Positions 1-64,000 of a DNA stretch of 64,000 nucleotides are shown here, one piece after another. The position numbers and the translations under genes were made by a program. Under the pieces are notes generated by a model that saw only the letters and a list, made by a program, of their open reading frames with translations, was not told the DNA's origin and searched no databases. Within the stretch, counting starts at the first letter, position 1. The number at the start of each line of letters is the position of its first letter. Source of the stretch: Parapedobacter defluvii (GTDB lineage: Bacteria > Bacteroidota > Bacteroidia > Sphingobacteriales > Sphingobacteriaceae); NCBI RefSeq assembly GCF_014642075.1, contig NZ_BMIK01000002.1, positions 1 to 64,000 on the forward strand. The letters run 5' to 3'.

Positions 1-2
1 AG

Positions 3-1427
3 GGCATTTTTTTTCACCCTAACCATTTCCATAAATATACGGATACTATTCCTAATCCCAAAATCTTAAAAGCGATTTCCCTGTCGTACAATCCCGCCAT
101 TTGGGACAAGATGCTTTATTTTATTAGTAACTCTGCACGTTTTTTTAATATCCGCTTTATCTTGATGTCTGCCACCTTGCCCAAGATCAGTGAACTCAAA
201 GTCGGTCTCACGCAGACATTGCCTTTTGTAGAGTTGCTGCCTAATGCACGTAAGTACATGACCAACCCAAACTTCTCCGATAGGGTATCTTTTAATTTTG
301 AATTGTTTGAACAAGCGGAAAGATCACTGGAGGCACTTGCGGCAGCGGTGTTGGAGAAGTCCGAAAATTATGCACAGCAACACGGTGCGGTCCGAACGAT
401 AGTTGAGTTTATCTACAAAAGATCAGCATCCGAATTTCAGCGGCTGTTTGAAAATAATGGCTTTTTTGATGAGGTGTTTGTCCTTTCAGGAACCATACTC
501 GAATCCCGTAGAAGAGAAATCATCAATTTCATCAAACGGACGACCAAACAATCCAAGAATATTTTGCTCATCACCACTCAGGTAGTGGAAGCGGGTGTGG
601 ACATTGATATGGATTTGGGTTTTAAGAACGTGTCTCTTTTGGATTCGGACGAGCAATTGGCTGGCCGAGTAAATAGAAATGCAAGTAAAGATGGATGTGA
701 AGTGTACTTATTCCGGGTAGATGATGCTCATGTGCTCTACGGGAAAGACTATCGTTATGCAAAAACAAAAGAATATATTAATCAACAGCTGTATCAGGAA
801 ATTCTGAAGACAAAAGATTTCAAACAGCTTTATGAAAAGGTCTTATTGTACATTGATGATTCAAACAATCCGTTGTTCAAAAATTCCATCAGCGATTATG
901 AAAACTGTGTCGATGCACTCCGTTACACAGATGTAGATAAAGAATTTCAAATCATTGACCAAGAAAACAGTCTGGTGTTTGTGCCGTTGAAAGTTCCAAT
1001 TCTGATTGATGGAACGGATAGCGGTGCAGTTGATGAGATTTTCACGCCCGATGATTTGCTTTTTTTGGAGCGATTCGGTGTATTGCCGCAAGAAGATGTA
1101 TGCCATGGCAAACAAAGAGGATTCATTGATGGGGAAAAAGTTTGGGACATTTATCGGCAACTTATTGAACAACAGGTAAAAGAACACGTTGGTTTTAACA
1201 TTAATCGCAAAATTGATTTTAAGGTGTTGCAGTCAATTATGGCTAAGTTCAGTTTTTCACTGGTTTCTTATTCAAAAGATTATAGGAAAATACAAGAAGG
1301 TTTTGGCGTGGAAGAATATGGCTTCATGTATTTTTCCCATTGGAACGAAGAAAGGGAAAAGGGAAAACCATATGACTATGTAACTGGCTTGAATAGTGAG
1401 GCGTTTAGTGATTCATTTTTTATCTAA
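3..1427 (+). CDS. cas3: CRISPR-associated helicase Cas3, C-terminal part (5' end outside window)
   Basis: This is the C-terminal half (about 474 residues) of a Cas3 helicase, the ATP-dependent 3'-5' helicase that unwinds target DNA for degradation in type I CRISPR interference. The frame is open to the window edge, with no stop upstream of the first in-frame ATG at 111, so the gene starts outside. Visible helicase motifs are SATLP (motif III), ITTQVVEAGVDID (motif V) and QLAGRVNRN (motif VI). The HD nuclease domain and Walker A would lie upstream and are not seen. cas4 and cas1 follow on the same strand, which fits a subtype I-B-like gene order, but the Cascade genes that would decide the subtype are outside. 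A 144-bp gap and an ATPase gene separate it from cas4, which is unusual. Family call is firm; subtype is inferred. Confidence 0.88.
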   Translation, partial: GIFFHPNHFHKYTDTIPNPKILKAISLSYNPAIWDKMLYFISNSARFFNIRFILMSATLPKISELKVGLTQTLPFVELLPNARKYMTNPNFSDRVSFNFELFEQAERSLEALAAAVLEKSENYAQQHGAVRTIVEFIYKRSASEFQRLFENNGFFDEVFVLSGTILESRRREIINFIKRTTKQSKNILLITTQVVEAGVDIDMDLGFKNVSLLDSDEQLAGRVNRNASKDGCEVYLFRVDDAHVLYGKDYRYAKTKEYINQQLYQEILKTKDFKQLYEKVLLYIDDSNNPLFKNSISDYENCVDALRYTDVDKEFQIIDQENSLVFVPLKVPILIDGTDSGAVDEIFTPDDLLFLERFGVLPQEDVCHGKQRGFIDGEKVWDIYRQLIEQQVKEHVGFNINRKIDFKVLQSIMAKFSFSLVSYSKDYRKIQEGFGVEEYGFMYFSHWNEEREKGKPYDYVTGLNSEAFSDSFFI

Positions 1428-1538
1428 CTACGGTGCAAGAGTTCTTAAAAAGTAATACAACTCATAAAATTAATCTCAGGACAATGCGTGAAGAATTGTC
1501 GATGCTTACAATATGGAATCAAATTATTATTTAATTTA

Positions 1539-1575
1539 CCATGAAAATCGTAAATTTGATTTTCGTTTTTCATGG
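1539..1575. promoter_or_regulatory. 37-bp imperfect palindrome overlapping the ATPase start codon
   Basis: The outer arms CCATGAAAA (1539-1547) and TTTTCATGG (1567-1575) are perfectly complementary and the interior is mostly symmetric. The ATPase start codon (1572-1574) lies inside the right arm. An operator or mRNA hairpin placed here could control initiation, so autoregulation is a reasonable inference. A promoter was not identified. Confidence 0.5.
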
Positions 1576-2726
1576 AAATAAAGAGAAAAATCACGGAGCC
1601 GTTCGAGGAATATAGGCAGATATTCCCCGCCGTTGGCTTATTAGGGCCTCGACAAGTAGGCAAAACGACATTTGTAAAGGGACTTACCAAGGTGGATGAT
1701 TTTATTTATTTGGATTTAGAGCGCTTGGCCGACCGGGAGAAGCTTAAAGACCCCGGGTTTTATTTTTCGCAGTACCCAAATAAATGCTTCATTTTGGATG
1801 AAGTGCAGTTCATGCCGGAGATTTTTGCGGAATTGAGAGGAATTATCGATGCCGATCGCAAACCGGGCAGGTTTTTATTGCTTGGATCGGCTTCACCGGA
1901 TTTAATCCGCAATGCCTCGGATTCGCTCGCCGGAAGAATTGGATACTTGCAATTGACACCCTTTACAATGCCAGAAGTGGATAATAATGCGCAACAGTTA
2001 TGGCTGCGAGGCGGTTTTCCACTCGCCTATTTAGCAACATCCCAACGAGCAAGTGTTTTGTGGCGAAGAAATTTCATCCAAACGTATATTAATAGAGATT
2101 TGGGATTACTGGGCCTGCAAGCCGATCCCCAATTGATGGAGCGCTTTTGGCGGATGTTGGCCTCCGTACATGGGAATCTGTGGAATGCGGAAGGCTTCGC
2201 TCGCTCCTTGGGGATTACACGTCCTACGGTAAATCGATATCTTGATTTTATGGAAGGGGCTTTTATGGTCCGTGTGTTACAGCCATGGTTCAGGAACATC
2301 AAAAAGCGCTTGGTCAAATCGCCTAAAGTTTACATTAGAGATAGTGGCCTGCTACATAATTTACTTGGACTGGATGACTTCGAAACGCTGATTAATCATA
2401 TTCAGGTAGGCGCTTCGTGGGAAGGATTTGTATTAGAGCAGATTATCAACTCATTGGATGATAATACACATCCTTGGTTTTATCGAACACAGCAAGGTGC
2501 GGAATGCGATCTCTTACTCGAGAAAAATGGTAAAATCGTAGCTGCTATAGAGATTAAATATGCAGCTGTGCCGAGCATCAGTAAAGGATTCCGGATTTCT
2601 ATGGAAGATACCAAAGCTTTAAAAGGATATATTATCGCTAATGTGGACGAAGCATATAGTCCGGAAGCAGGGATAACTGTAGTTGATATTACCGCATTTA
2701 TTAGGGAAGAATTACCAAAGCTATGA
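1572..2726 (+). CDS. AAA ATPase with DUF4143 domain, inserted within the cas operon
   Basis: A 384-residue AAA ATPase of the AAA_14/DUF4143 family. The N-terminal half has a Walker A (GPRQVGKTT, about residues 27-35) and a Walker B-like FILDEVQF near residue 73. The C-terminal half shows the DUF4143 pattern, including the WEGFVLEQII helix and an E-C-D...E-I-K nuclease-like set near residues 310-330 (AECDLLLEK, AAIEIKY). Family members are widespread in Bacteroidota and archaea, but their substrate is poorly known. The stop overlaps the cas4 start by 4 bp (ATGA), implying translational coupling, so cas4 now sits in its transcript. DUF4143 ATPases are not standard parts of type I cas operons; I read it as a later insertion. 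It may be part of the defence locus or a hitch-hiker. Confidence 0.85.
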   Translation: MEIKRKITEPFEEYRQIFPAVGLLGPRQVGKTTFVKGLTKVDDFIYLDLERLADREKLKDPGFYFSQYPNKCFILDEVQFMPEIFAELRGIIDADRKPGRFLLLGSASPDLIRNASDSLAGRIGYLQLTPFTMPEVDNNAQQLWLRGGFPLAYLATSQRASVLWRRNFIQTYINRDLGLLGLQADPQLMERFWRMLASVHGNLWNAEGFARSLGITRPTVNRYLDFMEGAFMVRVLQPWFRNIKKRLVKSPKVYIRDSGLLHNLLGLDDFETLINHIQVGASWEGFVLEQIINSLDDNTHPWFYRTQQGAECDLLLEKNGKIVAAIEIKYAAVPSISKGFRISMEDTKALKGYIIANVDEAYSPEAGITVVDITAFIREELPKL

Positions 2727-3235
2727 ACATCACCGCCACCCATATCAATCTTTATCATGTATGTCGCCGCGAATTGTGGCTCCATGCTAATGGCATCCGT
2801 ATGGAGCACACATCAGATGTGGTAGCCGAAGGCAAGATGATCGGTGATACCAGCTATCCCGAACGGGCCGAACGGTACACGGAGATTGAAATTGACGGCG
2901 TAAAGATAGACTTCTACGATGCCCGCAATAGGGTGGTGCATGAGGTGAAGAAATCAGACAGTGTGGAAAATGCGCATATCGCACAAGTGAAGTATTATTT
3001 ATACAAGTTGCGACAGCATGGCATGGAGGACGCTACGGGCATTATCGAGTACCCAAAAATGAGACAACGTGAATCGGTGGAATTAAAAGAAGAAGATATT
3101 ACTGCTATAAAAGGATGGGAATCTGATATTACTGATATCGTGTCGGGAAACACATGTCCGCCCGTTATCCATTCCAAGCTATGCCGCCGATGCAGCTATT
3201 ACGATTTTTGCTATGTGGAAGAAGAAAGCGATTGA
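2723..3235 (+). CDS. cas4: CRISPR-associated exonuclease Cas4
   Basis: A 170-residue Cas4, the RecB-like Fe-S exonuclease that trims and orients prespacers during CRISPR adaptation. The single N-terminal Cys (CRRELWLH, about residue 14) and the C-terminal triad C-x2-C-x5-C (CRRCSYYDFC, about residues 154-163) are the four iron-sulphur ligands. Nuclease residues are present: D in KIDFYD, E-V-K in HEVKKS, and the QVKYYLY motif. Length is normal for the family. It begins inside the ATPase gene's stop and ends 6 bp before cas1. It appears intact, but its adaptation partners are not: cas1 is truncated and no cas2 follows, so a spacer-acquisition role is unlikely unless supplied in trans. Confidence 0.92.
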   Translation: MNITATHINLYHVCRRELWLHANGIRMEHTSDVVAEGKMIGDTSYPERAERYTEIEIDGVKIDFYDARNRVVHEVKKSDSVENAHIAQVKYYLYKLRQHGMEDATGIIEYPKMRQRESVELKEEDITAIKGWESDITDIVSGNTCPPVIHSKLCRRCSYYDFCYVEEESD

Positions 3236-3241
3236 ATATTT

Positions 3242-3670
3242 ATGAAGAAGACCTATTACCTCTTCAACCCCGGCCGCATGAGTCGTAAGGATAATACACT
3301 GAAATTTACTCCTGTGGACGAACAGGGTAGGGAGGGGGTGCCTAAGTATATCCCCATTGAGGGTGTTTCGGATTTGTTTTGCTTTGGTAGCCTTGATGCC
3401 AACAGTGCGTTGTACAACTTTTTAGGAAAAGCAGGGATTGCTGTCCATTTTTTCGATTATTATGAGCATTATACCGGTTCGTTTACCCCAAAGGAGTACC
3501 TGTTGGCCGGAAAGATGCAGATAGAGCAGACAAAGCAGCACATCGATAGACGAAAACGGCTGATTGTGGCCAAGAAATTTGTTTCAGGAGCAGCATTTAA
3601 CATGACGAAGAATCTATTCGCTTTCGAACTAACAATCCTGAATATAAGTCGTTATCGGATGATCAAATAG
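3242..3670 (+). pseudogene. cas1: Truncated cas1 (CRISPR integrase), N-terminal fragment
   Basis: The first about 122 residues match Cas1: the N-terminal beta-rich part (YYLFNPGRMSRKDNTL), the ALYNFLGKAGIAVHFFDYY segment and the SGAAFNMTKN helix. Normal Cas1 runs to about 330 residues, and the metal-binding Glu-His-Asp residues lie in the missing C-terminal domain. After about base 3612 the frame runs into unrelated sequence and stops 18 codons later. From base 3604 a different frame reads as a coherent protein that joins the next gene, so the break is a recombination junction rather than a frameshift. The product, if made, cannot integrate spacers. cas2 and a repeat array are not seen downstream. 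Confidence 0.88.
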
Positions 3671-3690
3671 CCAAATATTTAGTTGAAAAC

Positions 3691-4650
3691 ATGTTTTATA
3701 GTTTGGACGTTTTCAATGAGGCAACTAATCATGTCTTGGAGTTGTTCAAGGACTTAGTCGGTTCCAATCGATTCAAAATATTTTTGGATAATAACTTAGA
3801 GGACTTAGTCGAAAGGCTGGGTGAAAAGTCATTGATTTTAAGTGATTTTGAGAAATCCGTTTATCTGTTTACTGGGGAGGACTTGGAGGTGGAAAAATTA
3901 GTTTCCAACGAATGCGACGCATTTAGACAGTCTTTGGATGCCTTGGCAGATAGAATGTACAAAGATCAAGTTGACTATCTTCTCGATAGAGATTTTTCGT
4001 TGGATAACGGAAAAAACTCTGATAAACTGCTTCAATTTTATAGTAAGGAAAGTGTAAGGATTTCTACTATTAGACAACTTCATCAAGATGCGTTAAAAAA
4101 CATTGATGGATTGGCCATATTAGAAGGGTTTTATGATAAGGCTGTCCGGCATTTTACTAGAGCCGTTCAAGCGAAGACAAATGATTCTTTGCAGCTATTA
4201 AATAATCGCTTGCTAAGCTCCCGACCGGATTCGATTACCAAAGATGCCGCCAAGACACAAAATAGAAGGCAAAGTGCACAACAGATAGTGCCGGAAGAAT
4301 TTGACGACCTCTTTTATCCAGCGTACAAAAAGAATGTAAATCGCCTGATTCGAATATTGGAATTTCATAAAGCTGAGGACACGAATCCTTGGCAAGGGCA
4401 CAGGGGATGGGCGCGGATTTTTTATGACTACTTAATAAAAAAGAAAGTTATATATGATTATAAGATAGTAAACCAAAACAAATTTGTCCAAAAACAGGAT
4501 GCGTCAATAATGTTCGCACGACGGTTCTACGGCCTTGGTGATAATATCCTGACGGCCAAAGTGTCTATAACCCGTATAAGTGATAGTGACATCACGAAAT
4601 TCAAAAGTGCTATAGACAACGAGGTAGATAAAGTTAACGGTGAAAAGTAA
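3691..4650 (+). CDS. Hypothetical protein, probably 5'-truncated at the cas1 junction
   Basis: I do not recognise this 319-residue protein. The first ATG is at 3691, but the same frame is open back to base 3604 with protein-like sequence (DEESIRFRTNNPEY) and has no start codon there. The original start was probably removed by the junction inside cas1. The protein is mostly helical and charged with no membrane segment or signal peptide. A C-terminal region from about residue 205 (DLFYPAYKKNVNRLIRIL, then GHRGWARIFYDYLI) looks like a folded domain. It ends 99 bp before an excisionase-like gene. It may belong to the mobile element that follows. Function unknown. Confidence 0.55.
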   Translation: MFYSLDVFNEATNHVLELFKDLVGSNRFKIFLDNNLEDLVERLGEKSLILSDFEKSVYLFTGEDLEVEKLVSNECDAFRQSLDALADRMYKDQVDYLLDRDFSLDNGKNSDKLLQFYSKESVRISTIRQLHQDALKNIDGLAILEGFYDKAVRHFTRAVQAKTNDSLQLLNNRLLSSRPDSITKDAAKTQNRRQSAQQIVPEEFDDLFYPAYKKNVNRLIRILEFHKAEDTNPWQGHRGWARIFYDYLIKKKVIYDYKIVNQNKFVQKQDASIMFARRFYGLGDNILTAKVSITRISDSDITKFKSAIDNEVDKVNGEK

Positions 4651-4669
4651 CCCCATGAAAATTTAATTG

Positions 4670-4743
4670 TTCGGATTCGAAAATTCGATAATCCGAAAAA
4701 GCGCTTCTAATAGTTTTGCCTTCACTTAAAGGAGCAAAATACT
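4670..4743. other. Two inverted repeats upstream of the mobile-element genes
   Basis: Arms TTCGGATT (4670-4677) and AATCCGAA (4690-4697) form one hairpin; TAGTTTTGC (4711-4719) and GCAAAATACTA (4734-4744) form another. They lie between the truncated gene and the HTH gene. The first could terminate, and the second could be an operator just ahead of the start at 4750. No T-run clearly marks a terminator. Confidence 0.4.
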
Positions 4744-4749
4744 ATTAAT

Positions 4750-5061
4750 ATGAAGCATAAAAGCACCCCCGAAAATCTCCAACTGTATTTAGCTACGGAG
4801 AGCCAATTGAAGTCGGTAGTCATGGAATGTGTAAAGGAGGCATTACAAGGTGCCTCCCCAACAACACAGGCAGGCCACGACACACCACCCGAAATCATCG
4901 ACACAAAAACACTGCTTAATCGTCTTGATTTGAGCGAACCAACAGTGATTCGGTATCGCCAAAAGGGAATGATCCCATTTTTACAAGTGGGTAGTGCCGT
5001 CCGATATGATTATCAAAAGGTCTTGGAGGCTTTAGAGAAAAAGAAAGGGGATAGAAAATGA
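4750..5061 (+). CDS. Excisionase-family helix-turn-helix protein
   Basis: A 103-residue DNA-binding protein. The C-terminal half (from about residue 50) is a MerR-like/HTH_17 domain of the excisionase type: DTKTLLNRLDLSEPTVIRY followed by RQKGMIPFLQVGSAVRYD, the typical two-turn pattern ending in the wing. The N-terminal half is polar and lacks a clear domain. In Bacteroidota integrative elements, such a gene commonly precedes a RepA-like ATPase and a VirE-N primase, exactly as here. It overlaps the ATPase start by 4 bp, so the two are probably co-translated. A role as recombination directionality or replication control factor is inferred from this context, but no integrase is present in the window. 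Confidence 0.82.
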   Translation: MKHKSTPENLQLYLATESQLKSVVMECVKEALQGASPTTQAGHDTPPEIIDTKTLLNRLDLSEPTVIRYRQKGMIPFLQVGSAVRYDYQKVLEALEKKKGDRK

Positions 5062-6239
5062 AAACTATCCCCAATCCGTCAGTTTGTTCTCCCAAAGATA
5101 CCAAAAAAAGTCCATTTCTTAACCCCAATGCGCTTGCTGAATTAACGAGTTCTGGACTTGACGAGCATGAGGACAAAACTTCTTACACTGCCATGGAGCT
5201 TTTGGAATCCGGCGATGATGAGTTGCCTATGTTGGTGGAAGGGTTAATTCCAAAAACTGGTCTGTTTGCGCTTGTTGGTACAAGCGACGTAGGCAAAAGC
5301 CTTCTTATGAGGCAGCTAGCCATTAGTGTAGCTCGTGATGAGGTTTTTCTCGGGTTTGCCTTGAATGCCACCCATAACAGAGTAATAATAGTTAATACCG
5401 AAGATGACAAAAAGGCAATAACGTCACTTTTATCGAAGCAAGTAAAAGATGACCGAGTTGGTATGGACAATATCAGGTTTGAGTTCGAAACGGATAATCT
5501 TATCAGTCGGTTAAACCAATGGCTTACTGAAAGTCCTGCTGATTTGATTATAATTGATACTTGGGGCGATACGTTTGAGCATAACCTAAATGATTCGAGT
5601 AAAATCAGGCAAGACTTACAGAAGTATCGTAGGTTGGCCAATAGGCACGGAGTTGCAGTAGGTTTTCTGCATCATACTGGTAAGAGGACACAAAACAACG
5701 GCTATTCTAAAGACAATGTTTTAGGAGGGCAAGCATTCGAGGCCAAAAATAGGCTGATATTAGAATTGAGGCAACGTAATGATGACCCCAACGTCCGCTA
5801 CTTGTCAATTCTCAAAGGTAACTACATCCGTGCTGAGCGGAAGTATATGAGTATGGAATTAAGATTTCATCCTGATAGTTTAACATTCTCGAATACAGGT
5901 GCTGTTTGCTCTGTTCGTTCCGCTTATAATTATCCGAACTCGAATAAAGGCAAGCCAAATGCAACTTACGACCCAAGCATATTAACTAAAAAAGAACACC
6001 AAAGAAAGCTGGAGGAAATCTTTGAGGCGAACAGTAAAATGAAACGTGGAGCATTATGGGAAGGACTAGCAGAAACATACGGCAATATTGGAGGTAAGAA
6101 GATAGAACGTCTGTTTAACTATCTTCTTGACGACCTTCAATTGATAGGTAAACACGGTAAAGATAAAAGCCCAAATGCATATTACTATTTAACTACTGAC
6201 CACCTAACTAATCACGGTAACCAGTCAGGTAACGAGTAA
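5058..6239 (+). CDS. RepA/KaiC-like AAA ATPase of a mobile element
   Basis: A 393-residue P-loop ATPase of the AAA_25/RepA-like type. Walker A is GTSDVGKSLL (about residues 73-82), with an INTEDD-like strand VIIVNTEDD and Walker B LIIIDTWGD (about residues 160-168). Plasmid RepA and mobile-element relatives are hexameric helicases or primosome ATPases. Residues from about 305 probably form a winged-helix C-terminal domain (RGALWEGLAETYGNIG). It is coupled to the preceding HTH gene and followed, after an 85-bp gap with a strong hairpin, by a primase-like gene. Together they look like a replication module of an integrative element. The gene appears intact. Confidence 0.82.
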   Translation: MKTIPNPSVCSPKDTKKSPFLNPNALAELTSSGLDEHEDKTSYTAMELLESGDDELPMLVEGLIPKTGLFALVGTSDVGKSLLMRQLAISVARDEVFLGFALNATHNRVIIVNTEDDKKAITSLLSKQVKDDRVGMDNIRFEFETDNLISRLNQWLTESPADLIIIDTWGDTFEHNLNDSSKIRQDLQKYRRLANRHGVAVGFLHHTGKRTQNNGYSKDNVLGGQAFEAKNRLILELRQRNDDPNVRYLSILKGNYIRAERKYMSMELRFHPDSLTFSNTGAVCSVRSAYNYPNSNKGKPNATYDPSILTKKEHQRKLEEIFEANSKMKRGALWEGLAETYGNIGGKKIERLFNYLLDDLQLIGKHGKDKSPNAYYYLTTDHLTNHGNQSGNE

Positions 6240-6246
6240 AACTAAT

Positions 6247-6300
6247 CGACTACTACTTACCACCCTATATATCTTTAGATATAGGGGATGTGTAGTGAGT
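6247..6300. other. Long imperfect hairpin between ATPase and primase genes
   Basis: A symmetric AT core, CTATATATCT / AGATATAG (6265-6274 and 6277-6284), is flanked by partially matching arms (CTACTACTTACCACC on the left, GGATGTGTAGTGAG on the right). The whole fold spans about 54 bp. It lies between two replication-type genes, so an origin-like or regulatory role is possible. A transcription terminator is an alternative; no T-tract follows. Confidence 0.4.
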
Positions 6301-6324
6301 TGATCACTAAACTATATCGAAGTT

Positions 6325-7290
6325 ATGAGTACATTCACAAACACCCAAGTATCACTATTCACGCCCACCTCCATTGACGGCCATTACAAGCTAAGCAAAT
6401 CACCCAAAACCGTTTCTCTTTACGATGTGCTATTTCAGCCATTACAACCCGAATTGATTACCGCAATTAGGAGTGAGCCGGATAAGGACAAACGGAAACA
6501 GTTAAAGCAGGGCTTGTGCGCCATCACACCGAGTGCCCTTTGCAAGGGGGGTAGACGTGCGGAGCATGTAATCAGCCATACGGGATTGATGGCTTTTGAT
6601 ATTGATGATATCTCGGGAGATACAGATCGTTACTTTCGTATGATTAAGCAAAACCGTCATACTCTCTATTTGGGGATGTCAGCAAGCGGAAACGGTCTAT
6701 GGGGTCTTATACCGATAACGTATCCTGAAAAGCATAGCCAACACTTTGAGGCCATGCGGATAATGTTTGACGACATGGGTATAAAAATAGATACCGCTCC
6801 AAAAGCGGTTAATTCATTACGATATCTTGCTTATGATGAAAACGCATATTGCAATGAAAACGCCGAACTGTTTAGACAATTGATGGAGCAAGCACCTGCC
6901 ATAGTACCAACACAATCTAGACGTCTTCCGTTGACGTCCCGAACTACTTCTACAGACCTTACGAATTAGTTTAACGCGAACTGTACCGCTTCTGACATGG
7001 ATGAGATTCTAACCAATGCGGGATTTAGCTTCCATAACAATAATGGTGGTCGCTTCCGTTACACTCGTCCGGGCAAGAGTAGAGATACTGGACTATCCAT
7101 TGACTATCACGAAAGCAGGCGCACACTATTTTCGTTCAGCAGTAATGTGCCGATGCTCAATAAATGGAAACAAGAATCCAATGGATGGTCATGTTCACCA
7201 GTGACAGCCCTCATGCTTTACGGTTGCGGTGGGTTTGAACGCAACCACTGGAAAATGGCATTCGGGTACATCAGGTCGAAACAACCTTGA
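6325..7290 (+). pseudogene. VirE-N/BT4734-type primase, split by an in-frame TAG
   Basis: The two open segments 6325-6969 and 6997-7290 share one frame and are separated only by TAG at 6967-6969. Together they make a single protein of about 321 residues. The first part is the VirE N-terminal/BT4734 domain, an archaeo-eukaryotic primase-like fold: LMAFDIDDIS (metal-binding Asp pair, about residues 89-98), SASGNGLWGLIP, and the later IDTAPKAVNSLRYLAYD. The second part matches the C-terminal module of such proteins (NAGFSFHNNNGGRFRYTRPG ... GLSIDYHE ... FSFSSNVPML). The amber codon suggests decay, unless suppressed or a sequencing error. It would otherwise prime replication of the mobile element alongside the upstream ATPase. 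Confidence 0.72.
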
Positions 7291-7405
7291 CGGAATACAG
7301 CACAAATTCACCCTTTGTTGCAATCAAAATATTACATACTTTTACCTCAACTTTGTAAAAACAATCGCTTATGGCATAAAAAGACGAAACTAACATATTA
7401 AAATA

Positions 7406-7560
7406 GAAGCGTTAGCTTTTATTCTTACTCTTGGAATCTGGAAAATTTTATATGCAGTAAAGAATACAAGTCGACGCTCACGCTAAAGCGTGGGCTGACT
7501 TATTCTACTGCATAGGCTTTCCAGAGCCCCAAGAGTGGATAAGCTCCAGTTCCACGCTTC
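7406..7560. repeat. 155-bp imperfect palindrome (MITE-like or structured element)
   Basis: The outer ends GAAGCGT (from 7406) and ACGCTTC (to 7560) are complementary. Inside them ACTCTTGG (7427) pairs with CCAAGAGT (to 7536), TATGCAGTA with TACTGCATA, and the tip CTCACGCT with AGCGTGGG (around 7476-7494). Pairing continues with small bulges over almost the full length. This fills most of the 322-bp gap between the primase pseudogene and the lipoprotein gene. It codes for nothing obvious. It could be a miniature inverted-repeat element or a single-stranded-DNA hairpin used by the mobile element. Confidence 0.6.
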
Positions 7561-7672
7561 TTTCATTTATAAACCGCCTGAATCGGAGCTGTAGGGCTTA
7601 AACTATTCTGGAATGAGAAAAATAAGTTTTCGTTTTACGGGAAACCGTATTGAGCAAAAAGTTAACGGACGT

Positions 7673-8134
7673 ATGTTTGAACCCTCATTAAGTAAATTCT
7701 TGTCAGTGAAAAAGCTATTATTTTTTTCAATTGTTCTATTGTCCATCGGTTCTTGTAAGAAACAGGAAGATGGTTCAGATAATAAACCTTTGGAGATAGA
7801 GATAGATATGTACATAGGCCTCGACAATGAGTTATCCGTGGAAATTTTCGATTATTATTCGGGGCAGGCCTTATTCTCAGAAACTTTGGTAGGTGAAAAT
7901 AGGAAAACAGAAGAAGGGCACCCTTTGGGGAGCCAACGGATATTGCCTTTGAATTTAGATCCGTCCACTAAAATGTTGAAGCTTTCATATCAGTTAAGGC
8001 GAAATACCTCTGCGCAAGGATGGGGCGGATGGTTAGAGATAAGAAAAGGTAGAAAAATCTATGTCAGCGAGCCGGTTGATGTCATAACTAGACAGACTCG
8101 TGAGATAGATTTGAGCAAACCTAAATACAATTAA
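7673..8134 (+). CDS. Small lipoprotein of unknown function
   Basis: A lipoprotein of about 153 residues. A basic-hydrophobic signal (VKKLLFFSIVLLSIGSC) ends in a lipobox Cys followed by KK. The open frame begins at 7613, but the ATG at 7673 or the GTG at 7706, immediately before KKLLFF, are better starts; I chose the ATG. The mature part is soluble and beta-rich, with a GWGGWLEIRKGRKIYV segment near the C-terminus. No family was recognised. It is the first of a run of small exported proteins on the same strand up to 11.1 kb. Likely anchored in the outer or inner membrane facing the periplasm. Confidence 0.6.
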   Translation: MFEPSLSKFLSVKKLLFFSIVLLSIGSCKKQEDGSDNKPLEIEIDMYIGLDNELSVEIFDYYSGQALFSETLVGENRKTEEGHPLGSQRILPLNLDPSTKMLKLSYQLRRNTSAQGWGGWLEIRKGRKIYVSEPVDVITRQTREIDLSKPKYN

Positions 8135-8217
8135 AGCTTGAAGTTTCTACACCCAAGAGCGTTGTGGATCATGCGATAACGTCAACGAGATATATACAAG
8201 AACTAAAGAATGGCATT

Positions 8218-8556
8218 ATGAAATATCTAATCACATTATTGCTGTTGGCTTGCGGTTATATTAGTATAGCCCAAATCAAACCCTACAATGAAAGTGCCTC
8301 GTATTTTAAGCAGCCTACACAGATAGATACTACACGGGGGAATTTCTCTACCAAAGACATGTACAGGGCTTATAGACGGGCTGGCACAGGTTTTACGTCC
8401 ATGACCAAGACCCAACGGCGGTTAGAAAACAGGATTGCAAAATTTGCAAAATCCAAAGGTAAATCATTTATTGTTTTGGGAAGTCAGTTTTCTCAACCGC
8501 CATATATATTAGGTAATTACCCTAGGATGGAAATTATATTTGTACTAGTCGATTAG
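8218..8556 (+). CDS. Small secreted hypothetical protein
   Basis: A 112-residue exported protein. The start at 8218 is chosen because MKYLITLLLLACGYISIAQ forms a clean signal peptide with likely cleavage after the Gln or Ala; the upstream in-frame ATG at 8164 would add an 18-residue non-signal extension. The mature part is basic, with repeated Arg/Lys (MYRAYRRAGTGF, TQRRLENRIAKFAKSKGK), and ends in a short hydrophobic strand. No domain was recognised. It is 32 bp upstream of another small lipoprotein gene and probably in the same transcript. Confidence 0.6.
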   Translation: MKYLITLLLLACGYISIAQIKPYNESASYFKQPTQIDTTRGNFSTKDMYRAYRRAGTGFTSMTKTQRRLENRIAKFAKSKGKSFIVLGSQFSQPPYILGNYPRMEIIFVLVD

Positions 8557-8588
8557 AGCAAGTTTCGTTCTAACAATAAACAAACCAA

Positions 8589-8927
8589 ATGATTAATATT
8601 AGTCTAAGAATCATAGCATTAATCCTGTTAATAGCTTCGGTATCATGTAAAAGTCAAAAAAAAATCATGAACAGTTGGTTAGGTTCTACAAAGCAGAATC
8701 TCATAATGAATTGGGGGCCACCTGCACGGGTGGCCTCTGACGGCGGTGATGGAGAAATATTGGTATATGCAAAAGAAGAATATTTGAATTTTACTAAGCA
8801 GACTTTCCATTTTTATGATTACAAAATGTTCTATGTAAACAAAAAAGGGAAAATTTATCACTGGGTGACCCAAAGGCAGCATATTCCACCTATGCAGATT
8901 GACCTGAATGTTTATAAAAGGAATTGA
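8589..8927 (+). CDS. Small lipoprotein, BamE/SmpA-like pattern
   Basis: A 112-residue lipoprotein. The signal IIALILLIASVSC has a lipobox Cys at about residue 20. The motif WLGSTKQNLIMNWGPP followed by GGDGEILVYA resembles the short conserved stretch of SmpA/OmlA-like and related small lipoproteins, where a small domain precedes a 'W-G-x-P' turn. The resemblance is by eye only, and function is not assigned. The next gene starts 1 bp after its stop, so the two are almost certainly co-translated. Confidence 0.6.
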   Translation: MINISLRIIALILLIASVSCKSQKKIMNSWLGSTKQNLIMNWGPPARVASDGGDGEILVYAKEEYLNFTKQTFHFYDYKMFYVNKKGKIYHWVTQRQHIPPMQIDLNVYKRN

Positions 8928-8928
8928 T

Positions 8929-9327
8929 ATGAGAAGAACCCTTATTATCGCAATTCTTTTGATGCCATTCTTCATAAAGGCACAAGAGTTTTTCTTAGGA
9001 GACAAAAGAGAAATGATATCAGACGCAATGAAAAGTGGCAATACACCTTTGGTTCAAAGCGACCTCACGGATGATGGAAGATATGCATTTGACATTTATG
9101 CCCTCAACGAAAATAACCGATTGGTTTTTTATTTTGAATCAGACGATGTATGTACCTTGATTGCGCATATCATGGCAAATTCTATGCTTGTTCCTGCAAT
9201 TAGAGATCTTGGCGAGCGGTTTCGTAAATATAGTGACAACGAGTGGATAAGTCATGATTTGAGAACATTGGTTAAATTGAATGTCGGTACAGAATTTTTT
9301 ACGGTTGTTTATGAATCGGTTGACTAG
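8929..9327 (+). CDS. Secreted hypothetical protein
   Basis: A 132-residue exported protein. I placed the start at 8929, 1 bp after the previous stop, because MRRTLIIAILLMPFFIKAQ is a typical signal peptide; the frame is open further back. The mature part has a beta-strand-rich middle (RLVFYFESDDVCTLIAH) and no recognised domain. It lies inside the run of small exported proteins and overlaps nothing downstream when the next gene is read from 9374. Confidence 0.58.
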   Translation: MRRTLIIAILLMPFFIKAQEFFLGDKREMISDAMKSGNTPLVQSDLTDDGRYAFDIYALNENNRLVFYFESDDVCTLIAHIMANSMLVPAIRDLGERFRKYSDNEWISHDLRTLVKLNVGTEFFTVVYESVD

Positions 9328-9373
9328 TATAATATTTCAACCGCCAGATTATTTCTCGTACACTACAATACCG

Positions 9374-9748
9374 ATGAATAAAAATTCAGTAAAGAGTTTA
9401 GTCCTATGTATTATATCGTTGTGTATGACGGTTTCTTGTTATTCACAACGTTGTAATGACTTACCCAGTACGTTCAAGTCCTATACAGAAGCGGAAGCAA
9501 AGATAAAGAAGGCCAAGTTTGTCTATGTTGACAAAGTGGCCACGCCCAAAAGTTCTTGGATACGTGGTGCCAAATATTATAGCTGTGATGGAAAATTGGG
9601 CTTCTTTCTTTTAGTCACAAAAATGGGTCGGGAATATCTTTTCCAGAATATGCCAATCGAAGTATGGAACAAATTCAGGGTTGCAAAATCGCACGGTGAG
9701 TTTTATAATCAAAGTATTAGGAATAAATATCTTCTAAAACTTGAATGA
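9374..9748 (+). CDS. Secreted KTSC-domain protein
   Basis: A 124-residue exported protein with start ATG at 9374. Its signal ends around MTVSCYSQ, which may be a lipobox Cys. Residues from about 55 match the KTSC domain pattern: SSWIRGAKY (the Lys/Thr-Ser-Ser start), a short beta hairpin, FQNMPIEVWNKF, and the terminal AKSHGEFYNQSIRNKY. KTSC domains are small, of uncertain function, and occur alone or attached to nucleases and lysyl-tRNA-synthetase-like proteins. Its stop overlaps the next gene's start, indicating a shared transcript. The domain call is by motif only. Confidence 0.65.
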   Translation: MNKNSVKSLVLCIISLCMTVSCYSQRCNDLPSTFKSYTEAEAKIKKAKFVYVDKVATPKSSWIRGAKYYSCDGKLGFFLLVTKMGREYLFQNMPIEVWNKFRVAKSHGEFYNQSIRNKYLLKLE

Positions 9749-10365
9749 TGAAAAGTGATAGAATAATCAAATGTGTCTTGGGTATTTTTTGCTTTTGTTG
9801 CTTTAATGTCTTTGTCCAAGCTCAGAACGTCAGAGTATTACGAAGCTTTGACTCATTGCCATTAAACGAAAACAAATTCGAAGTTATCTCAATGATTGAA
9901 CGGGAGCTGCCGGAATTTAAATTTAAAAAGAAGTACGGTGCAGAAACTTTTGTTGATGGCCAGCGTGAGGCTGTAAAATATCAGGGGATAAATTATGAAA
10001 TGATCACATTGATTTTTTACAATGGGTTTCTTTACGATAAACAGCTTGATATTTTGTACTTCGACGTAAGATATAGTGATATCGCAAAAAAGGAATTTGA
10101 AAATCTCAATAAACACATTAAATCTACTCATAAAATACTAAAGCAGATGGAGTCCGTCAGCATACGGCTCGATGAACAAGATGGTCAAGGCTATTCGTAT
10201 TACACCGAGAAAAACGGAGACAAATTTGTAAAGGATGTAGGGATAATATTTAAAAGATTATTTGACGATGACGGTACTTTTGGCTATTCGATAGAATACA
10301 GCGTAGTTGATGTCTCAAAAACGGATTATGATTTAGATAACCTATCGACGCCTGGGCTGCAATAA
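9745..10365 (+). CDS. Secreted hypothetical protein
   Basis: A 206-residue exported protein with a hydrophobic signal (VLGIFCFCCFNVFVQAQ). Two adjacent ATG codons (9745 and 9748) are possible starts; the first overlaps the previous stop. The mature part is soluble, with many charged residues and a repeated YxxE/DxxG style near residues 145-190 (GYSYYTEKNG, DDDGTFGYSIEY). No family was recognised. It ends 97 bp before the HNH gene; that gap has no obvious terminator. Confidence 0.58.
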   Translation: MMKSDRIIKCVLGIFCFCCFNVFVQAQNVRVLRSFDSLPLNENKFEVISMIERELPEFKFKKKYGAETFVDGQREAVKYQGINYEMITLIFYNGFLYDKQLDILYFDVRYSDIAKKEFENLNKHIKSTHKILKQMESVSIRLDEQDGQGYSYYTEKNGDKFVKDVGIIFKRLFDDDGTFGYSIEYSVVDVSKTDYDLDNLSTPGLQ

Positions 10366-10462
10366 TAATGAAGGAAGTAAAAAAGTACTAATCAGGTAAA
10401 TAAAAACATTAGTTTGTAAATAAGATTGAACTATTTGTTCGGGGACTTTAATACGATATTTT

Positions 10463-11047
10463 ATGAAAATTAAAACCATTTTTTTCTCTTGTGTTCTCGC
10501 AATTTTCGGTTTTTCCGGGAATTATACTGTCCAAGCTCAAAAGAAAGCTCTTATCAACCCTCCCTACAACAAAACGTATAAAGTTTCAGGTACGGAGTGT
10601 TATTATGGCGAGCAATATGAATCAACGGGTAAGCCGAAAGTCAAACGAAGTGCCGCCGCAAGAAGTGAGTTTCTAAAAAGCAAGGGATATTCAAAAGTGC
10701 CAGCCGGATACAACGTTGATCACATTATACCGTTGTCTCAGGGCGGGAGGGATGTCACAAGTAATATGCAGCTGATTACTATTCAAGCTCATAAACAAAA
10801 AACGGCCTTGGAACGGAAGCGCATGAGTTCGAAAAATTATTATTCAACACCCAAATCTAGTGCGAAGACTTATAATATGCCGACATATAATTGTTCGGCA
10901 CCGAAACAACCAATATTTATAAAACTCAGACAAACTACTATAAATCAAAAACTCCATCAAAAGGATTGTACAAAATACCGTCATATAATTACACGGCGCC
11001 AAAAACTTCGACCAAAAACTATAAGGTGTCATCATATAGAACTTTGA
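10463..11047 (+). CDS. Secreted HNH endonuclease, C-terminal tail frameshifted
   Basis: A 194-residue exported protein. The signal (about residues 1-26, ending VQAQ) is followed by an HNH nuclease domain: DHIIPLSQGGRD (D86-H87), N101 and H110 are the metal-binding and catalytic set. HNH enzymes cut DNA with a beta-beta-alpha metal finger. After about residue 145 the reading frame changes character. From about 10,903 another frame continues the Tyr/Thr/Lys-rich repeats (YKxPSYNYTAPK, YKVSSY) to a stop at 11,082. An extra base near 10,900-10,906 would explain this. The HNH core itself is intact. It may act outside the cytoplasm, on imported or extracellular DNA. Confidence 0.72.
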   Translation: MKIKTIFFSCVLAIFGFSGNYTVQAQKKALINPPYNKTYKVSGTECYYGEQYESTGKPKVKRSAAARSEFLKSKGYSKVPAGYNVDHIIPLSQGGRDVTSNMQLITIQAHKQKTALERKRMSSKNYYSTPKSSAKTYNMPTYNCSAPKQPIFIKLRQTTINQKLHQKDCTKYRHIITRRQKLRPKTIRCHHIEL

Positions 11048-11078
11048 CTCCTAAAACTAAAACATATAAAGTCAAATA

Positions 11079-11408
11079 TTAGTTTTGGAAGAGCTTAATA
11101 TATCGATCTGTCAATGCGTGGCCGCTTTCAGTTAAATAAAATCGAAAGGGTTTTCCTTTAACTCCATTGCCAAAAGACCATAATATCCCATTTAAAATGA
11201 GGGTCTTGATAGTATTTTTTGTCTGGTTGATATTGGTATGCAGCAAATTTCGGCTTAATTCGGTAACGGTAATACCAGACTTACCATAGGCATACAACAT
11301 CACCTCGATGGCATTCCTGCCAAGCGGTAAGTATTCTATCCTGTAGAGCGCTATAGCTCGTCTGTGAGCCACTAAAATATCAGAAAGGGTATGTGCGTCT
11401 ATTTTCAT
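11079..11408 (-). CDS. Small winged-helix transcriptional regulator (MarR-like)
   Basis: A 109-residue protein with a winged-helix fold by eye. The helix EVMLYAYGKSGITVTEL and recognition helix TNINQTKNTIKTLI are followed by a wing (GILWSFGNGVKGKPFRFYLT) and a final dimerisation-like helix. Similar one-domain regulators occur in Bacteroidota mobile elements. It is transcribed towards the HNH gene (convergent) and lies 13 bp downstream of another minus-strand small gene. Target unknown. Confidence 0.6.
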   Translation of the reverse strand: MKIDAHTLSDILVAHRRAIALYRIEYLPLGRNAIEVMLYAYGKSGITVTELSRNLLHTNINQTKNTIKTLILNGILWSFGNGVKGKPFRFYLTESGHALTDRYIKLFQN

Positions 11409-11421
11409 TATGCGGACGGCT

Positions 11422-11604
11422 TTAGCGTTGCGATGAATCAGGTGTGTTCCGGTCAGGAACGTTGGGATAATGGTCTTGGGAATTATACTTCATTCTTTCC
11501 AATACAGCTTTTAAATCAAGCGGCCGTCTCCGCTGTTCTTCCCTCGATTTCATCACGAGATCGAAGTTTCTCTTGTGTGCTTCCGTCGTAAATTTGATTT
11601 TCAT
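11422..11604 (-). CDS. Small basic hypothetical protein
   Basis: A 60-residue, highly charged cytoplasmic protein; ATG at 11604 starts MKIKFTTEAHKRNFDLV. It is helical and rich in Lys/Arg/Glu (KSREEQRRRPLDLKAVLERM) with no membrane segment. It precedes the winged-helix gene with a 13-bp gap and is probably co-transcribed with it. Small proteins of this style often accompany regulators in Bacteroidota elements. No function assigned. Confidence 0.45.
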   Translation of the reverse strand: MKIKFTTEAHKRNFDLVMKSREEQRRRPLDLKAVLERMKYNSQDHYPNVPDRNTPDSSQR

Positions 11605-12071
11605 ATACAAAGGTATCTATAAAGGCTTACCCGCCAATAACCACCCCCAAACTTTTCAATTTAAGAATCGTTTTTAAGCGATGGGGGGGAGCGATTGCCG
11701 GAAATATTTTGCACAAAGATACGGAATAGCAAGCAACAGCAAGCCGTGCAATGGTGCGAAACAACTCGTAACAATTTCGGAAACAAAAGGATGAAAGGGG
11801 ACTAAGCCACGTCCTACAGAGCCGTAGTACTATTAATACCCCAATAATATTTCCAAAACATCGCTGACAATATCAAAAACATCGACTTAACATTGCAGTG
11901 ATTAATATTGGAAGTAAGGGTAAAAACAAAACCCTACCATATATAGCAGGGCCTTGTTAGCGTTTAATCCTATTCAGTAGGACATGGCAAATATACGGAT
12001 TATAGTTTAGCCCGTTTTTAGATAAAAAGTGTCACACTTTTTGACACACTTTTTTAAAGTGTCTGAAAACA
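11605..12071. other. 467-bp non-coding stretch at the island's right edge
   Basis: No protein-coding region is supported here. It holds small inverted repeats: AACAAAACCCT with AGGGCCTTGTT (around 11,929-11,963, over the ATATAT loop), CTACAGAGCCGTAG near 11,815, and GTGTCA with TGACAC around 12,028-12,047. The promoter of the minus-strand gene at 11604 should lie near the left end. I saw no copy of the adjacent tRNA 3' end here, so an attachment site is not demonstrated. Confidence 0.5.
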
Positions 12072-12110
12072 AAGAAGCTAACACATTCATTAAAAATATG
12101 TTAGCTTCTT
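12072..12110 (-). terminator. Terminator hairpin downstream of tRNA-Leu
   Basis: AAGAAGCTAACA (12072-12083) and TGTTAGCTTCTT (12099-12110) are perfect 12-bp arms around a 15-base loop. It lies 17 bp past the tRNA 3' end in the minus direction and is followed there by TTTGTTTTC. A rho-independent terminator for the tRNA is the simplest reading. Confidence 0.75.
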
Positions 12111-12127
12111 AATACAACTCTTGGTTG

Positions 12128-12209
12128 TACCCAGGGCCGGGATCGAACCGGCATGGGTCGCCCCACTGGTGTTTGAGACCAGCGCGTCTACCTATTCCGC
12201 CACCTGGGC
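12128..12209 (-). tRNA. tRNA-Leu (anticodon CAA)
   Basis: Read on the minus strand it starts GCCCAGGTGGCGGAAT and folds as a class II tRNA. The acceptor stem GCCCAGG pairs with CCTGGGT (G-U at the first pair). The anticodon stem CTGGT/ACCAG encloses the loop CTCAAAC, giving anticodon CAA. A variable arm follows, and the T-arm is CCGGTTCGATCCCGG. The discriminator is A and CCA is not encoded. It decodes UUG leucine. It borders the accessory island on its left; tRNA genes are common integration targets. Confidence 0.93.
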
Positions 12210-12409
12210 ATATTTGAAAGTACAATCCCCTATTTCGGGGATGCAAATGTATCTATTAATCCGTATTTCGCAAAATGTTTTTCAATTTTCCTTTTGTCAC
12301 AATTCCCCCTCGTAATTGGCTCATCTTCCCATTTACTCCTACCGCGCCGTATGCTACCTTTGTTTATCATTAAGTGAAAAGTATTAGTTAATTACGTAAA
12401 ACATTCGTT

Positions 12410-12832
12410 ATGAAGCTCAATCCGTATTTAAATTTCGATGGAAACGCAGAGGAGGCGTTTCGCTTTTATCAATCCGTTTTTGGTGGTGAGTTGTTTGTGC
12501 AGCGGATGCGCGACACGCCTGGTTTCGAAAATGTGCCGGAAGATGAGAAAGACCGTGCGATGCATGTGTCGATTCCGGTTGGAGATGGCCAAACGCTCAT
12601 GGCATCGGATTGTGTGCCATCCGCCGGGCATGTCTTGAAGGTGGGGAACAACAATTACATATCCATTACACCCGACAGCCGGGAAGAGGCCGACAGGCTG
12701 TTCAACGAACTATCTGCAGGAGGCACCGTTGAAATGCCCATGGAAGATCAGTTTTGGGGTGAATATTTCGGCTCATTTGAAGATAAATTCGGTGTATATT
12801 GGATGATTAACTTCCCAAGCAATTCGAAATAA
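12410..12832 (+). CDS. VOC-superfamily protein, PhnB-like
   Basis: A 140-residue protein of the vicinal oxygen chelate fold, PhnB/3-demethylubiquinone methyltransferase-like branch. Visible markers are the start LNPYLNFDGNAEEAFRFY, the FGG turn, MHVSIPVGDGQTLMASD, and the ending GEYFGSFEDKFGVYWMINF. The family forms dimers with paired beta-alpha-beta-beta-beta units; many members have no known substrate. A -7-type box TACCTTTG lies at 12355-12362, 47 bp before the start. It converges on the metal-transport operon with a 10-bp gap. Its enzymatic role is not assigned. Confidence 0.88.
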   Translation: MKLNPYLNFDGNAEEAFRFYQSVFGGELFVQRMRDTPGFENVPEDEKDRAMHVSIPVGDGQTLMASDCVPSAGHVLKVGNNNYISITPDSREEADRLFNELSAGGTVEMPMEDQFWGEYFGSFEDKFGVYWMINFPSNSK

Positions 12833-12842
12833 CCGATTGTGT

Positions 12843-13736
12843 CTACCCCGCTGCTTGCCCGGCAGGGGGTAGGCCTTCGCTCATCCGGGCCTTATTCATG
12901 TTGCGTGCACGTTGGTATCCAAAGGCCGCCGCAAAACACACACCCGTGATCACCGCCATGCATCCAGCAATGGATGCATTGAGCCAATAGGCCATCCAAT
13001 AGCCCGCAAATGAAATGAATACGCCCAATACCACCGTGATGGCCAACATGTGCTTCAACTCATGGGTCAAAAGGTAGGCGGTGGCAGGCGGACCGATGAG
13101 GAAGGCGATCACCAATATCGCGCCGACGGACTCGAAGGAACTGACCGTGGTGAGCGATACAGCAGCCATTAACAGGTAGTGCCACAATGCCGTTGAGATG
13201 CCGAGTGCAGACGCAAAGGCGGGATCAAAAGATGTCAACTTCAGTTCCTTGTATCCCAGCTTAATGAACAAAACTACAATAAGCAGCACCGCTGCAAGAA
13301 TGTATACAGGCCGCGGCCCCAAGATCGTCCCATTTGCTGTTACCCATAAATCAATGGGTACGTATGCTATTTCTCCATACAATACACAATCCTGATCGAG
13401 ATCCACCTTTCCCGCGAAGACGCTGATCAGGATAATTCCGATGGCAAAAAGAAACGTAAAGGTTACGCCGATGGCGGCGTCTGTCTGTAGGTTCGCCCTT
13501 CGGTGGAAATATTCAATGAGAAATGTAGCCAGTAATCCCGTAGCGCCTGCACCCAATAACATGGGAAGCGTTTCCCGGCTTCCGCTGAGTAAAAAGGCAA
13601 TGACAATACCCGGCAAGACGGCATGGCTGATTGCGTCACCCACCATGCTCATTTTCCGGAGAATGAGGAAGCATCCCAGCAATCCGCAGGTGATGGCAAC
13701 CAAAGCTCCTGTTAATATGATCCAAAAAGCTATCAT
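12843..13736 (-). CDS. Metal ABC transporter permease (second permease)
   Basis: A 297-residue inner-membrane permease of the ABC-3 family (ZnuB/MntC/TroD type), with eight or nine hydrophobic segments. Typical features are the N-terminal LLGCFLILRKMSMVGDAISHAVLPGI and the SFESVGAILVIAFLIGPPATAYLL coupling region. It would move Mn2+, Fe2+ or Zn2+ with its partner. It is the last gene of a four-gene operon, 6 bp after the permease-regulator fusion gene; two non-identical permeases probably form a heterodimer. The order matches the chlamydial ytgABCD operon. The metal cannot be decided by eye. Confidence 0.9.
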   Translation of the reverse strand: MIAFWIILTGALVAITCGLLGCFLILRKMSMVGDAISHAVLPGIVIAFLLSGSRETLPMLLGAGATGLLATFLIEYFHRRANLQTDAAIGVTFTFLFAIGIILISVFAGKVDLDQDCVLYGEIAYVPIDLWVTANGTILGPRPVYILAAVLLIVVLFIKLGYKELKLTSFDPAFASALGISTALWHYLLMAAVSLTTVSSFESVGAILVIAFLIGPPATAYLLTHELKHMLAITVVLGVFISFAGYWMAYWLNASIAGCMAVITGVCFAAAFGYQRARNMNKARMSEGLPPAGQAAG

Positions 13737-13742
13737 TTGATA

Positions 13743-15032
13743 TTAAATTTTCGGTATCTCTGTATCGTGGGGATCCCTTTCGGGATACCCCAACTGATGT
13801 TCGAGTTCACGCTCCAGTTCCGGGGTAATGATGTGTTCGATGGTTTCTGCATCGTCGTGTACATGATCCGCGGCAATATCCATGTATTGCGTCAGATACA
13901 GCTCCCACAGCCGGTGCAACCGGACCACCCTTGCGGCCTTTCGATAGCCGGCATCCGTCAGCGCCCATTGGTGCCCCTTGGTTTCCAGCAATTGCCTGGA
14001 TACCAAACGGCGCAATGTGGTTTTGAGTAATGTTTCATTTACCTCGCGCGTACGGGTCAACTCCGTTAAATCCCTCCCTCCGTTGAAATGGCTGTTCTGT
14101 TCGCCCAAATGATAAAACATCTTTAGCGTATTTTCTTCAGCAATGATCCGCTGGTTTTTGCGTTGGGTATATAACTTCGGGACAATCCCCTTTTTGGGTG
14201 CAAAAAAGAAGGATAAAAAAGCAATCACCGACGACACGACCACCATCCACGGGCCTGTGGGCATCGCGGGGGCCGTATAGGAAATGTAGGCACCCGCCAG
14301 TCCGGCGAATACCCCGAATGCTACGGCGATGGCAACCATCCGGCGGATGTTATCCGTCCAATACCGCGCGGCGGCGGCAGGGGTGACCAGCATCGCGGCC
14401 ATCAGAACCACGCCCACTGCGGTAATGCCTGTAACTACCGCCAATACCGTCAGGCTGGTAAGCAATAGGTCAAGTTTGCGTACGGGATAGCCCAATGCCT
14501 CGGCATAAGGCCGGTCGAAAGCAACCAACGCAAAGGCCTTGAAGAATAACCCCACGGCTATCAGCAGCACCGCCGCCAGCACACTGAAGATAACCAAATC
14601 TGTGCCGATCAGGGTGGCCGCCTTGCCAAAGATGAAATGATCTAGGCCACTCTGCGCCGCATTGCCGGATTGTTGGATGTACGTCATCATCACCATGCCG
14701 GCACCGAAAAATACGGAAAGCACCAATCCAATGGCAGCATCCTTTTTTAGCTTGGATTTGGCGGCAATGTAATCGATCGTAACCAGTGCCAGCCATCCGG
14801 TGATGAATGCACCGACAAGCATCAGTGCGGTGTTTTTGCTTCCTGAAAACAGGAAAGCCGCACAGATGCCCGGCAAGACCGAGTGCGACACCGCATCGCC
14901 TACGAGCGCTTTCTTTTGCAGCAGAATAAAGGCGCCTACCATCGCTGCACTGGCCGATAGTAGGACGTTGCCCAGTACGACATACCGCACATTGGGGTCT
15001 GCAAATGAGAAGAAGTCGATAAAATGCTGCAT
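13743..15032 (-). CDS. Metal ABC permease fused to a DtxR/MntR-type regulator domain
   Basis: A 429-residue fusion. Residues 1 to about 285 form an ABC-3 permease (LQKKALVGDAVSHSVLPGIC near the N-terminus, then membrane helices). From about residue 300 there is a soluble DtxR-like part: a winged helix (LTELTRTREVNETLLKTTLR, recognition region) followed by the dimerisation segment (LHRLWELYLTQYMDIAADHVHDDAE) with His/Asp/Glu metal-ligand candidates. The same arrangement is known from chlamydial YtgCR, whose regulator domain is cleaved off and represses its own operon. The C-terminal SH3-like domain of full DtxR proteins is absent. Autoregulation through the operator at 16773-16786 is inferred. 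Confidence 0.88.
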   Translation of the reverse strand: MQHFIDFFSFADPNVRYVVLGNVLLSASAAMVGAFILLQKKALVGDAVSHSVLPGICAAFLFSGSKNTALMLVGAFITGWLALVTIDYIAAKSKLKKDAAIGLVLSVFFGAGMVMMTYIQQSGNAAQSGLDHFIFGKAATLIGTDLVIFSVLAAVLLIAVGLFFKAFALVAFDRPYAEALGYPVRKLDLLLTSLTVLAVVTGITAVGVVLMAAMLVTPAAAARYWTDNIRRMVAIAVAFGVFAGLAGAYISYTAPAMPTGPWMVVVSSVIAFLSFFFAPKKGIVPKLYTQRKNQRIIAEENTLKMFYHLGEQNSHFNGGRDLTELTRTREVNETLLKTTLRRLVSRQLLETKGHQWALTDAGYRKAARVVRLHRLWELYLTQYMDIAADHVHDDAETIEHIITPELERELEHQLGYPERDPHDTEIPKI

Positions 15033-15045
15033 AATTTCCTCCCGA

Positions 15046-15834
15046 TTAACTTTCCCGGCTGGGAAACGCCCGCTTTTCCATCACGTCTCCCACCTGCGAC
15101 AGCAGACTGAGCCGCCCTCCGTATGCCTGTTGCACCATTTCTTCGGTAAATACCTGTTCGGTGGGCCCTGCGGCTACCAGGTGCATGTTGAGCAGGATGA
15201 TCCAGTCAAAGTAGGTCCGTGCCGACTGAAGGTCGTGGTGTACGACCACGATGGTCTTGCCGGTCCCTGCCATCTCCCGCAATAATCCGATGATCGCTTG
15301 TTCGGTAGCGGCATCTACCCCTGCAAAGGGTTCGTCCATGAAATAAATGTCTGCCTCCTGCGCCAGCGCACGCGCCAGAAACACCCGTTGCTGTTGTCCG
15401 CCCGACAATTGCGAAATCTGGCGCTTGGCAAAAGGTGACATCCCCACCTTATCCAGGCAATCGAGGGCAATTGATCGGTCGCGCGTGCCGGTATTGCGTA
15501 GCAGCCCTACTTTGCCATAGCGCCCCATCAACACGACATCCAATACAGAAACGGGAAAATCCCAGTCGACCGATTCGCGCTGCGGTACATAGCTGACACG
15601 GTTCCTGACCTCTTCCAGGGGATGCCCGAACAGTTTGACAAAACCGCTTGAGGGCGGAATTAGTCCCATAATGGTTTTTAGCAGTGTGGATTTGCCGGCC
15701 CCATTTGGTCCGACAATACCGGCAATACAGCCCGATGGAAGTGTAAAATCGATTCCCCAAAGTACAGGTTTCCGTGAATAGCTCACGGTAAGGTCATGTA
15801 CTTCCAAAATTGGTTCTTGTGTGTGTATAATCAT
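15046..15834 (-). CDS. Metal ABC transporter ATP-binding protein
   Basis: A 262-residue ABC ATPase. Walker A is GPNGAGKST (about residues 42-50), the Q-loop is in YVPQRESVDWDFPVSV, the signature is QLSGGQQQRVFLARAL and Walker B is IYFMDEPFAG; the H-loop His is in VVVHHDL. The sequence fits the MntB/ZnuC/TroB branch that pairs with ABC-3 permeases. Its ATG overlaps the stop of the binding-protein gene by 4 bp (15831-15834), and the permease fusion follows after 13 bp. It drives import of Mn2+, Fe2+ or Zn2+ from the periplasm. Confidence 0.92.
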   Translation of the reverse strand: MIIHTQEPILEVHDLTVSYSRKPVLWGIDFTLPSGCIAGIVGPNGAGKSTLLKTIMGLIPPSSGFVKLFGHPLEEVRNRVSYVPQRESVDWDFPVSVLDVVLMGRYGKVGLLRNTGTRDRSIALDCLDKVGMSPFAKRQISQLSGGQQQRVFLARALAQEADIYFMDEPFAGVDAATEQAIIGLLREMAGTGKTIVVVHHDLQSARTYFDWIILLNMHLVAAGPTEQVFTEEMVQQAYGGRLSLLSQVGDVMEKRAFPSRES

Positions 15835-16754
15835 ATTGTGTCTCCCCCTAAAGCTTCCACGATTGTATTCACATTATATTTCACCATACCGATGTACGTA
15901 CCCTCCGGTGTGCCGGGCGCTCCCATGGCATCCGAAAACAGGTTTCCGCCGATTTTCACATGACCGCCCCGTTGATGTACACCTGCCAGCACTGCCTTTA
16001 GAGACCGGTCTGATACCGAGCTCTCTACAAATACCGCAGGGATGTGATGGCTCACGATGAAGTTGACCAAGTTGGACACATCCTGAAGCCCGAATTCAGA
16101 AAGGGTGGAAATTCCCTGTAATCCCCGCACCTCAATGCCATAAGCACGACCGAAATAGCTGAATGCATCATGGGCGGTGATGAGAATCCGTTTGTCGGTC
16201 GGTATGGTGCCGATCCGTTGATGTATCCATGCATCCAGCGAGTCCAGTTGGCGCATATAAGTACTGGCATTCGCTTGGTAGTAATCTCTGTTAGCGCTGT
16301 CTAACTTTGCCAATTGGGCAGTCGCGTAAGCGGTCGCTTCCTTCCAAAGAGACACGTCAAACCAAATGTGCGGGTCGTAAATGCCTTCGCCCACCTTGAT
16401 TAGATCCTTTAATCCACCGCCTACCGCAATTACAGGCTTTACACGTGCTTGTTTCTCTAGGATACCTGCCAGTTTCCCTTCCAGGTGCACCCCGTTGTAA
16501 AACAGATAATCTGCATCTAAAATTTTTCGCAGATCGCCCTGGCTGGCTTTGTATAGATGGGGATCAACGCCTGCATGCATCAGTGCCTCTACGGTTGCTG
16601 AATCTCCGACAATGTGCTGAATCATATCGGCGACCATTCCCGTTGTCGCCAAAATATAGGGGCGGCCATTTTCCATGCGCTGGGCCGTACCCTCGCAGGA
16701 AATCAAACCGATCACTTCCATCAGCAAGATAACTATCCCCACAAAATACTTCAT
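15831..16754 (-). CDS. Metal ABC transporter substrate-binding lipoprotein
   Basis: A protein of about 307 residues of the ZnuA/MntA/TroA cluster. ATG at 16754 (MKYFVGIVILLMEVIGLISC) gives a lipoprotein signal; the five codons upstream in frame (from a TTG) overlap the promoter box and are not used. Metal-site landmarks are GVDPHLYKAS (His), YDPHIWFDVSLW (His), LITAHDAFSYFGRAYGI (His) and the late FVESSVSDRS (Glu/Asp). No long His-rich loop is present, which slightly favours Mn/Fe over Zn. It is the first gene of the operon and captures the metal in the periplasm. Confidence 0.9.
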   Translation of the reverse strand: MKYFVGIVILLMEVIGLISCEGTAQRMENGRPYILATTGMVADMIQHIVGDSATVEALMHAGVDPHLYKASQGDLRKILDADYLFYNGVHLEGKLAGILEKQARVKPVIAVGGGLKDLIKVGEGIYDPHIWFDVSLWKEATAYATAQLAKLDSANRDYYQANASTYMRQLDSLDAWIHQRIGTIPTDKRILITAHDAFSYFGRAYGIEVRGLQGISTLSEFGLQDVSNLVNFIVSHHIPAVFVESSVSDRSLKAVLAGVHQRGGHVKIGGNLFSDAMGAPGTPEGTYIGMVKYNVNTIVEALGGDTI

Positions 16755-16758
16755 AAAG

Positions 16759-16786
16759 CAAATATACAAATTTTAGATTAATCTAA
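16759..16786 (-). promoter_or_regulatory. Metal operon promoter with DtxR-type operator
   Basis: On the minus strand a -7 box TATATTTG (16759-16766) sits 4 bp before the start codon. Just upstream lies the perfect 14-bp palindrome TTAGATTAATCTAA (16773-16786), close to DtxR/MntR-family boxes (TTAGG-type half sites). A regulator bound there would cover the promoter. The very short distance to the ATG suggests a nearly leaderless mRNA. Confidence 0.7.
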
Positions 16787-16900
16787 CATTTTTTGTGAGT
16801 TATTTTAAACTATTTATGAAATTAGGGTTTCTAATGCTGTCTATACACCTGAACGATGGTTTGGATCGAATTTAGTATTTTTACAGCATCAAATGAATAG

Positions 16901-18079
16901 ATGATGGAAGAAGTTTATTTAGTGGCCGCTGTGCGGACGCCGATAGGGAGTTTCGGAGGAGGATTATCTTCGCTGCCGGCTACACAATTGGGAGGTATTG
17001 CCATCCGGGAGGCGGTAAGCCGCAGTGGACTCTCGCCAACGGATATTCAGGAAGTATATTTTGGTAATGTACTGTCGGCCAATCTGGGCCAGGCACCTGC
17101 TACCCAAGCGGCTAAATTTGCCGGATTGCCGGATCTTCCGGCGACCACCGTCAATAAAGTGTGTGCCTCGGGGGCCAAGGCTATCATGCTTGCTGCGCAA
17201 AGCATTGCTTTGGGGATCAACCACACCGTGGTGGCGGGGGGCATGGAAAGCATGAGCAATGTACCTTATTACTTGGATAAGGCAAGGACGGGCTACCGAT
17301 TGGGGCACGGACAGCTGGTAGATGGTTTAGTAAAGGATGGGCTTTGGGATGTGTACAACGATTTTCATATGGGGTCCGCGGCCGAACTTTGTGCTACCGA
17401 ATGCAAGATTAGCCGCGAAGACCAGGATACGTATGCCATTGAATCCTACAAACGGGCACAGGCGGCACAGCAGGCCGGTAAATTCAGAGACGAAATTGTA
17501 CCCGTAAATAGTACGGATAGGAAAGGAGAGGTACGTACCGTGAGCGAAGACGAAGAAATCCACGCGGTGAAATTTGAAAAAATTCCCGGGTTGAAACCGG
17601 TGTTCAAGAAAGACGGCACTGTAACTGCGGCCAACGCTTCGACACTCAATGACGGTGCGGCGGCATTGGTATTGGTCAGCGGATCCAAACTGAAAGAATT
17701 GGGATTGCAGCCACTGGCACGCATACGTGGTTACGCCGATGCGCAACAAGCTCCTGAGTGGTTTACTACGGCGCCTGCCAAAGCGATCCCACGTGCGCTG
17801 CAATTTGCGGGAGTAAAAGCTGATCAGGTAGATTTCTATGAGATCAATGAAGCTTTTTCGGTGGTATCCATCGCCAACAACCGGGAGCTTGGATTATCAC
17901 CGGATCGTGTAAATGTGAACGGTGGGGCCGTATCACTGGGCCATCCACTCGGAGCTTCTGGGGCGCGCATTGTGGTAACCCTGCTTTCGGTACTGGCTCA
18001 GAACAACGGCCGGATCGGTGTGGCGGGTATCTGTAACGGCGGTGGCGGGGCGAGTGCGCTGGTACTGGAAAAAGTGTAA
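16901..18079 (+). CDS. Acetyl-CoA acetyltransferase (thiolase)
   Basis: A 392-residue biosynthetic-type thiolase, which condenses two acetyl-CoA to acetoacetyl-CoA or runs in reverse. The nucleophilic Cys is in [12 protein letters not shown] (about residue 88), the general-base His in NEAF and [20 protein letters not shown], and the second Cys in [10 protein letters not shown] near the end. Length and motifs are complete. It starts at the first ATG (16901; a second one follows at 16904). It is divergent from the metal operon and followed 2 bp later by a secreted protein gene on the same strand. The true substrate could be a longer acyl-CoA. Confidence 0.93.
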
Positions 18080-18081
18080 AG

Positions 18082-18984
18082 ATGATGACAGACAGACAAC
18101 TGGCATTGATCATCGGGCTTGGGTTTGTATCAATGACTGTAAAGGGGCAGTCTGTGGACCGCGCCGCAATGGAAACGATGCAGGACAGCCTTGTTAAGCT
18201 GGGATATACGATTTACAACGAACCTTCCGAACCGGAACGGCTAAAAGCCAATTTTGCGTTCGTAAAAACACTGGTGTCGGCTTTGAAAACACCTCATTCG
18301 TATCATTTCGGATTCGATTCGCTTACCATGGTGTCCGTGCTCCGTTCGCCCGATGACAAGTTCAGGGTGTTTTCCTGGCACGTCCCCCTAAACGACGGCT
18401 CCTACCTCTATTATGGCACCATTCAGTTAAATACACCAGACGGACGCCTGAAAATGTATCCCTTGCTGGATAAAACGTATGAAATCAAATCTCCGGAAAC
18501 GGATGTTACGGCGGGAGATAATTGGTACGGTGCCCAATACTATCGCATGATACCGTTCGGTGCGGATTATATTCTCCTGGGGTGGAAGGGCCATACAGCC
18601 CAGGTGACACAGAAAGTAATTGAAATACTGAGTCTGGCTGACGGAGGTGTTAAATTGGGCAAAGCGATCTTCGAGAGTGACAGTACCCGGGGGCAGGCAC
18701 GGATGATTTACCGCTATAGCCGGAATGCACAGATGTTCATAGATTACGACCGTACCGGAAATCGCATCGTTATGGATCATTTGGCCCCGCCTGAAGAACG
18801 GGATGAAGGACAATATGAACAGTATGGGCCCGATATGACGTACGATGCCTGGCAGCTTCAAAACGGTAAACTGGTACTCATTCCGGATATTCCCATGATG
18901 AACCCCGCGGCACCGGAAGACGACAATTACAATGATCCGCGAAAGCCCTCCACTCATCCGAAAAGCGGGCTTTCCACGCAATGA
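18082..18984 (+). CDS. Secreted hypothetical protein, Bacteroidota-conserved type
   Basis: A 300-residue exported protein. The N-terminus MTDRQLALIIGLGFVSMTVKG is a plausible signal peptide. The mature part is beta-rich: FRVFSWHVPLNDGSYLYYG, LKMYPLLDKT, DNWYGAQYYRMIPF and DYILLGWKGHT look like successive strands of a propeller or sandwich. I recall similar sequences as unnamed proteins in Sphingobacteriaceae, without function. It is placed 2 bp after the thiolase stop and so probably co-transcribed, though a metabolic link is not evident. The C-terminus is acidic and Pro-rich. Confidence 0.7.
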   Translation: MMTDRQLALIIGLGFVSMTVKGQSVDRAAMETMQDSLVKLGYTIYNEPSEPERLKANFAFVKTLVSALKTPHSYHFGFDSLTMVSVLRSPDDKFRVFSWHVPLNDGSYLYYGTIQLNTPDGRLKMYPLLDKTYEIKSPETDVTAGDNWYGAQYYRMIPFGADYILLGWKGHTAQVTQKVIEILSLADGGVKLGKAIFESDSTRGQARMIYRYSRNAQMFIDYDRTGNRIVMDHLAPPEERDEGQYEQYGPDMTYDAWQLQNGKLVLIPDIPMMNPAAPEDDNYNDPRKPSTHPKSGLSTQ

Positions 18985-19082
18985 ATTTTACTAAACTTTC
19001 TTTCCAAATCGTAAAAAGTTATTTTATTTGCAGCAGGTTATCCTAAATTACACATGCCTTTTATGCACAAAATGAATATTTT

Positions 19083-20687
19083 ATGGGATTTACGAATCAA
19101 GAAGACCAACTGGATGCGCATCTGATTGAGCGCGGGGTCAGTACGAAACGGGTATTTGACCATCCCGTAGGGTTATTTGTACTGTTTTTCACCGAAATGT
19201 GGGAACGGTTCAGTTACTATGGGATGAGAGCCCTATTGACTTTGTTTCTGGTCTCTGAGTTGGCGAGTGGGGGATGGGAATGGACCCGGGAAAGCGCCAT
19301 GGAGTTATACGGTTGGTACACCGGATTGGTTTATCTAACTCCATTAATCGGTGGTTTTATTGCCGACCGGTTGACGGGCTATCGAAAAGCAGTTGTTTTG
19401 GGAGCATTAATTATGACGCTGGGACATGCTTCGATGGCACTGGAAGGTTCAGGCAAGATTTTTTTCTACTTGGGGCTGGTACTAATGATTTTGGGGAATG
19501 GATTGTTCAAGCCGAATATTTCTTCCATCGTGGGACAACTGTACCCCGATAACAGTACGAAGAAAGATGCAGCTTACACCATCTTTTACATGGGTATTAA
19601 TGCGGGTGCTTTCTTAGGAATGCTGCTTTGTGGGTATATCGGCGAAAAAATCGGTTGGCATTACGGCTTTGGCTTGGCCGGTATATTTATGTTCTTTGGT
19701 ATGCTGCAATTTTACTTTGCCCAGCGTATTTTTGGCGTGTTGGGTGAATCGCCCAAAGAAACGCGTGAGCGAATAAGTAGTGAAAAACAAACTCATACGG
19801 CCGATGATTCAATCGAAAGTGAGACATCATCTCCCCATGTCGTAAGGGACCGACTTATTGTAATCATTGTTCTTTCTTTGTCAAGTATCTTTTTTTGGAT
19901 GGCTTTTGAGCAAGCGGGCGGATCCATGTCCATCTTTGCGAAAGATTATACCCAACGGATGCTCGCGGGTAATGCGGCGCTTACCTTTAAATGGGTGGAT
20001 GCGATATTGACGCTATTCCCGTTGGTGATCGTCACGTGGGTGTTGTTTTCGCTGGCAAAGAAGATATTTTCCGAGTATCCGATTTCCATTCTGTTCACCG
20101 GGTTGAGTTTCTTTGTGATTTGGTGTCTCGGTATTTGGAAAGTATACCGTGAATTTAATGCCTTGGAGACCGAAGTTGCGGCTTCCTGGTTTCAGATACT
20201 CAATTCGTTTTTTATCATTACGCTGGCAACTCCCTTCAGCAAAGTATGGGAAAAGGTATTTAATCCGACAGGGCCGGTTAAATTTGCGCTGGGACTGATT
20301 CTTTTGGGGATTGGCTTTGCCGTATTGGGATATGGTAGCAAAGACATTCCTCAAGGGGCCGCCACGGCACAGGTCAGTATGATTTGGTTGGTTTTAGCTT
20401 ATTTTTTCCATACCTCTGGCGAATTATGTCTTTCACCCGTGGGGCTTTCTTACATGAGCAAACTTTCACCACAGAAATTTGTGGGATTGATTTTCGGAGT
20501 GTGGTTTGCGTGCAGCGCAGTGGCCAATTGGCTGGCTGGCATGTCGGGCAGCTTGATTGACAAAATCAGCGAAACTTACTCGCTTTCGACGTTCTTTTTA
20601 ATCTTCGCCGTGATTCCTGGTATTGCAGGTTTGTTATTGATCTTGTTTTCTCCCATATTGAAACGGATGATGCATGGTATTCATTGA
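19083..20687 (+). CDS. POT-family proton-coupled di/tripeptide transporter
   Basis: A 534-residue inner-membrane protein of the POT/PTR2 (MFS) family that imports di- and tripeptides with protons. Visible landmarks are FFTEMWERFSYYGMRALL (the ExxER motif with its two Glu and Arg), PLIGGFIADRLTGYRKAV, the PTR2 signature region FYMGINAGAFLGMLLCGYIG, and FHTSGELCLSPVGLSYMSKL in the C-terminal half. About 12-14 hydrophobic segments are present, and a charged loop near residues 225-255 separates the halves. A strong terminator follows at 20712. It stands alone as a transcription unit. Confidence 0.93.
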   Translation: MGFTNQEDQLDAHLIERGVSTKRVFDHPVGLFVLFFTEMWERFSYYGMRALLTLFLVSELASGGWEWTRESAMELYGWYTGLVYLTPLIGGFIADRLTGYRKAVVLGALIMTLGHASMALEGSGKIFFYLGLVLMILGNGLFKPNISSIVGQLYPDNSTKKDAAYTIFYMGINAGAFLGMLLCGYIGEKIGWHYGFGLAGIFMFFGMLQFYFAQRIFGVLGESPKETRERISSEKQTHTADDSIESETSSPHVVRDRLIVIIVLSLSSIFFWMAFEQAGGSMSIFAKDYTQRMLAGNAALTFKWVDAILTLFPLVIVTWVLFSLAKKIFSEYPISILFTGLSFFVIWCLGIWKVYREFNALETEVAASWFQILNSFFIITLATPFSKVWEKVFNPTGPVKFALGLILLGIGFAVLGYGSKDIPQGAATAQVSMIWLVLAYFFHTSGELCLSPVGLSYMSKLSPQKFVGLIFGVWFACSAVANWLAGMSGSLIDKISETYSLSTFFLIFAVIPGIAGLLLILFSPILKRMMHGIH

Positions 20688-20711
20688 TCCAGGTTTATAA
20701 AAGATAACGAG

Positions 20712-20745
20712 CCGTTACCTTGGTATGCAAGGTAACGGTTTTTTT
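20712..20745 (+). terminator. Rho-independent terminator of the peptide transporter
   Basis: CCGTTACCTTG (20712-20722) and CAAGGTAACGG (20728-20738) form a perfect 11-bp stem with a 5-base loop, followed by seven T residues. Confidence 0.92.
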
Positions 20746-20785
20746 ATCGTCCTTTTGGTGATAATCCTTACCTTTACGGTTAAAA

Positions 20786-21553
20786 TTGAAAACCAACGTG
20801 TCAGGCAGTATCGTCATCATCCCAACGTATAACGAAAAGGAGAACATCGAAAAAATCGTCCGGAAAGTATTTTCGCTGGAAATTGATTTTGATATTTTGG
20901 TGGTGGATGATGGATCGCCCGACGGAACGGGAGCGATTGTCAAGCGCCTCCAAAATGAGTTCACTAACCAGCTCTTCCTTGAAGAACGGAAAGGTAAATC
21001 AGGTTTGGGAACGGCTTATATCCATGGCTTCCGTTGGTGCCTCGCGAGGGACTATGCCTATATTTTTGAAATGGACGCAGATTTTTCCCACAATCCGGAT
21101 GATTTGATCCGGCTACGGGAAGCGTGTGTATCCGGGGCAGACATGGCCATCGGCTCGCGGTACATTAAAGGTGTGAATGTGGTTAACTGGCCCATGAACC
21201 GTGTGCTGATGTCGTATTTTGCCTCGGGTTACGTGCGGATGATTACCGGAATATCCGTGCGGGATGCAACGGCAGGTTTTGTTTGCTATAGACGGCAAGT
21301 ACTGGAAACCATACCGCTGGACCGGATTAAATTTGTGGGATATGCGTTTCAGATTGAGATGAAATTCACGGCGATCAAATATGGATTTAATGTGGTGGAA
21401 ATACCCATCATCTTTACCGACCGTACAGAAGGCGAATCCAAGATGAGTACGCGGATTTTCCGGGAGGCATTTTTTGGAGTAATCCAGATGAAAATGAACA
21501 GCTGGTTTAGAAAATATGCTCGGAAAGCTGATACCGAAAGCGAAAGAACATGA
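20786..21553 (+). CDS. GT2 glycosyltransferase, polyprenol-phosphate mannosyltransferase-like
   Basis: A 255-residue GT-A glycosyltransferase. The N-terminal [22 protein letters not shown] (about residues 41-49) and [13 protein letters not shown] (the DxD-like metal and sugar-phosphate site) are typical of dolichol-/polyprenol-phosphate mannose or glucose synthases. GTDATAGF-like [16 protein letters not shown] and [12 protein letters not shown] follow. No C-terminal membrane domain is visible. Translation begins with a non-ATG codon: TTG at 20786 or GTG at 20798. It overlaps ruvB by 4 bp. The product is likely a membrane-associated enzyme supplying sugar for cell-surface glycans. Confidence 0.88.
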
Positions 21554-22581
21554 ACGAAAATTTGGATCCAAATCCCGAAAGGTTGTCCAGTGCTGAGCGT
21601 GAATTGGAAAAAGTGCTTCGACCACAGGCTTTTGAAGATTTTACAGGCCAACAGAAAATATTGGAAAACCTGAAAGTGTTTGTTCAGGCAGCCAAGCTGC
21701 GTGGAGAGGCACTTGACCATGTATTGTTGCACGGTCCACCGGGGTTGGGCAAGACTACGCTTTCGCACATCATTGCCAATGAAATGGGGTCGGGTATCAA
21801 AATTACCTCAGGACCGGTACTGGATAAGCCGGGCGACCTTGCTGGACTGCTTACCAATCTCGAAGAGGGGGATATTCTTTTTATTGACGAAATACACCGA
21901 TTGAGTCCCTTGGTGGAGGAGTACCTGTATTCGGCCATGGAGGATTTCCGGATCGATATCATGCTCGAAACAGGCCCGAATGCCCGTTCCGTACAGATTA
22001 CCCTTAATCCCTTTACCTTGGTGGGCGCAACCACACGCTCTGGGCTGCTTACGGCACCGTTACGTGCGCGGTTCGGCATCAACGCACGGTTGGAATATTA
22101 CGATGCAAAATTATTGACAACCATCGTGTTGCGGTCGGCCAGTATCCTTCGGACACCCATTACAGAGGAGGGAGCCTATGAAATAGCCCGCAGAAGCCGC
22201 GGAACGCCCCGTATTGCCAATGCGCTGCTCCGTCGCACACGCGATTTTGCACAGATAAAAGGCGACGGGAAAATCGATGTACCCATTGCGCAATATGCGC
22301 TCAACGCGCTGAATGTGGACGAACATGGCCTGGATGAAATGGACAACCGTATCCTGCTGACGATCATTGAGAAGTTTAAGGGTGGGCCGGTAGGTATCAA
22401 AACGGTGGCAACGGCGGTAGGGGAGGATGAGGGCACCATCGAGGAAGTTTACGAGCCCTTTTTGATACAGGAAGGATATTTAATGCGTACTTCCAGGGGG
22501 AGAGAATGCACAGAATTAGCATACCGGCACTTGGGGAAAGACAAGAACGGGAGTCTGAGCCTGTTTAGCGAGGGTTCGTAA
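21550..22581 (+). CDS. ruvB: Holliday junction branch-migration ATPase RuvB
   Basis: A 343-residue RuvB, the hexameric AAA+ motor that drives branch migration of Holliday junctions with RuvA and Ruv[15 protein letters not shown] starts the conserved core, Walker A is GPPGLGKTT (about residues 62-70), Walker B is LFIDEIHRL, sensor 1 is GATTRSG, and the C-terminal winged-helix segment is [19 protein letters not shown]. It is complete. It overlaps the GT2 gene (ATGA at 21550-21553) and is followed by an outer-membrane protein gene 30 bp later. ruvA and ruvC are not in the window, as is common in Bacteroidota. Confidence 0.97.
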
Positions 22582-22611
22582 AGTAATGGAAATATTTTAT
22601 ATTTGGCCAGT

Positions 22612-23367
22612 ATGTTGACTAAGAACCAATTTTTTCTAAGTCTATTGGTGGTGATACTGCCTAGCGTGCTATGTGCACAATCGGTGGAATCTAGGATTCC
22701 GTATTACCGATATCACATTTCGGCGGAAGGCGGTATCAACCGGTTGTACGGTGATTTAACCGAGAACACGCCGGCCGGACCAACGTTCAGGATCGCCGCA
22801 GGCATGTTCTTAATCCATGGCTTTGCGCTCGGCTTGGAAGCGGAAGTGGGTCTATTAAAAGCGGATAATGCCGCCCCGGATCTGGAAAGTCTTAATTTCT
22901 CCAAAAATAACTATACAAAAGCAGCAGTGGGGATCAGGCTTTATCCGCTGCTGTTTCTTCAGGACGATCATGACCGACGTGTTGAATACAGGCAAAGTTT
23001 TGGCCGTAAAGTGGTGAATAGATTTTATTTGGGTGCCGGTTTTGGTCTGGTGTATAATACCCAGTTGGGCGTGCATGAAACATATGCCTATACGGACCCA
23101 TTGTTGGGCGATGATATCCCTATAGAAACGGCGTTTTCGGAAAGAGACCGCGGGGCTTCAAATCTGGCGTTGGTCAATGGTGGCTTTGACATCCCGCTCT
23201 CCAGCTTGAATCCAAACAAACTTGACTTCTTTGTTTGGATGCTCAATTTGAATTTTCAAACTAATTTGGGTTTGGGAAAGGGGAAAGATATCATCGATGG
23301 CTGGATAAGTGGTAACGGATCGGATGCGTTCAACGTTTACTCCATTGGCTTGAAGGTGGCGTTTTAG
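22612..23367 (+). CDS. Outer-membrane beta-barrel-like protein
   Basis: A 251-residue exported protein. ATG at 22612 (MLTKNQFFLSLLVVILPSVLCAQ) gives a clear signal peptide with a Cys-Ala-Gln end; the frame continues upstream to 22603. The mature part alternates hydrophobic and polar residues with aromatic strand ends (YRYHISAEGGINRLYGDL, GAGFGLVYNTQLG), and it ends ...VYSIGLKVAF, a C-terminal aromatic as in outer-membrane barrels. About 8 strands are plausible. No named family was recognised. Convergent with the following lipoprotein gene. Confidence 0.72.
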   Translation: MLTKNQFFLSLLVVILPSVLCAQSVESRIPYYRYHISAEGGINRLYGDLTENTPAGPTFRIAAGMFLIHGFALGLEAEVGLLKADNAAPDLESLNFSKNNYTKAAVGIRLYPLLFLQDDHDRRVEYRQSFGRKVVNRFYLGAGFGLVYNTQLGVHETYAYTDPLLGDDIPIETAFSERDRGASNLALVNGGFDIPLSSLNPNKLDFFVWMLNLNFQTNLGLGKGKDIIDGWISGNGSDAFNVYSIGLKVAF

Positions 23368-23434
23368 TTCTTATAGTGTTCGATTTCTCGGCTTAATTCG
23401 ATACCTAGAATTCTAAAAAATCCTACTCCGTTGA

Positions 23435-24109
23435 TTATTTTGTACGATGAAAGAAATAGTGGTGTTTAAATACCGTATCGGTTTTGGATGTAGTAATCTC
23501 TGTTAATATCGATAAATGGTTCCCCTCTTTTATATCTTTAATGGTCAATGAGTCGATGGCTTTGTCTTTCATTTCCTCTTTTTTGATGAAAACAACAACC
23601 AATGAATCGCCACTTGCTTTGATTGCTGAGAATGTGTTTGTGTTGGGGTTTAATGGTATTGAATCCGAATCCGGGGTTGCGAATGCCTGAATTTTAACAT
23701 TTGGGTTCCCAAATGAATTCCAACGTACGCCTATCTTGTTAGCGTCCCGAATAAATACATCTCTGAATAATTTCAATTCAGTTGTATCGTAAACTATGAG
23801 GGAGTTTACTGATCCGGGTTCAATGGATAATGATGTGTCTATATTTAAAATTTTAATTTCATATTCTCCGGGCTGCAAAACTGCATAATTAAGCGTGTCA
23901 GGGGATGTATTCAGTTCAAACGATAAGCTATCTTTTGCGCTTGCTATGTTTCTAAGAGATACATTCTCAAAAATAATCCCGTCTCCCACGTACATAGCGG
24001 TAATTGCTGCAAGCTTTCCTCGTTCGCTTTCGAATAGATCGGCGGCCGGATCATAATTACAAGAAGCCAATGATACCAAACAGGTTAAAACTGATAAAAA
24101 TTTATTCAT
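23435..24109 (-). CDS. Lipoprotein, DUF4397-like
   Basis: A lipoprotein of about 224 residues. ATG at 24109 (MNKFLSVLTCLVSLASC) gives a lipobox with Cys at residue 17. The mature region has a beta-sandwich style: an early FENVSLRNIASAKDSLSFELN, VLQPGEYEIKILN, and VYDTTELKLFRD. The VLQPGEYEI turn, as in 'YxxLxPGxYxL', suggests a DUF4397-type fold, but this is weak. Its start is about 185 bp from the IS element's left end. Function unknown. Confidence 0.62.
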   Translation of the reverse strand: MNKFLSVLTCLVSLASCNYDPAADLFESERGKLAAITAMYVGDGIIFENVSLRNIASAKDSLSFELNTSPDTLNYAVLQPGEYEIKILNIDTSLSIEPGSVNSLIVYDTTELKLFRDVFIRDANKIGVRWNSFGNPNVKIQAFATPDSDSIPLNPNTNTFSAIKASGDSLVVVFIKKEEMKDKAIDSLTIKDIKEGNHLSILTEITTSKTDTVFKHHYFFHRTK

Positions 24110-24302
24110 TTGATGCATCGGTATCGGTTTAACGATTACCCAATTTAAGTATAAGAAGAAACAATCAATTAGACAAAGATAGTATAAGTTTTTAGCAATT
24201 AGGCTACAAAATCAGAACAAAAGTAGCTGGTCTTACCCTGTTGGTGGCCGCGATGGTTCCGAGCAATGCTTTCAACATTTCAGCTTGCCTAATATTTTCT
24301 TT

Positions 24303-25233
24303 TCTGATTCTCCGCAAACACGCCTAATATTTTTAGTATATTAGCGCATCAAGAAGAAGATACATGAACATATTCAGTTTTACAGCACATTTCGGCACGG
24401 AGGAAGATTGCCGTTTTCATTTCAAGGAGCAACGGGACAAGGAGGGAGTTGTCTGCAAGCGATTCGGGGGCACCTCTCATTATTGGTTACAGGGCAAATG
24501 GAGTTACGAATGCAAAAGCTGCCGTTTCTGGTGTGGTACAAGACCATGTTCCTGATGAGCTGCACCAAGAAGGGGTTCTCGACCAACGAGATACAGAAGC
24601 AATTGTGGTTGAAGCGTTACGAGCCGGTATGGTCGATGGTACACAAGCTCCGCAAAGCGATGGGTAACCGGGATGCCCGGTACACGCTTGAAGGGATGAT
24701 AGAACTGGATGAGGGCTATTTTTCGGTGGCCAGCAAGGAGGTAGAACGGGGTAAGGGAACGCGTGGCCGGGGAGCCGAGGGCAAGCAGAACGTTGCGGTG
24801 ATGGCCGAAAGCACCCCGTTGGAAGATATCGAAACGGGCAAAAAGGAGAAGCATGTGCGCTATTTCAAGGCCCGGGTGCTGGATAGCCATGAAAGTGAGG
24901 GAATCAACGAACTGGTCAGGGACTGCATGGAGAATGAGGCCATCGTCTTTTCGGACAAAAGCACCTCTTACGTTGACATCTCCGATCTGGTGGAATTGCA
25001 CATCACCGAGAAATCCGACGCCAAAACCACCAGGGAAACACTCAAATGGGTACATATCGCTATCAGCAATGCAAAACGGACATTGCTGGGCAATTGCCAT
25101 AAAATCAAAAGGAAGTACCTCCAGCTCTACCTCAATGAGTTCATTTATAAACTCAATAGAAGGTATTTCGGAGACAAACTGTTTGACAGACTGGTCATTG
25201 CAAATATAACAGGTGCGTAAACGGATAATCAGA
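24303..25233 (+). mobile_element. IS1595-family insertion sequence with 8-bp target duplication
   Basis: The element is 931 bp. The left end TCTGATTCTCCG (24303) and the right end, read inward on the other strand TCTGATTATCCG (to 25233), are imperfect terminal inverted repeats that stay similar for about 30 bases. Immediately outside, TTTTCTTT occurs at 24295-24302 and again at 25234-25241: an exact 8-bp direct repeat, the size made by IS1595-type transposition. It contains one transposase gene, now broken. The insertion lies in or beside a degraded FAD oxidoreductase gene. Confidence 0.85.
24364..25220 (+). pseudogene. IS1595-type transposase, frameshifted by internal deletion
   Basis: An IS1595/ISXO2-type transposase in two frames. 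The first frame (from 24364) encodes the N-terminal zinc-ribbon region (SHYWLQGKWSYECKSCRF). The second (to 25220) encodes the catalytic part: SCTKKGFSTNEIQKQL, MIELDEGYFSV (first Asp), AIVFSDKSTSYVDIS (second Asp) and a final E-rich helix LYLNEFIYKLNRR. The switch is at AAGCTGCCGTTTC (24516-24528), which reads as CKSCRF in one frame and KLPF in the other. The expected linker between these two elements is missing. One zinc ligand is also altered, reading CKRF where C-x2-C is usual. The product is probably inactive. Confidence 0.8.
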
Positions 25234-25238
25234 TTTTC

Positions 25239-25508
25239 TTTCCACGGCTCTGCATCGCAGCCGATCCGTCGCGTAGCAGGAATCCCGAAATCCCTTTTGT
25301 GGTAGACATGGCGTGGTGTGGTACCTTCAGCTCCACAGATGATGGTCTGCCCTATATTGGTCCTTGGTCCGGCAGAAAGCGGATGTTCTTTGCCCTCGGA
25401 TACGGAGGTAACGGCATTACGTTCAGTATGATTGCGGCTCAGCTGATCAAAAACAAACTCAAGGGCATCAAAGACGAGCGGGAGAACGTATTTGGGTTTG
25501 AAAGGTAA
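25239..25508 (+). pseudogene. C-terminal remnant of an FAD-dependent oxidoreductase (DAO family)
   Basis: The frame from the IS border to 25508 encodes the C-terminal end of a D-amino-acid-oxidase-like (glycine/D-amino acid deaminating) flavoprotein: AWCGTFSSTDDGLPYIGP, then FFALGYGGNGITFSMIAAQL, the typical FAD-binding closing segment. The rest, including the N-terminal GxGxxG, is not found on either side of the IS. The first GTG in frame is 25299, but this cannot be a functional enzyme. The gene was evidently lost, with the IS sitting at the edge of the remnant. Confidence 0.75.
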
Positions 25509-25512
25509 TGAA

Positions 25513-25578
25513 TGGTCAGTGATGGGTGAGCGGCAGTTGACCACCCATCACTGATTACCCATCACCGATCACCGATCA
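25513..25578. repeat. 7-bp tandem repeat array with strand switch, between convergent genes
   Basis: Three units read in reverse (TGGTCAG, TGATGGG, TGAGCGG) are followed, after CAG, by six forward units (TTGACCA, CCCATCA, CTGATTA, CCCATCA, CCGATCA, CCGATCA). The two halves are complementary, so the array can fold as a hairpin. It ends at 25578, directly beside the xylA stop codon (25579-25581). Confidence 0.8.
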
Positions 25579-26910
25579 CTAAATAAACCGGTTTACAATG
25601 TTTTCAAACAGTTCCTGCTTGCCACTGCGGGTTTCTGGTTCACCGGATGCAGCGGCAATGTTGCGCAGATCCGCCAGGCTCAGTTTACCCGATTCGAACG
25701 CTTTGCCGTCTCCGGCGTCAAAAGAAGCATACCGTTCGGTCCTCAATTTCCGGTAATCTGATTTTTGGAGGATATTGTCTGCTGTGATCAGTGCACGTGC
25801 AAACGTGTCGGCGCCACCGATATGTGCGTAGAACAGATCGGCACGATCCGTGGAATTCCTACGTACTTTCGCATCAAAATTGATGCCTCCCCCTGCAAAA
25901 CCACCGGCTTCAAGAATGATGAGCATGCATTCCGTAAGCTCGTTGATGTTATTGGGGAATTGGTCCGTATCCCAGCCGTTTTGGTAATCGCCCCGGTTGG
26001 CATCCATTGAACCGAGTAAGCCGGCATCGGCTGCTACTTGTAGCTCGTGTTGGAACGTATGCCCGGCAAGTGTCGCGTGATTCACTTCGAGGTTGAGCTT
26101 GAAATCGTCGAGCAGGTCGTATTGCCTTAAAAAGCTGATTACGGTTGCTGCATCGTAGTCGTATTGATGTTTTGTGGGCTCGCACGGTTTAGGTTCAATG
26201 AAAAATGTGCCTTTAAAACCTTGTGCACGTGCATAATCCCGGGCTGCGTGCAACATACGGGCAAGGTGTTCCTGCTCGCGTTTCATGTCGGTGTTGAGAA
26301 GGGTCATGTAACCTTCACGGCCACCCCAGAATACGTAATTTTCTCCACCGAGGGCGATGGTAGCATCTAGTGCGGCCTTGATTTGCGCGCCTGCATGTGC
26401 CACAACTGCAAAATCAGGATTGGTGGCTGCTCCGTTCATATAGCGTTGATGGGAAAACAGATTGGCTGTACCCCATAGCAGTTTCACGCCACTGGCGGCC
26501 TGTTTTTCCTTCGCGTATTCCACCAAAGTCTGTAGACGGCGTTCGTTTTCGGCCACGTCATTACCATAATCTACCACATCAACGTCGTGGAAGCAATAAT
26601 AAGGCATTCCGATTTTCGTGAAAAACTCGAATGCGGCATCCATCTTGTCTTTGGCCCGACGGATGACGTCACTGTTTTCATCCCACGGAAAGAACAACGT
26701 CGGTCCGCCGAACGGATCGCTTCCATTTCCGTTAAAAGAGTGCCAATAGGCCACGGCAAACCGTAAATGTTCTTCCATGGTTTTACCCGCCACGATCTTG
26801 CCGGCATCATACCAGCGGTAGGCCAGCGGGTTATCGGACTCGGGGCCTTCGTAATTGATTTTACCGATGCCTTTAAAATATTCTTTTTCGCCTATGAGTA
26901 CGTTTGACAT
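25579..26910 (-). CDS. xylA: Xylose isomerase
   Basis: A 443-residue xylose isomerase (D-xylose to D-xylulose), TIM-barrel enzyme with two divalent metals. ATG at 26910 ([18 protein letters not shown]) is the family start; the upstream in-frame extension crosses the xylB stop. Active-site landmarks are YCFHDVDV (catalytic His and Asp), the [17 protein letters not shown] metal ligands, [13 protein letters not shown] and FDAKVRR. The length is that of the longer class II isomerases. It lies 26 bp after xylB on the same strand; the gap has 8-bp TTTG-type repeats. The operon is controlled from the divergent regulator at 28566. Confidence 0.97.
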
Positions 26911-26936
26911 ATGTTTTTTATTAGTTTGCTGATTTG

Positions 26937-28448
26937 TTAATTTGTTTTTTCGTTTGATTTGAGTTCGTTGGCTAACTGACCGTCGAGAAGTTCCTTCCAT
27001 TCCTGGTAGAGTTCTTCGTAAGGCGTAGACGCCTGAGGTTCCACGGTTTTAAGGGTTTTCAACTGGCTGAAGGCTTCCTGTGGCGTTGAAAAGATACCGG
27101 AACCGATGCCTGCACCCAGGGCCGCCCCTACACTGCCGTCGTTTTCATACAGTTCGACAGGAACACCGGTGATATCCACGAACATCTCGGTGAATAATTC
27201 ACTCAGGAACAGGTTGGCCTGTCCGGCGCGGATGACAGATGGATTCATGCCGTTTTCTCGGATAATATCCAGCCCGTAGCGGAATGCATAGGCAATGCCT
27301 TCCTGTGATGCCCGGAAAACATGGGAACGGCCATGTGCGTTGAAATCCAGATCAATGAATCGTGCACCCAAAATCCGGTTGTGGAGAATGCGCTCCGCAC
27401 CGTTACCGAAAGGCAGAATTTTGAGACCATTGCTGCCCGGACTTACCGCCTTGCCGAGGGTATTCATCTGCTTGTAGTCGATGCCGTGGCCGAAATGATC
27501 CTTCACCCAACGGTTCAGGATTCCGGTTCCGTTGATACACAGCAATACACCCACCCGGCGTTCTTCCGGAGTATAGTTAACATGGGCGAATGTGTTTACC
27601 CGAGAGGCAGGATCGTATACAAGCTGATCGCTCACCGCGTAAATAACGCCGGAAGTACCTGCAGTAGCTGCTACTTCGCCCGGCTCCAATACATTGAGGG
27701 AAAGGGCATTATTAGGTTGATCGCCAGCTTTGTACGACACAGGAATGCCCGGTTTGAGACCGAGCTGCGATGCTACATCCGTACGCAGTGTGCCATGTTC
27801 GCCAAACAGCGGCTTGATTACCGGAAAGACCGCCTCGTCAAAACCGAAATACCGGATGATATCCCCGGAAATGCAATTTGCCTGAAAGTCCCAGAAAACA
27901 CCTTCGGAAAGCGCGGAAATACTGGTGGTTGCCAATCCTGTCAGCTTGAGCGCAATGTAATCACCTGGAAGCATAATCTGATGGGCTTTACGATAAAGCT
28001 CCGGTTCGTTGGCTTTGACCCAGGCCCATTTTGCCGCTGTGAAATTGCCCGGTGAATTGAGCAGGTGTTTCAATGCATGTTTTGGACCGATCTGTTCGAA
28101 TGCGGCTTCGCCGATTTCCACGGCACGGCTATCACACCAGATAATCGAATTGCGTAGTGCATTGCCATCCTTATCCACCACCACCAGGCCGTGCATTTGG
28201 TACGCAATGCCGATGGCGCCTATATCGCTTGGATCGAAAGTGTCATTGGCGGTAAGTTTACGGATCGCAAGCTTCACCTGTTCCCACCACATATCCGGAG
28301 ACTGCTCTGCCCAGCCCGGTATGACAGATAGAATGGTGTTCTCTTCGTCTTCCGGATACCGTGCCGATGCAACGCAGGTTTGCGTATGGGCGTCTACCAC
28401 GGAAACTTTGATGGAAGAAGTACCGATATCAATGCCTAATAATAACAT
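26937..28448 (-). CDS. xylB: Xylulokinase
   Basis: A 503-residue FGGY-family kinase that phosphorylates D-xylulose to xylulose 5-phosphate, feeding the pentose phosphate pathway. The N-terminal phosphate-binding [10 protein letters not shown], the substrate-side QMHGLVVVD (about residue 90), the [10 protein letters not shown] segment, the second ATP region [13 protein letters not shown] and the late [13 protein letters not shown] fit the family. It is the first gene of the xylBA operon. The promoter and a palindromic operator lie between it and the LacI-type regulator. Confidence 0.95.
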
Positions 28449-28471
28449 GGCTACTTAAAATAGGTTTCATA

Positions 28472-28494
28472 ATGCTAACGTTGGCATAAAGGTA
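28472..28494. promoter_or_regulatory. xyl operon promoter and LacI-type operator
   Basis: ATGCTAACGTTGGCAT (28472-28487) is a near-perfect palindrome centred on AACGTT, the form recognised by LacI/GalR proteins. On the minus strand a box TACCTTTA (28487-28494) lies directly upstream of it, so the operator would sit at the transcription start of xylB. The divergent regulator has its own -7 candidates, TATTTTTG (28528-28535) and TACTTTTG (28537-28544). Confidence 0.68.
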
Positions 28495-28565
28495 GGGTAT
28501 TCTTTGGGAATTTCCAAAATCTAATACTATTTTTGTTACTTTTGAGTCCATTAACCTCGTTCAAT

Positions 28566-29582
28566 TTGAAAAAGATTACCATTTTAGACATTGCCAAGGA
28601 ACTGAATATCACCTTTTCAACGGTAGCCAGGGCACTTAACGATCATCCGGCCATCAGCGCGGCGACGAAGAAAGCAGTGCGTGAAACGGCCGATAGACTC
28701 GGATACCGGCCCAATAAGGTGGCTTCATCGCTGCGATCAGGTAAAACTAAAATCATCGGTGTGTTGGTACCCCGGCTCGATGTCAGTTTTTTCAGTTCGG
28801 TAGTACATGGTATTGAAGGAGTGATGAACGAAAACGGGTATACCATCTTGCTTTATCAATCGCAGGAATCTGCCAAACAGGAAAATAAGGGCATCGATAC
28901 GTTTTTGCGGTCGCGCGTGGATGGCATCATTGCTTCCATATCCTTGGAAACAGAGGGTGCAGGTGGGTATGGGGAAGTTAAGGAACGGGGCATTCCGCTA
29001 GCTTTTTTTGACCGGGCGCCGCAGGCACTGGATGTGCCGTCTGTCACCATCGATGACTATCGCGGTGGATTCATGGCCACCGAACATTTGATCAAATCCG
29101 GATACCGCCGGATTGTGCACATTAATGGATATCGGAATATGCACATCTTCAACGAGCGTTTACGGGGTTATCTGGACGCCCTGAAACAGTATGGTCTTCC
29201 CGTCGATGAAAATCTGATTGTCAAAGGAGATTTTTCGCTCGAATTTGGCCGGCACTGTGTTCGGGATTTGTTGGCCAAGGGGGTTGAGTTTGATGCGGTA
29301 TTTACGTTGGAAGATTTCACAGCCATGGGAGTGGTGCAGGAACTGAAGGCAGCCGGAAAACGGGTTCCGAAAGAAGTAGGGGTAGTTGGATTTGCCAATG
29401 AAGCGTTTACGAGTTTGGTGAGTCCTACCGTTTCTACACTCGACCAACGAACGGTGGAAATGGGTGAGGAAGTTGCCCACCTGTTTCTCAAGCTGCTTAA
29501 GAAAGGTAATTATTACAGCCATAAGCCCGAGAAGATTATACTGGAGCCTGAACTGCTGATCAGGGAAAGCTCATCACGTTAA
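28566..29582 (+). CDS. LacI-family regulator of the xylose operon
   Basis: A 338-residue LacI/GalR-type repressor. TTG at 28566 starts LKKITILDIAKELNITFSTVARALN, the canonical HTH with hinge helix (ASSLRSGKTKIIGVLVP); the 11 upstream residues have no family counterpart. The periplasmic-binding-like core carries SFFSSVVHGIEGVMNENGY and VDGIIASI, and sugar-binding candidates DRAP and FTLEDFTAM. It is divergent to xylBA across a short promoter region with a palindromic operator, so it is the expected regulator responding to xylose or a derivative. Context supports a XylR role, but the ligand is inferred. Confidence 0.88.
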   Translation: MKKITILDIAKELNITFSTVARALNDHPAISAATKKAVRETADRLGYRPNKVASSLRSGKTKIIGVLVPRLDVSFFSSVVHGIEGVMNENGYTILLYQSQESAKQENKGIDTFLRSRVDGIIASISLETEGAGGYGEVKERGIPLAFFDRAPQALDVPSVTIDDYRGGFMATEHLIKSGYRRIVHINGYRNMHIFNERLRGYLDALKQYGLPVDENLIVKGDFSLEFGRHCVRDLLAKGVEFDAVFTLEDFTAMGVVQELKAAGKRVPKEVGVVGFANEAFTSLVSPTVSTLDQRTVEMGEEVAHLFLKLLKKGNYYSHKPEKIILEPELLIRESSSR

Positions 29583-29663
29583 TTTTATCTATTTACGTAT
29601 TGCAGTTGCGATATTAAATGATATTTTTGCCACTGTTTAGAATTATTATAAATAACAGTTGGC

Positions 29664-32096
29664 GTGAAGCAACATATCCCTTTTTTGACGGTATACATCG
29701 TCGTATTTTTTGCTGTACCTTTCCTCTCTTTTGCACAAACGCGTGTCCGCGGAGTAGTCGTGGACGATACACGCCAACCGGTTCACCTGGCAACCGTGGA
29801 AATATTCCCGTCCGATAACCCATCGGCGAAAAAAGTGATCACCACCGATGAGCGGGGGCAATTTGAAGTGGTACTGCAGCCTGCCATGTATGGGCTCCGG
29901 GTGACATTCCTGGGCTATCAGGCCCTGGAGCATTCGTCGGTAAAAATCAGTAATGAGGCAACCGATCTGGGCGAATTCCATCTTCAATTAGATGAACAAC
30001 TGCTGGAGGAAGCCGTGGTAAGCCACCAACGGAAACTGGTGGAACAACGGAGCGATCGTTTGGTGGTAAATGTAGAAAACAGCGTGCTTTCTGATGGGTT
30101 GACTGCGTTGGAAATTCTGCAGCGTGCCCCCGGTGTGCGCGTGGACGAAGATGGGAACATGACCATGCGTGGCAAAGCAGGCGTCCGCGTAATGATAAAC
30201 GGAAAGCTCTCGTACCTTTCCGAAAAGGAGTTGGCTTTGCTGTTGAAAGGCACGCCATCCTCGTCGATCAAAAGCATCGAGTTAATAACCAACCCCTCGG
30301 CCCGTTACGATGCCGCCGGTAATGCGGGTCTCATCAACATCGTGATGAAAACCCAGAACCGCCAGGGAATCAATGGCACTGTGCATTCGTTTGCTGCACG
30401 CGGAAGGAAAGAACGGTACGGAGGAGGGCTTCATCTCAACGTACGGCAAAACCGGTTCAATGTATTGTCGAATTACGATTACGGTTATCGGGGCGAGGAA
30501 GAATACCGCTCATTCATCCGGCAGTTTAACCATCCTACCCGTCCCGATTCATCGCGGGTTTCAAACCAGCAATCCGAAACGAACGAACCGCTTTCTACGC
30601 ACAACGCTAAATTCGGGATGGATTACGAAATGAGCGAACGCTTTTCGCTGGGAGCCCTGTGGACGGGAAACTTTGGTACCTACAAGAACCTGAGCGAAGG
30701 ATATAATAACATTTCATTCCTGGATGGGCGTTTGGCATCCAACGCACTTACTGACAATACGCAGGAGAGCCGATGGAACACGCAGGGGGTAAATGTAAAC
30801 CTGCTGAAGAAAATCGGCAGCCGCAATCACGAGTTATCGGCTGATTTTGACTATACGTATGCAGACTATTCGGCAAACCAGTATTTGCTGTCCGACTTCC
30901 AGCAGACAGATTTCCAACCGGCATTCCGGTCCATCCGGCGTGGGCAGACTCCTTCCACAACGTACCTGTATGTTGGCAAATCGGACTATGTGCACCACAT
31001 AAGTGATGGGCAAAAGTTGGAAGTGGGCTGGAAAAGCAGTTGGATAACGGCCGATAACAATGCAGTGAATGATACATTGCGGCAAGACCAATGGGTGATT
31101 GACGAAAACACGAGCAACCATTTCAACTATGAAGAGCAAATTCATGCCGCCTATGTGAACTATAGTTTGGAACGGAAACTGTGGAATGTGATGGCAGGGC
31201 TGCGTATGGAAAACACCCACACGGTGGGAAACCAGCTGACAGCCAATCACCGGGTGGAGCGCCGGTACACCCAGCTTTTTCCGAGTGTGTCCGTAGCCTA
31301 TAAACCCAACGCAACCCATACTGTACAGTTTTCGTACAGCAAGCGCATACAGCGGCCGGATTACGAAGATCTCAACCCGTTCCGGTATTACGTGGATGCA
31401 TTTGTCTTTTGGGAAGGGAACCCCCAATTGCAGCCCGAGCTCGCACATTCCTTCGAACTTACCTATCTCTTCGGCGGGGACTTGGGGATATCTCTGTATT
31501 ATACGCATATAGACGATGTGATAACCAGCGTGCTGACCCAATTACCGGAGCAGAACGTGACGATCCGCAGCATCGACAACATCGAGCGTTTCAGCAACGT
31601 CGGTGTCAATATCAATTATACATTGAAACCTTTGCCGTTCTGGACGAGCGTCAATAATGTCAATGGATTCAATAACAGCTACCTGGGCGCTTACAACGGA
31701 GAGGCCATTGATAACCAAAGCTGGTCGGCTACCTTCAATTCCACGAATACCTTTGCATTCGGCAAAGGAATATCTGCCGAAATTAACGGCGAATACAATA
31801 CGGCACGCGTGGATGGCGTACTCCGTCTCAATGCGTACGGTGCGGTATCTGCTGGCGTGATGAAAAAGCTTTTACAGGATAAACTGACACTGAAATTGGC
31901 CGTCTCCGATATTTTCCGTACCATTAACTACAATCCCAGATCCACGGTAGATGGGGTGGATATGTACCAGCAATTTGACCTGGACTCACGCGTAGGGACA
32001 TTCTCTGTCAGTTTCCGTTTCGGACAGGAAACAAACCGGCGTGAGCGGCGCAGCGGATCTGAAGACGAACAGCAACGGATCCGGGGTGGAGGATAG
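29664..32096 (+). CDS. Outer-membrane beta-barrel protein (TonB-receptor-like, OMP_b-brl_3 type)
   Basis: An 810-residue outer-membrane protein starting with GTG at 29664 (signal region up to SFAQ). Residues about 25-110 form a carboxypeptidase-regulatory-like beta domain (RVRGVVVDDTRQPVHLATVE). Residues about 140-230 resemble a TonB plug (GLTALEILQRAPGVRVDEDG, KGTPSSSIKSIELITNPSAR). The rest is a long barrel of paired strands ending ...GTFSVSFRFG, followed by a polar tail. This pattern is typical of the Bacteroidota 'outer membrane beta-barrel family' rather than SusC proteins, which have a different plug. Transported substrate unknown. It stands alone downstream of xylR. Confidence 0.88.
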   Translation: MKQHIPFLTVYIVVFFAVPFLSFAQTRVRGVVVDDTRQPVHLATVEIFPSDNPSAKKVITTDERGQFEVVLQPAMYGLRVTFLGYQALEHSSVKISNEATDLGEFHLQLDEQLLEEAVVSHQRKLVEQRSDRLVVNVENSVLSDGLTALEILQRAPGVRVDEDGNMTMRGKAGVRVMINGKLSYLSEKELALLLKGTPSSSIKSIELITNPSARYDAAGNAGLINIVMKTQNRQGINGTVHSFAARGRKERYGGGLHLNVRQNRFNVLSNYDYGYRGEEEYRSFIRQFNHPTRPDSSRVSNQQSETNEPLSTHNAKFGMDYEMSERFSLGALWTGNFGTYKNLSEGYNNISFLDGRLASNALTDNTQESRWNTQGVNVNLLKKIGSRNHELSADFDYTYADYSANQYLLSDFQQTDFQPAFRSIRRGQTPSTTYLYVGKSDYVHHISDGQKLEVGWKSSWITADNNAVNDTLRQDQWVIDENTSNHFNYEEQIHAAYVNYSLERKLWNVMAGLRMENTHTVGNQLTANHRVERRYTQLFPSVSVAYKPNATHTVQFSYSKRIQRPDYEDLNPFRYYVDAFVFWEGNPQLQPELAHSFELTYLFGGDLGISLYYTHIDDVITSVLTQLPEQNVTIRSIDNIERFSNVGVNINYTLKPLPFWTSVNNVNGFNNSYLGAYNGEAIDNQSWSATFNSTNTFAFGKGISAEINGEYNTARVDGVLRLNAYGAVSAGVMKKLLQDKLTLKLAVSDIFRTINYNPRSTVDGVDMYQQFDLDSRVGTFSVSFRFGQETNRRERRSGSEDEQQRIRGGG

Positions 32097-32107
32097 CTAG
32101 AATGTAG

Positions 32108-33307
32108 CTACCCCGCCTTGCGGTGGTCGGCCGCTGTATATATGGTCCCTCCCTTGACGATGGTGGTTTTGACTGTAAACTTTTCATCGAATATCACCAT
32201 ATCGGCATCTTTCCCGATGGTGAGCGAGCCTTTCCGGTCGTATATACCCATGATCCTTGCGGGTGTAGCGGTGATCATCTGAATGGCTTCGGGAAGGCTG
32301 ACGCCAGCCAGTTGTACCATGTTGCGGACCAGGCGGTCGGCCGTGGCCACACTTCCGGCGAAGGAACTGCGGTCGGGCAATTTTGCCACTCCGTCTTCGA
32401 TGATAACTTTCAGGCCCGTATCTTTGTTACCGAGGACACTTTCTCCGGGAGGCATTCCGGCTCCCCGCATCGCATCGGTAATCAATGCTATGCGATGTGC
32501 ACCCTTGAATTTATGGACCATCCTAAGCAGCGGTGCAGGCAGGTGGATGCCGTCTGCAATGATCTCGACGTCCATTTCATCAAGGAGGTAGGCGGCTTCA
32601 ATGACGCCGGCATAACGGAAGCATTCCCGGCGTGTTACACCAGACATACCCGAATAGAGGTGGGTGGCCAGCGTGTACCCATTTTCTATGGCCTCCACGA
32701 CATCTTCGTAGACGGCATCGGTATGGGCTACCGCAGCCAATACCCCCTGTGATCGCAGGTAGCACCCGAATTCGAGGGCCCCTGGTAGTTCCGGTGCAGC
32801 ACTCCACCGCCGAATATGTGGAGACGCTGCGAGAATTTCCCGGTATTCCGATGGGTCCGGATTGCGGATGTATTTCGGATCCTGTGCCCCGCGCTGATTG
32901 AGTGCAAAATAGGGCCCTTCGAGATGCAGTCCTGCAAATTGGGCACCACGGCTATTCCGGCGATCTGCCTGTTCGTATATTTCCAGCGTCTTAAGCAGGT
33001 CCGCCTTTTCGGCGGTAAGCGTAGTAGGACATAGGGTCGTCGTACCATAACGGGCATGGGTTTCCGCAATGGCGAGGTAAGCTTCCACGGTGTTATCCAT
33101 AAAATCATGGCCACCGCCGCCATGTACGTGCAGGTCAATAAAACCGGGGGATACATAGCGGCCCCCGGCATCGAAGATTTCAGCGCCGGGTGCATCGATA
33201 TCACCCTGCCGGATATCGACGATTTTACCGTCTATCACGAGCAGGCAGCAATTGTCAATGATGCGGTAAGGAGTGATGGCCCTGCCGTTAATGATTTTTG
33301 TGTTCAT
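32108..33307 (-). CDS. nagA: N-acetylglucosamine-6-phosphate deacetylase
   Basis: A 399-residue amidohydrolase that removes acetate from GlcNAc-6-P, giving GlcN-6-P. ATG at 33307 (MNTKIINGRAITPYRII) is the family start; the longer open frame upstream is shadow coding over the transporter gene. Landmarks are PGFIDLHVHGGGGHDFMD (metal His), GLHLEGPYFALNQRGAQ, VAAVAHTDA, ATHLYSGMSG and ALITDAMRGAG (catalytic Asp). It follows the FHS transporter by 2 bp and is the last gene of the amino-sugar operon. Pairs with nagB upstream. Confidence 0.95.
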   Translation of the reverse strand: MNTKIINGRAITPYRIIDNCCLLVIDGKIVDIRQGDIDAPGAEIFDAGGRYVSPGFIDLHVHGGGGHDFMDNTVEAYLAIAETHARYGTTTLCPTTLTAEKADLLKTLEIYEQADRRNSRGAQFAGLHLEGPYFALNQRGAQDPKYIRNPDPSEYREILAASPHIRRWSAAPELPGALEFGCYLRSQGVLAAVAHTDAVYEDVVEAIENGYTLATHLYSGMSGVTRRECFRYAGVIEAAYLLDEMDVEIIADGIHLPAPLLRMVHKFKGAHRIALITDAMRGAGMPPGESVLGNKDTGLKVIIEDGVAKLPDRSSFAGSVATADRLVRNMVQLAGVSLPEAIQMITATPARIMGIYDRKGSLTIGKDADMVIFDEKFTVKTTIVKGGTIYTAADHRKAG

Positions 33308-33309
33308 CT

Positions 33310-34620
33310 TCACATCCAATTTTTTATCCGGTATCCCCTGAACGCATAGAATATAAGGTATGCATAACAGGGTATCAGTATCCAGTATCCATCGCGCAAC
33401 GAATGATTGTCTGCCAGGTATCCATAGAGCAGGGGTAGGATGGCATTCCCGCAAAGACCCATGATCAGGATGGAACCACCGAGTTTGGTAAAGCGCCCCA
33501 GGCCATCCAATGCCAGGGGCCAAATACCAGCCCACACCAGCGAGTTGGCCAATCCAAGCAGTACCACAAACCATATCGATAGGTGCGTGTCGTGCCCCAA
33601 CAGCCTGATTCCGCCCGTGGCAAAGAGAATGCCGAATGAGAAGAGCAGCCCAAGCACGGTGCAAACGCGTAGGGCGGTGAGTTGACTGAAGAATTTGGGT
33701 GTGCAAGCAATGCCAATCAGGTAGCCGATGATCGTGGCCGAAAGTGTATAAGAAGGGAATGCTTTGGCTTCCAGCAGGTCAATGCCCATGGAACCTGCAT
33801 AGCCGATAATGGTATCAATGGCAATAACCTGAGTGCCCACATGCAGGAAAATAGCCACAGCACCGAGGATGAGGTGCGGAAATTGAAAAATACTGGTTTT
33901 TCCCGCATTGACAGAGGCTACCGCCTCCGTTTCGTGTTCGGTATCGATCTCGGGTAGCGGTGAGTACCGCACCACCAACCCAAGCGCAAGCAGCACCACG
34001 CTTACACAGCCATAAGGCACAATGACGCGCCGGATAAGCGCATCAAGCGTTTGGGCACGTGTCTGATCATCCATTAACGGGATCTGGCTGAACAATTCGC
34101 CGTCCGTAGGGCGGAGGATGACAGCGGCAAACACCAGCGGCGCAAGGATGCCGGCCCCCTTGTTGCAGATGCCCATGATGCTGATGCGTTGGGCGGCACG
34201 TTCCTGTGGGCCTAAAACGGTGATGTACGGATTAGCCGCCGTTTGCAGCACGGCAAGGCCGCCGCCCAGCGTAAATAAGCCCAGGAGAAAAAGCTCATAG
34301 GTCCTGACCATCGCTGCAGGGACGAAAATAGCCGCCCCGAGAGCCATCATCCAAAAGCCAGCCATCATCCCTTTTTTGAAGCCCACGCGTTTCAGCAGAT
34401 AAGCCGAAGGTACAGACATCACAAAATAGGCAATGTAAAAGGCAAAAGCCACCAAATACGATTGAAAGTGGTTCAGCTCGCAGGCAATCTTGAAATAGGG
34501 GATGAGTATCGCGTTGATCCACGATACGAAACCGAAAATAAAAAACAGCATCCCGATGATAAAAATCGAGCTGTAAGTCTGTCGTTTGGTCAGCGATGCA
34601 GCGGTGGTTGCTAAGGACAT
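33310..34620 (-). CDS. FHS-family sugar/amino-sugar MFS transporter
   Basis: A 436-residue major-facilitator protein of the fucose:H+ symporter (FHS) family, 12 hydrophobic segments. Landmarks are FFIFGFVSWINAILIPYFK in TM1, PSAYLLKRVGFKKGM between TM2 and TM3, and AANPYITVLGP in TM5. Members carry glucose/galactose or N-acetylglucosamine (NagP-like); here the flanking nagA and nagB favour an amino sugar. It is followed by nagA 2 bp downstream and preceded by nagB at a 30-bp distance. Substrate is inferred from context only. Confidence 0.88.
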   Translation of the reverse strand: MSLATTAASLTKRQTYSSIFIIGMLFFIFGFVSWINAILIPYFKIACELNHFQSYLVAFAFYIAYFVMSVPSAYLLKRVGFKKGMMAGFWMMALGAAIFVPAAMVRTYELFLLGLFTLGGGLAVLQTAANPYITVLGPQERAAQRISIMGICNKGAGILAPLVFAAVILRPTDGELFSQIPLMDDQTRAQTLDALIRRVIVPYGCVSVVLLALGLVVRYSPLPEIDTEHETEAVASVNAGKTSIFQFPHLILGAVAIFLHVGTQVIAIDTIIGYAGSMGIDLLEAKAFPSYTLSATIIGYLIGIACTPKFFSQLTALRVCTVLGLLFSFGILFATGGIRLLGHDTHLSIWFVVLLGLANSLVWAGIWPLALDGLGRFTKLGGSILIMGLCGNAILPLLYGYLADNHSLRDGYWILIPCYAYLIFYAFRGYRIKNWM

Positions 34621-34650
34621 AATTCGGATTTTAGCTTGAAAAGGCAGCTG

Positions 34651-35388
34651 TTACTTAAGCAATTTTGCAGATTCCTGATCCAGGAAAAAGCTGCAATCCG
34701 GATGCTGCTGCAGGATACTTGCCGGATATTGATTGCTGACGGGCTGCGCTAAGCTGTCTTTTACGGCTTGGGCTTTCCGTGCATCAGGTACCGAACAGAT
34801 GATGTGTGCAGATTTCATGATCTGCCGCACCGACATGCTGATGGCTTGCTGCGGTACATCATCTACGGATGCGAACCATCCTTCGTTGTATTGCTGAGCC
34901 CTGCAGGGGCCGTCAAGATTGACCACCAAATAGGGTTTATCCGTGTCAAAATCGGCAGGCGGATCGTTAAAAGCGAGGTGTCCGTTTTCGCCGATTCCCA
35001 CCAGTGCTACATCGATGGGGTGTTGGCGGATGAGCTGTCCCAACCGTTCGGTCTCAGCTTCCGGATCGGTTTCTCCATCAATAAGGTAAGCTGCCTTTAA
35101 AGGAGGCACCTGCTCAAGAAAGCGCTCTTTCAGGTATTTGCGGAAGCTGGCCTTGTGTGTGATGGGCAGGCCGATATACTCGTCGAGGTGGAACATGGTT
35201 ACCACAGACCAATCGATACCCGCTTCGGCAATCAATTGTTTGATGGTTTCAAACTGGCTTGTGCCGGTGGCCAGAATAATATTGGCCGTTCCTTTTTGGG
35301 CAATGGTTTCCCGGATAATTGTTGCTGCTGCGGCTCCGGCCGCTTTACCTAATTCCTGTGTGTTTGAGAAAATATGGATATTCATCAT
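34651..35388 (-). CDS. nagB: Glucosamine-6-phosphate deaminase
   Basis: A 245-residue NagB-type isomerase/deaminase converting GlcN-6-P to fructose-6-P and ammonia. The phosphate-binding ILATGTSQFETIKQL, the FHLDEYIG motif (catalytic Asp of the family), and DVALVGIGENGHLAFNDPP (catalytic Asp, His and Glu) are present. It starts at adjacent ATG codons (35388 or 35385). The allosteric C-terminal extension of long NagB forms is absent, giving the short form. It links nagA to glycolysis. Confidence 0.93.
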   Translation of the reverse strand: MMNIHIFSNTQELGKAAGAAAATIIRETIAQKGTANIILATGTSQFETIKQLIAEAGIDWSVVTMFHLDEYIGLPITHKASFRKYLKERFLEQVPPLKAAYLIDGETDPEAETERLGQLIRQHPIDVALVGIGENGHLAFNDPPADFDTDKPYLVVNLDGPCRAQQYNEGWFASVDDVPQQAISMSVRQIMKSAHIICSVPDARKAQAVKDSLAQPVSNQYPASILQQHPDCSFFLDQESAKLLK

Positions 35389-35406
35389 TAATATATGGTA
35401 ATGTAT

Positions 35407-36849
35407 TTATGCTAAGATAACATCGGTATTTGCTCCCTTTTCAAGGGAAAGATCGACGGGCTGGTTGGTTTTCCAGGCACCGTTTGTGAAGTCAGGGATG
35501 TCGATGGGTGCACTACGGTTGGCCGTAGACCATTCACTGAGGGGACTGATGACACTCCAGGTAGCGGCGTCGTAAACGTCCATGTCTACCGGTAGACCAT
35601 TCCGTAGGCAGTCAATGAGCCGCCAATCCATCAGGAAATCCATGCCGCCATGGCCGCCGACCCTTTTTGCCAGTTCACCCACTTTCTGTACGATCGGTGG
35701 CGTATATTGTTTTTCCAATTTGGCAAATTCAGCCTCGTCCAGCCACCCTTCATGCCCGGTGGCAATGCGTGGTGGGAGCGGATATTTTTGGGCAGTTGCC
35801 TTCGTGCCGCTCAGTAAATGGATACGTGAATAAGGACGTGGCGAAGAGACGTCGTGCTGCAGCAGAATGGTGCGTCCTTTGGCGGTACGGATGGTGCTGG
35901 AGTTCATGTTGCCACGGAATGGCTTTCCTACATATTCCTTAAATGTGGCATCCTTGGCCGCCGCTGCTTCCGCGGCTGGTTCCAGCATGAAATCCGCCGA
36001 AGCCATGGAAGTCATGTATTCGAGGCGGTCGCCGCGGTTGATGTCCATCGCCTGGCAGATCGGTCCAAGACCGTGGGTAGGATAGAGGTTGCCATTTCGG
36101 CTAGCATTCTCCTTGAGCCGCCATAAGTCGTAGCGGGCATCCTTATTGAACAGGCTGTCGAGGATGTCATGGATATAAGCACCTTCACCGTGGATAAGTT
36201 CGCCAAAAAAGCCCTGCCGTACCATATTAAGCGTAAGGAGCTCAAAGAAATCATAGCAGCAGTTTTCCAGGATGACGCAGTGTTTTCGCGTCCGCTCGGA
36301 GGTCTCCACCAGTTTCCAGCAATCCTCCACCGTGAGCGCTGCCGGAATTTCGGTTGCCACGTGTTTGCCGTGTTCCATGGCATAGAGCGCAATGGGGGTA
36401 TGCAGCTTCCAGTGGGTGGCAACATATACCAGGTCAATGTCTTTGCGTTCACAAAGTTCCTTCCATGCATTTTCGTCGGCTGTGTACAGCGTAGCCTCAT
36501 GCCCGGGTCGTTGGATGCGCTGTTTGGCAGCCTCGGCCTTTTCGGGCCTGACATCGGCAATCGCCTGGATAGCCACTCCCTGTATATAGCTCATCCGTTC
36601 AACCGCTGCCGAGCCACGGTTGCCCACTCCGACAAAGCCGATGCGTACGGTTTCCAGGGGAGGTGCCGCATACCCGCACATGTTGAATTGCGGTGCATGC
36701 GATTGGCTTGCCTGCTGGCGGATGTGGGCCAGTGATTCTTCTGCAGCCTGGGTGCCTTGCGCACAGGCCGTACCGAGTAGTGAGGTGCCCAGTATGCCTG
36801 CGCCCGCGAGGCCCGATTGTTTCAAAAATGTTCTTCTGTTGCTTGTCAT
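35407..36849 (-). CDS. GH109-type Gfo/Idh/MocA enzyme, TAT-exported
   Basis: A 480-residue NAD-dependent glycosidase-like protein. The N-terminus MTSNRRTFLKQSGLAGAG has a twin-arginine signal with a Cys-containing end (TACAQ). The Rossmann core begins VRIGFVGVGNRGSAAVERM, with ATEIPAALTVEDCW in the EIP position. THGLGPICQAMDINRGDR and GGHGGMDFLMDWR are characteristic of GH109, founded on alpha-N-acetylgalactosaminidase, which hydrolyses by a redox mechanism using bound NAD+. ATG at 36849 is chosen; the 33 codons upstream are not family-like. Position next to nagB and an esterase fits release of N-acetylated sugars. Substrate inferred. Confidence 0.88.
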   Translation of the reverse strand: MTSNRRTFLKQSGLAGAGILGTSLLGTACAQGTQAAEESLAHIRQQASQSHAPQFNMCGYAAPPLETVRIGFVGVGNRGSAAVERMSYIQGVAIQAIADVRPEKAEAAKQRIQRPGHEATLYTADENAWKELCERKDIDLVYVATHWKLHTPIALYAMEHGKHVATEIPAALTVEDCWKLVETSERTRKHCVILENCCYDFFELLTLNMVRQGFFGELIHGEGAYIHDILDSLFNKDARYDLWRLKENASRNGNLYPTHGLGPICQAMDINRGDRLEYMTSMASADFMLEPAAEAAAAKDATFKEYVGKPFRGNMNSSTIRTAKGRTILLQHDVSSPRPYSRIHLLSGTKATAQKYPLPPRIATGHEGWLDEAEFAKLEKQYTPPIVQKVGELAKRVGGHGGMDFLMDWRLIDCLRNGLPVDMDVYDAATWSVISPLSEWSTANRSAPIDIPDFTNGAWKTNQPVDLSLEKGANTDVILA

Positions 36850-36857
36850 GTTTTCTG

Positions 36858-38912
36858 TTATTGCGTTATATCGGTAAATTGTACGGTGATCGGCGGTCCT
36901 CCGATCCGCACCGCAATGTTTTCGATTTCCTGCTGGTAATTTAGGCATTCACTGCGATTCAGCGGCCTTCCCGATAACGTTTTTGCGCCATCAAGTATTA
37001 ACTTCGTTCCGCTCATGGCCAACAGCAACGGCACGTCCCCCCATTGCAGTATACGTGGCACATGTACCGCCATTGAGTAGTATTCGATGCCTTCGCGGCT
37101 ATCGAACAGATAGCTGGAAGGAAAATCCGTCAACCGGAATTCCACACGCGGGACTTCCGAAAGAGCCAATGCGTAGGAGGCGGCCAACGCGGCATCACGG
37201 TAAGCTTCGATATGGACGTCTGTGGCACCGAGCTGATCGATGCAGAGCTGTAAAAGAAGCTGGGTTTCCGCCGCCCATGTTGCCATGATCGGTTTCCCGA
37301 GCCACAGGGCTGATCGGGCTATTGTGTGAAATGGAGGCAATGCACCGTCTACCCGTTGTGCTTCATCCGAGCCCTGTTCGCCCGTACCCCAAAGGTCGGC
37401 CACCATTACACCGTAACCTTCGTCAAGCAGTTGTTGGATGCGCATAGGGGGTATGCTGTCCTTGCCACTACCGTGCAGCAACAGTGTGTATCGGTTGCCC
37501 TCCTTTGGGCGAGTATATAGGACCGGAATGATGCCACCCGCATCGGTTTCCACGGCCATCCGCTGCCATTCTTCTTTTGGGGAATAGTCGGTCACCCGCG
37601 TGGCTGTCAATGGACGGAAGTGTAATAGCTGCCGCAATGCCTCACGCAATACGGCCAACCGCGGCAGTTGGGCATCCGCTTCTCCAGCTTTGAGTCGTTG
37701 CCCTTCCTGCTGGCAAAACCGTTCGGTGGTTGCCACCGCGTCATCCCGTTTACCTTCGGGATAGGTTGCGAGAAGCGATACCTCGATGGGCACCACCGCA
37801 GGTGTTTCTTTTGGAGCTCCGGTTCCTTCACCTTTTAGATACAGATCGAACCAGCCCAACAGATGTTCGCGCATCTCGGCGCTGTAGTCGTGCCCTCCAG
37901 CGGCAATGTGGTAAGCAATGTGGTCTGCCGCCCCCAGCATGCGGTACAGCGACTTGACCTGCCGATAGGAAATGAGCATCTGTTGGGGCATGAAGCTTGG
38001 ATTTTTTTCTTCCACGGCGCTGATGATTTTCAGCGCGCGAGGTGCTACCAATGCCAATATGCCCGCTTCTTCGGTATAGGTAAGCCCGGTGGGCAACAGC
38101 TCACATATGCAGTTGCTGTTCATGATGTACGACTGAAACGTACCGACGCTTACCACAGGCATGGCAGCTTTTACGCGGTCGTCCATGGCAGCGAGCCACA
38201 TGGTTTGGTTGCCACCACCACTGGCACCTGTTGCACCGATACGCGTGCTATCTACATAAGGCAGCGAGGCCAACAGATCGATACCCCGCATGTTGTCAGC
38301 TAGTTGCAGCCCCATCAGGGTATGCCCTACATTCATGAGCGATGCACCCAGATTGGCACCGTGGTATTCCTGCTGCCCCGGTAGGGTGCCGCGTTCGCCA
38401 GCACCCCAGGCATCGATATTCAGGCAGACATAGCCGCTGCGTACCAATGTCTGTGCTACCGCCTGGAAGAGCGGTGCGCGGCGTCCATCGGGCCAGTGAC
38501 CATGGGTGATGACAACGGCTGGAAAAGGACCGTTACCCGAGGGTACGTATAAATTGGCTGTAGCCAATACCCCCGGTTGCGTTTGGAAGCTGATATTGCG
38601 AACCGTGAACCCGTCGCCCTGTACGGTACCCGTTTCACGGATATCCAACGGAAGATCCGGTTGGTAGGATAACGCCAGGTCTTCCGCGATCCGCGATTTC
38701 AGCCGTGAGGCATGGACCTTCCAGTCTGCGGCCGTCCGGGGCAGCTGTTGCCGTTGGGCAGCCTTGGCAGCATCCAGCCGGAGCTGCATGGCTGGATAGT
38801 CTGCCGGCTCCCCCTCAAACACATGCGGCAGGGGAGAATCCTGTCCGTGTGTGGAGAAAGGCAACTGACCAGCCAATATCACCCATACGAATGTTTTCAT
38901 CAAACTATTCAT
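36858..38912 (-). CDS. Secreted alpha/beta-hydrolase, acetylxylan-esterase-like, two-domain
   Basis: A 684-residue exported hydrolase. The signal (about residues 1-22) is followed by a first alpha/beta-hydrolase domain: VVITHGHWPDGRR, NIDAWGAGERG and the nucleophile elbow GATGASGGGNQ (Ser about residue 233), with a late His in AAGGHDYSAEM. Residues from about 430 form a second, shorter hydrolase-like half (YTLLLHGSGKDSIPP, GYGVMVADLWGTGEQG) whose catalytic residues are not clear. This resembles acetyl xylan esterase or dienelactone-hydrolase-type proteins. The ATG overlaps the susD stop by 8 bp, so it belongs to the same operon. It probably deacylates the glycan; the substrate is uncertain. 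Confidence 0.78.
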   Translation of the reverse strand: MNSLMKTFVWVILAGQLPFSTHGQDSPLPHVFEGEPADYPAMQLRLDAAKAAQRQQLPRTAADWKVHASRLKSRIAEDLALSYQPDLPLDIRETGTVQGDGFTVRNISFQTQPGVLATANLYVPSGNGPFPAVVITHGHWPDGRRAPLFQAVAQTLVRSGYVCLNIDAWGAGERGTLPGQQEYHGANLGASLMNVGHTLMGLQLADNMRGIDLLASLPYVDSTRIGATGASGGGNQTMWLAAMDDRVKAAMPVVSVGTFQSYIMNSNCICELLPTGLTYTEEAGILALVAPRALKIISAVEEKNPSFMPQQMLISYRQVKSLYRMLGAADHIAYHIAAGGHDYSAEMREHLLGWFDLYLKGEGTGAPKETPAVVPIEVSLLATYPEGKRDDAVATTERFCQQEGQRLKAGEADAQLPRLAVLREALRQLLHFRPLTATRVTDYSPKEEWQRMAVETDAGGIIPVLYTRPKEGNRYTLLLHGSGKDSIPPMRIQQLLDEGYGVMVADLWGTGEQGSDEAQRVDGALPPFHTIARSALWLGKPIMATWAAETQLLLQLCIDQLGATDVHIEAYRDAALAASYALALSEVPRVEFRLTDFPSSYLFDSREGIEYYSMAVHVPRILQWGDVPLLLAMSGTKLILDGAKTLSGRPLNRSECLNYQQEIENIAVRIGGPPITVQFTDITQ

Positions 38913-40455
38913 TTACATCCCACCAAAGAGATGTCGCAGCATTATCAGGGCCTCCAAGAAGTGCCCGCCCTTTTGCCAGCTCTCCGGCATTGTTGTTTTC
39001 TTCTACAATAGGAAACGGCAACCGTTTGATAAAAGTACCCGAAGGCAAATCTGCATTGTCGGATTGGACAACGGGATACATTTTCGGGAATCCTGTGCGG
39101 CGGAATTCTGCCCATGCTTCCATTCCGTCGGGAAATAAAGCCAGCCACTTCTGTACACCAATCTGTTCGCGCCGCGTGGATTCATCCGCCGCCCATGCAA
39201 TCGGAGTGGCTGCCACAGCAGGCGAATTTTCTGTGTCTCCCGGAGCAGCGGGCAGGGCGGTGGAAGTCAGGTATGCACGTATAGCCGTTTCATCCGCGCC
39301 CCATTGTGTGAGGCTTGCAGTGATTCCCTGTTCGTAGCATTCCTGGGCTGCGGCCCCCATATTCCATCCATTCAGGGCTCCCTCAGCCCGCAAAAACCAC
39401 GCTTCGGCAGCACTCATCACATGCTGCCTGGCTTCAAGATTCGGAGTCCATGCAGAAGAGGAGGCAGACCAGGTAACCCAGTAAGTACCGATGTTGGAAT
39501 TCTGCGAGCTGTTATTGCGTGGGTTGTTCAATGCCGATGGAGGAAGTCCATTGCGTAAACTGTTATATTGACCGTTGGTTACATCGGGCTGGAAATACCG
39601 GCCGAGACGCGGGTCGTTATACCCTTTGAGGTAAGAAGCGATGGTTGAACTCATGGCAAATTCATTCCACGCAGCGGTTTGGGCCAATCCGTGTGTGTCA
39701 TTGCCTTTTAGCGATTTTGCCAGTGAAGCATTTTGACCATTATTCGTCAATACACCGGAAGCAACCGCCGCTTCGGCCTCCTGCTGTGCCCGGTCGGGAC
39801 TTACCTGGGCGATGCGTAGTGCCAAACGTAGACGGAGCGTGTTGGCAAACAAAATCCAGTTATTTACATCACCGTTATACATGAGGTCGAATCCCTGGAA
39901 CACCTGTGTGCCCGATCCGAGGGCCTTAAGGTCTGCAACGGCCTGATCCAAGCGCTTGAAAAAGTCATCGTAAATGGCCTCCTGGTTGTCATAAGGGATT
40001 TGTTCCACCGGGTCTGCCGCCTGGAAGTATGGTACAGGACCAAAATGATCGGTAAGCCGGTGGAATGCATATACCCATAGAATATTAGCGAGGGCTTGTT
40101 CACCTGAGGCGGGCGCTGCATTTTCGATGATGGCCTTGAGCTGCGGCGCTGTGTTCGCGTATACCACAGTCCAGAAACGGCGCTGCCAGTCTGGCGTAAG
40201 CACATAACGATCCGTTTGGAAAGACGTGACCGAAAGCGCATAATACTGTGCGTAGAGATCGGCCCCCAGGTTCTGTACGGTTTGATAAAAGCTCCGGTCC
40301 ATCGCTGCGGCCGACTGGGCCCGTGAAAACATGAAAGGCATTTCCCGGGCGCCGGCTTCTGTGAGTTTGCCGGGGTTCGTATTCAGTTCCTTGAAGTTAT
40401 CCGTACACGAAAGGGTAAATGATGCGGCGAATGCAATTAAAAACAATTTCTTCAT
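38905..40455 (-). CDS. SusD/RagB-like glycan-binding lipoprotein
   Basis: A 516-residue surface lipoprotein, SusD-like_2 type. ATG at 40455 gives MKKLFLIAFAASFTLSC, with the lipid Cys at residue 17; the frame continues upstream without family similarity. FKELNTNPGKLTEAG, HRLTDHFGPVPYFQA and FANTLRLRLALRIAQV are the conserved helical TPR-like core. SusD proteins cap their TonB-dependent SusC partner and bind the glycan outside. The partner lies 10 bp upstream and the esterase overlaps downstream. Confidence 0.93.
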   Translation of the reverse strand: MKKLFLIAFAASFTLSCTDNFKELNTNPGKLTEAGAREMPFMFSRAQSAAAMDRSFYQTVQNLGADLYAQYYALSVTSFQTDRYVLTPDWQRRFWTVVYANTAPQLKAIIENAAPASGEQALANILWVYAFHRLTDHFGPVPYFQAADPVEQIPYDNQEAIYDDFFKRLDQAVADLKALGSGTQVFQGFDLMYNGDVNNWILFANTLRLRLALRIAQVSPDRAQQEAEAAVASGVLTNNGQNASLAKSLKGNDTHGLAQTAAWNEFAMSSTIASYLKGYNDPRLGRYFQPDVTNGQYNSLRNGLPPSALNNPRNNSSQNSNIGTYWVTWSASSSAWTPNLEARQHVMSAAEAWFLRAEGALNGWNMGAAAQECYEQGITASLTQWGADETAIRAYLTSTALPAAPGDTENSPAVAATPIAWAADESTRREQIGVQKWLALFPDGMEAWAEFRRTGFPKMYPVVQSDNADLPSGTFIKRLPFPIVEENNNAGELAKGRALLGGPDNAATSLWWDVNE

Positions 40456-40465
40456 GACTGTATGG

Positions 40466-43400
40466 TTAGAATGACAGTTTAACATTAAGACCGAAACTAC
40501 GTACGGAAGGTAACAGGCCGGCTTCTACGCCCTGGTAGTTGCCGATGCCAAGTGCTGCTTCGGGGTCTATTGGGATGGTGCGGCGCTGCATGCCGGGAAT
40601 GTCCAGCGTGGATTTGCCGCGGTACAGGAAAAACAGGTTACGCCCAGTCAGCGATACCTGTGCCCGTTTGAAAGCACCGCCATTGAGCGGGAATTCATAG
40701 CCTAGGGATGCCTCACGCAGCCTGAAATTAGTCGTCGAATAGGTGAAAAACTCACCCCAGGCATCGCGGCCATTCTGGGATACAGCGGTCCAGAATTTCT
40801 GCGCATCGATGGCGGTGGTGTTGGGTGTTCCGTCGGCTTTCACGCCCGGCAGGATCAATCCACCATCTCGGTACTGCGCCGTATAGTCGCCCAAGCCATA
40901 GGCGCCGAGGAAAGAATCAGTGCCGGAAACCATTTCGCCACCTACGCGCCCGTCAATGAGGAATGACAACGAAAACTGTCCATAACTCAAGGTATTGCCC
41001 CATCCCAGTAAGAAGTCGGGGTTAAAGTTACCGATTTTGGTATTTGCTTTCACAATCGGCAGACCTGCATCGTTTACGAGGTGATTACCGTTGGCGTCTT
41101 TTTCCCATGCGTATCCATATAGATCGCCATAAGAACCACCTTCCACTGCCACAACACTGGCCAGCCGGGTACTCGTAGACAGGTCGGCCCGGTTGGATTG
41201 ATCGGAGAGCTTGATAATCTCATTTACGTTACGCGAAAAATTTATGTAAGTGGTCCAACTGAATCGTTCGCCGCGGATGGGTGTGCCGTTCAACTGCAAT
41301 TCAATCCCTTTGTTTTCAATGTTACCGGCATTGATGTATTGCTGGCTGTATCCGCTGGCCAGCGGCAATCCGATATAGAGCAACTGGTTGATGGTATTGG
41401 TTTTATAAAATGTTGCTTCAATGCCGAGGCGGTTATTGAAAAAACGCCAGTCAAGCCCTACTTCATACGCTTGCGTATTTTCGGGTTTGAGGTTGCTGAT
41501 AGCCCGTGTAAGGTCACGGCTCACAAAACCTTGTCCGGCGCCCAGGGAGAAGTTATACAGTTGGTCCAATAGATAAGGAGCGGCATCGTTACCCACTTCC
41601 GTATAAGAAGCCCGCACTTTGCCAAACGATACCCATTCAGGCAACGATAGCGCGTCTGAAAGGACGGCGGATAATCCGACGGAGGGATAAAAGTAGCTGT
41701 GTGGTGACGGAAGTGTGGACGACCAATCGTTACGTGCAGATACATCTAAATAGAGGTAATCCCTGAAATTCAGCTGTGCACTTCCATATATCGACTGGAG
41801 TTCCCTTTCGATGATGGACACATTGTTGAATGCGGGTGTGGTAGCGAACGACAGGTTGAATTGGTTAGGGATACTCAATCCGTTTGCCATGTTCTGCAAG
41901 CTGTTGCTCTTTCGGTTGAGTACGCTGCCGCCGAGGTTATACGTGAGTGAGAGATCGCCGGACAATTTATTGTCGCCGGATATTAATACATCAATATTGC
42001 GCTCACTTCTGACGTTGTAGGTTTCGTAGTACTGTCCGCCCGGCTGAACACTGCCCAATGAGACGGTGCCGTTGTAATACCTGCCGGTTTCTTTGTCGTC
42101 ATACCGGTCAAAGCTGTACCTGGCCAATACACGCAACCAATCCGTGAGCTGGTAGGAGGCCGATCCAAGCAGCGTTACGCGGTTGCGTTCTTCATTAACC
42201 GAAGTACGGTTCAGGTCCCAATACGGATTATCAAAGATGGAAGACGTTGTCCAGTATTTACGCGTAGGTTCGCCTGTCACCGGGTCCGTTCCTTCAAAAT
42301 CGCGCAGTTCAGCTTCGCTCATGTCACGGGGCATGATATAAATGCCCATCGGAGTTCCGGTATCACCTAAGCGAGGTTTATTACTGATTTTCTGGTTCAA
42401 GTACGTGATTTTTGCATCTGTGGTCAACTTGGAGAAGAAGGTATTATTCACGCGGAGGTTGAGTGTATTCCGGTCCAGGTCATTGCCCGGCAGGATGCCC
42501 GCATTGTGATTATTGGTATAAGATGCATAACCCTGCATGTTTTCCGTACCGCCAGACAGGTTCACTGAATTGTTGACCGTCGCTGCCGTGCGGAATACGC
42601 TGCGCACGTTGTCTGGATAGGTCGTGGCAGGTGCTCCCCAGCTTTCTCCGGCGGTTGCACCGGCTTCCCCGCCATTGCCGCGGCCGTATGTATTCTGGAA
42701 ATCCATGAGCAGATTGGGTTGATCGATGCTTACACCTCCGTTGTAGTCGATGGCAAGCTTGCCTTCCTTGCCACGTTTGGTTGTGATGACAATGGCTCCG
42801 TTTGCCGCCCGGCTCCCATACAGAGCGGCTGCCGTTGCTCCCTTCAGCACATTCACCGATTCGATATCGTCCGGATTGAGGTTGGCAGCCCCGTCGCTCC
42901 CACCATAAGAATTAAACGTGCTGTTGGCCTGCGGATTGGATGAGTTGTCGATGGGTACACCATCCACTACGATGAGTGCGTTGTTATTGCCGCTGATGGA
43001 ACGGTTGCCCCGTAGGACGACGCGCGCAGCACCACCGGGACCCGTAGCAGCCGGCGTAATGACGGCACCGGCCACTTTTCCAGACAGGCTGTTCATGATG
43101 TTGCCGCTGTTGTCCCGCACTTCATCCAGTTGGTCCGCTGATAGCTGCTGCGTAGCGTAGCTCAACGAGCGGGTTTTCCGCTCAATACCGAGTGCGGTCA
43201 CCACCACTTCTCCCAGCTCTTCCGCTTCAGCAGGCTGAAGACCAACGGTATAAGAAGCAGACGTTCCCACCGTTATTTCTTGGGTGCGATATCCTAAATA
43301 CGAGAAGACGAGTACGTCACCCTGTGCAGCCTGCAGTGCAAACCGTCCGGACGCATCGGTAGCTGTGGCTTGGCTTTTGCCGTTCACGCGCACGCTTACG

Positions 43401-43540
43401 CCGGTCAGCGGCGTGCCCGTTGCGGCGTCTTTCACTGTTCCACTGATTTCCCGGTTTTCCTGTGCACGCAACCCTGCCGTGCAGCACAAGGTGAAGCAGA
43501 CCGCCAGCAGCAAGTGGTAAATGGAAGTTCTTGTTTTCAT
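40466..43540 (-). CDS. SusC/RagA-type TonB-linked outer-membrane transporter
   Basis: A 1024-residue TonB-dependent transporter. ATG at 43540 (MKTRTSIYHLLLAVCFTLCC) starts a signal peptide. The carboxypeptidase-like domain follows (REISGTVKDAATGTPL), then the SusC plug (QQLSADQLDEVRDNSGNIM, GVPIDNSSNPQ, LKGATAAALYGSRAANGAI). The remainder is a beta-barrel with a family-typical C-terminal strand (VRSFGLNVKLSF). It imports a glycan fragment with the adjacent SusD. It heads the amino-sugar operon and is divergent from a LacI-type regulator. Confidence 0.95.
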   Translation of the reverse strand: MKTRTSIYHLLLAVCFTLCCTAGLRAQENREISGTVKDAATGTPLTGVSVRVNGKSQATATDASGRFALQAAQGDVLVFSYLGYRTQEITVGTSASYTVGLQPAEAEELGEVVVTALGIERKTRSLSYATQQLSADQLDEVRDNSGNIMNSLSGKVAGAVITPAATGPGGAARVVLRGNRSISGNNNALIVVDGVPIDNSSNPQANSTFNSYGGSDGAANLNPDDIESVNVLKGATAAALYGSRAANGAIVITTKRGKEGKLAIDYNGGVSIDQPNLLMDFQNTYGRGNGGEAGATAGESWGAPATTYPDNVRSVFRTAATVNNSVNLSGGTENMQGYASYTNNHNAGILPGNDLDRNTLNLRVNNTFFSKLTTDAKITYLNQKISNKPRLGDTGTPMGIYIMPRDMSEAELRDFEGTDPVTGEPTRKYWTTSSIFDNPYWDLNRTSVNEERNRVTLLGSASYQLTDWLRVLARYSFDRYDDKETGRYYNGTVSLGSVQPGGQYYETYNVRSERNIDVLISGDNKLSGDLSLTYNLGGSVLNRKSNSLQNMANGLSIPNQFNLSFATTPAFNNVSIIERELQSIYGSAQLNFRDYLYLDVSARNDWSSTLPSPHSYFYPSVGLSAVLSDALSLPEWVSFGKVRASYTEVGNDAAPYLLDQLYNFSLGAGQGFVSRDLTRAISNLKPENTQAYEVGLDWRFFNNRLGIEATFYKTNTINQLLYIGLPLASGYSQQYINAGNIENKGIELQLNGTPIRGERFSWTTYINFSRNVNEIIKLSDQSNRADLSTSTRLASVVAVEGGSYGDLYGYAWEKDANGNHLVNDAGLPIVKANTKIGNFNPDFLLGWGNTLSYGQFSLSFLIDGRVGGEMVSGTDSFLGAYGLGDYTAQYRDGGLILPGVKADGTPNTTAIDAQKFWTAVSQNGRDAWGEFFTYSTTNFRLREASLGYEFPLNGGAFKRAQVSLTGRNLFFLYRGKSTLDIPGMQRRTIPIDPEAALGIGNYQGVEAGLLPSVRSFGLNVKLSF

Positions 43541-43768
43541 AATTGTCATAACATTTGTTGTTTCGAGTTTGGTCATACATTTTCGATATCCCTGATATTC
43601 CCTTGTCCTCTATTTAATAGGGGATTTGCTAATTGGTATGCCCAAAAGTATCAGCAATCAGAGGTAGAAGCAATGAATCGGCTTTCTATTTTAGCGAGAA
43701 CGTTACCGAAATAACTACAAAGAAACTGCTGTTTCGTCTGTTATTTGCATAAATTTGCGGTGATAGTT
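43541..43768. promoter_or_regulatory. Divergent promoter region between susC and lacI-type gene
   Basis: A 228-bp intergenic region. For the plus-strand gene a -7 candidate TAAATTTG lies at 43750-43757. A possible operator core AACGTT is at 43699-43704 in the half-symmetric context GAGAACGTTACC. CCTCTATT/AATAGGGG (about 43606-43623) can form a small hairpin. The susC promoter could not be fixed. Confidence 0.4.
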
Positions 43769-44791
43769 ATGCCAGAACACGTTACCATCAAAGACATTGC
43801 CCGGATACTGAATATTTCGGTGTCCACGGTGTCACGTGCGTTGCGCGATGCGTACGACGTTAACCCGGAAACGCGTGAGAAAGTGCTTCAATTGGCTAAG
43901 GAGCTGGATTATAAGCCGAATTTCAATGCCTCCGGGTTAGCTGGCGGCGGAACCCGTAACATCGGGATTATCCTGCCTTTCATTACCAATTACTATTTTT
44001 CAATGGTAATTACCGGTATTCAGGAAATAGCCTATGCCAAGGGATACAACATTGTCCTTTATGTGACTAACGATTCGCCGGAGCGGGAGTTGGATGTCGT
44101 GAAAAACCTGAATACGCAGAACCTGGATGGAGTATTAGTGGCCGTGTGCTCAGACTCTGCTGCCAATGGTTATTTTGAACGGATCATTGCCGAGGGCACC
44201 CCGGTTGTTTTTTTTGATCGGGTATTAGGTGGTGTAGACGCATCGAAGGTGGTGCAGGACGACTACAACGGGGCATTTGAGGCTGTTGAACATCTGATCC
44301 AGCAAGGGTTTACTCGTATTGCACATGTGGCCGGTCCGTTGGATCTTGATTTTACGAGGCAACGGTTGGCGGGCTATTTGGATGCCCTAGAACGGTACGA
44401 TATACCCGTTAGAAAGGAATGGATTGTCCATTCCGGATTTTCACAGGCACATGGCGAAGATGATTTGGCGAGATTGTTTGATCAGATGGAGCGACCCGAC
44501 GCTGTTTTTGCTGTGAATGACCGCAAGGCTATTGGGGTGATGCAGGCACTCAAAGCGCGCAGGGTAGCCATTGGCAGGGACTTTGGCGTCATTGGATTCA
44601 CGAACGATCCCATGTCTACAATTATCACGCCCACGCTTTCTACCGTGGCGGAACCTGCGTATGAAGTAGGTAAGATGAGTTGCGAGCTTTTGCTACAACA
44701 TATCGTCCGGAAGTCTAATTTTCAACCCAGGGAAATTGTGCTGCCAGGTATGTTGATTCCGAGGGAATCTACGTTGCGGACGCTATCTTAA
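43769..44791 (+). CDS. LacI-family transcriptional regulator
   Basis: A 340-residue LacI/GalR regulator. ATG at 43769 (MPEHVTIKDIARILNISVST) gives the N-terminal HTH with the recognition helix STVSRALRDAYD, and a hinge NASGLAGGGTRNIGIILP. The effector domain has YYFSMVITGIQEIAYAKGYN, LDGVLVAVC and FFDRVL. It faces the susCD-nag operon, so control of that locus is the natural inference, with an amino-sugar phosphate as ligand. No direct evidence of the effector. The longer frame start at 43745 adds residues that overlap the promoter box. Confidence 0.88.
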   Translation: MPEHVTIKDIARILNISVSTVSRALRDAYDVNPETREKVLQLAKELDYKPNFNASGLAGGGTRNIGIILPFITNYYFSMVITGIQEIAYAKGYNIVLYVTNDSPERELDVVKNLNTQNLDGVLVAVCSDSAANGYFERIIAEGTPVVFFDRVLGGVDASKVVQDDYNGAFEAVEHLIQQGFTRIAHVAGPLDLDFTRQRLAGYLDALERYDIPVRKEWIVHSGFSQAHGEDDLARLFDQMERPDAVFAVNDRKAIGVMQALKARRVAIGRDFGVIGFTNDPMSTIITPTLSTVAEPAYEVGKMSCELLLQHIVRKSNFQPREIVLPGMLIPRESTLRTLS

Positions 44792-44810
44792 AAAACTGTA
44801 CCTTTGCTCC

Positions 44811-45323
44811 ATGAAAGTCAATTTTTTAATATTATTAGGTGTTTTATTTGCGCAGTTGTCTATGGGGCAGAAAGCTCCTGCGGTATCTAAGACCGAATTT
44901 ACGGAAGCAGCGCTGCAGCAGCCCTTGTTCGGATTGGATGGTCAGCAGAAAACAGCAGGCGAGATTTTAGCTGCTAATAAAGGAAAGACGATTTTATTAT
45001 ACATCTGGGCAACTTGGTGTCCGGATTGTATCAAAGGGTTCCCCGAGCTGTATGCACTTCAGAAGGCAAACCCCGATATTCATACAGTATATTTTTCGCT
45101 GGATCGGCAGGAACAACAGTGGAAGAACGGTGTGGAGAAATTTCACCTTGAGGGGGAACACTATTGGTTTAAAACCGATTGGAAGAACGATTTTACCAAT
45201 GCCATCGACCTGAATTGGATTCCACGATACCTGATCATCGGTCCCGATGGGAATATTGCGAAGTACTATGCGATTAAGGCCGACGATCCGGCGTTGCAGG
45301 AAGCGATCGACGCGTTGCGGTAG
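44811..45323 (+). CDS. TlpA-like exported thioredoxin
   Basis: A 170-residue thioredoxin-fold protein with an N-terminal signal (FLILLGVLFAQLSMG) and the active site WATWCPDC (CxxC, about residues 67-70). A cis-Pro region WIPRYLIIGPDG follows. It would act in the periplasm on thiol-disulphide exchange or cytochrome/peroxide systems. A -7 box TACCTTTG (44799-44806) sits only 4 bp before the ATG, so the transcript may be nearly leaderless. It is convergent with the Fe-S protein gene downstream. Confidence 0.88.
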   Translation: MKVNFLILLGVLFAQLSMGQKAPAVSKTEFTEAALQQPLFGLDGQQKTAGEILAANKGKTILLYIWATWCPDCIKGFPELYALQKANPDIHTVYFSLDRQEQQWKNGVEKFHLEGEHYWFKTDWKNDFTNAIDLNWIPRYLIIGPDGNIAKYYAIKADDPALQEAIDALR

Positions 45324-45336
45324 GTTGCAGGACAAG

Positions 45337-46119
45337 CTACAACCCATTGGCCCGTGCCGTGATTTCCGCAATATCTAGCACCTGCACCTCCTGTTCCTTT
45401 TCCTTGATCTTAATACCATCGCGTAGCATGGTCATGCAGAAGGGACAGGCGGCTGCAATGATTTCAGGCTGGGTATCCAGGGCTTCTTCGGTACGCTCGA
45501 TATTAATATCCTTGTTGCCTTTCTCCGGTTCTTTGAATAGCTGAGCACCTCCGGCACCACAGCATAGGCCATTGCTGCGGCAGCGTTTCATTTCCACCAA
45601 TTGGGCATCCAGGCTTTCCAATGCTTTCCGCGGTGCTTCATAAACTTCATTGCCCCGTCCTAAATAACAGGGATCGTGATAGGTAATGCGCCGCCCCTTG
45701 AAAGATTCGCCGCCCTCGGCCTTAAGCTTGCCTTCATCGATCAGTTGCTGGATCAGTTGCGTGTGGTGGATGACTTCATAATGACCACCCAGATCCGGAT
45801 ATTCGTTTTTCAGTGTATTGAAGCAATGCGGGCAGGCCGTTACGATTTTCTTTACTTCATAACCATCGAGAATCTGGATATTCATCATCGCCTGCATCTG
45901 GAAAAGAAACTCGTTACCGGCCCGTTTGGCGGGATCGCCTGTGCAGTTTTCCTCAGTACCGAGAATCGCATACTTGATACCCACGTGATGCAGGATTTTG
46001 CAGATATCGCGGGTAATGCGCTGTGCACGCTCGTCGAAACTACCTGCGCAACCTACCCAAAAAAGGATATCGGCTGTTTCGCCCTTGGCCATCAGTTCCG
46101 CCATAGTTGGTATCTTCAT
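45337..46119 (-). CDS. CCG-domain Fe-S oxidoreductase subunit (GlcF/LutA/HdrB-like)
   Basis: A 260-residue protein with two CCG (cysteine-rich) domains. Clusters are ILFWVGCAGSFDER, a middle ENCTGD and TACPHCFNTL, YHDPCYLGRGN, and the second RSNGLCCGAGG with AACPFCMTM. Such domains bind a noncubane or 4Fe-4S cluster and occur in glycolate oxidase, lactate utilisation and heterodisulfide-reductase-type complexes. It is the partner of the membrane Fe-S gene upstream on the same strand (46336-47646). It probably transfers electrons from an unidentified donor to the quinone or another carrier. Substrate not assigned. Confidence 0.85.
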   Translation of the reverse strand: MKIPTMAELMAKGETADILFWVGCAGSFDERAQRITRDICKILHHVGIKYAILGTEENCTGDPAKRAGNEFLFQMQAMMNIQILDGYEVKKIVTACPHCFNTLKNEYPDLGGHYEVIHHTQLIQQLIDEGKLKAEGGESFKGRRITYHDPCYLGRGNEVYEAPRKALESLDAQLVEMKRCRSNGLCCGAGGAQLFKEPEKGNKDINIERTEEALDTQPEIIAAACPFCMTMLRDGIKIKEKEQEVQVLDIAEITARANGL

Positions 46120-46138
46120 TCAATAACCCCTTTCTTAA

Positions 46139-46352
46139 TTGATAGTTGACAATTGATAATTGACAGTTCCATTATCCATTATCCATTATCAATTATCAAT
46201 TATCCATTATCAATTGTCCATTATCAATTATCCACTATCCATTATCCATTATCCACTATCCATTATCAATTGTCCATTGTCAATTATCCACTATCCATTG
46301 TCAATTATCCACTATCCATTATCAATTGTCCATTGTCAATTATCCATTGCCC
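46139..46352. repeat. 7-bp tandem repeat array with strand switch (about 30 units)
   Basis: Four reverse units (TTGATAG, TTGACAA, TTGATAA, TTGACAG; 46139-46166), a TTCC spacer, then 26 forward units of consensus ATTATCM (variants ATTGTCM, ACTATCC) from 46171 to 46352, in unbroken 7-bp phase. Because 7 is not a multiple of 3, all frames stay open and give false proteins. The 3' end of the neighbouring minus-strand Fe-S gene, including its stop codon (46336-46338), lies inside the array. Confidence 0.9.
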
Positions 46353-47646
46353 AATTGGCCCGGTCGGCCTGTGCGTATTTCCAGGGTGCACCGTTATTCT
46401 CCACATTGCCAAACATCGCATTGAGGCTAGTAGGGGCCTTCGATTCTTCCATAACCGCATAGCGCCGCAGTTCGACAATGATTTCCAGCGGATTGATGTT
46501 TACGGGGCAGGCTTCCACGCAGGCGTTGCAGGTCGTACATGCCCATATTTCTTCGCGGGTAATGTAACTGTCCAGCAACGATTTGCCGTCATCTTTAAAT
46601 TCCTTGTTCTTCCGGATGGCTGAGCCCACCTCCACCATCCGGTCGCGGGTATCCATCATGATTTTACGTGGGGAAAGCAGCTTGCCGGTGATATTCGCCG
46701 GACATACCGATGTACACCGTCCGCATTCCGTGCAGGTATACGCTTCCATCAGGTTTTTCCAGGTAAGGTCCTGTATGTCTTTCGCCCCGAAACGGATCGG
46801 CATATCCGCCGCTTCCGGCGTGTAGGAAGGATCCAGCATCGCCTTGACTTCATTGGTGACGCTATCCATGTTTGTGAACCGTCCTTTGGGATGCAGGTTT
46901 GAAAAATAGGTGTTGGGAAAAGCCAGCAAAATATGCAGGTGCTTGGAATAAGGGAGGTAATTGAGAAATGCCAATACGCCGGTGATATGGAACCACCAGC
47001 AAAAACGCTCAATCCCCATGAGTGAAGAAGTGCTGTCGGGCAGTAAAGGAAGCAACCAGCCACTTACCGGAAATGCACCTGCCTGTGTATAGTGGGGGGC
47101 ACCCAATAATTGCAGTTTATAATCGGCTGCATTCATCGTGAGAAAAGCAACCATTAACAGGATTTCGGCGGTGAGGATGAGATTGGCGTCGGTACGGGGC
47201 CACGCCGTCATCTCCGTGCCAAAAAAACGTCTGATACGGGCTAGGTTACGCCGGGCAAGGAAGATGATACAGCCCACTAGGACACTCAATGCCAACCATT
47301 CAAACGCACCGATTAAAAAGGAATAGAAAGCTCCCAAACCCGAAAAAGCCCGGTGGGTGCCAAACAGGCCGTCGATAACGATTTCGAGCATCTCTAGGTT
47401 GATGATGCAAAACCCCAGGTAGACGAATAAATGGAGCAATGCAGCGAAGGGGCGTTTGAACATTTTTTTTTGTCCGAATGCCACCAAAAGCATCGTTCGC
47501 AGGCGCCTACCCGGCTCGTCGGTACGGCGTTCGCTTCGGCCCAGCCGGATGTTTTGGATGATCTTCCGGGCATTGTATGCAGCCAATGCCACCGCAGTTA
47601 TGAATACAACCGCGAAAATCAATTGGCTTATTACCGATGGCGTCAT
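46336..47646 (-). CDS. Membrane-bound 4Fe-4S oxidoreductase subunit (HdrC/heme-like fusion)
   Basis: A 436-residue membrane protein. The first about 220 residues hold five to six hydrophobic segments of a NarI-like (cytochrome b) unit (VFITAVALAAYNARKI, FVYLGFCIINLEMLEIV, FHITGVLAFLNYLPYSKHLH with His). From about residue 300 two 4Fe-4S clusters follow: CTECGRCTSVCPANITG and CTTCNACVEACPVNINPLE. The last residues (ANWAMDN) are encoded by the heptamer repeat array, which seems to have extended or replaced the 3' end. It forms a pair with the CCG-domain protein downstream. Electron carrier role is inferred from the family. Confidence 0.87.
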   Translation of the reverse strand: MTPSVISQLIFAVVFITAVALAAYNARKIIQNIRLGRSERRTDEPGRRLRTMLLVAFGQKKMFKRPFAALLHLFVYLGFCIINLEMLEIVIDGLFGTHRAFSGLGAFYSFLIGAFEWLALSVLVGCIIFLARRNLARIRRFFGTEMTAWPRTDANLILTAEILLMVAFLTMNAADYKLQLLGAPHYTQAGAFPVSGWLLPLLPDSTSSLMGIERFCWWFHITGVLAFLNYLPYSKHLHILLAFPNTYFSNLHPKGRFTNMDSVTNEVKAMLDPSYTPEAADMPIRFGAKDIQDLTWKNLMEAYTCTECGRCTSVCPANITGKLLSPRKIMMDTRDRMVEVGSAIRKNKEFKDDGKSLLDSYITREEIWACTTCNACVEACPVNINPLEIIVELRRYAVMEESKAPTSLNAMFGNVENNGAPWKYAQADRANWAMDN

Positions 47647-47868
47647 GTTACGAAATTACGGAATTAAAAATGCTATGCAAGCATAATAAATTATTTAGAT
47701 GGATTTTAAAATCACCGCAGATTTAGCGTATATTCACACAATCTTTGTCGGATTTACACGTTAATTAATTAAGACAACGCGAAGGTGTATTGACGGCCAA
47801 TTTTGCCAAAACCAATAAACGCGCCTGAATTTGAAGGTCAATATCGCTTTTGAAAAAATATATTTTCC

Positions 47869-47876
47869 TATTTTTG
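47869..47876 (+). promoter_or_regulatory. Candidate promoter of the E1 gene
   Basis: A -7-type TATTTTTG box lies 19 bp before the E1 start, with a TTTG 16 bp upstream (47849-47852), slightly shorter than the usual spacing. The rest of the 249-bp gap shows nothing else clear. Confidence 0.4.
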
Positions 47877-47895
47877 GAGCCAACGTAATTTAATT

Positions 47896-50313
47896 ATGTC
47901 AGATACTCATATTAAACCAAGCGAGCAACCCATAGCTAAACTCAGTTTTGACGATTTTAAAGCAATTGTCATCGCGGATTACCGTGTAGCTGTGGAAAGC
48001 AGGTTCGTGAGTTTATTGGGGCGCAAAGAGGTGCTTACCGGGAAGGCCAAATTTGGGGTATTCGGAGACGGTAAGGAGTTAGCGCAAATTGCGATGGCCA
48101 AGGTGTTTCAGTTAGGTGATTGGCGATCAGGTTATTACCGCGATCAGACATTTATGTTTGCCGCCGGTATTTTTACGGTTTACCAGTTTTTTTCCCAGCT
48201 ATATGCGCATCCGGATGTGGAAGCTGATCCTTCATCGGCCGGAAGGCAGATGAACAGCCATTTTGCGACGCGGATGCTGACGCCGGAAGGAAGGTGGGTG
48301 GATCAGACCTTGATGAAGAACTCGGCGTCGGATATATCTACTACGGGAGGACAGATGCCACGGCTATTGGGCTTCGGATTGGCTTCCAAACTATACCGGA
48401 ACAATCCCGAACTGGCAGACCTGAACCAATTCTCTAACGGGGGAAATGAAGTGGCATTTGGTACGGTGGGCAATGCGTCTACCTCCGAAGGCGTATTTCT
48501 GGAGGCGGTAAATGCTGCCGGAGTGAGGCAGATTCCCACGGTTATTTCCGTTTGGGACGATGGATACGGCATTTCGGTGCCCAATGAAATACAGACCACC
48601 AAAGCTGATATTTCTGAAGTGCTCAAAGGTTTCCAGCGGGATGAAAATGGCGAGGGATTCGAGATATTTAAAGTAAAAGGGTGGGATTATCCCGGGCTTT
48701 GTGAAACCTATGAACAGGCTGCAAAAATTAGCCGCGAGCAGCATATCCCTGTGTTGATCCATGTGACGGAAATGACGCAGCCGCAGGGGCATTCGTCTTC
48801 TGGTTCGCATGAACGCTATAAATCGAAAGAACGACTGGCTTGGGAGAAGGAATTCGACTGTATCGCTAAAATGCGTGCTTGGATGATAGAATCAAGTATT
48901 GCAGACGAGCGTGAATTAGCTGAGATTGAGCGCGGTGTAAAAGACTACGTACGTACCGAACAGCGTAAGGCATGGTCAGATTATAACAGGGCACTGAAAA
49001 AGGACGTGGATGAAGCCATCACCCTGTTGGCCGCTATTCCGGATGAGACGGTGCAGGTGCTGTTCAACGAGTTGAAATCCATCTCCGAGCCATCCCTCAG
49101 GGAGGTGTACAGCACCGTAAGACGTGTCATCCGGCTTTTACGCAATGTGCAGAGCGAGGAAAAAAAGGCGTTGCTTTCGTGGTATGAACAGAAACAACAG
49201 GTAAACCGCGAACGTTATAATTCCCACCTCTTTACCGATACCGTCGAGTCGCCGAAGCATGTTCCCATGGTAGCGGCGGAATACACGGAAGAAAGTAAAA
49301 CAGTGGATGGTAGGGAGGTATTAAACGCATGTTTCGATGCCAATTTTGCCCGTGATCCCAAGCTGGTCGCTTTTGGTGAAGATGTGGGCAAGATCGGGGA
49401 TGTAAACCAAGGATTTGCCGGATTGCAAGCCAAGTACGGCGAGCAGCGTATTTTTGATACAGGTATCCGGGAGTCGGCCATCATCGGCCAGGGTATGGGC
49501 TTGGCGATGCGTGGTTTGCGCCCCATTGCCGAAATCCAGTATATTGATTACCTCGTATACGGGCTGACGGTGCTGACCGATGACCTGGCGAGCCTCAGTT
49601 ACCGCACAAAAGGAGGGCAAAAGGCGCCGCTGATCATCCGTACACGTGGCCACCGGCTGGAAGGAATCTGGCATTCCGGTTCGCCTATGAGCATGATCCT
49701 CGGCTCGATGCGGGGTATCCATGTCTGTGTGCCCCGCAACATGACCCAGGCAGCAGGTATGTATAATACCTTGCTGCGTTCGGACGAGCCGGCGCTCATA
49801 GTCGAATGCCTGAATGGCTACCGGCTCAAAGAGCGTATGCCGGTTAATGTAGGTGATTTTACCGTACCGTTGGGCAAGGCAGAAATCGTCCGGGAAGGGC
49901 GCGATGTGACGGTGGTTTCCTACGGTTCGACCTTACGGGTAGTGCAGGAAGCTTCTGTGGAATTGGAAAAATTGGGAATCTCCATTGAAATTGTGGACCC
50001 CCAGACGTTGCAGCCCTTTGATGAGGAACATCTTTGTGCCCAGTCTCTCGGCAAAACCAACAAATTGCTGGTTGTAGATGAAGATGTGCCCGGAGGCGCA
50101 TCCGCATTTATCCTGCAACAGATACTGGAAGCCCAGAACGGATACTATCACTTGGATGGTCAACCAAGGACACTGACTGCCAAGGCGCACCGGCCGCCTT
50201 ATGGTTCCGATGGAGACTATTTTTCCAAACCATCAGCCGATGATGTGATCGAAGCCGTTTATGCGCTCATGCACGAAGCCAATCCCAAAGATTATCCGGC
50301 ATTGTTCAGTTAA
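47896..50313 (+). CDS. Branched-chain 2-oxoacid dehydrogenase E1, fused alpha and beta subunits
   Basis: An 805-residue thiamine-diphosphate enzyme with E1 alpha and beta joined in one chain. The alpha part has [13 protein letters not shown], the ThDP-binding [18 protein letters not shown] and a [11 protein letters not shown] loop. The beta part begins near residue 475 ([20 protein letters not shown]), continues [34 protein letters not shown], and ends with the transketolase C-terminal domain ([20 protein letters not shown]). It decarboxylates branched-chain 2-oxoacids for acyl-CoA and branched fatty acid supply. No E2 or E3 gene is nearby. Pyruvate dehydrogenase activity is an alternative. 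It overlaps msrAB tail to tail by 4 bp. Confidence 0.88.
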
Positions 50314-51446
50314 TGGCCCGATGAAGCTACCGCATCGCTGGGTTTCACCAGCGGCAGATACTTGGCATACCCTTCTTTTTCCATTTCTTCTTTCGGGATG
50401 AAACGGAGTGACGCGCTGTTGATGCAATAACGCAGCCCACCTTTATCTTTGGGCCCGTCGTTGAATACATGTCCCAGATGGGCATCACCCGTTTTGCTGC
50501 GTACCTCGGTGCGGCGCATGCCAAACGAATTGTCCTGTAATTCGGCGATCAGCGAATCGTCGATCGGTTTGGAAAAACTGGGCCATCCGCATCCTGATTC
50601 GAATTTATCAGTTGATACAAAGAGCGGCTCTCCGGTCGTGATGTCTACGTAGATACCTTCGCGGAATTCATCGTTATACTCGTTTTCGAATGGTCTCTCG
50701 GTCGCATTTTCCTGTGTCACGGCATATTGCTGTGGCGTGAGGGTTTTCCGTAGCGTCTCGGCATCGGGCTTTTTATAGGTTTGCGTGCTGCTGGTCTCCT
50801 TCTTTGAATTAGCTTTCCGCGCTAATTCGAACAGCGCCGGACTGATGTGGCAATAGCCGCCGGGATTTTTATCCAGGTAGTCCTGGTGATAATCTTCGGC
50901 GGTATAGAAATTTTTCAATGGGGTAACTTCCACCACAATCGGCTGGGCATACTGTTTGGCAACAGTTGCCACAGCTTGTTTGATCAATGGAAGCTGTTCT
51001 TCGGTGGTGTAATAGATACCCGTCCGGTATTGCGTACCCCGGTCGTTGCCCTGTTTGTTGAGGCTGGTGGGATCAATGGACTTGAAATACAGATCAAGCA
51101 GGAGGTTTAAATCAACAGATTCGGGATCATAGATTACCTTTACGGTTTCGGCAAACCCCGTGTTATCCTGCACTACTTGCTTATAGGTTGGATTTTCGGT
51201 ATGGCCATTGGCATAACCCACTTCCGTGGCGGTAACTCCCTGTATTTGTTTGAAGAAATGTTCCGTTCCCCAAAAGCAGCCTCCGGCGAAATAAATGGTG
51301 GCTGAACCTGCGGTTGTTTGCTCGTTATTCATGATGTTGTCTTTTTTGCTGGAATCTTTACTGCCGCTGATGACACGGTAAACGGCATTGCCCATGAATG
51401 CAAATCCGATCAGTAACACTGCCGATGTAATCAATATCTTTTTCAT
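50310..51446 (-). CDS. msrAB: Bifunctional methionine sulfoxide reductase MsrA-MsrB
   Basis: A 378-residue exported or membrane-anchored fusion. An N-terminal hydrophobic segment (residues 4-20) is followed by MsrA: the active-site [11 protein letters not shown] (Cys about residue 57) and [13 protein letters not shown]. MsrB starts near residue 230 ([18 protein letters not shown]), with the Zn/active-site features [25 protein letters not shown] and the catalytic Cys in [12 protein letters not shown]. Together they repair both S- and R-methionine sulfoxide in exported proteins. It stands alone as a minus-strand gene. Complete motifs make the call firm. Confidence 0.95.
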
Positions 51447-51525
51447 GGTTATTCCATATTAACCTATTGAATAACAAATTTACTAATTTTTTGATTTAGA
51501 TAGTGACGGCTTCACACGCTCACTG

Positions 51526-51570
51526 GCTGCATCGGTTGTAATATGACAGTGTCCTTACAACCGATGCAGC
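51526..51570 (-). terminator. Strong hairpin downstream of the ROK kinase gene
   Basis: GCTGCATCGGTTGTAA (51526-51541) and TTACAACCGATGCAGC (51555-51570) are perfect 16-bp arms around a 13-base loop. It follows the minus-strand operon ending at 51606. No T-run lies directly behind it on the minus strand, so termination is likely but not certain. Confidence 0.55.
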
Positions 51571-51605
51571 GGGAAAGGATGACGGTTTTTGATGTATGAA
51601 AGGGC

Positions 51606-52478
51606 TTACGATGCAAACAATGCCGCCGCTCCGATGAGTGCGGCATCCTCGCCTAGCTGGCTGATGCGGATGTCGAACCGTGCAAACTCTTCGGGGTTGA
51701 AACCACGGAAAATATCCCATGCCCGCGAAATATTCCCCCCGATGATGAACTTATCTGTTTTTTCTTTTTCGCTGAAAAATGCAAGGAATTGAAGCAAGTG
51801 GTGGCTATATTCAGCCAGGATGTCCGCTACGAACGCATGTTGGTCGCGCAATTGGAGAAGCTCACGCAGCCCGGTGACTTTTATGCCATACTGTGCCGTG
51901 CGGCGTACAAACCAGCGCGTAACGAGGTGCTCTTCCATGTTGCTGTCGAGGTACGGGGTTTTCCATAAATCAGCATCCACTGCATTGCTTCCTTTTTCCC
52001 AGATCGCGCTACCAAGGCCTGTCCCGAGGGTAATACCCAGTATTTTTGCATGGCCGTTGTGTTTTCCAGCGAAAACCTCGCCCTGAAGGAATGCCGCCGC
52101 ATCATTGATGAACCGGATGTTTGCGCCATCTATGCCTATACGTTCGGCAAGTTCATGCCGGATATCCATGCCATAGAGGTTGTCATATTTGTCTTGGTTC
52201 CGCATGAGGGAAATGCCATTTTCATAGTCAAACGGCCCCGGCATGGCGATACCGATTACAGGTGAAGAAATATCCGGATGGTTTGCAACTACTTCATTGA
52301 AAGGTGCAGCCCATGCGGATAAAATCGTTTTAGCATCGGCATGCGAATTAACCGGGTATCGTGTTGCTGACTCATTGATTATCTGCCAATTGCCGACATC
52401 TACTAGTGCAGCAGTTATGTGGGTGCCGCCGATGTCGGAGGCAATGACAAGCTGTTTATTTTGTTCTTGTTTGGTCAT
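51606..52478 (-). CDS. ROK-family sugar kinase, lacking the usual zinc motif
   Basis: A 290-residue ROK-type kinase. The phosphate loops are [14 protein letters not shown] (about residues 15-28) and [27 protein letters not shown] holds a substrate contact and [12 protein letters not shown] the catalytic Asp. The usual ROK zinc centre CxCGxxGC is absent; the corresponding stretch reads [15 protein letters not shown]. Substrate is likely glucose or a related hexose, but this cannot be fixed. It begins 22 bp inside the 3' end of aroC, so it is attached to the aromatic operon's transcript. The link between the two functions is not obvious. Confidence 0.82.
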
Positions 52479-53565
52479 ATAGTTGGTTTTTTAGTAAATG
52501 ATCGGCAATAACCAATGCAGCCATAGCCTCTACGATAACAATAGCACGGGGTACTACGCAGGGGTCATGTCGGCCTTTTCCGGTGATTTCGGTGGTTTCG
52601 CCCGCTTCATTGATTGTTTGTTGAGCGCGCATGAGGGTAGCCACCGGTTTGAATGCCACACGGAATGTAATATCCATCCCGTTGGAAATCCCCCCCTGTA
52701 TGCCTCCCGAGAAATTGGTCAGTGTTTTCAGGTTTTTTGCGTCCCCTTCAGGATTGACAAATGCATCGTTGTGTTCAGATCCCTGCATTTCCGATCCTGC
52801 AAACCCCGATCCGTATTCAAATCCATGCACAGCATTGATGCTCATCATTGCCTTTGCCAGATCGGCATGCAATTTGTCAAATACGGGCTCACCCAAACCT
52901 ACCGGTACGTTTTGGATGACTACGCTGATGCGCCCACCTACCGTATCTCCGGCCTTACGGATGGCCTCGATAAATGTAATCATCTCGTTTGCGGTAGCCG
53001 GATCTGCACAGCGCACGATGTTGCTTTCGCGTAATGCGGTCAACTCGTCCACATCGTGTGTAGCCAGATTGGGGGCTTCAATTTTGCCAACACCGGATAC
53101 ATGGGCAAAAATGCGGATACCAAATGGCGAGAGAAAACTTTTGGCCACGGCCCCCGCAGCTACACGGGCGGCGGTTTCACGCGCAGATGAGCGGCCGCCA
53201 CCCCGGTAATCGCGGATGCCATACTTGATTTGGTAGGTATAGTCCGCATGCGAAGGCCGGTATTTATCGGCAATGTGGGAGTAGTCCTTGGAGCGTTGAT
53301 CTTCATTTGGGATGACCATCGCTAACGGTGTACCCGTGGATTTGCCCTCAAATACACCCGAAAGGATTTTGGCAGTATCACTTTCTTTCCGCTGTGTGGT
53401 AATCTTGGACTGGCCGGGACGGCGTTTGTCCAGCTCGGATTGGATGAACGTTTCGTCGATCGTAATATTGGGCGGGCAACCGTCAATGATCACACCGATT
53501 GCCTCACCGTGCGATTCGCCGAATGTCGTGATACGGAATACATCCCCAAATGAATTACCAGCCAT
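52456..53565 (-). CDS. aroC: Chorismate synthase
   Basis: A 369-residue chorismate synthase, which makes chorismate from EPSP using reduced flavin without net redox change. The N-terminal [25 protein letters not shown], and the signature [19 protein letters not shown] are present, along with GVGKIEAPN and [16 protein letters not shown]. It is complete. It lies 50 bp after aroA on the same strand, with a short 7-bp repeat in the gap. The ROK kinase gene overlaps its 3' end. Confidence 0.96.
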
Positions 53566-53570
53566 TAGTT

Positions 53571-53605
53571 AGATATGAGATATGAGACATGAGATTTTAG
53601 ACTTC
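53571..53605. repeat. Short 7-bp tandem repeat between aroA and aroC
   Basis: Five successive 7-bp units AGATATG, AGATATG, AGACATG, AGATTTT, AGACTTC (53571-53605), the last two diverged. It fills most of the 50-bp gap between aroC and aroA. Confidence 0.6.
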
Positions 53606-53615
53606 CAATCGGCAG

Positions 53616-54875
53616 CTAAGTTATAACAAATCCGTGTTGTTTCAAATGTTTCCAGAAATCCGGATACGATTTTTCTACCACATGGGGCTCGTTGATCTGT
53701 ATACCGTCGAATGCCAAAGCAAGGGGCGCAAAGGCCATTGCCATACGATGGTCCTCGTACGTGTCAAAACTGAGGCGTTTGGGCTGCTGCAATTCTCCCG
53801 TTTTCAGATGATACACATCGCCCTCTTCGAGGAGCTTTACACCAAATTTACCGAGTTCATTCTGCAACGCTGCAATGCGGTCGGTTTCTTTGATTTTGAG
53901 CGTGTGCAATCCTGTAAAAGAGAGATCCCGGCGCAATGCGGCGGCACAGACAATGACGGTCTGGGCAAGATCCGGACATTCCTTGAAATCAAGCACATTG
54001 ATTTCGGTGGATGGAGAATCGGTTACTTTCCGGATAAGCAGGCCGCCATCGGTAAAAGAGGAGGCAACGCCAAAATGCGCCATGATATCCGCAATAGCCG
54101 CATCACCCTGCAGGCTCTGGCTTTTCAGGTTCGGCAAAAATAACTGAGCGTCCCTGCTCAAAGCTACCATGGCATACCAATAAGAGGCGGCACTCCAGTC
54201 AGGTTCAATGGTCAGCCGGCAATGTTGTGCCTTTTGTGGCGCGATGTAGATGGTATCATCCTGCCAACTGTGCTGAATCCCCGCATCGTGCAGCATATCG
54301 AGCGTCATGGTCAGATAAGGACGGGAGGTTAGTTCGCCGTCAATTTGCAGACGCAGTCCTTTCGGCAGGGTGGGGGCGATAAGGAGCAATGCCGACAGGT
54401 ATTGGCTGCTTACATTGCCTTTCACGGTAACCTTGTCCGTGGTCTGGGTAAACCCACCATTGATTGCTAACGGTGGATACCCGGCTTGTCCCTCAAACGC
54501 TATGTCGGCGCCCAATGCACGCAATGCATCTACCAGAATGCCGATCGGGCGTTGTTTCATCCGCTCACTTCCCGTAAGCAGGTAGCGGCCGGTGGCCGTG
54601 GTGAGGTAAGCGGTAAGGAAGCGCATGGCTGTTCCTGCCGGGCCTATATCGATGACCGTGGTTTCTTTTCCGCCGCGCACCGCTGCCACCGAGTTCAGCG
54701 CCTGTTTCAGCGTTTCGGTATCGGCTGCAGACGATAGGTTGGACACCTCCACCCGGTCGCCACCCCAGGCTTGGATAATCAGTGCCCGGTTACTTTCACT
54801 TTTGGACCCCGTTAGCTCAACGGTTCCCTGGAGGGATTTCGTTGGATGGGAAAGCCTGATCGCGTCACTTTCCAT
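53616..54875 (-). CDS. aroA: 3-phosphoshikimate 1-carboxyvinyltransferase (EPSP synthase)
   Basis: A 419-residue EPSP synthase, the sixth shikimate-pathway enzyme, joining shikimate-3-P and PEP. Landmarks are GSKSESNRALII near the N-terminus (Lys, Ser, Arg of the substrate site), GPAGTAMRFLTAYL, and SFDTYEDHRMAMAFAPLAL (the Asp-His-Arg PEP site). It is complete. Its ATG overlaps the stop of the DAHPS/CM gene (TGATG, 1 bp), showing tight coupling. The first conserved block reads GSKSESNRAL, as in bacterial class proteins. Confidence 0.95.
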   Translation of the reverse strand: MESDAIRLSHPTKSLQGTVELTGSKSESNRALIIQAWGGDRVEVSNLSSAADTETLKQALNSVAAVRGGKETTVIDIGPAGTAMRFLTAYLTTATGRYLLTGSERMKQRPIGILVDALRALGADIAFEGQAGYPPLAINGGFTQTTDKVTVKGNVSSQYLSALLLIAPTLPKGLRLQIDGELTSRPYLTMTLDMLHDAGIQHSWQDDTIYIAPQKAQHCRLTIEPDWSAASYWYAMVALSRDAQLFLPNLKSQSLQGDAAIADIMAHFGVASSFTDGGLLIRKVTDSPSTEINVLDFKECPDLAQTVIVCAAALRRDLSFTGLHTLKIKETDRIAALQNELGKFGVKLLEEGDVYHLKTGELQQPKRLSFDTYEDHRMAMAFAPLALAFDGIQINEPHVVEKSYPDFWKHLKQHGFVIT

Positions 54876-55981
54876 CAGGCCTCCGCTACCGGTGTGGTAT
54901 TCATGATCTCGTTCTGCTTGCGGATAGACTCATTGTGGATAAGTTCCAGCAGCTTCACGATGAAGTCTTTATCCAGCTTAAGCGCTTGTGCCACGTTGCT
55001 GCGTTTATGAATGATTTCGTCCCATCGGTTTACCTGTAGGATGGTTACGTTGTTATCGCGTTTATAGACACCGATTTTTTCAACGATTTTCATCCGGTCG
55101 CTGAGGATCTTGATGATCTGGTCGTCCAGTTTGTCGATGTCTTTGCGCAATTCGGCCAATTTATCCTCGAATACCGGATCGTCCGATTTCGCATGTCGGA
55201 ATGTAAGGTTCGTGAGGATGTCAGCCAGGGCCTGCGGAGTTACCTGTTGCTTGGCATCGGTCCATGCTACCGATGGATCGATATGCGATTCCACGATGAG
55301 CCCCTGCATGTCCATATCGAATGCCTTCTGCGCGATGTACGGAATAAGCTCGCGGTTGCCGCAGATGTGGCTGGGATCATTGATAACCGGCAGATCGGGT
55401 ACCAATGTTTTCAGTTGGATAGCAATGTCCCACATGGGCTCGTTGCGGAATGCCGTTTTTTCGTACGACGAGAATCCCCGGTGGATGGCAGCCAGTTTTT
55501 TGATTCCTGCACGGTTTACGCGCTCCAGGGCGCCCAACCACAGGGAGAGATCGGGGTTTACCGGATTCTTGATCAGCACGGGTACATCAACACCTTTCAA
55601 GGCGTCGGCAATTTCCTGCACGGTGAATGGGTTGGCAGTTGAGCGGGCACCGATCCAAAGGATATCAACCCCGGCGGCCAGTGCTTCTTCTACGTGCTTG
55701 GCGGTTGCTACCTCTGTAGCGATGGGCAATCCGGTTTCTTCTTTGGCCCGGCGGAACCATTGGAGACCGATGCTGCCGATACCTTCAAATTCGCCCGGAC
55801 GGGTGCGGGGTTTCCAGATGCCTGCGCGCAGTGCGTTTACTTTGCCGGTGTTGGCAAGCAAATGAGCCGTAGCGACCAATTGTTCCTCCGTTTCGGCGCT
55901 GCACGGACCGGCAATGATCAGCGGTGCATCGCCGGTGTCGAACCATGATTTTAAGGGTACAATGTCTAATGTCTGTTTCAT
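54875..55981 (-). CDS. Bifunctional DAHP synthase / chorismate mutase
   Basis: A 368-residue fusion. Residues 1 to about 265 are a type I-beta DAHP synthase: LIIAGPCSAETEEQL, RAGIWKPRTRPGEFEG, LWIGARSTANPFTVQEI, PVLIKNPVNPDLSLW, HRGFSSYEKTAFRN and DPSHICGNRELI. This makes DAHP from PEP and erythrose-4-P. The C-terminal about 90 residues form an AroQ-type chorismate mutase (LRKDIDKLDDQIIKILSDRM, the N-terminal helix with Arg and Asp). The fused mutase provides feedback control by prephenate in relatives. It is cotranscribed with aroA and, probably, pheA upstream. Confidence 0.94.
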   Translation of the reverse strand: MKQTLDIVPLKSWFDTGDAPLIIAGPCSAETEEQLVATAHLLANTGKVNALRAGIWKPRTRPGEFEGIGSIGLQWFRRAKEETGLPIATEVATAKHVEEALAAGVDILWIGARSTANPFTVQEIADALKGVDVPVLIKNPVNPDLSLWLGALERVNRAGIKKLAAIHRGFSSYEKTAFRNEPMWDIAIQLKTLVPDLPVINDPSHICGNRELIPYIAQKAFDMDMQGLIVESHIDPSVAWTDAKQQVTPQALADILTNLTFRHAKSDDPVFEDKLAELRKDIDKLDDQIIKILSDRMKIVEKIGVYKRDNNVTILQVNRWDEIIHKRSNVAQALKLDKDFIVKLLELIHNESIRKQNEIMNTTPVAEA

Positions 55982-55985
55982 TTTT

Positions 55986-56020
55986 TTGTGTATTGTGTAG
56001 TAAGTATTGTGTATTGCGAT
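55986..56020. repeat. Short 7-bp tandem repeat upstream of DAHPS/CM
   Basis: Five 7-bp units: TTGTGTA, TTGTGTA, GTAAGTA, TTGTGTA, TTGCGAT (55986-56020). It lies 5 bp before the DAHPS/CM start on the minus strand, so it is in the leader between pheA and that gene. Confidence 0.6.
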
Positions 56021-56060
56021 TTTGTTTATTTACTTTTTGTTTTTTCGTGTTTCTGTTTCA

Positions 56061-56102
56061 CCGACCACCCATCCCTGATCACCGACCACTGACCCCCCAT
56101 CA
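56061..56102. repeat. 7-bp tandem repeat abutting the pheA stop codon
   Basis: Six in-phase 7-bp units: CCGACCA, CCCATCC, CTGATCA, CCGACCA, CTGACCC, CCCATCA (56061-56102). The last three bases are the complement of the pheA stop codon (56100-56102). The units belong to the same family as the array beside xylA (CCCATCA, CCGATCA). Confidence 0.75.
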
Positions 56103-56924
56103 CACCTTGTCATTCTTTACGTATTCGCCCATGATGTTGAAATTGCTGGTATGTTTAAGTACGCGGCGGATGGCTGTATCGTAGTCCGCTTGGTTCTCCC
56201 ATTCTACATCTACGTAGAAGTCATATTCGTTGCGCTTGCCCAATACCGGCATAGATTGTATTTTGCTGAGGTTGATGCGCTGTTCAGCGAAACATTGCAA
56301 CACCGTGGATAATGACCCCACACCGTTGCCCGTTTGGAAAGATATTGAAGCCTTGTTCACTTTTGTTTTTTCTTCGGGCTTGTCGGTCAGAATGAGGAAA
56401 CGGGTGTAGTTTTTCTTGTTGGTTTCGATGCGGCGCTCGATGATTTCCAGTCCGTATAATTTTGCAGCAAGCTGCGGTGCGATGGCCGCTGTATCCCTCA
56501 GTTGGAGCTCGTTTACCCGTTGTGCGCTGGCAGCGGTGTCTTCGGCCTCGGTTACCTTAAGATGCGGATTTTCTTCGAGGTAGTCACTGCATTGCTGCAA
56601 CGCGATGGGATGAGATTGCACATGCTTGATATCAGCCAGGGCAACTCCCGGCAGTGCCATCAGATGCAGTTTGATGTGCAGGTATACTTCACCGACAATC
56701 GGAAAACGGTAATCGCGGAGTAAGTTATAGTTGGGAAGCAGGCTCCCCGCGATGGAATTTTCGATGGCCATCACAACATAGTCGACCTTTCCCTGCTTCA
56801 GCAGTTCGCATGTTTTTTTGAATGATTCACATTCCACCGTTTCGATTTCATCGCCGAAATATTTGTAGGCGGCTTCTTCGTGGAACGAACCTTTAACGCC
56901 CTGTATGGCTACTTTTATACTCAT
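56100..56924 (-). CDS. pheA: Prephenate dehydratase
   Basis: A 274-residue prephenate dehydratase, which converts prephenate to phenylpyruvate on the way to phenylalanine. The catalytic core spans KVAIQGVKGSFHEEAAYKYF, ENSIAGSLLPNYNLL, and the motif NYTRFLIL (TRF, about residue 175). A C-terminal ACT regulatory domain follows (SFQTGNGVGSLSTVLQCF, SKIQSMPVLG), which binds phenylalanine in relatives. Length is standard. It is the first structural gene of the aromatic operon. A Phe-rich leader peptide and terminator lie just upstream (56938-57122), indicating attenuation control. Confidence 0.94.
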   Translation of the reverse strand: MSIKVAIQGVKGSFHEEAAYKYFGDEIETVECESFKKTCELLKQGKVDYVVMAIENSIAGSLLPNYNLLRDYRFPIVGEVYLHIKLHLMALPGVALADIKHVQSHPIALQQCSDYLEENPHLKVTEAEDTAASAQRVNELQLRDTAAIAPQLAAKLYGLEIIERRIETNKKNYTRFLILTDKPEEKTKVNKASISFQTGNGVGSLSTVLQCFAEQRINLSKIQSMPVLGKRNEYDFYVDVEWENQADYDTAIRRVLKHTSNFNIMGEYVKNDKV

Positions 56925-56937
56925 ATTTCATTAAAGG

Positions 56938-56972
56938 ACAAAAAAAAGTCCCGGCTTTCTTGCCGGGACTTT
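56938..56972 (-). terminator. Intrinsic terminator of the pheA attenuator
   Basis: On the minus strand AAAGTCCCGGC (56962-56972) pairs with GCCGGGACTTT (56945-56955), followed by a T-run. It lies between the leader peptide and pheA, 20 bp before the pheA start. An upstream segment GCCGGGA (57009-57015 on the minus strand) can pair with the 5' arm instead, making an antiterminator. Confidence 0.85.
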
Positions 56973-57004
56973 CTACATTTATATCTTCTCGTTATCAATG
57001 CATA

Positions 57005-57076
57005 TTAATCCCGGCTCTTACTGCTAAAGTAAAAGAAACCAAAAAACCAGTATGCATTGTTACGTGTTAACATCAT
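57005..57076 (-). CDS. pheA leader peptide, Phe/Tyr/Trp-rich (attenuation)
   Basis: A 23-codon open frame on the minus strand starting at 57076 (a second ATG follows at 57073). The peptide carries the run AYWFFGFFYF, with five Phe, two Tyr and one Trp within ten residues, and ends SSKSRD. A density of Phe codons like this is the hallmark of a phe attenuator leader. Its stop codon (57005-57007) immediately precedes GCCGGGA (57009-57015), so a ribosome at the stop would mask the antiterminator segment and let the terminator form. A ribosome stalled at Phe codons would leave that segment free. A promoter lies 17-46 bp upstream. Confidence 0.82.
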   Translation of the reverse strand: MMLTRNNAYWFFGFFYFSSKSRD

Positions 57077-57092
57077 TTAATTTTTGATGCGC

Positions 57093-57122
57093 CAAATGTA
57101 CGCAAGAATTTTTTATTGTCAA
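57093..57122 (-). promoter_or_regulatory. pheA operon promoter (Bacteroidota type)
   Basis: On the minus strand a TTGACA element (57117-57122) is followed after 16 bp by the -7 box TACATTTG (57093-57100), 19 bp from its TTG. This matches the Bacteroidota consensus TTG-N19-TAnnTTTG. The leader peptide starts 16 bp downstream. Confidence 0.75.
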
Positions 57123-57166
57123 TAAAAAAAATAAAAAAATGTAGCTGACATCTTTCGACCCTTAAA

Positions 57167-57191
57167 AGGCAGCCCCCAGGGCGGGGGCTGC
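57167..57191 (-). terminator. GC-rich terminator hairpin downstream of the LuxR-type gene
   Basis: GGCAGCCCCC (57167-57176) and GGGGGCTGCC (57182-57191) make a perfect 10-bp GC-rich stem; on the minus strand it is followed by TTTTAAG. It separates the luxR-type gene and small ORF from the pheA promoter. Confidence 0.72.
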
Positions 57192-57247
57192 CGCCAACAT
57201 AAACCGTCGGCCTAACACACGTTTTTTATAGCGATATAGTAGATGTA

Positions 57248-57349
57248 TCAATGATTGTGTTTTGACATTTTACCCCCTCCGAACGGGTAGGAAAACGATA
57301 AACCGAATAACCATAACCCCAGTGCCAACGCTAGGTAGATTTGTTTCAT
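57248..57349 (-). CDS. Possible small membrane peptide (33 residues)
   Basis: A 34-codon frame on the minus strand, start at 57349. The N-terminal half MKQIYLALALGLWLFGLSFS is a hydrophobic, signal- or TM-like helix; the rest (PFGGGKMSKHNH) is short and polar. It is too short for ordinary gene calling, and no Shine-Dalgarno is obvious. It lies 99 bp after the LuxR-type gene and before a GC-rich terminator, so it could be cotranscribed. It may be chance; low confidence. Confidence 0.32.
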   Translation of the reverse strand: MKQIYLALALGLWLFGLSFSYPFGGGKMSKHNH

Positions 57350-57448
57350 GCAAGGTTTTGAAACGGTGTGGTAATACCTGCATGCAAGATAACAGCAATC
57401 GGTATACCCCGTCAATAGTTCGATAGACCAAAAAGTAATGCGGTGCCG

Positions 57449-58282
57449 TTAAAAGGGAGTTGAGAGGATACCTGTAACAGAACAAAGCTGGGTAAGCGCG
57501 GTATTGTCGCGTGCCAACATTCGGGCACGGGCATTGGCAAGCTGGTTTTTGACGGTGAATGGGCTGACGTAAGTGAGCTCGGCAATTTCGGGGATGGTAT
57601 TTCCTGCTTTCCACAATGCGATAAACTGCGCCTCGCGGGGCGATACGATATCTTTCGCGATCAATTTGTCGGTATGGGAGTGCCAGTGGTAGACTACAGT
57701 GCTTGCCGCGAAGCGGATCCAATAGCCAACCTGAGCTACCATCAAGTTTTTGACATCGGATACGCTGTCAAAACTTAGCTTCACATTACCCGATGCGTCG
57801 AAAGTTAAGGGCTTTGCCCGGTACATTCCCCGTAGCCGCTGACCCTTCAGGTTTATCACAAAAGAACCGCAGGTGGTGGATTGGAACGCGGTCCGTTCAT
57901 CGTCGGGAAGCAGGGCCAGAAACTGCTTCCGCAGGGCTAGGTATTTTTCAATCGGTCTCCCGTCTTCAATGAGCGAAAGATAGGATGAATCCCATTTTGC
58001 TGCTTTTTGGCCCGATGTCAGTCCGATTAAATCAAAGAGGTTTTTGGTATGGAAGATGTATCGGTATTTTTCAAAATCAAACAGCGAATAGACACATTTA
58101 TTTAATCTGGCCATTTCTTCCAACAGGGCCATTTGAGCGCGTAATTCCGGCGTATAATAGTCTTCTTGGCCCGAATGCCAGGTGTCCTGCAGTTGATCAG
58201 CCAAGTCAATCAGGAATTTAGTGTTATCAAACTGCGTGAAATCCGCCATCGGTGTGTTGTGTTCCAACATCAAAGATATCAC
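57449..58282 (-). CDS. LuxR-type helix-turn-helix regulator with an N-terminal sensor-like domain
   Basis: A 277-residue regulator. The C-terminal about 60 residues are a LuxR/GerE HTH: IVSPREAQFIALWKAGNTIPEI, then the recognition helix region VSPFTVKNQLANARARM. The first about 200 residues include a PAS-like part (CVYSLFDFEKYRYIFHTKN, GSFVINLKGQRLRGMYRAK) and no receiver domain. Start could be Met at 58282, 58270 or 58249. It would sense an intracellular signal and regulate transcription. Target unknown. It is divergent from the gene at 58504. Confidence 0.78.
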   Translation of the reverse strand: MISLMLEHNTPMADFTQFDNTKFLIDLADQLQDTWHSGQEDYYTPELRAQMALLEEMARLNKCVYSLFDFEKYRYIFHTKNLFDLIGLTSGQKAAKWDSSYLSLIEDGRPIEKYLALRKQFLALLPDDERTAFQSTTCGSFVINLKGQRLRGMYRAKPLTFDASGNVKLSFDSVSDVKNLMVAQVGYWIRFAASTVVYHWHSHTDKLIAKDIVSPREAQFIALWKAGNTIPEIAELTYVSPFTVKNQLANARARMLARDNTALTQLCSVTGILSTPF

Positions 58283-58448
58283 TTTTTTGATGAGTGTTAC
58301 AAAGCCTTTTTATCCCCACTGTTAACAGGTTTGATCCGCTTATTCGTCGGGTATTTACCACATATTATCCACCTATTTGCCACCTTTTATTCGCCTTTTT
58401 AATGGTGTGTCTGATATATGTTACGTCCGGGATCTTCCTGGGCGGTGG

Positions 58449-58479
58449 TTGTATAATCCGTGGATTTTCCGTACCTTAG
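58449..58479 (+). promoter_or_regulatory. Candidate promoter for the 58504 operon
   Basis: A TTG (58449-58451) is followed after 20 bp by TACCTTAG (58472-58479), one mismatch from the -7 consensus. It lies 25 bp before the start at 58504. The rest of the 221-bp gap to the regulator start shows no clear element. Confidence 0.45.
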
Positions 58480-58503
58480 CATGAACCAATAACGCCATTT
58501 ATC

Positions 58504-59295
58504 ATGGCCACTCAGAAAGGTTCTATTATTTTGGAAGGACAAATTGGGAATTTGTCTTTCTATCGAAGCAACGGCAAACCATTAGCCAGGCAACGTTCAG
58601 GAGTCAGTAAGGAGCGCATCGCAAAAGACCCACGCTATGTGCGGACCCGGGAAAACAACACGGAATTTGGCCGTGCCAGCAGCGCGGCGAGACTTATCCG
58701 TTTGGCAGCAAGGTTATCCTTGGGCGAGCGTCATGAACTGTTTGAAGACACTACGCTGGTAAACCGGCTGACGCCAAGGATGGCCGCAATTGTCCGGGCT
58801 GACGACATTCATGGTCGTGGCGAACGCGTGGTCTTGCCCAAGAGCCTCTCTTTGCTTCATGGGTTCAGTTTTAATGCCGTTTCTGCGCTGAAAGATGTAT
58901 TATTCACCTCGCCCCGTTACACATATCGGAGGGAAACGGGCTTGTTGGAGGTGGTCCTCCCGGCATTGTGCCCGGTTTCCGCCATAGCGGCACCGAAGGG
59001 TGGCGAATTATGCAGTTTTCATGTTGCGGCCCTGTCATTCAGTACAGATTATCAGCTACTGCCCTTTGTTGCACAGGAGAACGAATTGCTTCCCATCGGG
59101 CAGCAGACCATTCCTTCCCAGACGTTCCGGCTGGAATTGCCGGAAGCATCGGCCGATCCGATGATTATTTGCTTTGGTATCTCGTTTTTCAGAAAACAAG
59201 GAGGTTATCCCATTCCGATCATAGAACAGGGGAGGAATGTATTTGAAGTAATCGGTGTGGATACAGCCTGTTCAAATGATCGGGATATGCAATAG
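58504..59295 (+). CDS. Conserved hypothetical protein
   Basis: A 263-residue cytoplasmic-type protein without signal peptide or membrane segments. It begins MATQKGSIILEGQIGNLSFY, with a basic run of Arg/Lys (SGVSKERIAKDPRYVRTREN) and a later RLIRLAARLSL helix. The C-terminal half is beta-strand-rich (FHVAALSFSTDYQLLPF, MIICFGISFFRK). I do not recognise a named family, though its style matches proteins found near surface macroglobulin-like genes in Bacteroidota. The next gene's start (59276) overlaps its 3' end by 20 bp, so the pair is translationally linked. Confidence 0.65.
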   Translation: MATQKGSIILEGQIGNLSFYRSNGKPLARQRSGVSKERIAKDPRYVRTRENNTEFGRASSAARLIRLAARLSLGERHELFEDTTLVNRLTPRMAAIVRADDIHGRGERVVLPKSLSLLHGFSFNAVSALKDVLFTSPRYTYRRETGLLEVVLPALCPVSAIAAPKGGELCSFHVAALSFSTDYQLLPFVAQENELLPIGQQTIPSQTFRLELPEASADPMIICFGISFFRKQGGYPIPIIEQGRNVFEVIGVDTACSNDRDMQ

Positions 59296-62029
59296 CAGTG
59301 GCTGTAACCGGGGCAGCCGAGACATCGCAATCCTTGCAAGCATTGTCTTTTTGTTCTGTGCGCTTATCGTTCATGCGCAATCCGATCAGGTTGCTTCCAG
59401 TGCGGCTTTTGCGGAAAAGATTTACCTGCAATTGGATGCGGATGTATACACGACCGACGACACGATTTGGTTTAAGGGGGTGGTTGTTGAATCGGCTAGT
59501 CATCGGCCCAGTGCCGTGAGCGGTGTGCTTCATGTGGAGCTGATCGGACCGGATGAGCAGGTTGTGGACCGTAAGCGGATCAGATTAACCGATGGAATCG
59601 GTGCAGGAGGTTTTGGGGTGAAGGAGCAATACACGCAGGGAAATTACCTGGTGCGTGCCTATACCGAATGGAACCGGAACTTTGGTCCGGATTTTATGTT
59701 TCAAACCTACGTGGCGGTGTTTCCCACCAACAGGGAGATTGGCCGTAATCCCATGACGGCGTTACACCTGGCTGAACGGGAACCCGGCAGGTACTGGCTG
59801 CAAGCCCAGTTAAACCCCACGTTGATCGATCCGGAGCATCAAAAGCAGCTTGCCGTACAGGTAACGGTTGACGGAAAGAAAGACACACTCTCTTTGAAAA
59901 GTGCGCGCAACGGATTTTATCCGCTCGAATATCCATTGCCGGAAGGTGCAAAAATCGCCACCGTAAAGATGGAGACACAACATGGGATCCGGTACACCAA
60001 AACCCTCGCGCTTCAAGAAAGTCTGCTGGATTTGCAGTTCTTTGCCGAAAGTGGGCAACTGGTACATGGGTTGGCAAGCAAAGTAGGCTTTAAGGCAGTT
60101 AATGGTCTGGGGCGAGGCACCGCGGTGTCAGGAGTTGTGATGGACAGCCGCGGCAACACCCTTACATCGTTTGGAAGCAATCACTTGGGAATGGGAAGTT
60201 TCACCTTAACTGCCGACAGCAGCGTGTCCTACTATGCGGTGTTGGATTCATCGTCGGGCGGGCACGGCACCCACCGTTACCCTCTTCCAAACGTAGTGGA
60301 TAAAGGGCGGGTGCTTTCTGTTACCAAGGCGGCGGAAACTGTTGAGGTGGCTGTTTATTCCAATCACGAAGAAAAAGACAGCCTGTTTGTCCAGGTGAGT
60401 TGCCGTGGCATGCTGTATTACCTCATCCGGGCCTCGCTGAAAAATCAACAGATCACCACGTCACTGCCGGTTGCGGAACTGCCCGAAGGCATTCTTTTAT
60501 TCACGCTGATGGATAAGGATATGAAGCCGTTGGCCGAGAGGCTCTTTTTCAACCAGCGGCCGAGTGAGAGGCTGTATCTGGCTGTATCAACAGATAAAGC
60601 CGGGTATCGGAAGCGTGATAAAGTGGACCTATCCATACAGGTGGCCGATGAGAAGGGGAAGCCGGTTGGCGCGAAGGTCTCTGTTATGGTGATCAATAAG
60701 GACCATGTGGGGAATGCGTGGACAGTGCGGGAGAACCTGCTTTCGCGTTTATTGTTGTCATCGGAACTGCGCGGCAACGTCGAAGAGCCGGGGTATTATT
60801 TCAGGCAGGCAGAGGAGGCTCGGTTTGAAGATCTAGATGCATTGATGCTTACGCAGGGGTGGCGAAAGTACAACTATGATAAACCGCCGGGAGATACCCT
60901 TCCTTTTCCAAATGAACCCTATCCATATATCAGTGGAAAAGTGGGCGGTGTTCTTTCCAGGAAAGCGCAGGCAGGGATCGGACTTACGCTGATGACATTC
61001 GGGGAAAGGCAATCGGTAATTGCTCAAAACACCGATAGTCTCGGACGCTTTTATTTCGGGTTGGCCGATGAATACACCGATTCGTTGGATGTGCTGATTC
61101 AAAGCTCCAACAAGGCAGGGAAAAAGCGGAACTATACACTGTCGCTGGATGAAAGGAAGCCTCCGGCGATTACATATGACCAAGAGCGTTCCGTTGAACG
61201 GATAGACAGCGTAGTTTCCTATGTGGTCAAAAAACGGCAGGAACGGGCGCAACGCGAATATTCGTATCGGCTTTCGGCGGGCGAGATCCTGTTGGACGAG
61301 GTATTGGTGGAACGTAGGGCGCTCAGTCCGCAACAGCAAAGGGTTTTTGATCGGTACGGAGAGTCTGATGTCGTGATTTCGGGTGATGCCATCCGGGAGA
61401 GGGAAGAAAAATGGTCATATGGATTGTACAGTGTGTTGCTGTTCAATTTCCCCCACGATCTGCGTATCGATCGGGTTGGAGGGAGCGGCGGTTACCTCCG
61501 GGCAAGTATCATCGGTGGCGAAACTACGCTGGTCGTTGTGGATGGTATTCCAGTACCCGGCCACAGCTATGAATTTATTCCGAATATCCCACCCAGTGAA
61601 GTGAAAAGTGTAGAACTTATCCGCTATGCAAAGAATTTCAGTCGGCTCTATCAAGAGGTGTATCCCGAGGCATCGCCGTTAGAAGTGCCTGCAGTCGGCA
61701 GTGTAATTGCCATCTATACACATGCGGGGAACGGCGTATATGCTGCCCGTAAGCCTACAGGCCTCTTACAGACTTCGGTACCCGTATATTCTCCTACTAT
61801 CGAGTTTTATGCGCCGCGTTATGAATCGCCCGCAGCGAAAGATTCAGCGAGACCCGATTTACGGACATTGATCCACTGGGCACCGGAATTAACTGCAGAA
61901 GCCGACGGAACGGTTAAGGCCTCCTATTACCATTCGGATGCGGTTGGCGAAACGATGGTGGTCGTAGAGGCCCTGTCACCGGCCGGGCAAATCGGTTACC
62001 AGGAACTGGAATACATGGTGACCGACTGA
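59276..62029 (+). CDS. Secreted macroglobulin-like (MG2) protein with TonB-plug-like domain
   Basis: A 917-residue exported protein; ATG at 59276 gives MIGICNSSGCNRGSRDIAIL and a hydrophobic segment ending HAQ. Residues about 45-140 form an MG2-type domain (EKIYLQLDADVYTTDDTIWF, VKEQYTQGNYLVRAYTEW), as in Bacteroidota alpha-2-macroglobulin relatives. The middle has further beta-sandwich repeats (YLAVSTDKAGYRKRDKVDLS). From about residue 700 a TonB-plug-like region occurs (GGETTLVVVDGIPVPG, PSEVKSVELIRYAKNFSRLY) but no barrel follows. It is likely an outer-membrane-anchored surface protein. Function unproven. Confidence 0.75.
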   Translation: MIGICNSSGCNRGSRDIAILASIVFLFCALIVHAQSDQVASSAAFAEKIYLQLDADVYTTDDTIWFKGVVVESASHRPSAVSGVLHVELIGPDEQVVDRKRIRLTDGIGAGGFGVKEQYTQGNYLVRAYTEWNRNFGPDFMFQTYVAVFPTNREIGRNPMTALHLAEREPGRYWLQAQLNPTLIDPEHQKQLAVQVTVDGKKDTLSLKSARNGFYPLEYPLPEGAKIATVKMETQHGIRYTKTLALQESLLDLQFFAESGQLVHGLASKVGFKAVNGLGRGTAVSGVVMDSRGNTLTSFGSNHLGMGSFTLTADSSVSYYAVLDSSSGGHGTHRYPLPNVVDKGRVLSVTKAAETVEVAVYSNHEEKDSLFVQVSCRGMLYYLIRASLKNQQITTSLPVAELPEGILLFTLMDKDMKPLAERLFFNQRPSERLYLAVSTDKAGYRKRDKVDLSIQVADEKGKPVGAKVSVMVINKDHVGNAWTVRENLLSRLLLSSELRGNVEEPGYYFRQAEEARFEDLDALMLTQGWRKYNYDKPPGDTLPFPNEPYPYISGKVGGVLSRKAQAGIGLTLMTFGERQSVIAQNTDSLGRFYFGLADEYTDSLDVLIQSSNKAGKKRNYTLSLDERKPPAITYDQERSVERIDSVVSYVVKKRQERAQREYSYRLSAGEILLDEVLVERRALSPQQQRVFDRYGESDVVISGDAIREREEKWSYGLYSVLLFNFPHDLRIDRVGGSGGYLRASIIGGETTLVVVDGIPVPGHSYEFIPNIPPSEVKSVELIRYAKNFSRLYQEVYPEASPLEVPAVGSVIAIYTHAGNGVYAARKPTGLLQTSVPVYSPTIEFYAPRYESPAAKDSARPDLRTLIHWAPELTAEADGTVKASYYHSDAVGETMVVVEALSPAGQIGYQELEYMVTD

Positions 62030-62042
62030 ACCGATTGGATTT

Positions 62043-62462
62043 TCAGATAAAAAGAAAGGATGCGATAATCACCCAGGCACCCACGGCGATGCCCAACATC
62101 CCCAGCTTGCCCTGCTTGGGAGCAATACGTGCCCGTAGGCGTTCGGCTTTTTGCTGTGCGCCGGCGTTGCCCGAAAGCAGGTGTTTATTGAGTAGAGGAT
62201 AACCCAGCAGGAACCCCAAGCCTGCCTGTACGATGTTTCCGGCCAGTAGGGTACCCCACCACACCGGTGCATTGGTAAGCCAGTCGAGGTGCAGGATGGC
62301 TTGTACAAGGCCCCATACGCCCCAAAAACAAACAACGATGCCGATCCATCCCTGATAGGGTTCGATCTTCGCCAGCAATTCTTTCGCGTCCGGCTTTCTG
62401 GACAAAATAAGGGAAGGGACAGCGAGGATACTTAAAAAAATGAGTGTAATTCCGTAAATCAT
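62043..62462 (-). CDS. Small inner-membrane protein of unknown function
   Basis: A 139-residue membrane protein. ATG at 62462 ([20 protein letters not shown]) is the best start; the frame extends further back by 18 codons. About four hydrophobic segments are visible (residues 2-20, 37-55, 68-88, 118-139), with a Lys/Arg-rich loop ([20 protein letters not shown]) between the third and fourth. No motif tells a role. It is convergent with the preceding surface-protein gene and lies beyond the response regulator. Confidence 0.7.
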
Positions 62463-62558
62463 GTTTTTATGAATTTGATACGGAACAAAGATGGCGCTTA
62501 CCAGAAGGGCGGACAACCTGTTTTTCGGTGAAAACCATCCCCCTGTTTCCGGGGGTGA

Positions 62559-63206
62559 TCACTTCTCTTCCAAAAGTCCCAGTTTGATGGCATATTTGGT
62601 GAGGCCCGCCAGGTTGCGGGCATTCAATTTATACAATAGGATTTTCCGGTAGCTTTCAATGGTATGTTTGCTGAGAAATAATTTGTCGGCGATTTCCTGC
62701 GTGGTATGCTCTTCGGCGATAAGCCGCAGTACTTCTTTTTCCCGGGTGGTCAATGTTTCGAGCGTATTTTTTTCTTTGTGGAAAATTCCTTCCACGTAGG
62801 CTTTTTTTACATTTTCGGAAAAAAATTTCCCGCCTTTCAGGATGGTCCGTATGGCTTGCAGCAATTCTGTCGAATCCGCATTTTTTGAGATAAAACCGTC
62901 TACGTCATTTTTGACGAGGTTGTCGATTATCGAGGTATCGGTATGCATGCTCACGACCAGTGTCTTAATGCCCGGCCAGGTAGCTTTCACCTGGTTGTTC
63001 AGTGTGATGCCGTCCATGCCGGGCATACTGATATCCGTAATCAGCAGGTGCAACGGCTTCTGTTGGTTGCCCCGTATGTAAGCCAATGCCTTATCCCCAG
63101 AGTCGGTGGCCAGTAATACATGCAGGTCTTCTTCCGATTTGAGCAAGGTCAAGAGGCCTTCCAAAAAGAGGATATGGTCATCTGCAATTAGGATGTTATA
63201 CGACAT
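62559..63206 (-). CDS. NarL-type two-component response regulator
   Basis: A 215-residue response regulator. The receiver domain has the acidic pair in ILIADDHILFLEG, the phospho-acceptor Asp in LLITDISMPGMDG (about residue 58), and a conserved Lys in VDGFISKNAD. The C-terminal LuxR-type HTH (LTTREKEVLRLIAEEHTTQE, HTIESYRKILLYKLN) binds DNA. Its ATG overlaps the kinase gene's 3' end by 11 bp (63196-63206), which identifies its partner. Targets unknown. Confidence 0.93.
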   Translation of the reverse strand: MSYNILIADDHILFLEGLLTLLKSEEDLHVLLATDSGDKALAYIRGNQQKPLHLLITDISMPGMDGITLNNQVKATWPGIKTLVVSMHTDTSIIDNLVKNDVDGFISKNADSTELLQAIRTILKGGKFFSENVKKAYVEGIFHKEKNTLETLTTREKEVLRLIAEEHTTQEIADKLFLSKHTIESYRKILLYKLNARNLAGLTKYAIKLGLLEEK

Positions 63207-64000
63207 GCTGTTGAGTTTTTATGGGTAGTGTTATATCAATTACCGTTCCTCTTCCCGGTGTTGTGTTCAATTCTAGGGTTCCTTGACATCGTTGCAGCCG
63301 ATCGTGCAGGTTACGCAGTCCGATGCCCGGTGTTGTTTCATCTGCCGAAAACCCTTTTCCATTGTCTTCGAAAATAAGTTGCAATTCGTTGTCCAATACC
63401 ATAATCTGGACCTCCACACGGCTTGCATCCGCATGTTTTGCGGTATTGGTCATCAATTCCTGGATGATTTTGTAAATTTCAACTTTCAGGTCACTGGGTA
63501 TGGTGTTCAGTGTATCTTTTTGGAAAGCCTGGAAAGAAACAGTGGTTTTTCCGGATATATCAAAATTTTTGAGGTATTGGGCAATCAGTTCGGTAAAATC
63601 GTCTTTGCTGAATTTAGGAGGGATCAAGTGATGTGCCAGGTCGCGTACCTGTTGATAGGTATCATCTACCTGCCTGACAATGTGGAGGGATCCGGATGAC
63701 GACAGCTGCAATTTAATAGCTGCAAGGTTACCGCCGATGCTATCGTGCAGCTCCCTGGCAATGCGTTCACGCTCGGCCTCCTGCCCATCCATGTTTGCCT
63801 TTAGCAGTTCCAGTTCGTTTTCTTTCATCAATGTAGTGATACGCTGCTTATTCAGTCGCTCCATACTTTGGTTAAGGGCACTCTGGGCCTGGAGTTTTTG
63901 ATAGTATACGTACATAAGCGCAATCAATGGAATCAATACGGCGAGGAAGCCAACCAGCAGAAAAACCTTGGCGCTTTTCTGTTTTTCGACTTCCTGCTGC
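63196..64000 (-). CDS. Sensor histidine kinase (HisKA_3 type), N-terminal part outside window
   Basis: The C-terminal part of a membrane sensor kinase, at least 268 residues; the frame is open to the window edge, and the internal TTG at 63936 is not the start. A transmembrane segment (VFLLVGFLAVLIPLIALM) precedes a coiled-coil linker. HisKA_3 dimerisation follows with the phospho-His in RIARELHDSIGGNLAAIK, then the HATPase_c N-box (ELMTNTAKHADASRVEV), G1 DNGKGFS and G2 GIGLRNLHDRL. Such kinases often carry N-terminal TPR sensors. It phosphorylates the downstream regulator. Confidence 0.92.
   Translation of the reverse strand, partial: QQEVEKQKSAKVFLLVGFLAVLIPLIALMYVYYQKLQAQSALNQSMERLNKQRITTLMKENELELLKANMDGQEAERERIARELHDSIGGNLAAIKLQLSSSGSLHIVRQVDDTYQQVRDLAHHLIPPKFSKDDFTELIAQYLKNFDISGKTTVSFQAFQKDTLNTIPSDLKVEIYKIIQELMTNTAKHADASRVEVQIMVLDNELQLIFEDNGKGFSADETTPGIGLRNLHDRLQRCQGTLELNTTPGRGTVIDITLPIKTQQHVV

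Follow-up and report, generated by a model that had tools for sequence, protein, structure and literature searches.

The window, as we call the whole stretch of 64,000 nucleotides analysed here, carries on its minus strand an operon for aromatic synthesis with pheA, a DAHP synthase-chorismate mutase fusion, aroA and aroC, preceded by a promoter, a short leader peptide gene and an intrinsic terminator (Table 1). The fusion gene is separated from pheA by 118 nt (55982-56099), aroA overlaps it by one base and aroC follows 50 nt further on; transcription presumably reads through across the 118-nt gap. No tyrA was found in this operon. By PF00793, one DAHP synthase could be identified in the organism's own genome, a second PF00793 match being a KDO8P synthase according to NCBIfam. 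The gene upstream of the leader region, P0007 (57449-58282), is of LuxR type and shares its strand with pheA. Between this gene and the promoter lies a hairpin of 10 perfect pairs (GGCAGCCCCCGCCCTGGGGGCTGCC; 57192-57168) with TTTT behind it (57192-57164 in all, minus strand). It is possibly the terminator of the LuxR-type gene; our terminator scan, which demands five T, missed it. Elsewhere in the window, a plus-strand ORF (46153-46623) starts with tandem-like short repeats (IIHYPLSIINYPL...) and partly overlaps the minus-strand gene at 46336-47646.

The first-pass annotation of this DNA had described a promoter, a 23-codon leader, the motif GCCGGGA at the leader stop and a terminator before pheA, and every one of these elements was located in the sequence. 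A scan of 3.5 kb gave 10 promoter-like sites, and of these the promoter, which we take to be of the Bacteroidota -33/-7 type, was the only one that scored 10 of 12. The leader contains five Phe codons, two Tyr codons and one Trp codon within 57052-57026 and ends with TAA (57007-57005), and segment 2 overlaps its final three codons. Further downstream, the 5' arm of the terminator (segment 3) has TCCCGGC and the 3' arm (segment 4) has GCCGGGA; the stem consists of 13 pairs, 7 of them G-C, is followed by a T run and lies 18 nt upstream of pheA. The region 57090-56934 folded to -48 kcal/mol, compared with -28.7 (s.d. 3.95) in 200 shuffles.

Table 1. Features of the pheA leader region and the operon in the window
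Feature	Positions	Strand	Basis
Promoter: TTGACA (57122-57117), 16-nt spacer, TACATTTG (57100-57093)	57093..57122	-	sequence read directly; promoter scan
Predicted leader peptide gene, MMLTRNNAYWFFGFFYFSSKSRD and stop, 23 residues	57005..57076	-	ORF read; conceptual translation
Putative protector hairpin (1:2), with AATGCATA (57058-57051) and TATGCATT (57004-56997) as its outer arms	56997..57058	-	folding; leader:downstream duplex
Segment 2 (half of the antiterminator), GCCGGGA, adjoining the stop codon of the leader	57009..57015	-	duplex with segment 3
Intrinsic terminator, then U run	56943..56974	-	terminator scan; covariation
pheA, prephenate dehydratase (PDT), ATG at 56924	56100..56924	-	Pfam PDT, E 1.5e-59
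DAHP synthase/chorismate mutase fusion	54875..55981	-	Pfam
aroA, EPSP synthase	53616..54875	-	gene call
aroC, chorismate synthase	52456..53565	-	gene call

Conservation in the family and occurrence in the class

The family was represented by loci L001-L094 and L158-L237, the latter assigned to it by pheA identity and title only, and loci with identical last 200 bases were merged into distinct ones. Seven relatives from the same genus (Parapedobacter) had a pheA 81-91% identical to that of the window. By using a strict scan (an ATG leader with at least six aromatic residues in 10; dinucleotide shuffles as controls), an aromatic leader was identified in 129 of the 132 distinct family regions upstream of pheA (shuffled mean 1.9) and a terminator in 131 of them (shuffled mean 0.6). 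The leader count increased to 131 once other starts and longer frames were allowed, with L009 (a long in-frame extension) and L051 (a GTG start, as at L117) recovered by reading; the terminators of L115, L118, L122, L123 and L130, which are G-C-poor or have an interrupted stem, were recovered in the same way, and one 10-base placeholder stretch (L135) was excluded. The exception, L069, has a divergent pheA (45% identical) in genome G122, where an aromatic leader precedes the DAHP synthase. The motif TAnnTTTG preceded the leader by no more than 60 nt at 122 of the 131 distinct family leaders and at 16 of 39 leaders outside the family. Loss of the leader in relatives had been named beforehand as one observation that would speak against the attenuator; here the leader was kept in all but one of the distinct family regions and, compared with the shuffles, such conservation means that neither the leader nor the terminator is there by chance. 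One contig of this set, L170, is labelled Legionellaceae (a MAG) and has a pheA 72% identical to that of the window; it is probably a mislabelled or mixed MAG.

Of 151 family genomes, 150 gave a match at E≤0.01 to a covariance model built from 71 family leaders (R1), and in 133 the match was strong (E≤2.6e-9). It should be noted that R1 was built partly from the same sequences, and this result is therefore partly circular and shows distribution rather than independence. Among the other 18 genomes, 16 were exactly those without a pheA match (weak R1 matches or none), and the remaining two, G014 and G038, had a weak match just 5' of pheA. Sixteen displaced or weaker R1 matches were read and comprised three aromatic leaders before a DAHP synthase, nine Thr/Ile leaders and four sites without a recognisable aromatic leader. 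The Thr/Ile leaders (L271-L279, nine genomes; for example, MNFNTSIITTIIITTGINQRG), most of which have a terminator-like hairpin and whose anatomy is similar to that of the pheA leader, precede an 815-817 aa protein that, as identified by eye, resembles aspartokinase-homoserine dehydrogenase. At E≤0.001, R1 matched 9 of 60 class genomes; the model is family-specific, and class-wide statements therefore rest on pheA loci.

At the level of the phylum, 62 loci were hand-picked among the better-scoring of 214 matched genomes (247 searched), some being skipped; 10 skipped genomes of the class, which we take to be Bacteroidia, and four with divergent pheA were added later, and few of the lower-scoring genomes from outside the class were included. 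A leader was found in 39 of 40 non-family loci, hand-picked among the better pheA matches, each with a terminator in a relaxed scan; the strict scan gave 38 leaders and 34 terminators at the same loci. Thirty-six of them belonged to the class (35 with a leader) and four lay outside it (L099, L100, L111 and L116, all with a leader); the remaining 22 outside-class loci examined had neither leader nor terminator. With the relaxed scan, a terminator accompanied the leader at 212 of 212 leader-bearing loci. On reading, L119 showed no leader, and at L111 no start codon could be identified. The pheA of the four outside-class loci was 42-47% identical to that of the window, so that the operon may have been transferred together with its attenuator, or the draft genomes may be contaminated. 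The pheA match at L111 is part of a 675-aa frame with a further match to DAHP synthase-chorismate mutase.

Two aromatic leaders in series stand before pheA at L105 (-316..-256 and -161..-80, relative to the pheA start), L129 (-294..-231 and -222..-69) and L133 (-306..-252 and -179..-80). A terminator follows each leader at L105 and L129, and at L133 the second terminator alone was found.

Among the 14 added class genomes, eight had a leader (7 aromatics in 10 each), with only L291 passing the strict terminator scan as well, and in six (L292-L297) the scan found no leader. A second sample of 109 genomes was spread evenly over the class; it overlaps the first, and G179 and G191 belong both to it and to the 14 added genomes. 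A pheA match was present in 30 of the 109 genomes and absent from 79. The leader occurred at 23 of the 30 pheA loci, or at 19 of 26 after removal of four family members; in two of the 23 (L308 and L310) the aromatics number just five in 10, and the strict scan missed the terminators at some of these loci. The seven pheA loci with no leader were L294, L299-L303 and L312 (the same locus as L119), its absence at L294, L301 and L302 being judged by the scan alone.

Predicted alternative pairings of the leader RNA

The duplex of segments 2 and 3 had a mean energy of -17.0 kcal/mol across 170 distinct loci, compared with -7.1 (s.d. 2.7) when segment 2 was shuffled. In the 39 non-family leaders, segment 2 begins 0-15 nt past the last aromatic codon and binds its own terminator arm (-15.8) better than the arms of other loci (-9.5, s.d. 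3.9); thus, segments 2 and 3 change together. Examples of segment 2/3 pairs that differ between lineages are AGGATTGT/ACAATCCT, GAGCGGGA/TCCCGCTC and CGAGGCTTT/AAAGCCTCG.

Covariation was measured in an alignment (A1) of 71 of the 131 distinct family leaders, from which sequences longer than 175 nt or more than 0.88 alike were left out. The terminator had 96.0% of its cells paired (88.1% in shuffled alignments), both partners had changed in 10 of its 11 pairs, and RNAalifold found the terminator alone in the 71 sequences. The antiterminator reached 86.5% (83.9% shuffled), barely above the shuffles because its letters hardly vary within the family. The search for covarying stems that the first-pass annotation had suggested was thus borne out for the terminator, whereas the antiterminator offered little beyond conserved letters inside the family. 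The exact outer 1:2 helix of the window was paired in 69.4% of the cells of the family alignment, and its pair counts were mixed: compensation was clear at one pair (A-U in 28, G-C in 16), double-change pairs were fewer than in shuffles, and sliding the helix by two columns gave a higher covariation score (0.195 versus 0.171). The leader:downstream duplex was stronger than shuffled controls (-18.4 versus -11.6, n=131; -19.0 versus -13.0, n=38) and also exceeded cross controls. The 1:2 hairpin is a putative protector that could hide segment 2.

The effect of a translating ribosome was modelled with a footprint assumed to extend from -16 to +13 relative to the A site. On the nascent window RNA, 8-9 pairs of the 2:3 duplex formed for stalls on the eight aromatic codons tested (9-12 and 14-17), whereas a ribosome at the stop codon allowed none. 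The energies of the window's three hairpins are balanced (-20.6, -20.7 and -21.8). Over all 170 loci, 2:3 formed under stalling and was absent at the stop in 156 (126/131 in the family and 30/39 outside it), and in 13 of the 170 the model still formed 2:3 with the ribosome at the stop. On the full-length window RNA the terminator beat 2:3 in every masked fold, and 2:3 also formed on the nascent RNA when no ribosome was present; therefore, the switch must be kinetic.

According to the mechanism we propose, RNA polymerase would start at about 57086 and a ribosome would begin the 23-codon leader. When Phe or Tyr is short, the ribosome would stall on a Phe or Tyr codon and leave segment 2 free to pair with the 5' arm of the terminator (2:3), so that the terminator would come too late and pheA, the DAHP synthase-chorismate mutase gene, aroA and aroC would be transcribed. 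When both are in ample supply, a ribosome that has reached the stop would cover segment 2, the 3:4 terminator would form and transcription would end before pheA; without a ribosome, the 1:2 hairpin could mask segment 2 and favour termination. A ribosome-mediated transcription attenuator is very probable here, because leader and terminator are conserved and segment 2 both pairs with and tracks its own terminator arm. The ribosome-controlled attenuation with alternative 2:3 and 3:4 pairings that was originally suggested is strongly supported by this comparative evidence.

Amino acids proposed to be sensed

At least two Phe and at least two Tyr codons were present in 169 of the 170 distinct leaders, and none of the 170 was without Phe or Tyr. 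Family leaders contained a mean of 3.8 Phe and 3.9 Tyr, corresponding to residue fractions of 0.185 for Phe and 0.189 for Tyr, and leaders outside the family a mean of 5.4 Phe and 3.7 Tyr. The two residues exchange at some positions, such as offset -6 (43% Phe, 45% Tyr). At offset -1, Tyr was kept in 88% of the 131 family leaders while its codon was split between TAT (62) and TAC (53), a pattern that selection acting on the amino acid would produce. In the ribosome-mask model, at least one Phe stall and at least one Tyr stall left 2:3 possible in 169 of 170 leaders, and five or more 2:3 pairs remained when the ribosome was stalled at 623 of the 641 Tyr codons and at 671 of the 690 Phe codons.

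The gene order downstream was also compared. At the three family loci read (the window, L172 and L218), the order was pheA, DAHP synthase, aroA and aroC, without tyrA. Outside the family, about 3.8 kb of downstream sequence was available at 17 loci, 13 of which had pheA, a frame of about 385 aa, a frame of about 280 aa and DAHP synthase, and at L120 the middle frames were an aminotransferase and a prephenate dehydrogenase (tyrA) by Pfam. At L122 and L130, DAHP synthase was present and the frame of about 280 aa was missing; at L119 and L121, DAHP synthase was not found within the sequence reached, and at L098, for which the sequence is shorter, it adjoins pheA. In three related genomes (G122, G127 and G137), the leader (for example, MTLNNTYYYGYFFYGNRNGA) stands directly 5' of DAHP synthase-aroA with no pheA there, and Tyr makes up 5-6 of its 7-9 aromatics.

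The name 'phenylalanine' attenuator given in the first-pass annotation therefore turned out to be too narrow, both because of the Phe and Tyr content of 169 of 170 leaders, Tyr being as frequent as Phe in the family, and because the leader precedes DAHP synthase without pheA in three genomes. We consider it likely that the element is a classical ribosome-mediated attenuator of the pheA operon, tuned jointly to charged tRNA-Phe and tRNA-Tyr. Given an attenuator, joint Phe/Tyr control is less certain than attenuation itself, and a Tyr response is suggested by the leaders: leader content, codon pattern, mask folding, controls and gene order fit joint control and do not prove it. A more specific version, to which we lean slightly, is an OR gate in which shortage of Phe or of Tyr, each alone, would lift termination of the operon that supplies both, and which would be spread through much of Bacteroidia. 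Such a gate would occur twice in series at three of the examined loci and would take over the task that falls to a Tyr-responsive repressor in Escherichia coli. As Phe and Tyr codons are mixed in nearly every species examined, the system offers a test of whether one attenuator senses two amino acids independently.

A Phe-only attenuator as in enterobacteria, with the Tyr (and Trp) codons as passengers, appears unlikely but deserves consideration. While it would agree with pheA being first in an operon without tyrA, with the five Phe versus two Tyr codons of the window leader and with the Phe-Tyr-Phe leader aroR of Corynebacterium glutamicum, reported as unaffected by Tyr supply (as described in PMC11802643), it would have to accommodate a Tyr content that equals that of Phe in the family and never falls to zero in 170 leaders, the predominance of Tyr where pheA is absent, the tyrA gene in the L120 operon and, in the model, Tyr-codon stalls that leave 2:3 free. 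The inclusion of Trp in a three-way aromatic sensor is a good deal less probable. The operon holds the single PF00793-type DAHP synthase of its genome, an enzyme that Trp synthesis needs too, and the window leader has a Trp codon, as do 66 of the 170 leaders, but it is missing in 104 and is not conserved even within the genus, where Arg replaces it in two of nine Parapedobacter leaders (L005 and L009); moreover, eight of the nine genus genomes have a separate Trp-rich trpE leader (WW or WWW), with a terminator found in six of nine (L238-L246) and no Trp-rich trpE leader found at L240. At the tyrA genes of the same nine genomes, a terminator or aromatic leader was found in none (0/9).

Comparison with known systems

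A metabolite-binding riboswitch or a protein-dependent attenuator with an incidental short ORF would suit a strongly folding structured 5' UTR, but it is highly improbable, given that Rfam gave nothing at the gathering score either at this site or in 20 pheA loci, that RNAalifold identified no structure besides the terminator in the 71 sequences, and that conservation lies in the content of aromatic codons, whose third positions vary. Just as implausible is an ordinary terminator of the LuxR-type gene next to an unrelated short ORF without any regulation, since, although P0007 lies upstream on the same strand, pheA is preceded by the element across the family as well as in much of the class, a separate 10-pair hairpin with TTTT stands between P0007 and the promoter, and segments 2 and 3 track each other.

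The best Rfam family by bits at this site was Phe_leader (RF01859; 25.8 bits, E 0.024), which lies below the gathering score of 55 bits and is therefore no accepted match. Bacteroid-trp (RF01692), presumably a Trp leader, was not among the 24 Rfam matches up to E 10 in 56900-57200 and was not matched in the 20 pheA loci. No Rfam family, RF01692 included, was matched at the gathering score in six trpE and three thrA-like loci, nor up to E 0.01 in three trpE loci.

Attenuation in many bacteria was reportedly covered by Lopatovskaya et al. in 2010. The enterobacterial pheL system has a short leader with a Phe run and alternative antiterminator and terminator hairpins and is Phe-only, and RF01859 is defined by Phe as the only repeated aromatic codon. 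The present leaders depart from that definition, as Tyr codons occurred in 170 of 170. The element resembles pheL and RF01859 in its target gene pheA, its short leader with a Phe run and its alternative hairpins, and differs in that the family leaders hold as much Tyr as Phe and that a monofunctional dehydratase pheA stands in an operon with DAHP synthase-chorismate mutase. For pheL, control by Phe-tRNA is described in PMC11802643. The same source describes aroR-aroF of C. glutamicum (Neshat et al. 2014), which shares with the present element a leader with Phe-Tyr-Phe before an operon holding DAHP synthase, and differs from it in belonging to another phylum and in responding, as reported there, to Phe and not to Tyr; this precedent, as far as it is described in that source, leaves two-amino-acid sensing doubtful.

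Closer to the present group, a structured 5' element before pheA was described in Flavobacterium psychrophilum and other Flavobacteriaceae genera, without Rfam hits, together with hints of attenuation by leader peptides ahead of amino acid operons (PMC9723704). The genomes of our group f4, which seem to be Flavobacteriaceae, carry leaders such as MSYNRFYFSNSFYFFFSRSKDCAMVI (L123) before pheA, as does F. psychrophilum its element, and the two are probably the same element. In the parts of PMC9723704 available to us, no Phe/Tyr reading is given and no Sphingobacteriaceae are described. Bacteroid-trp appears in a table entry of PMC2864571 as a Bacteroidetes candidate cis-regulatory RNA named for trp. 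A mapping study of Bacteroides thetaiotaomicron mentions leader-like short ORFs, and in the portion of its text at hand neither 'phenylalanine' nor 'aromatic' occurs (PMC7366714). Within a literature search that extended neither to Lopatovskaya et al. 2010 nor to the supplementary tables of PMC9723704, no report was found for Sphingobacteriaceae or of a Phe/Tyr attenuator in Bacteroidota. The earlier remark that no described case was known for pheA in Sphingobacteriaceae holds within that search, but a structured pheA element of Flavobacteriaceae is already in print (PMC9723704).

The element probably controls aromatic synthesis, including the sole PF00793-type DAHP synthase found in this genome, in a large group for which we found little such control described, and it could provide a currently missing Rfam family. 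By its anatomy it is a widespread classical attenuator with what, judging from the leader sequences, appears to be an unusual double specificity. The enterobacterial thr and ilv leaders likewise read, in one leader, several amino acids that share a pathway; the present leaders resemble them in holding codons for several pathway amino acids and differ in that these are aromatic.
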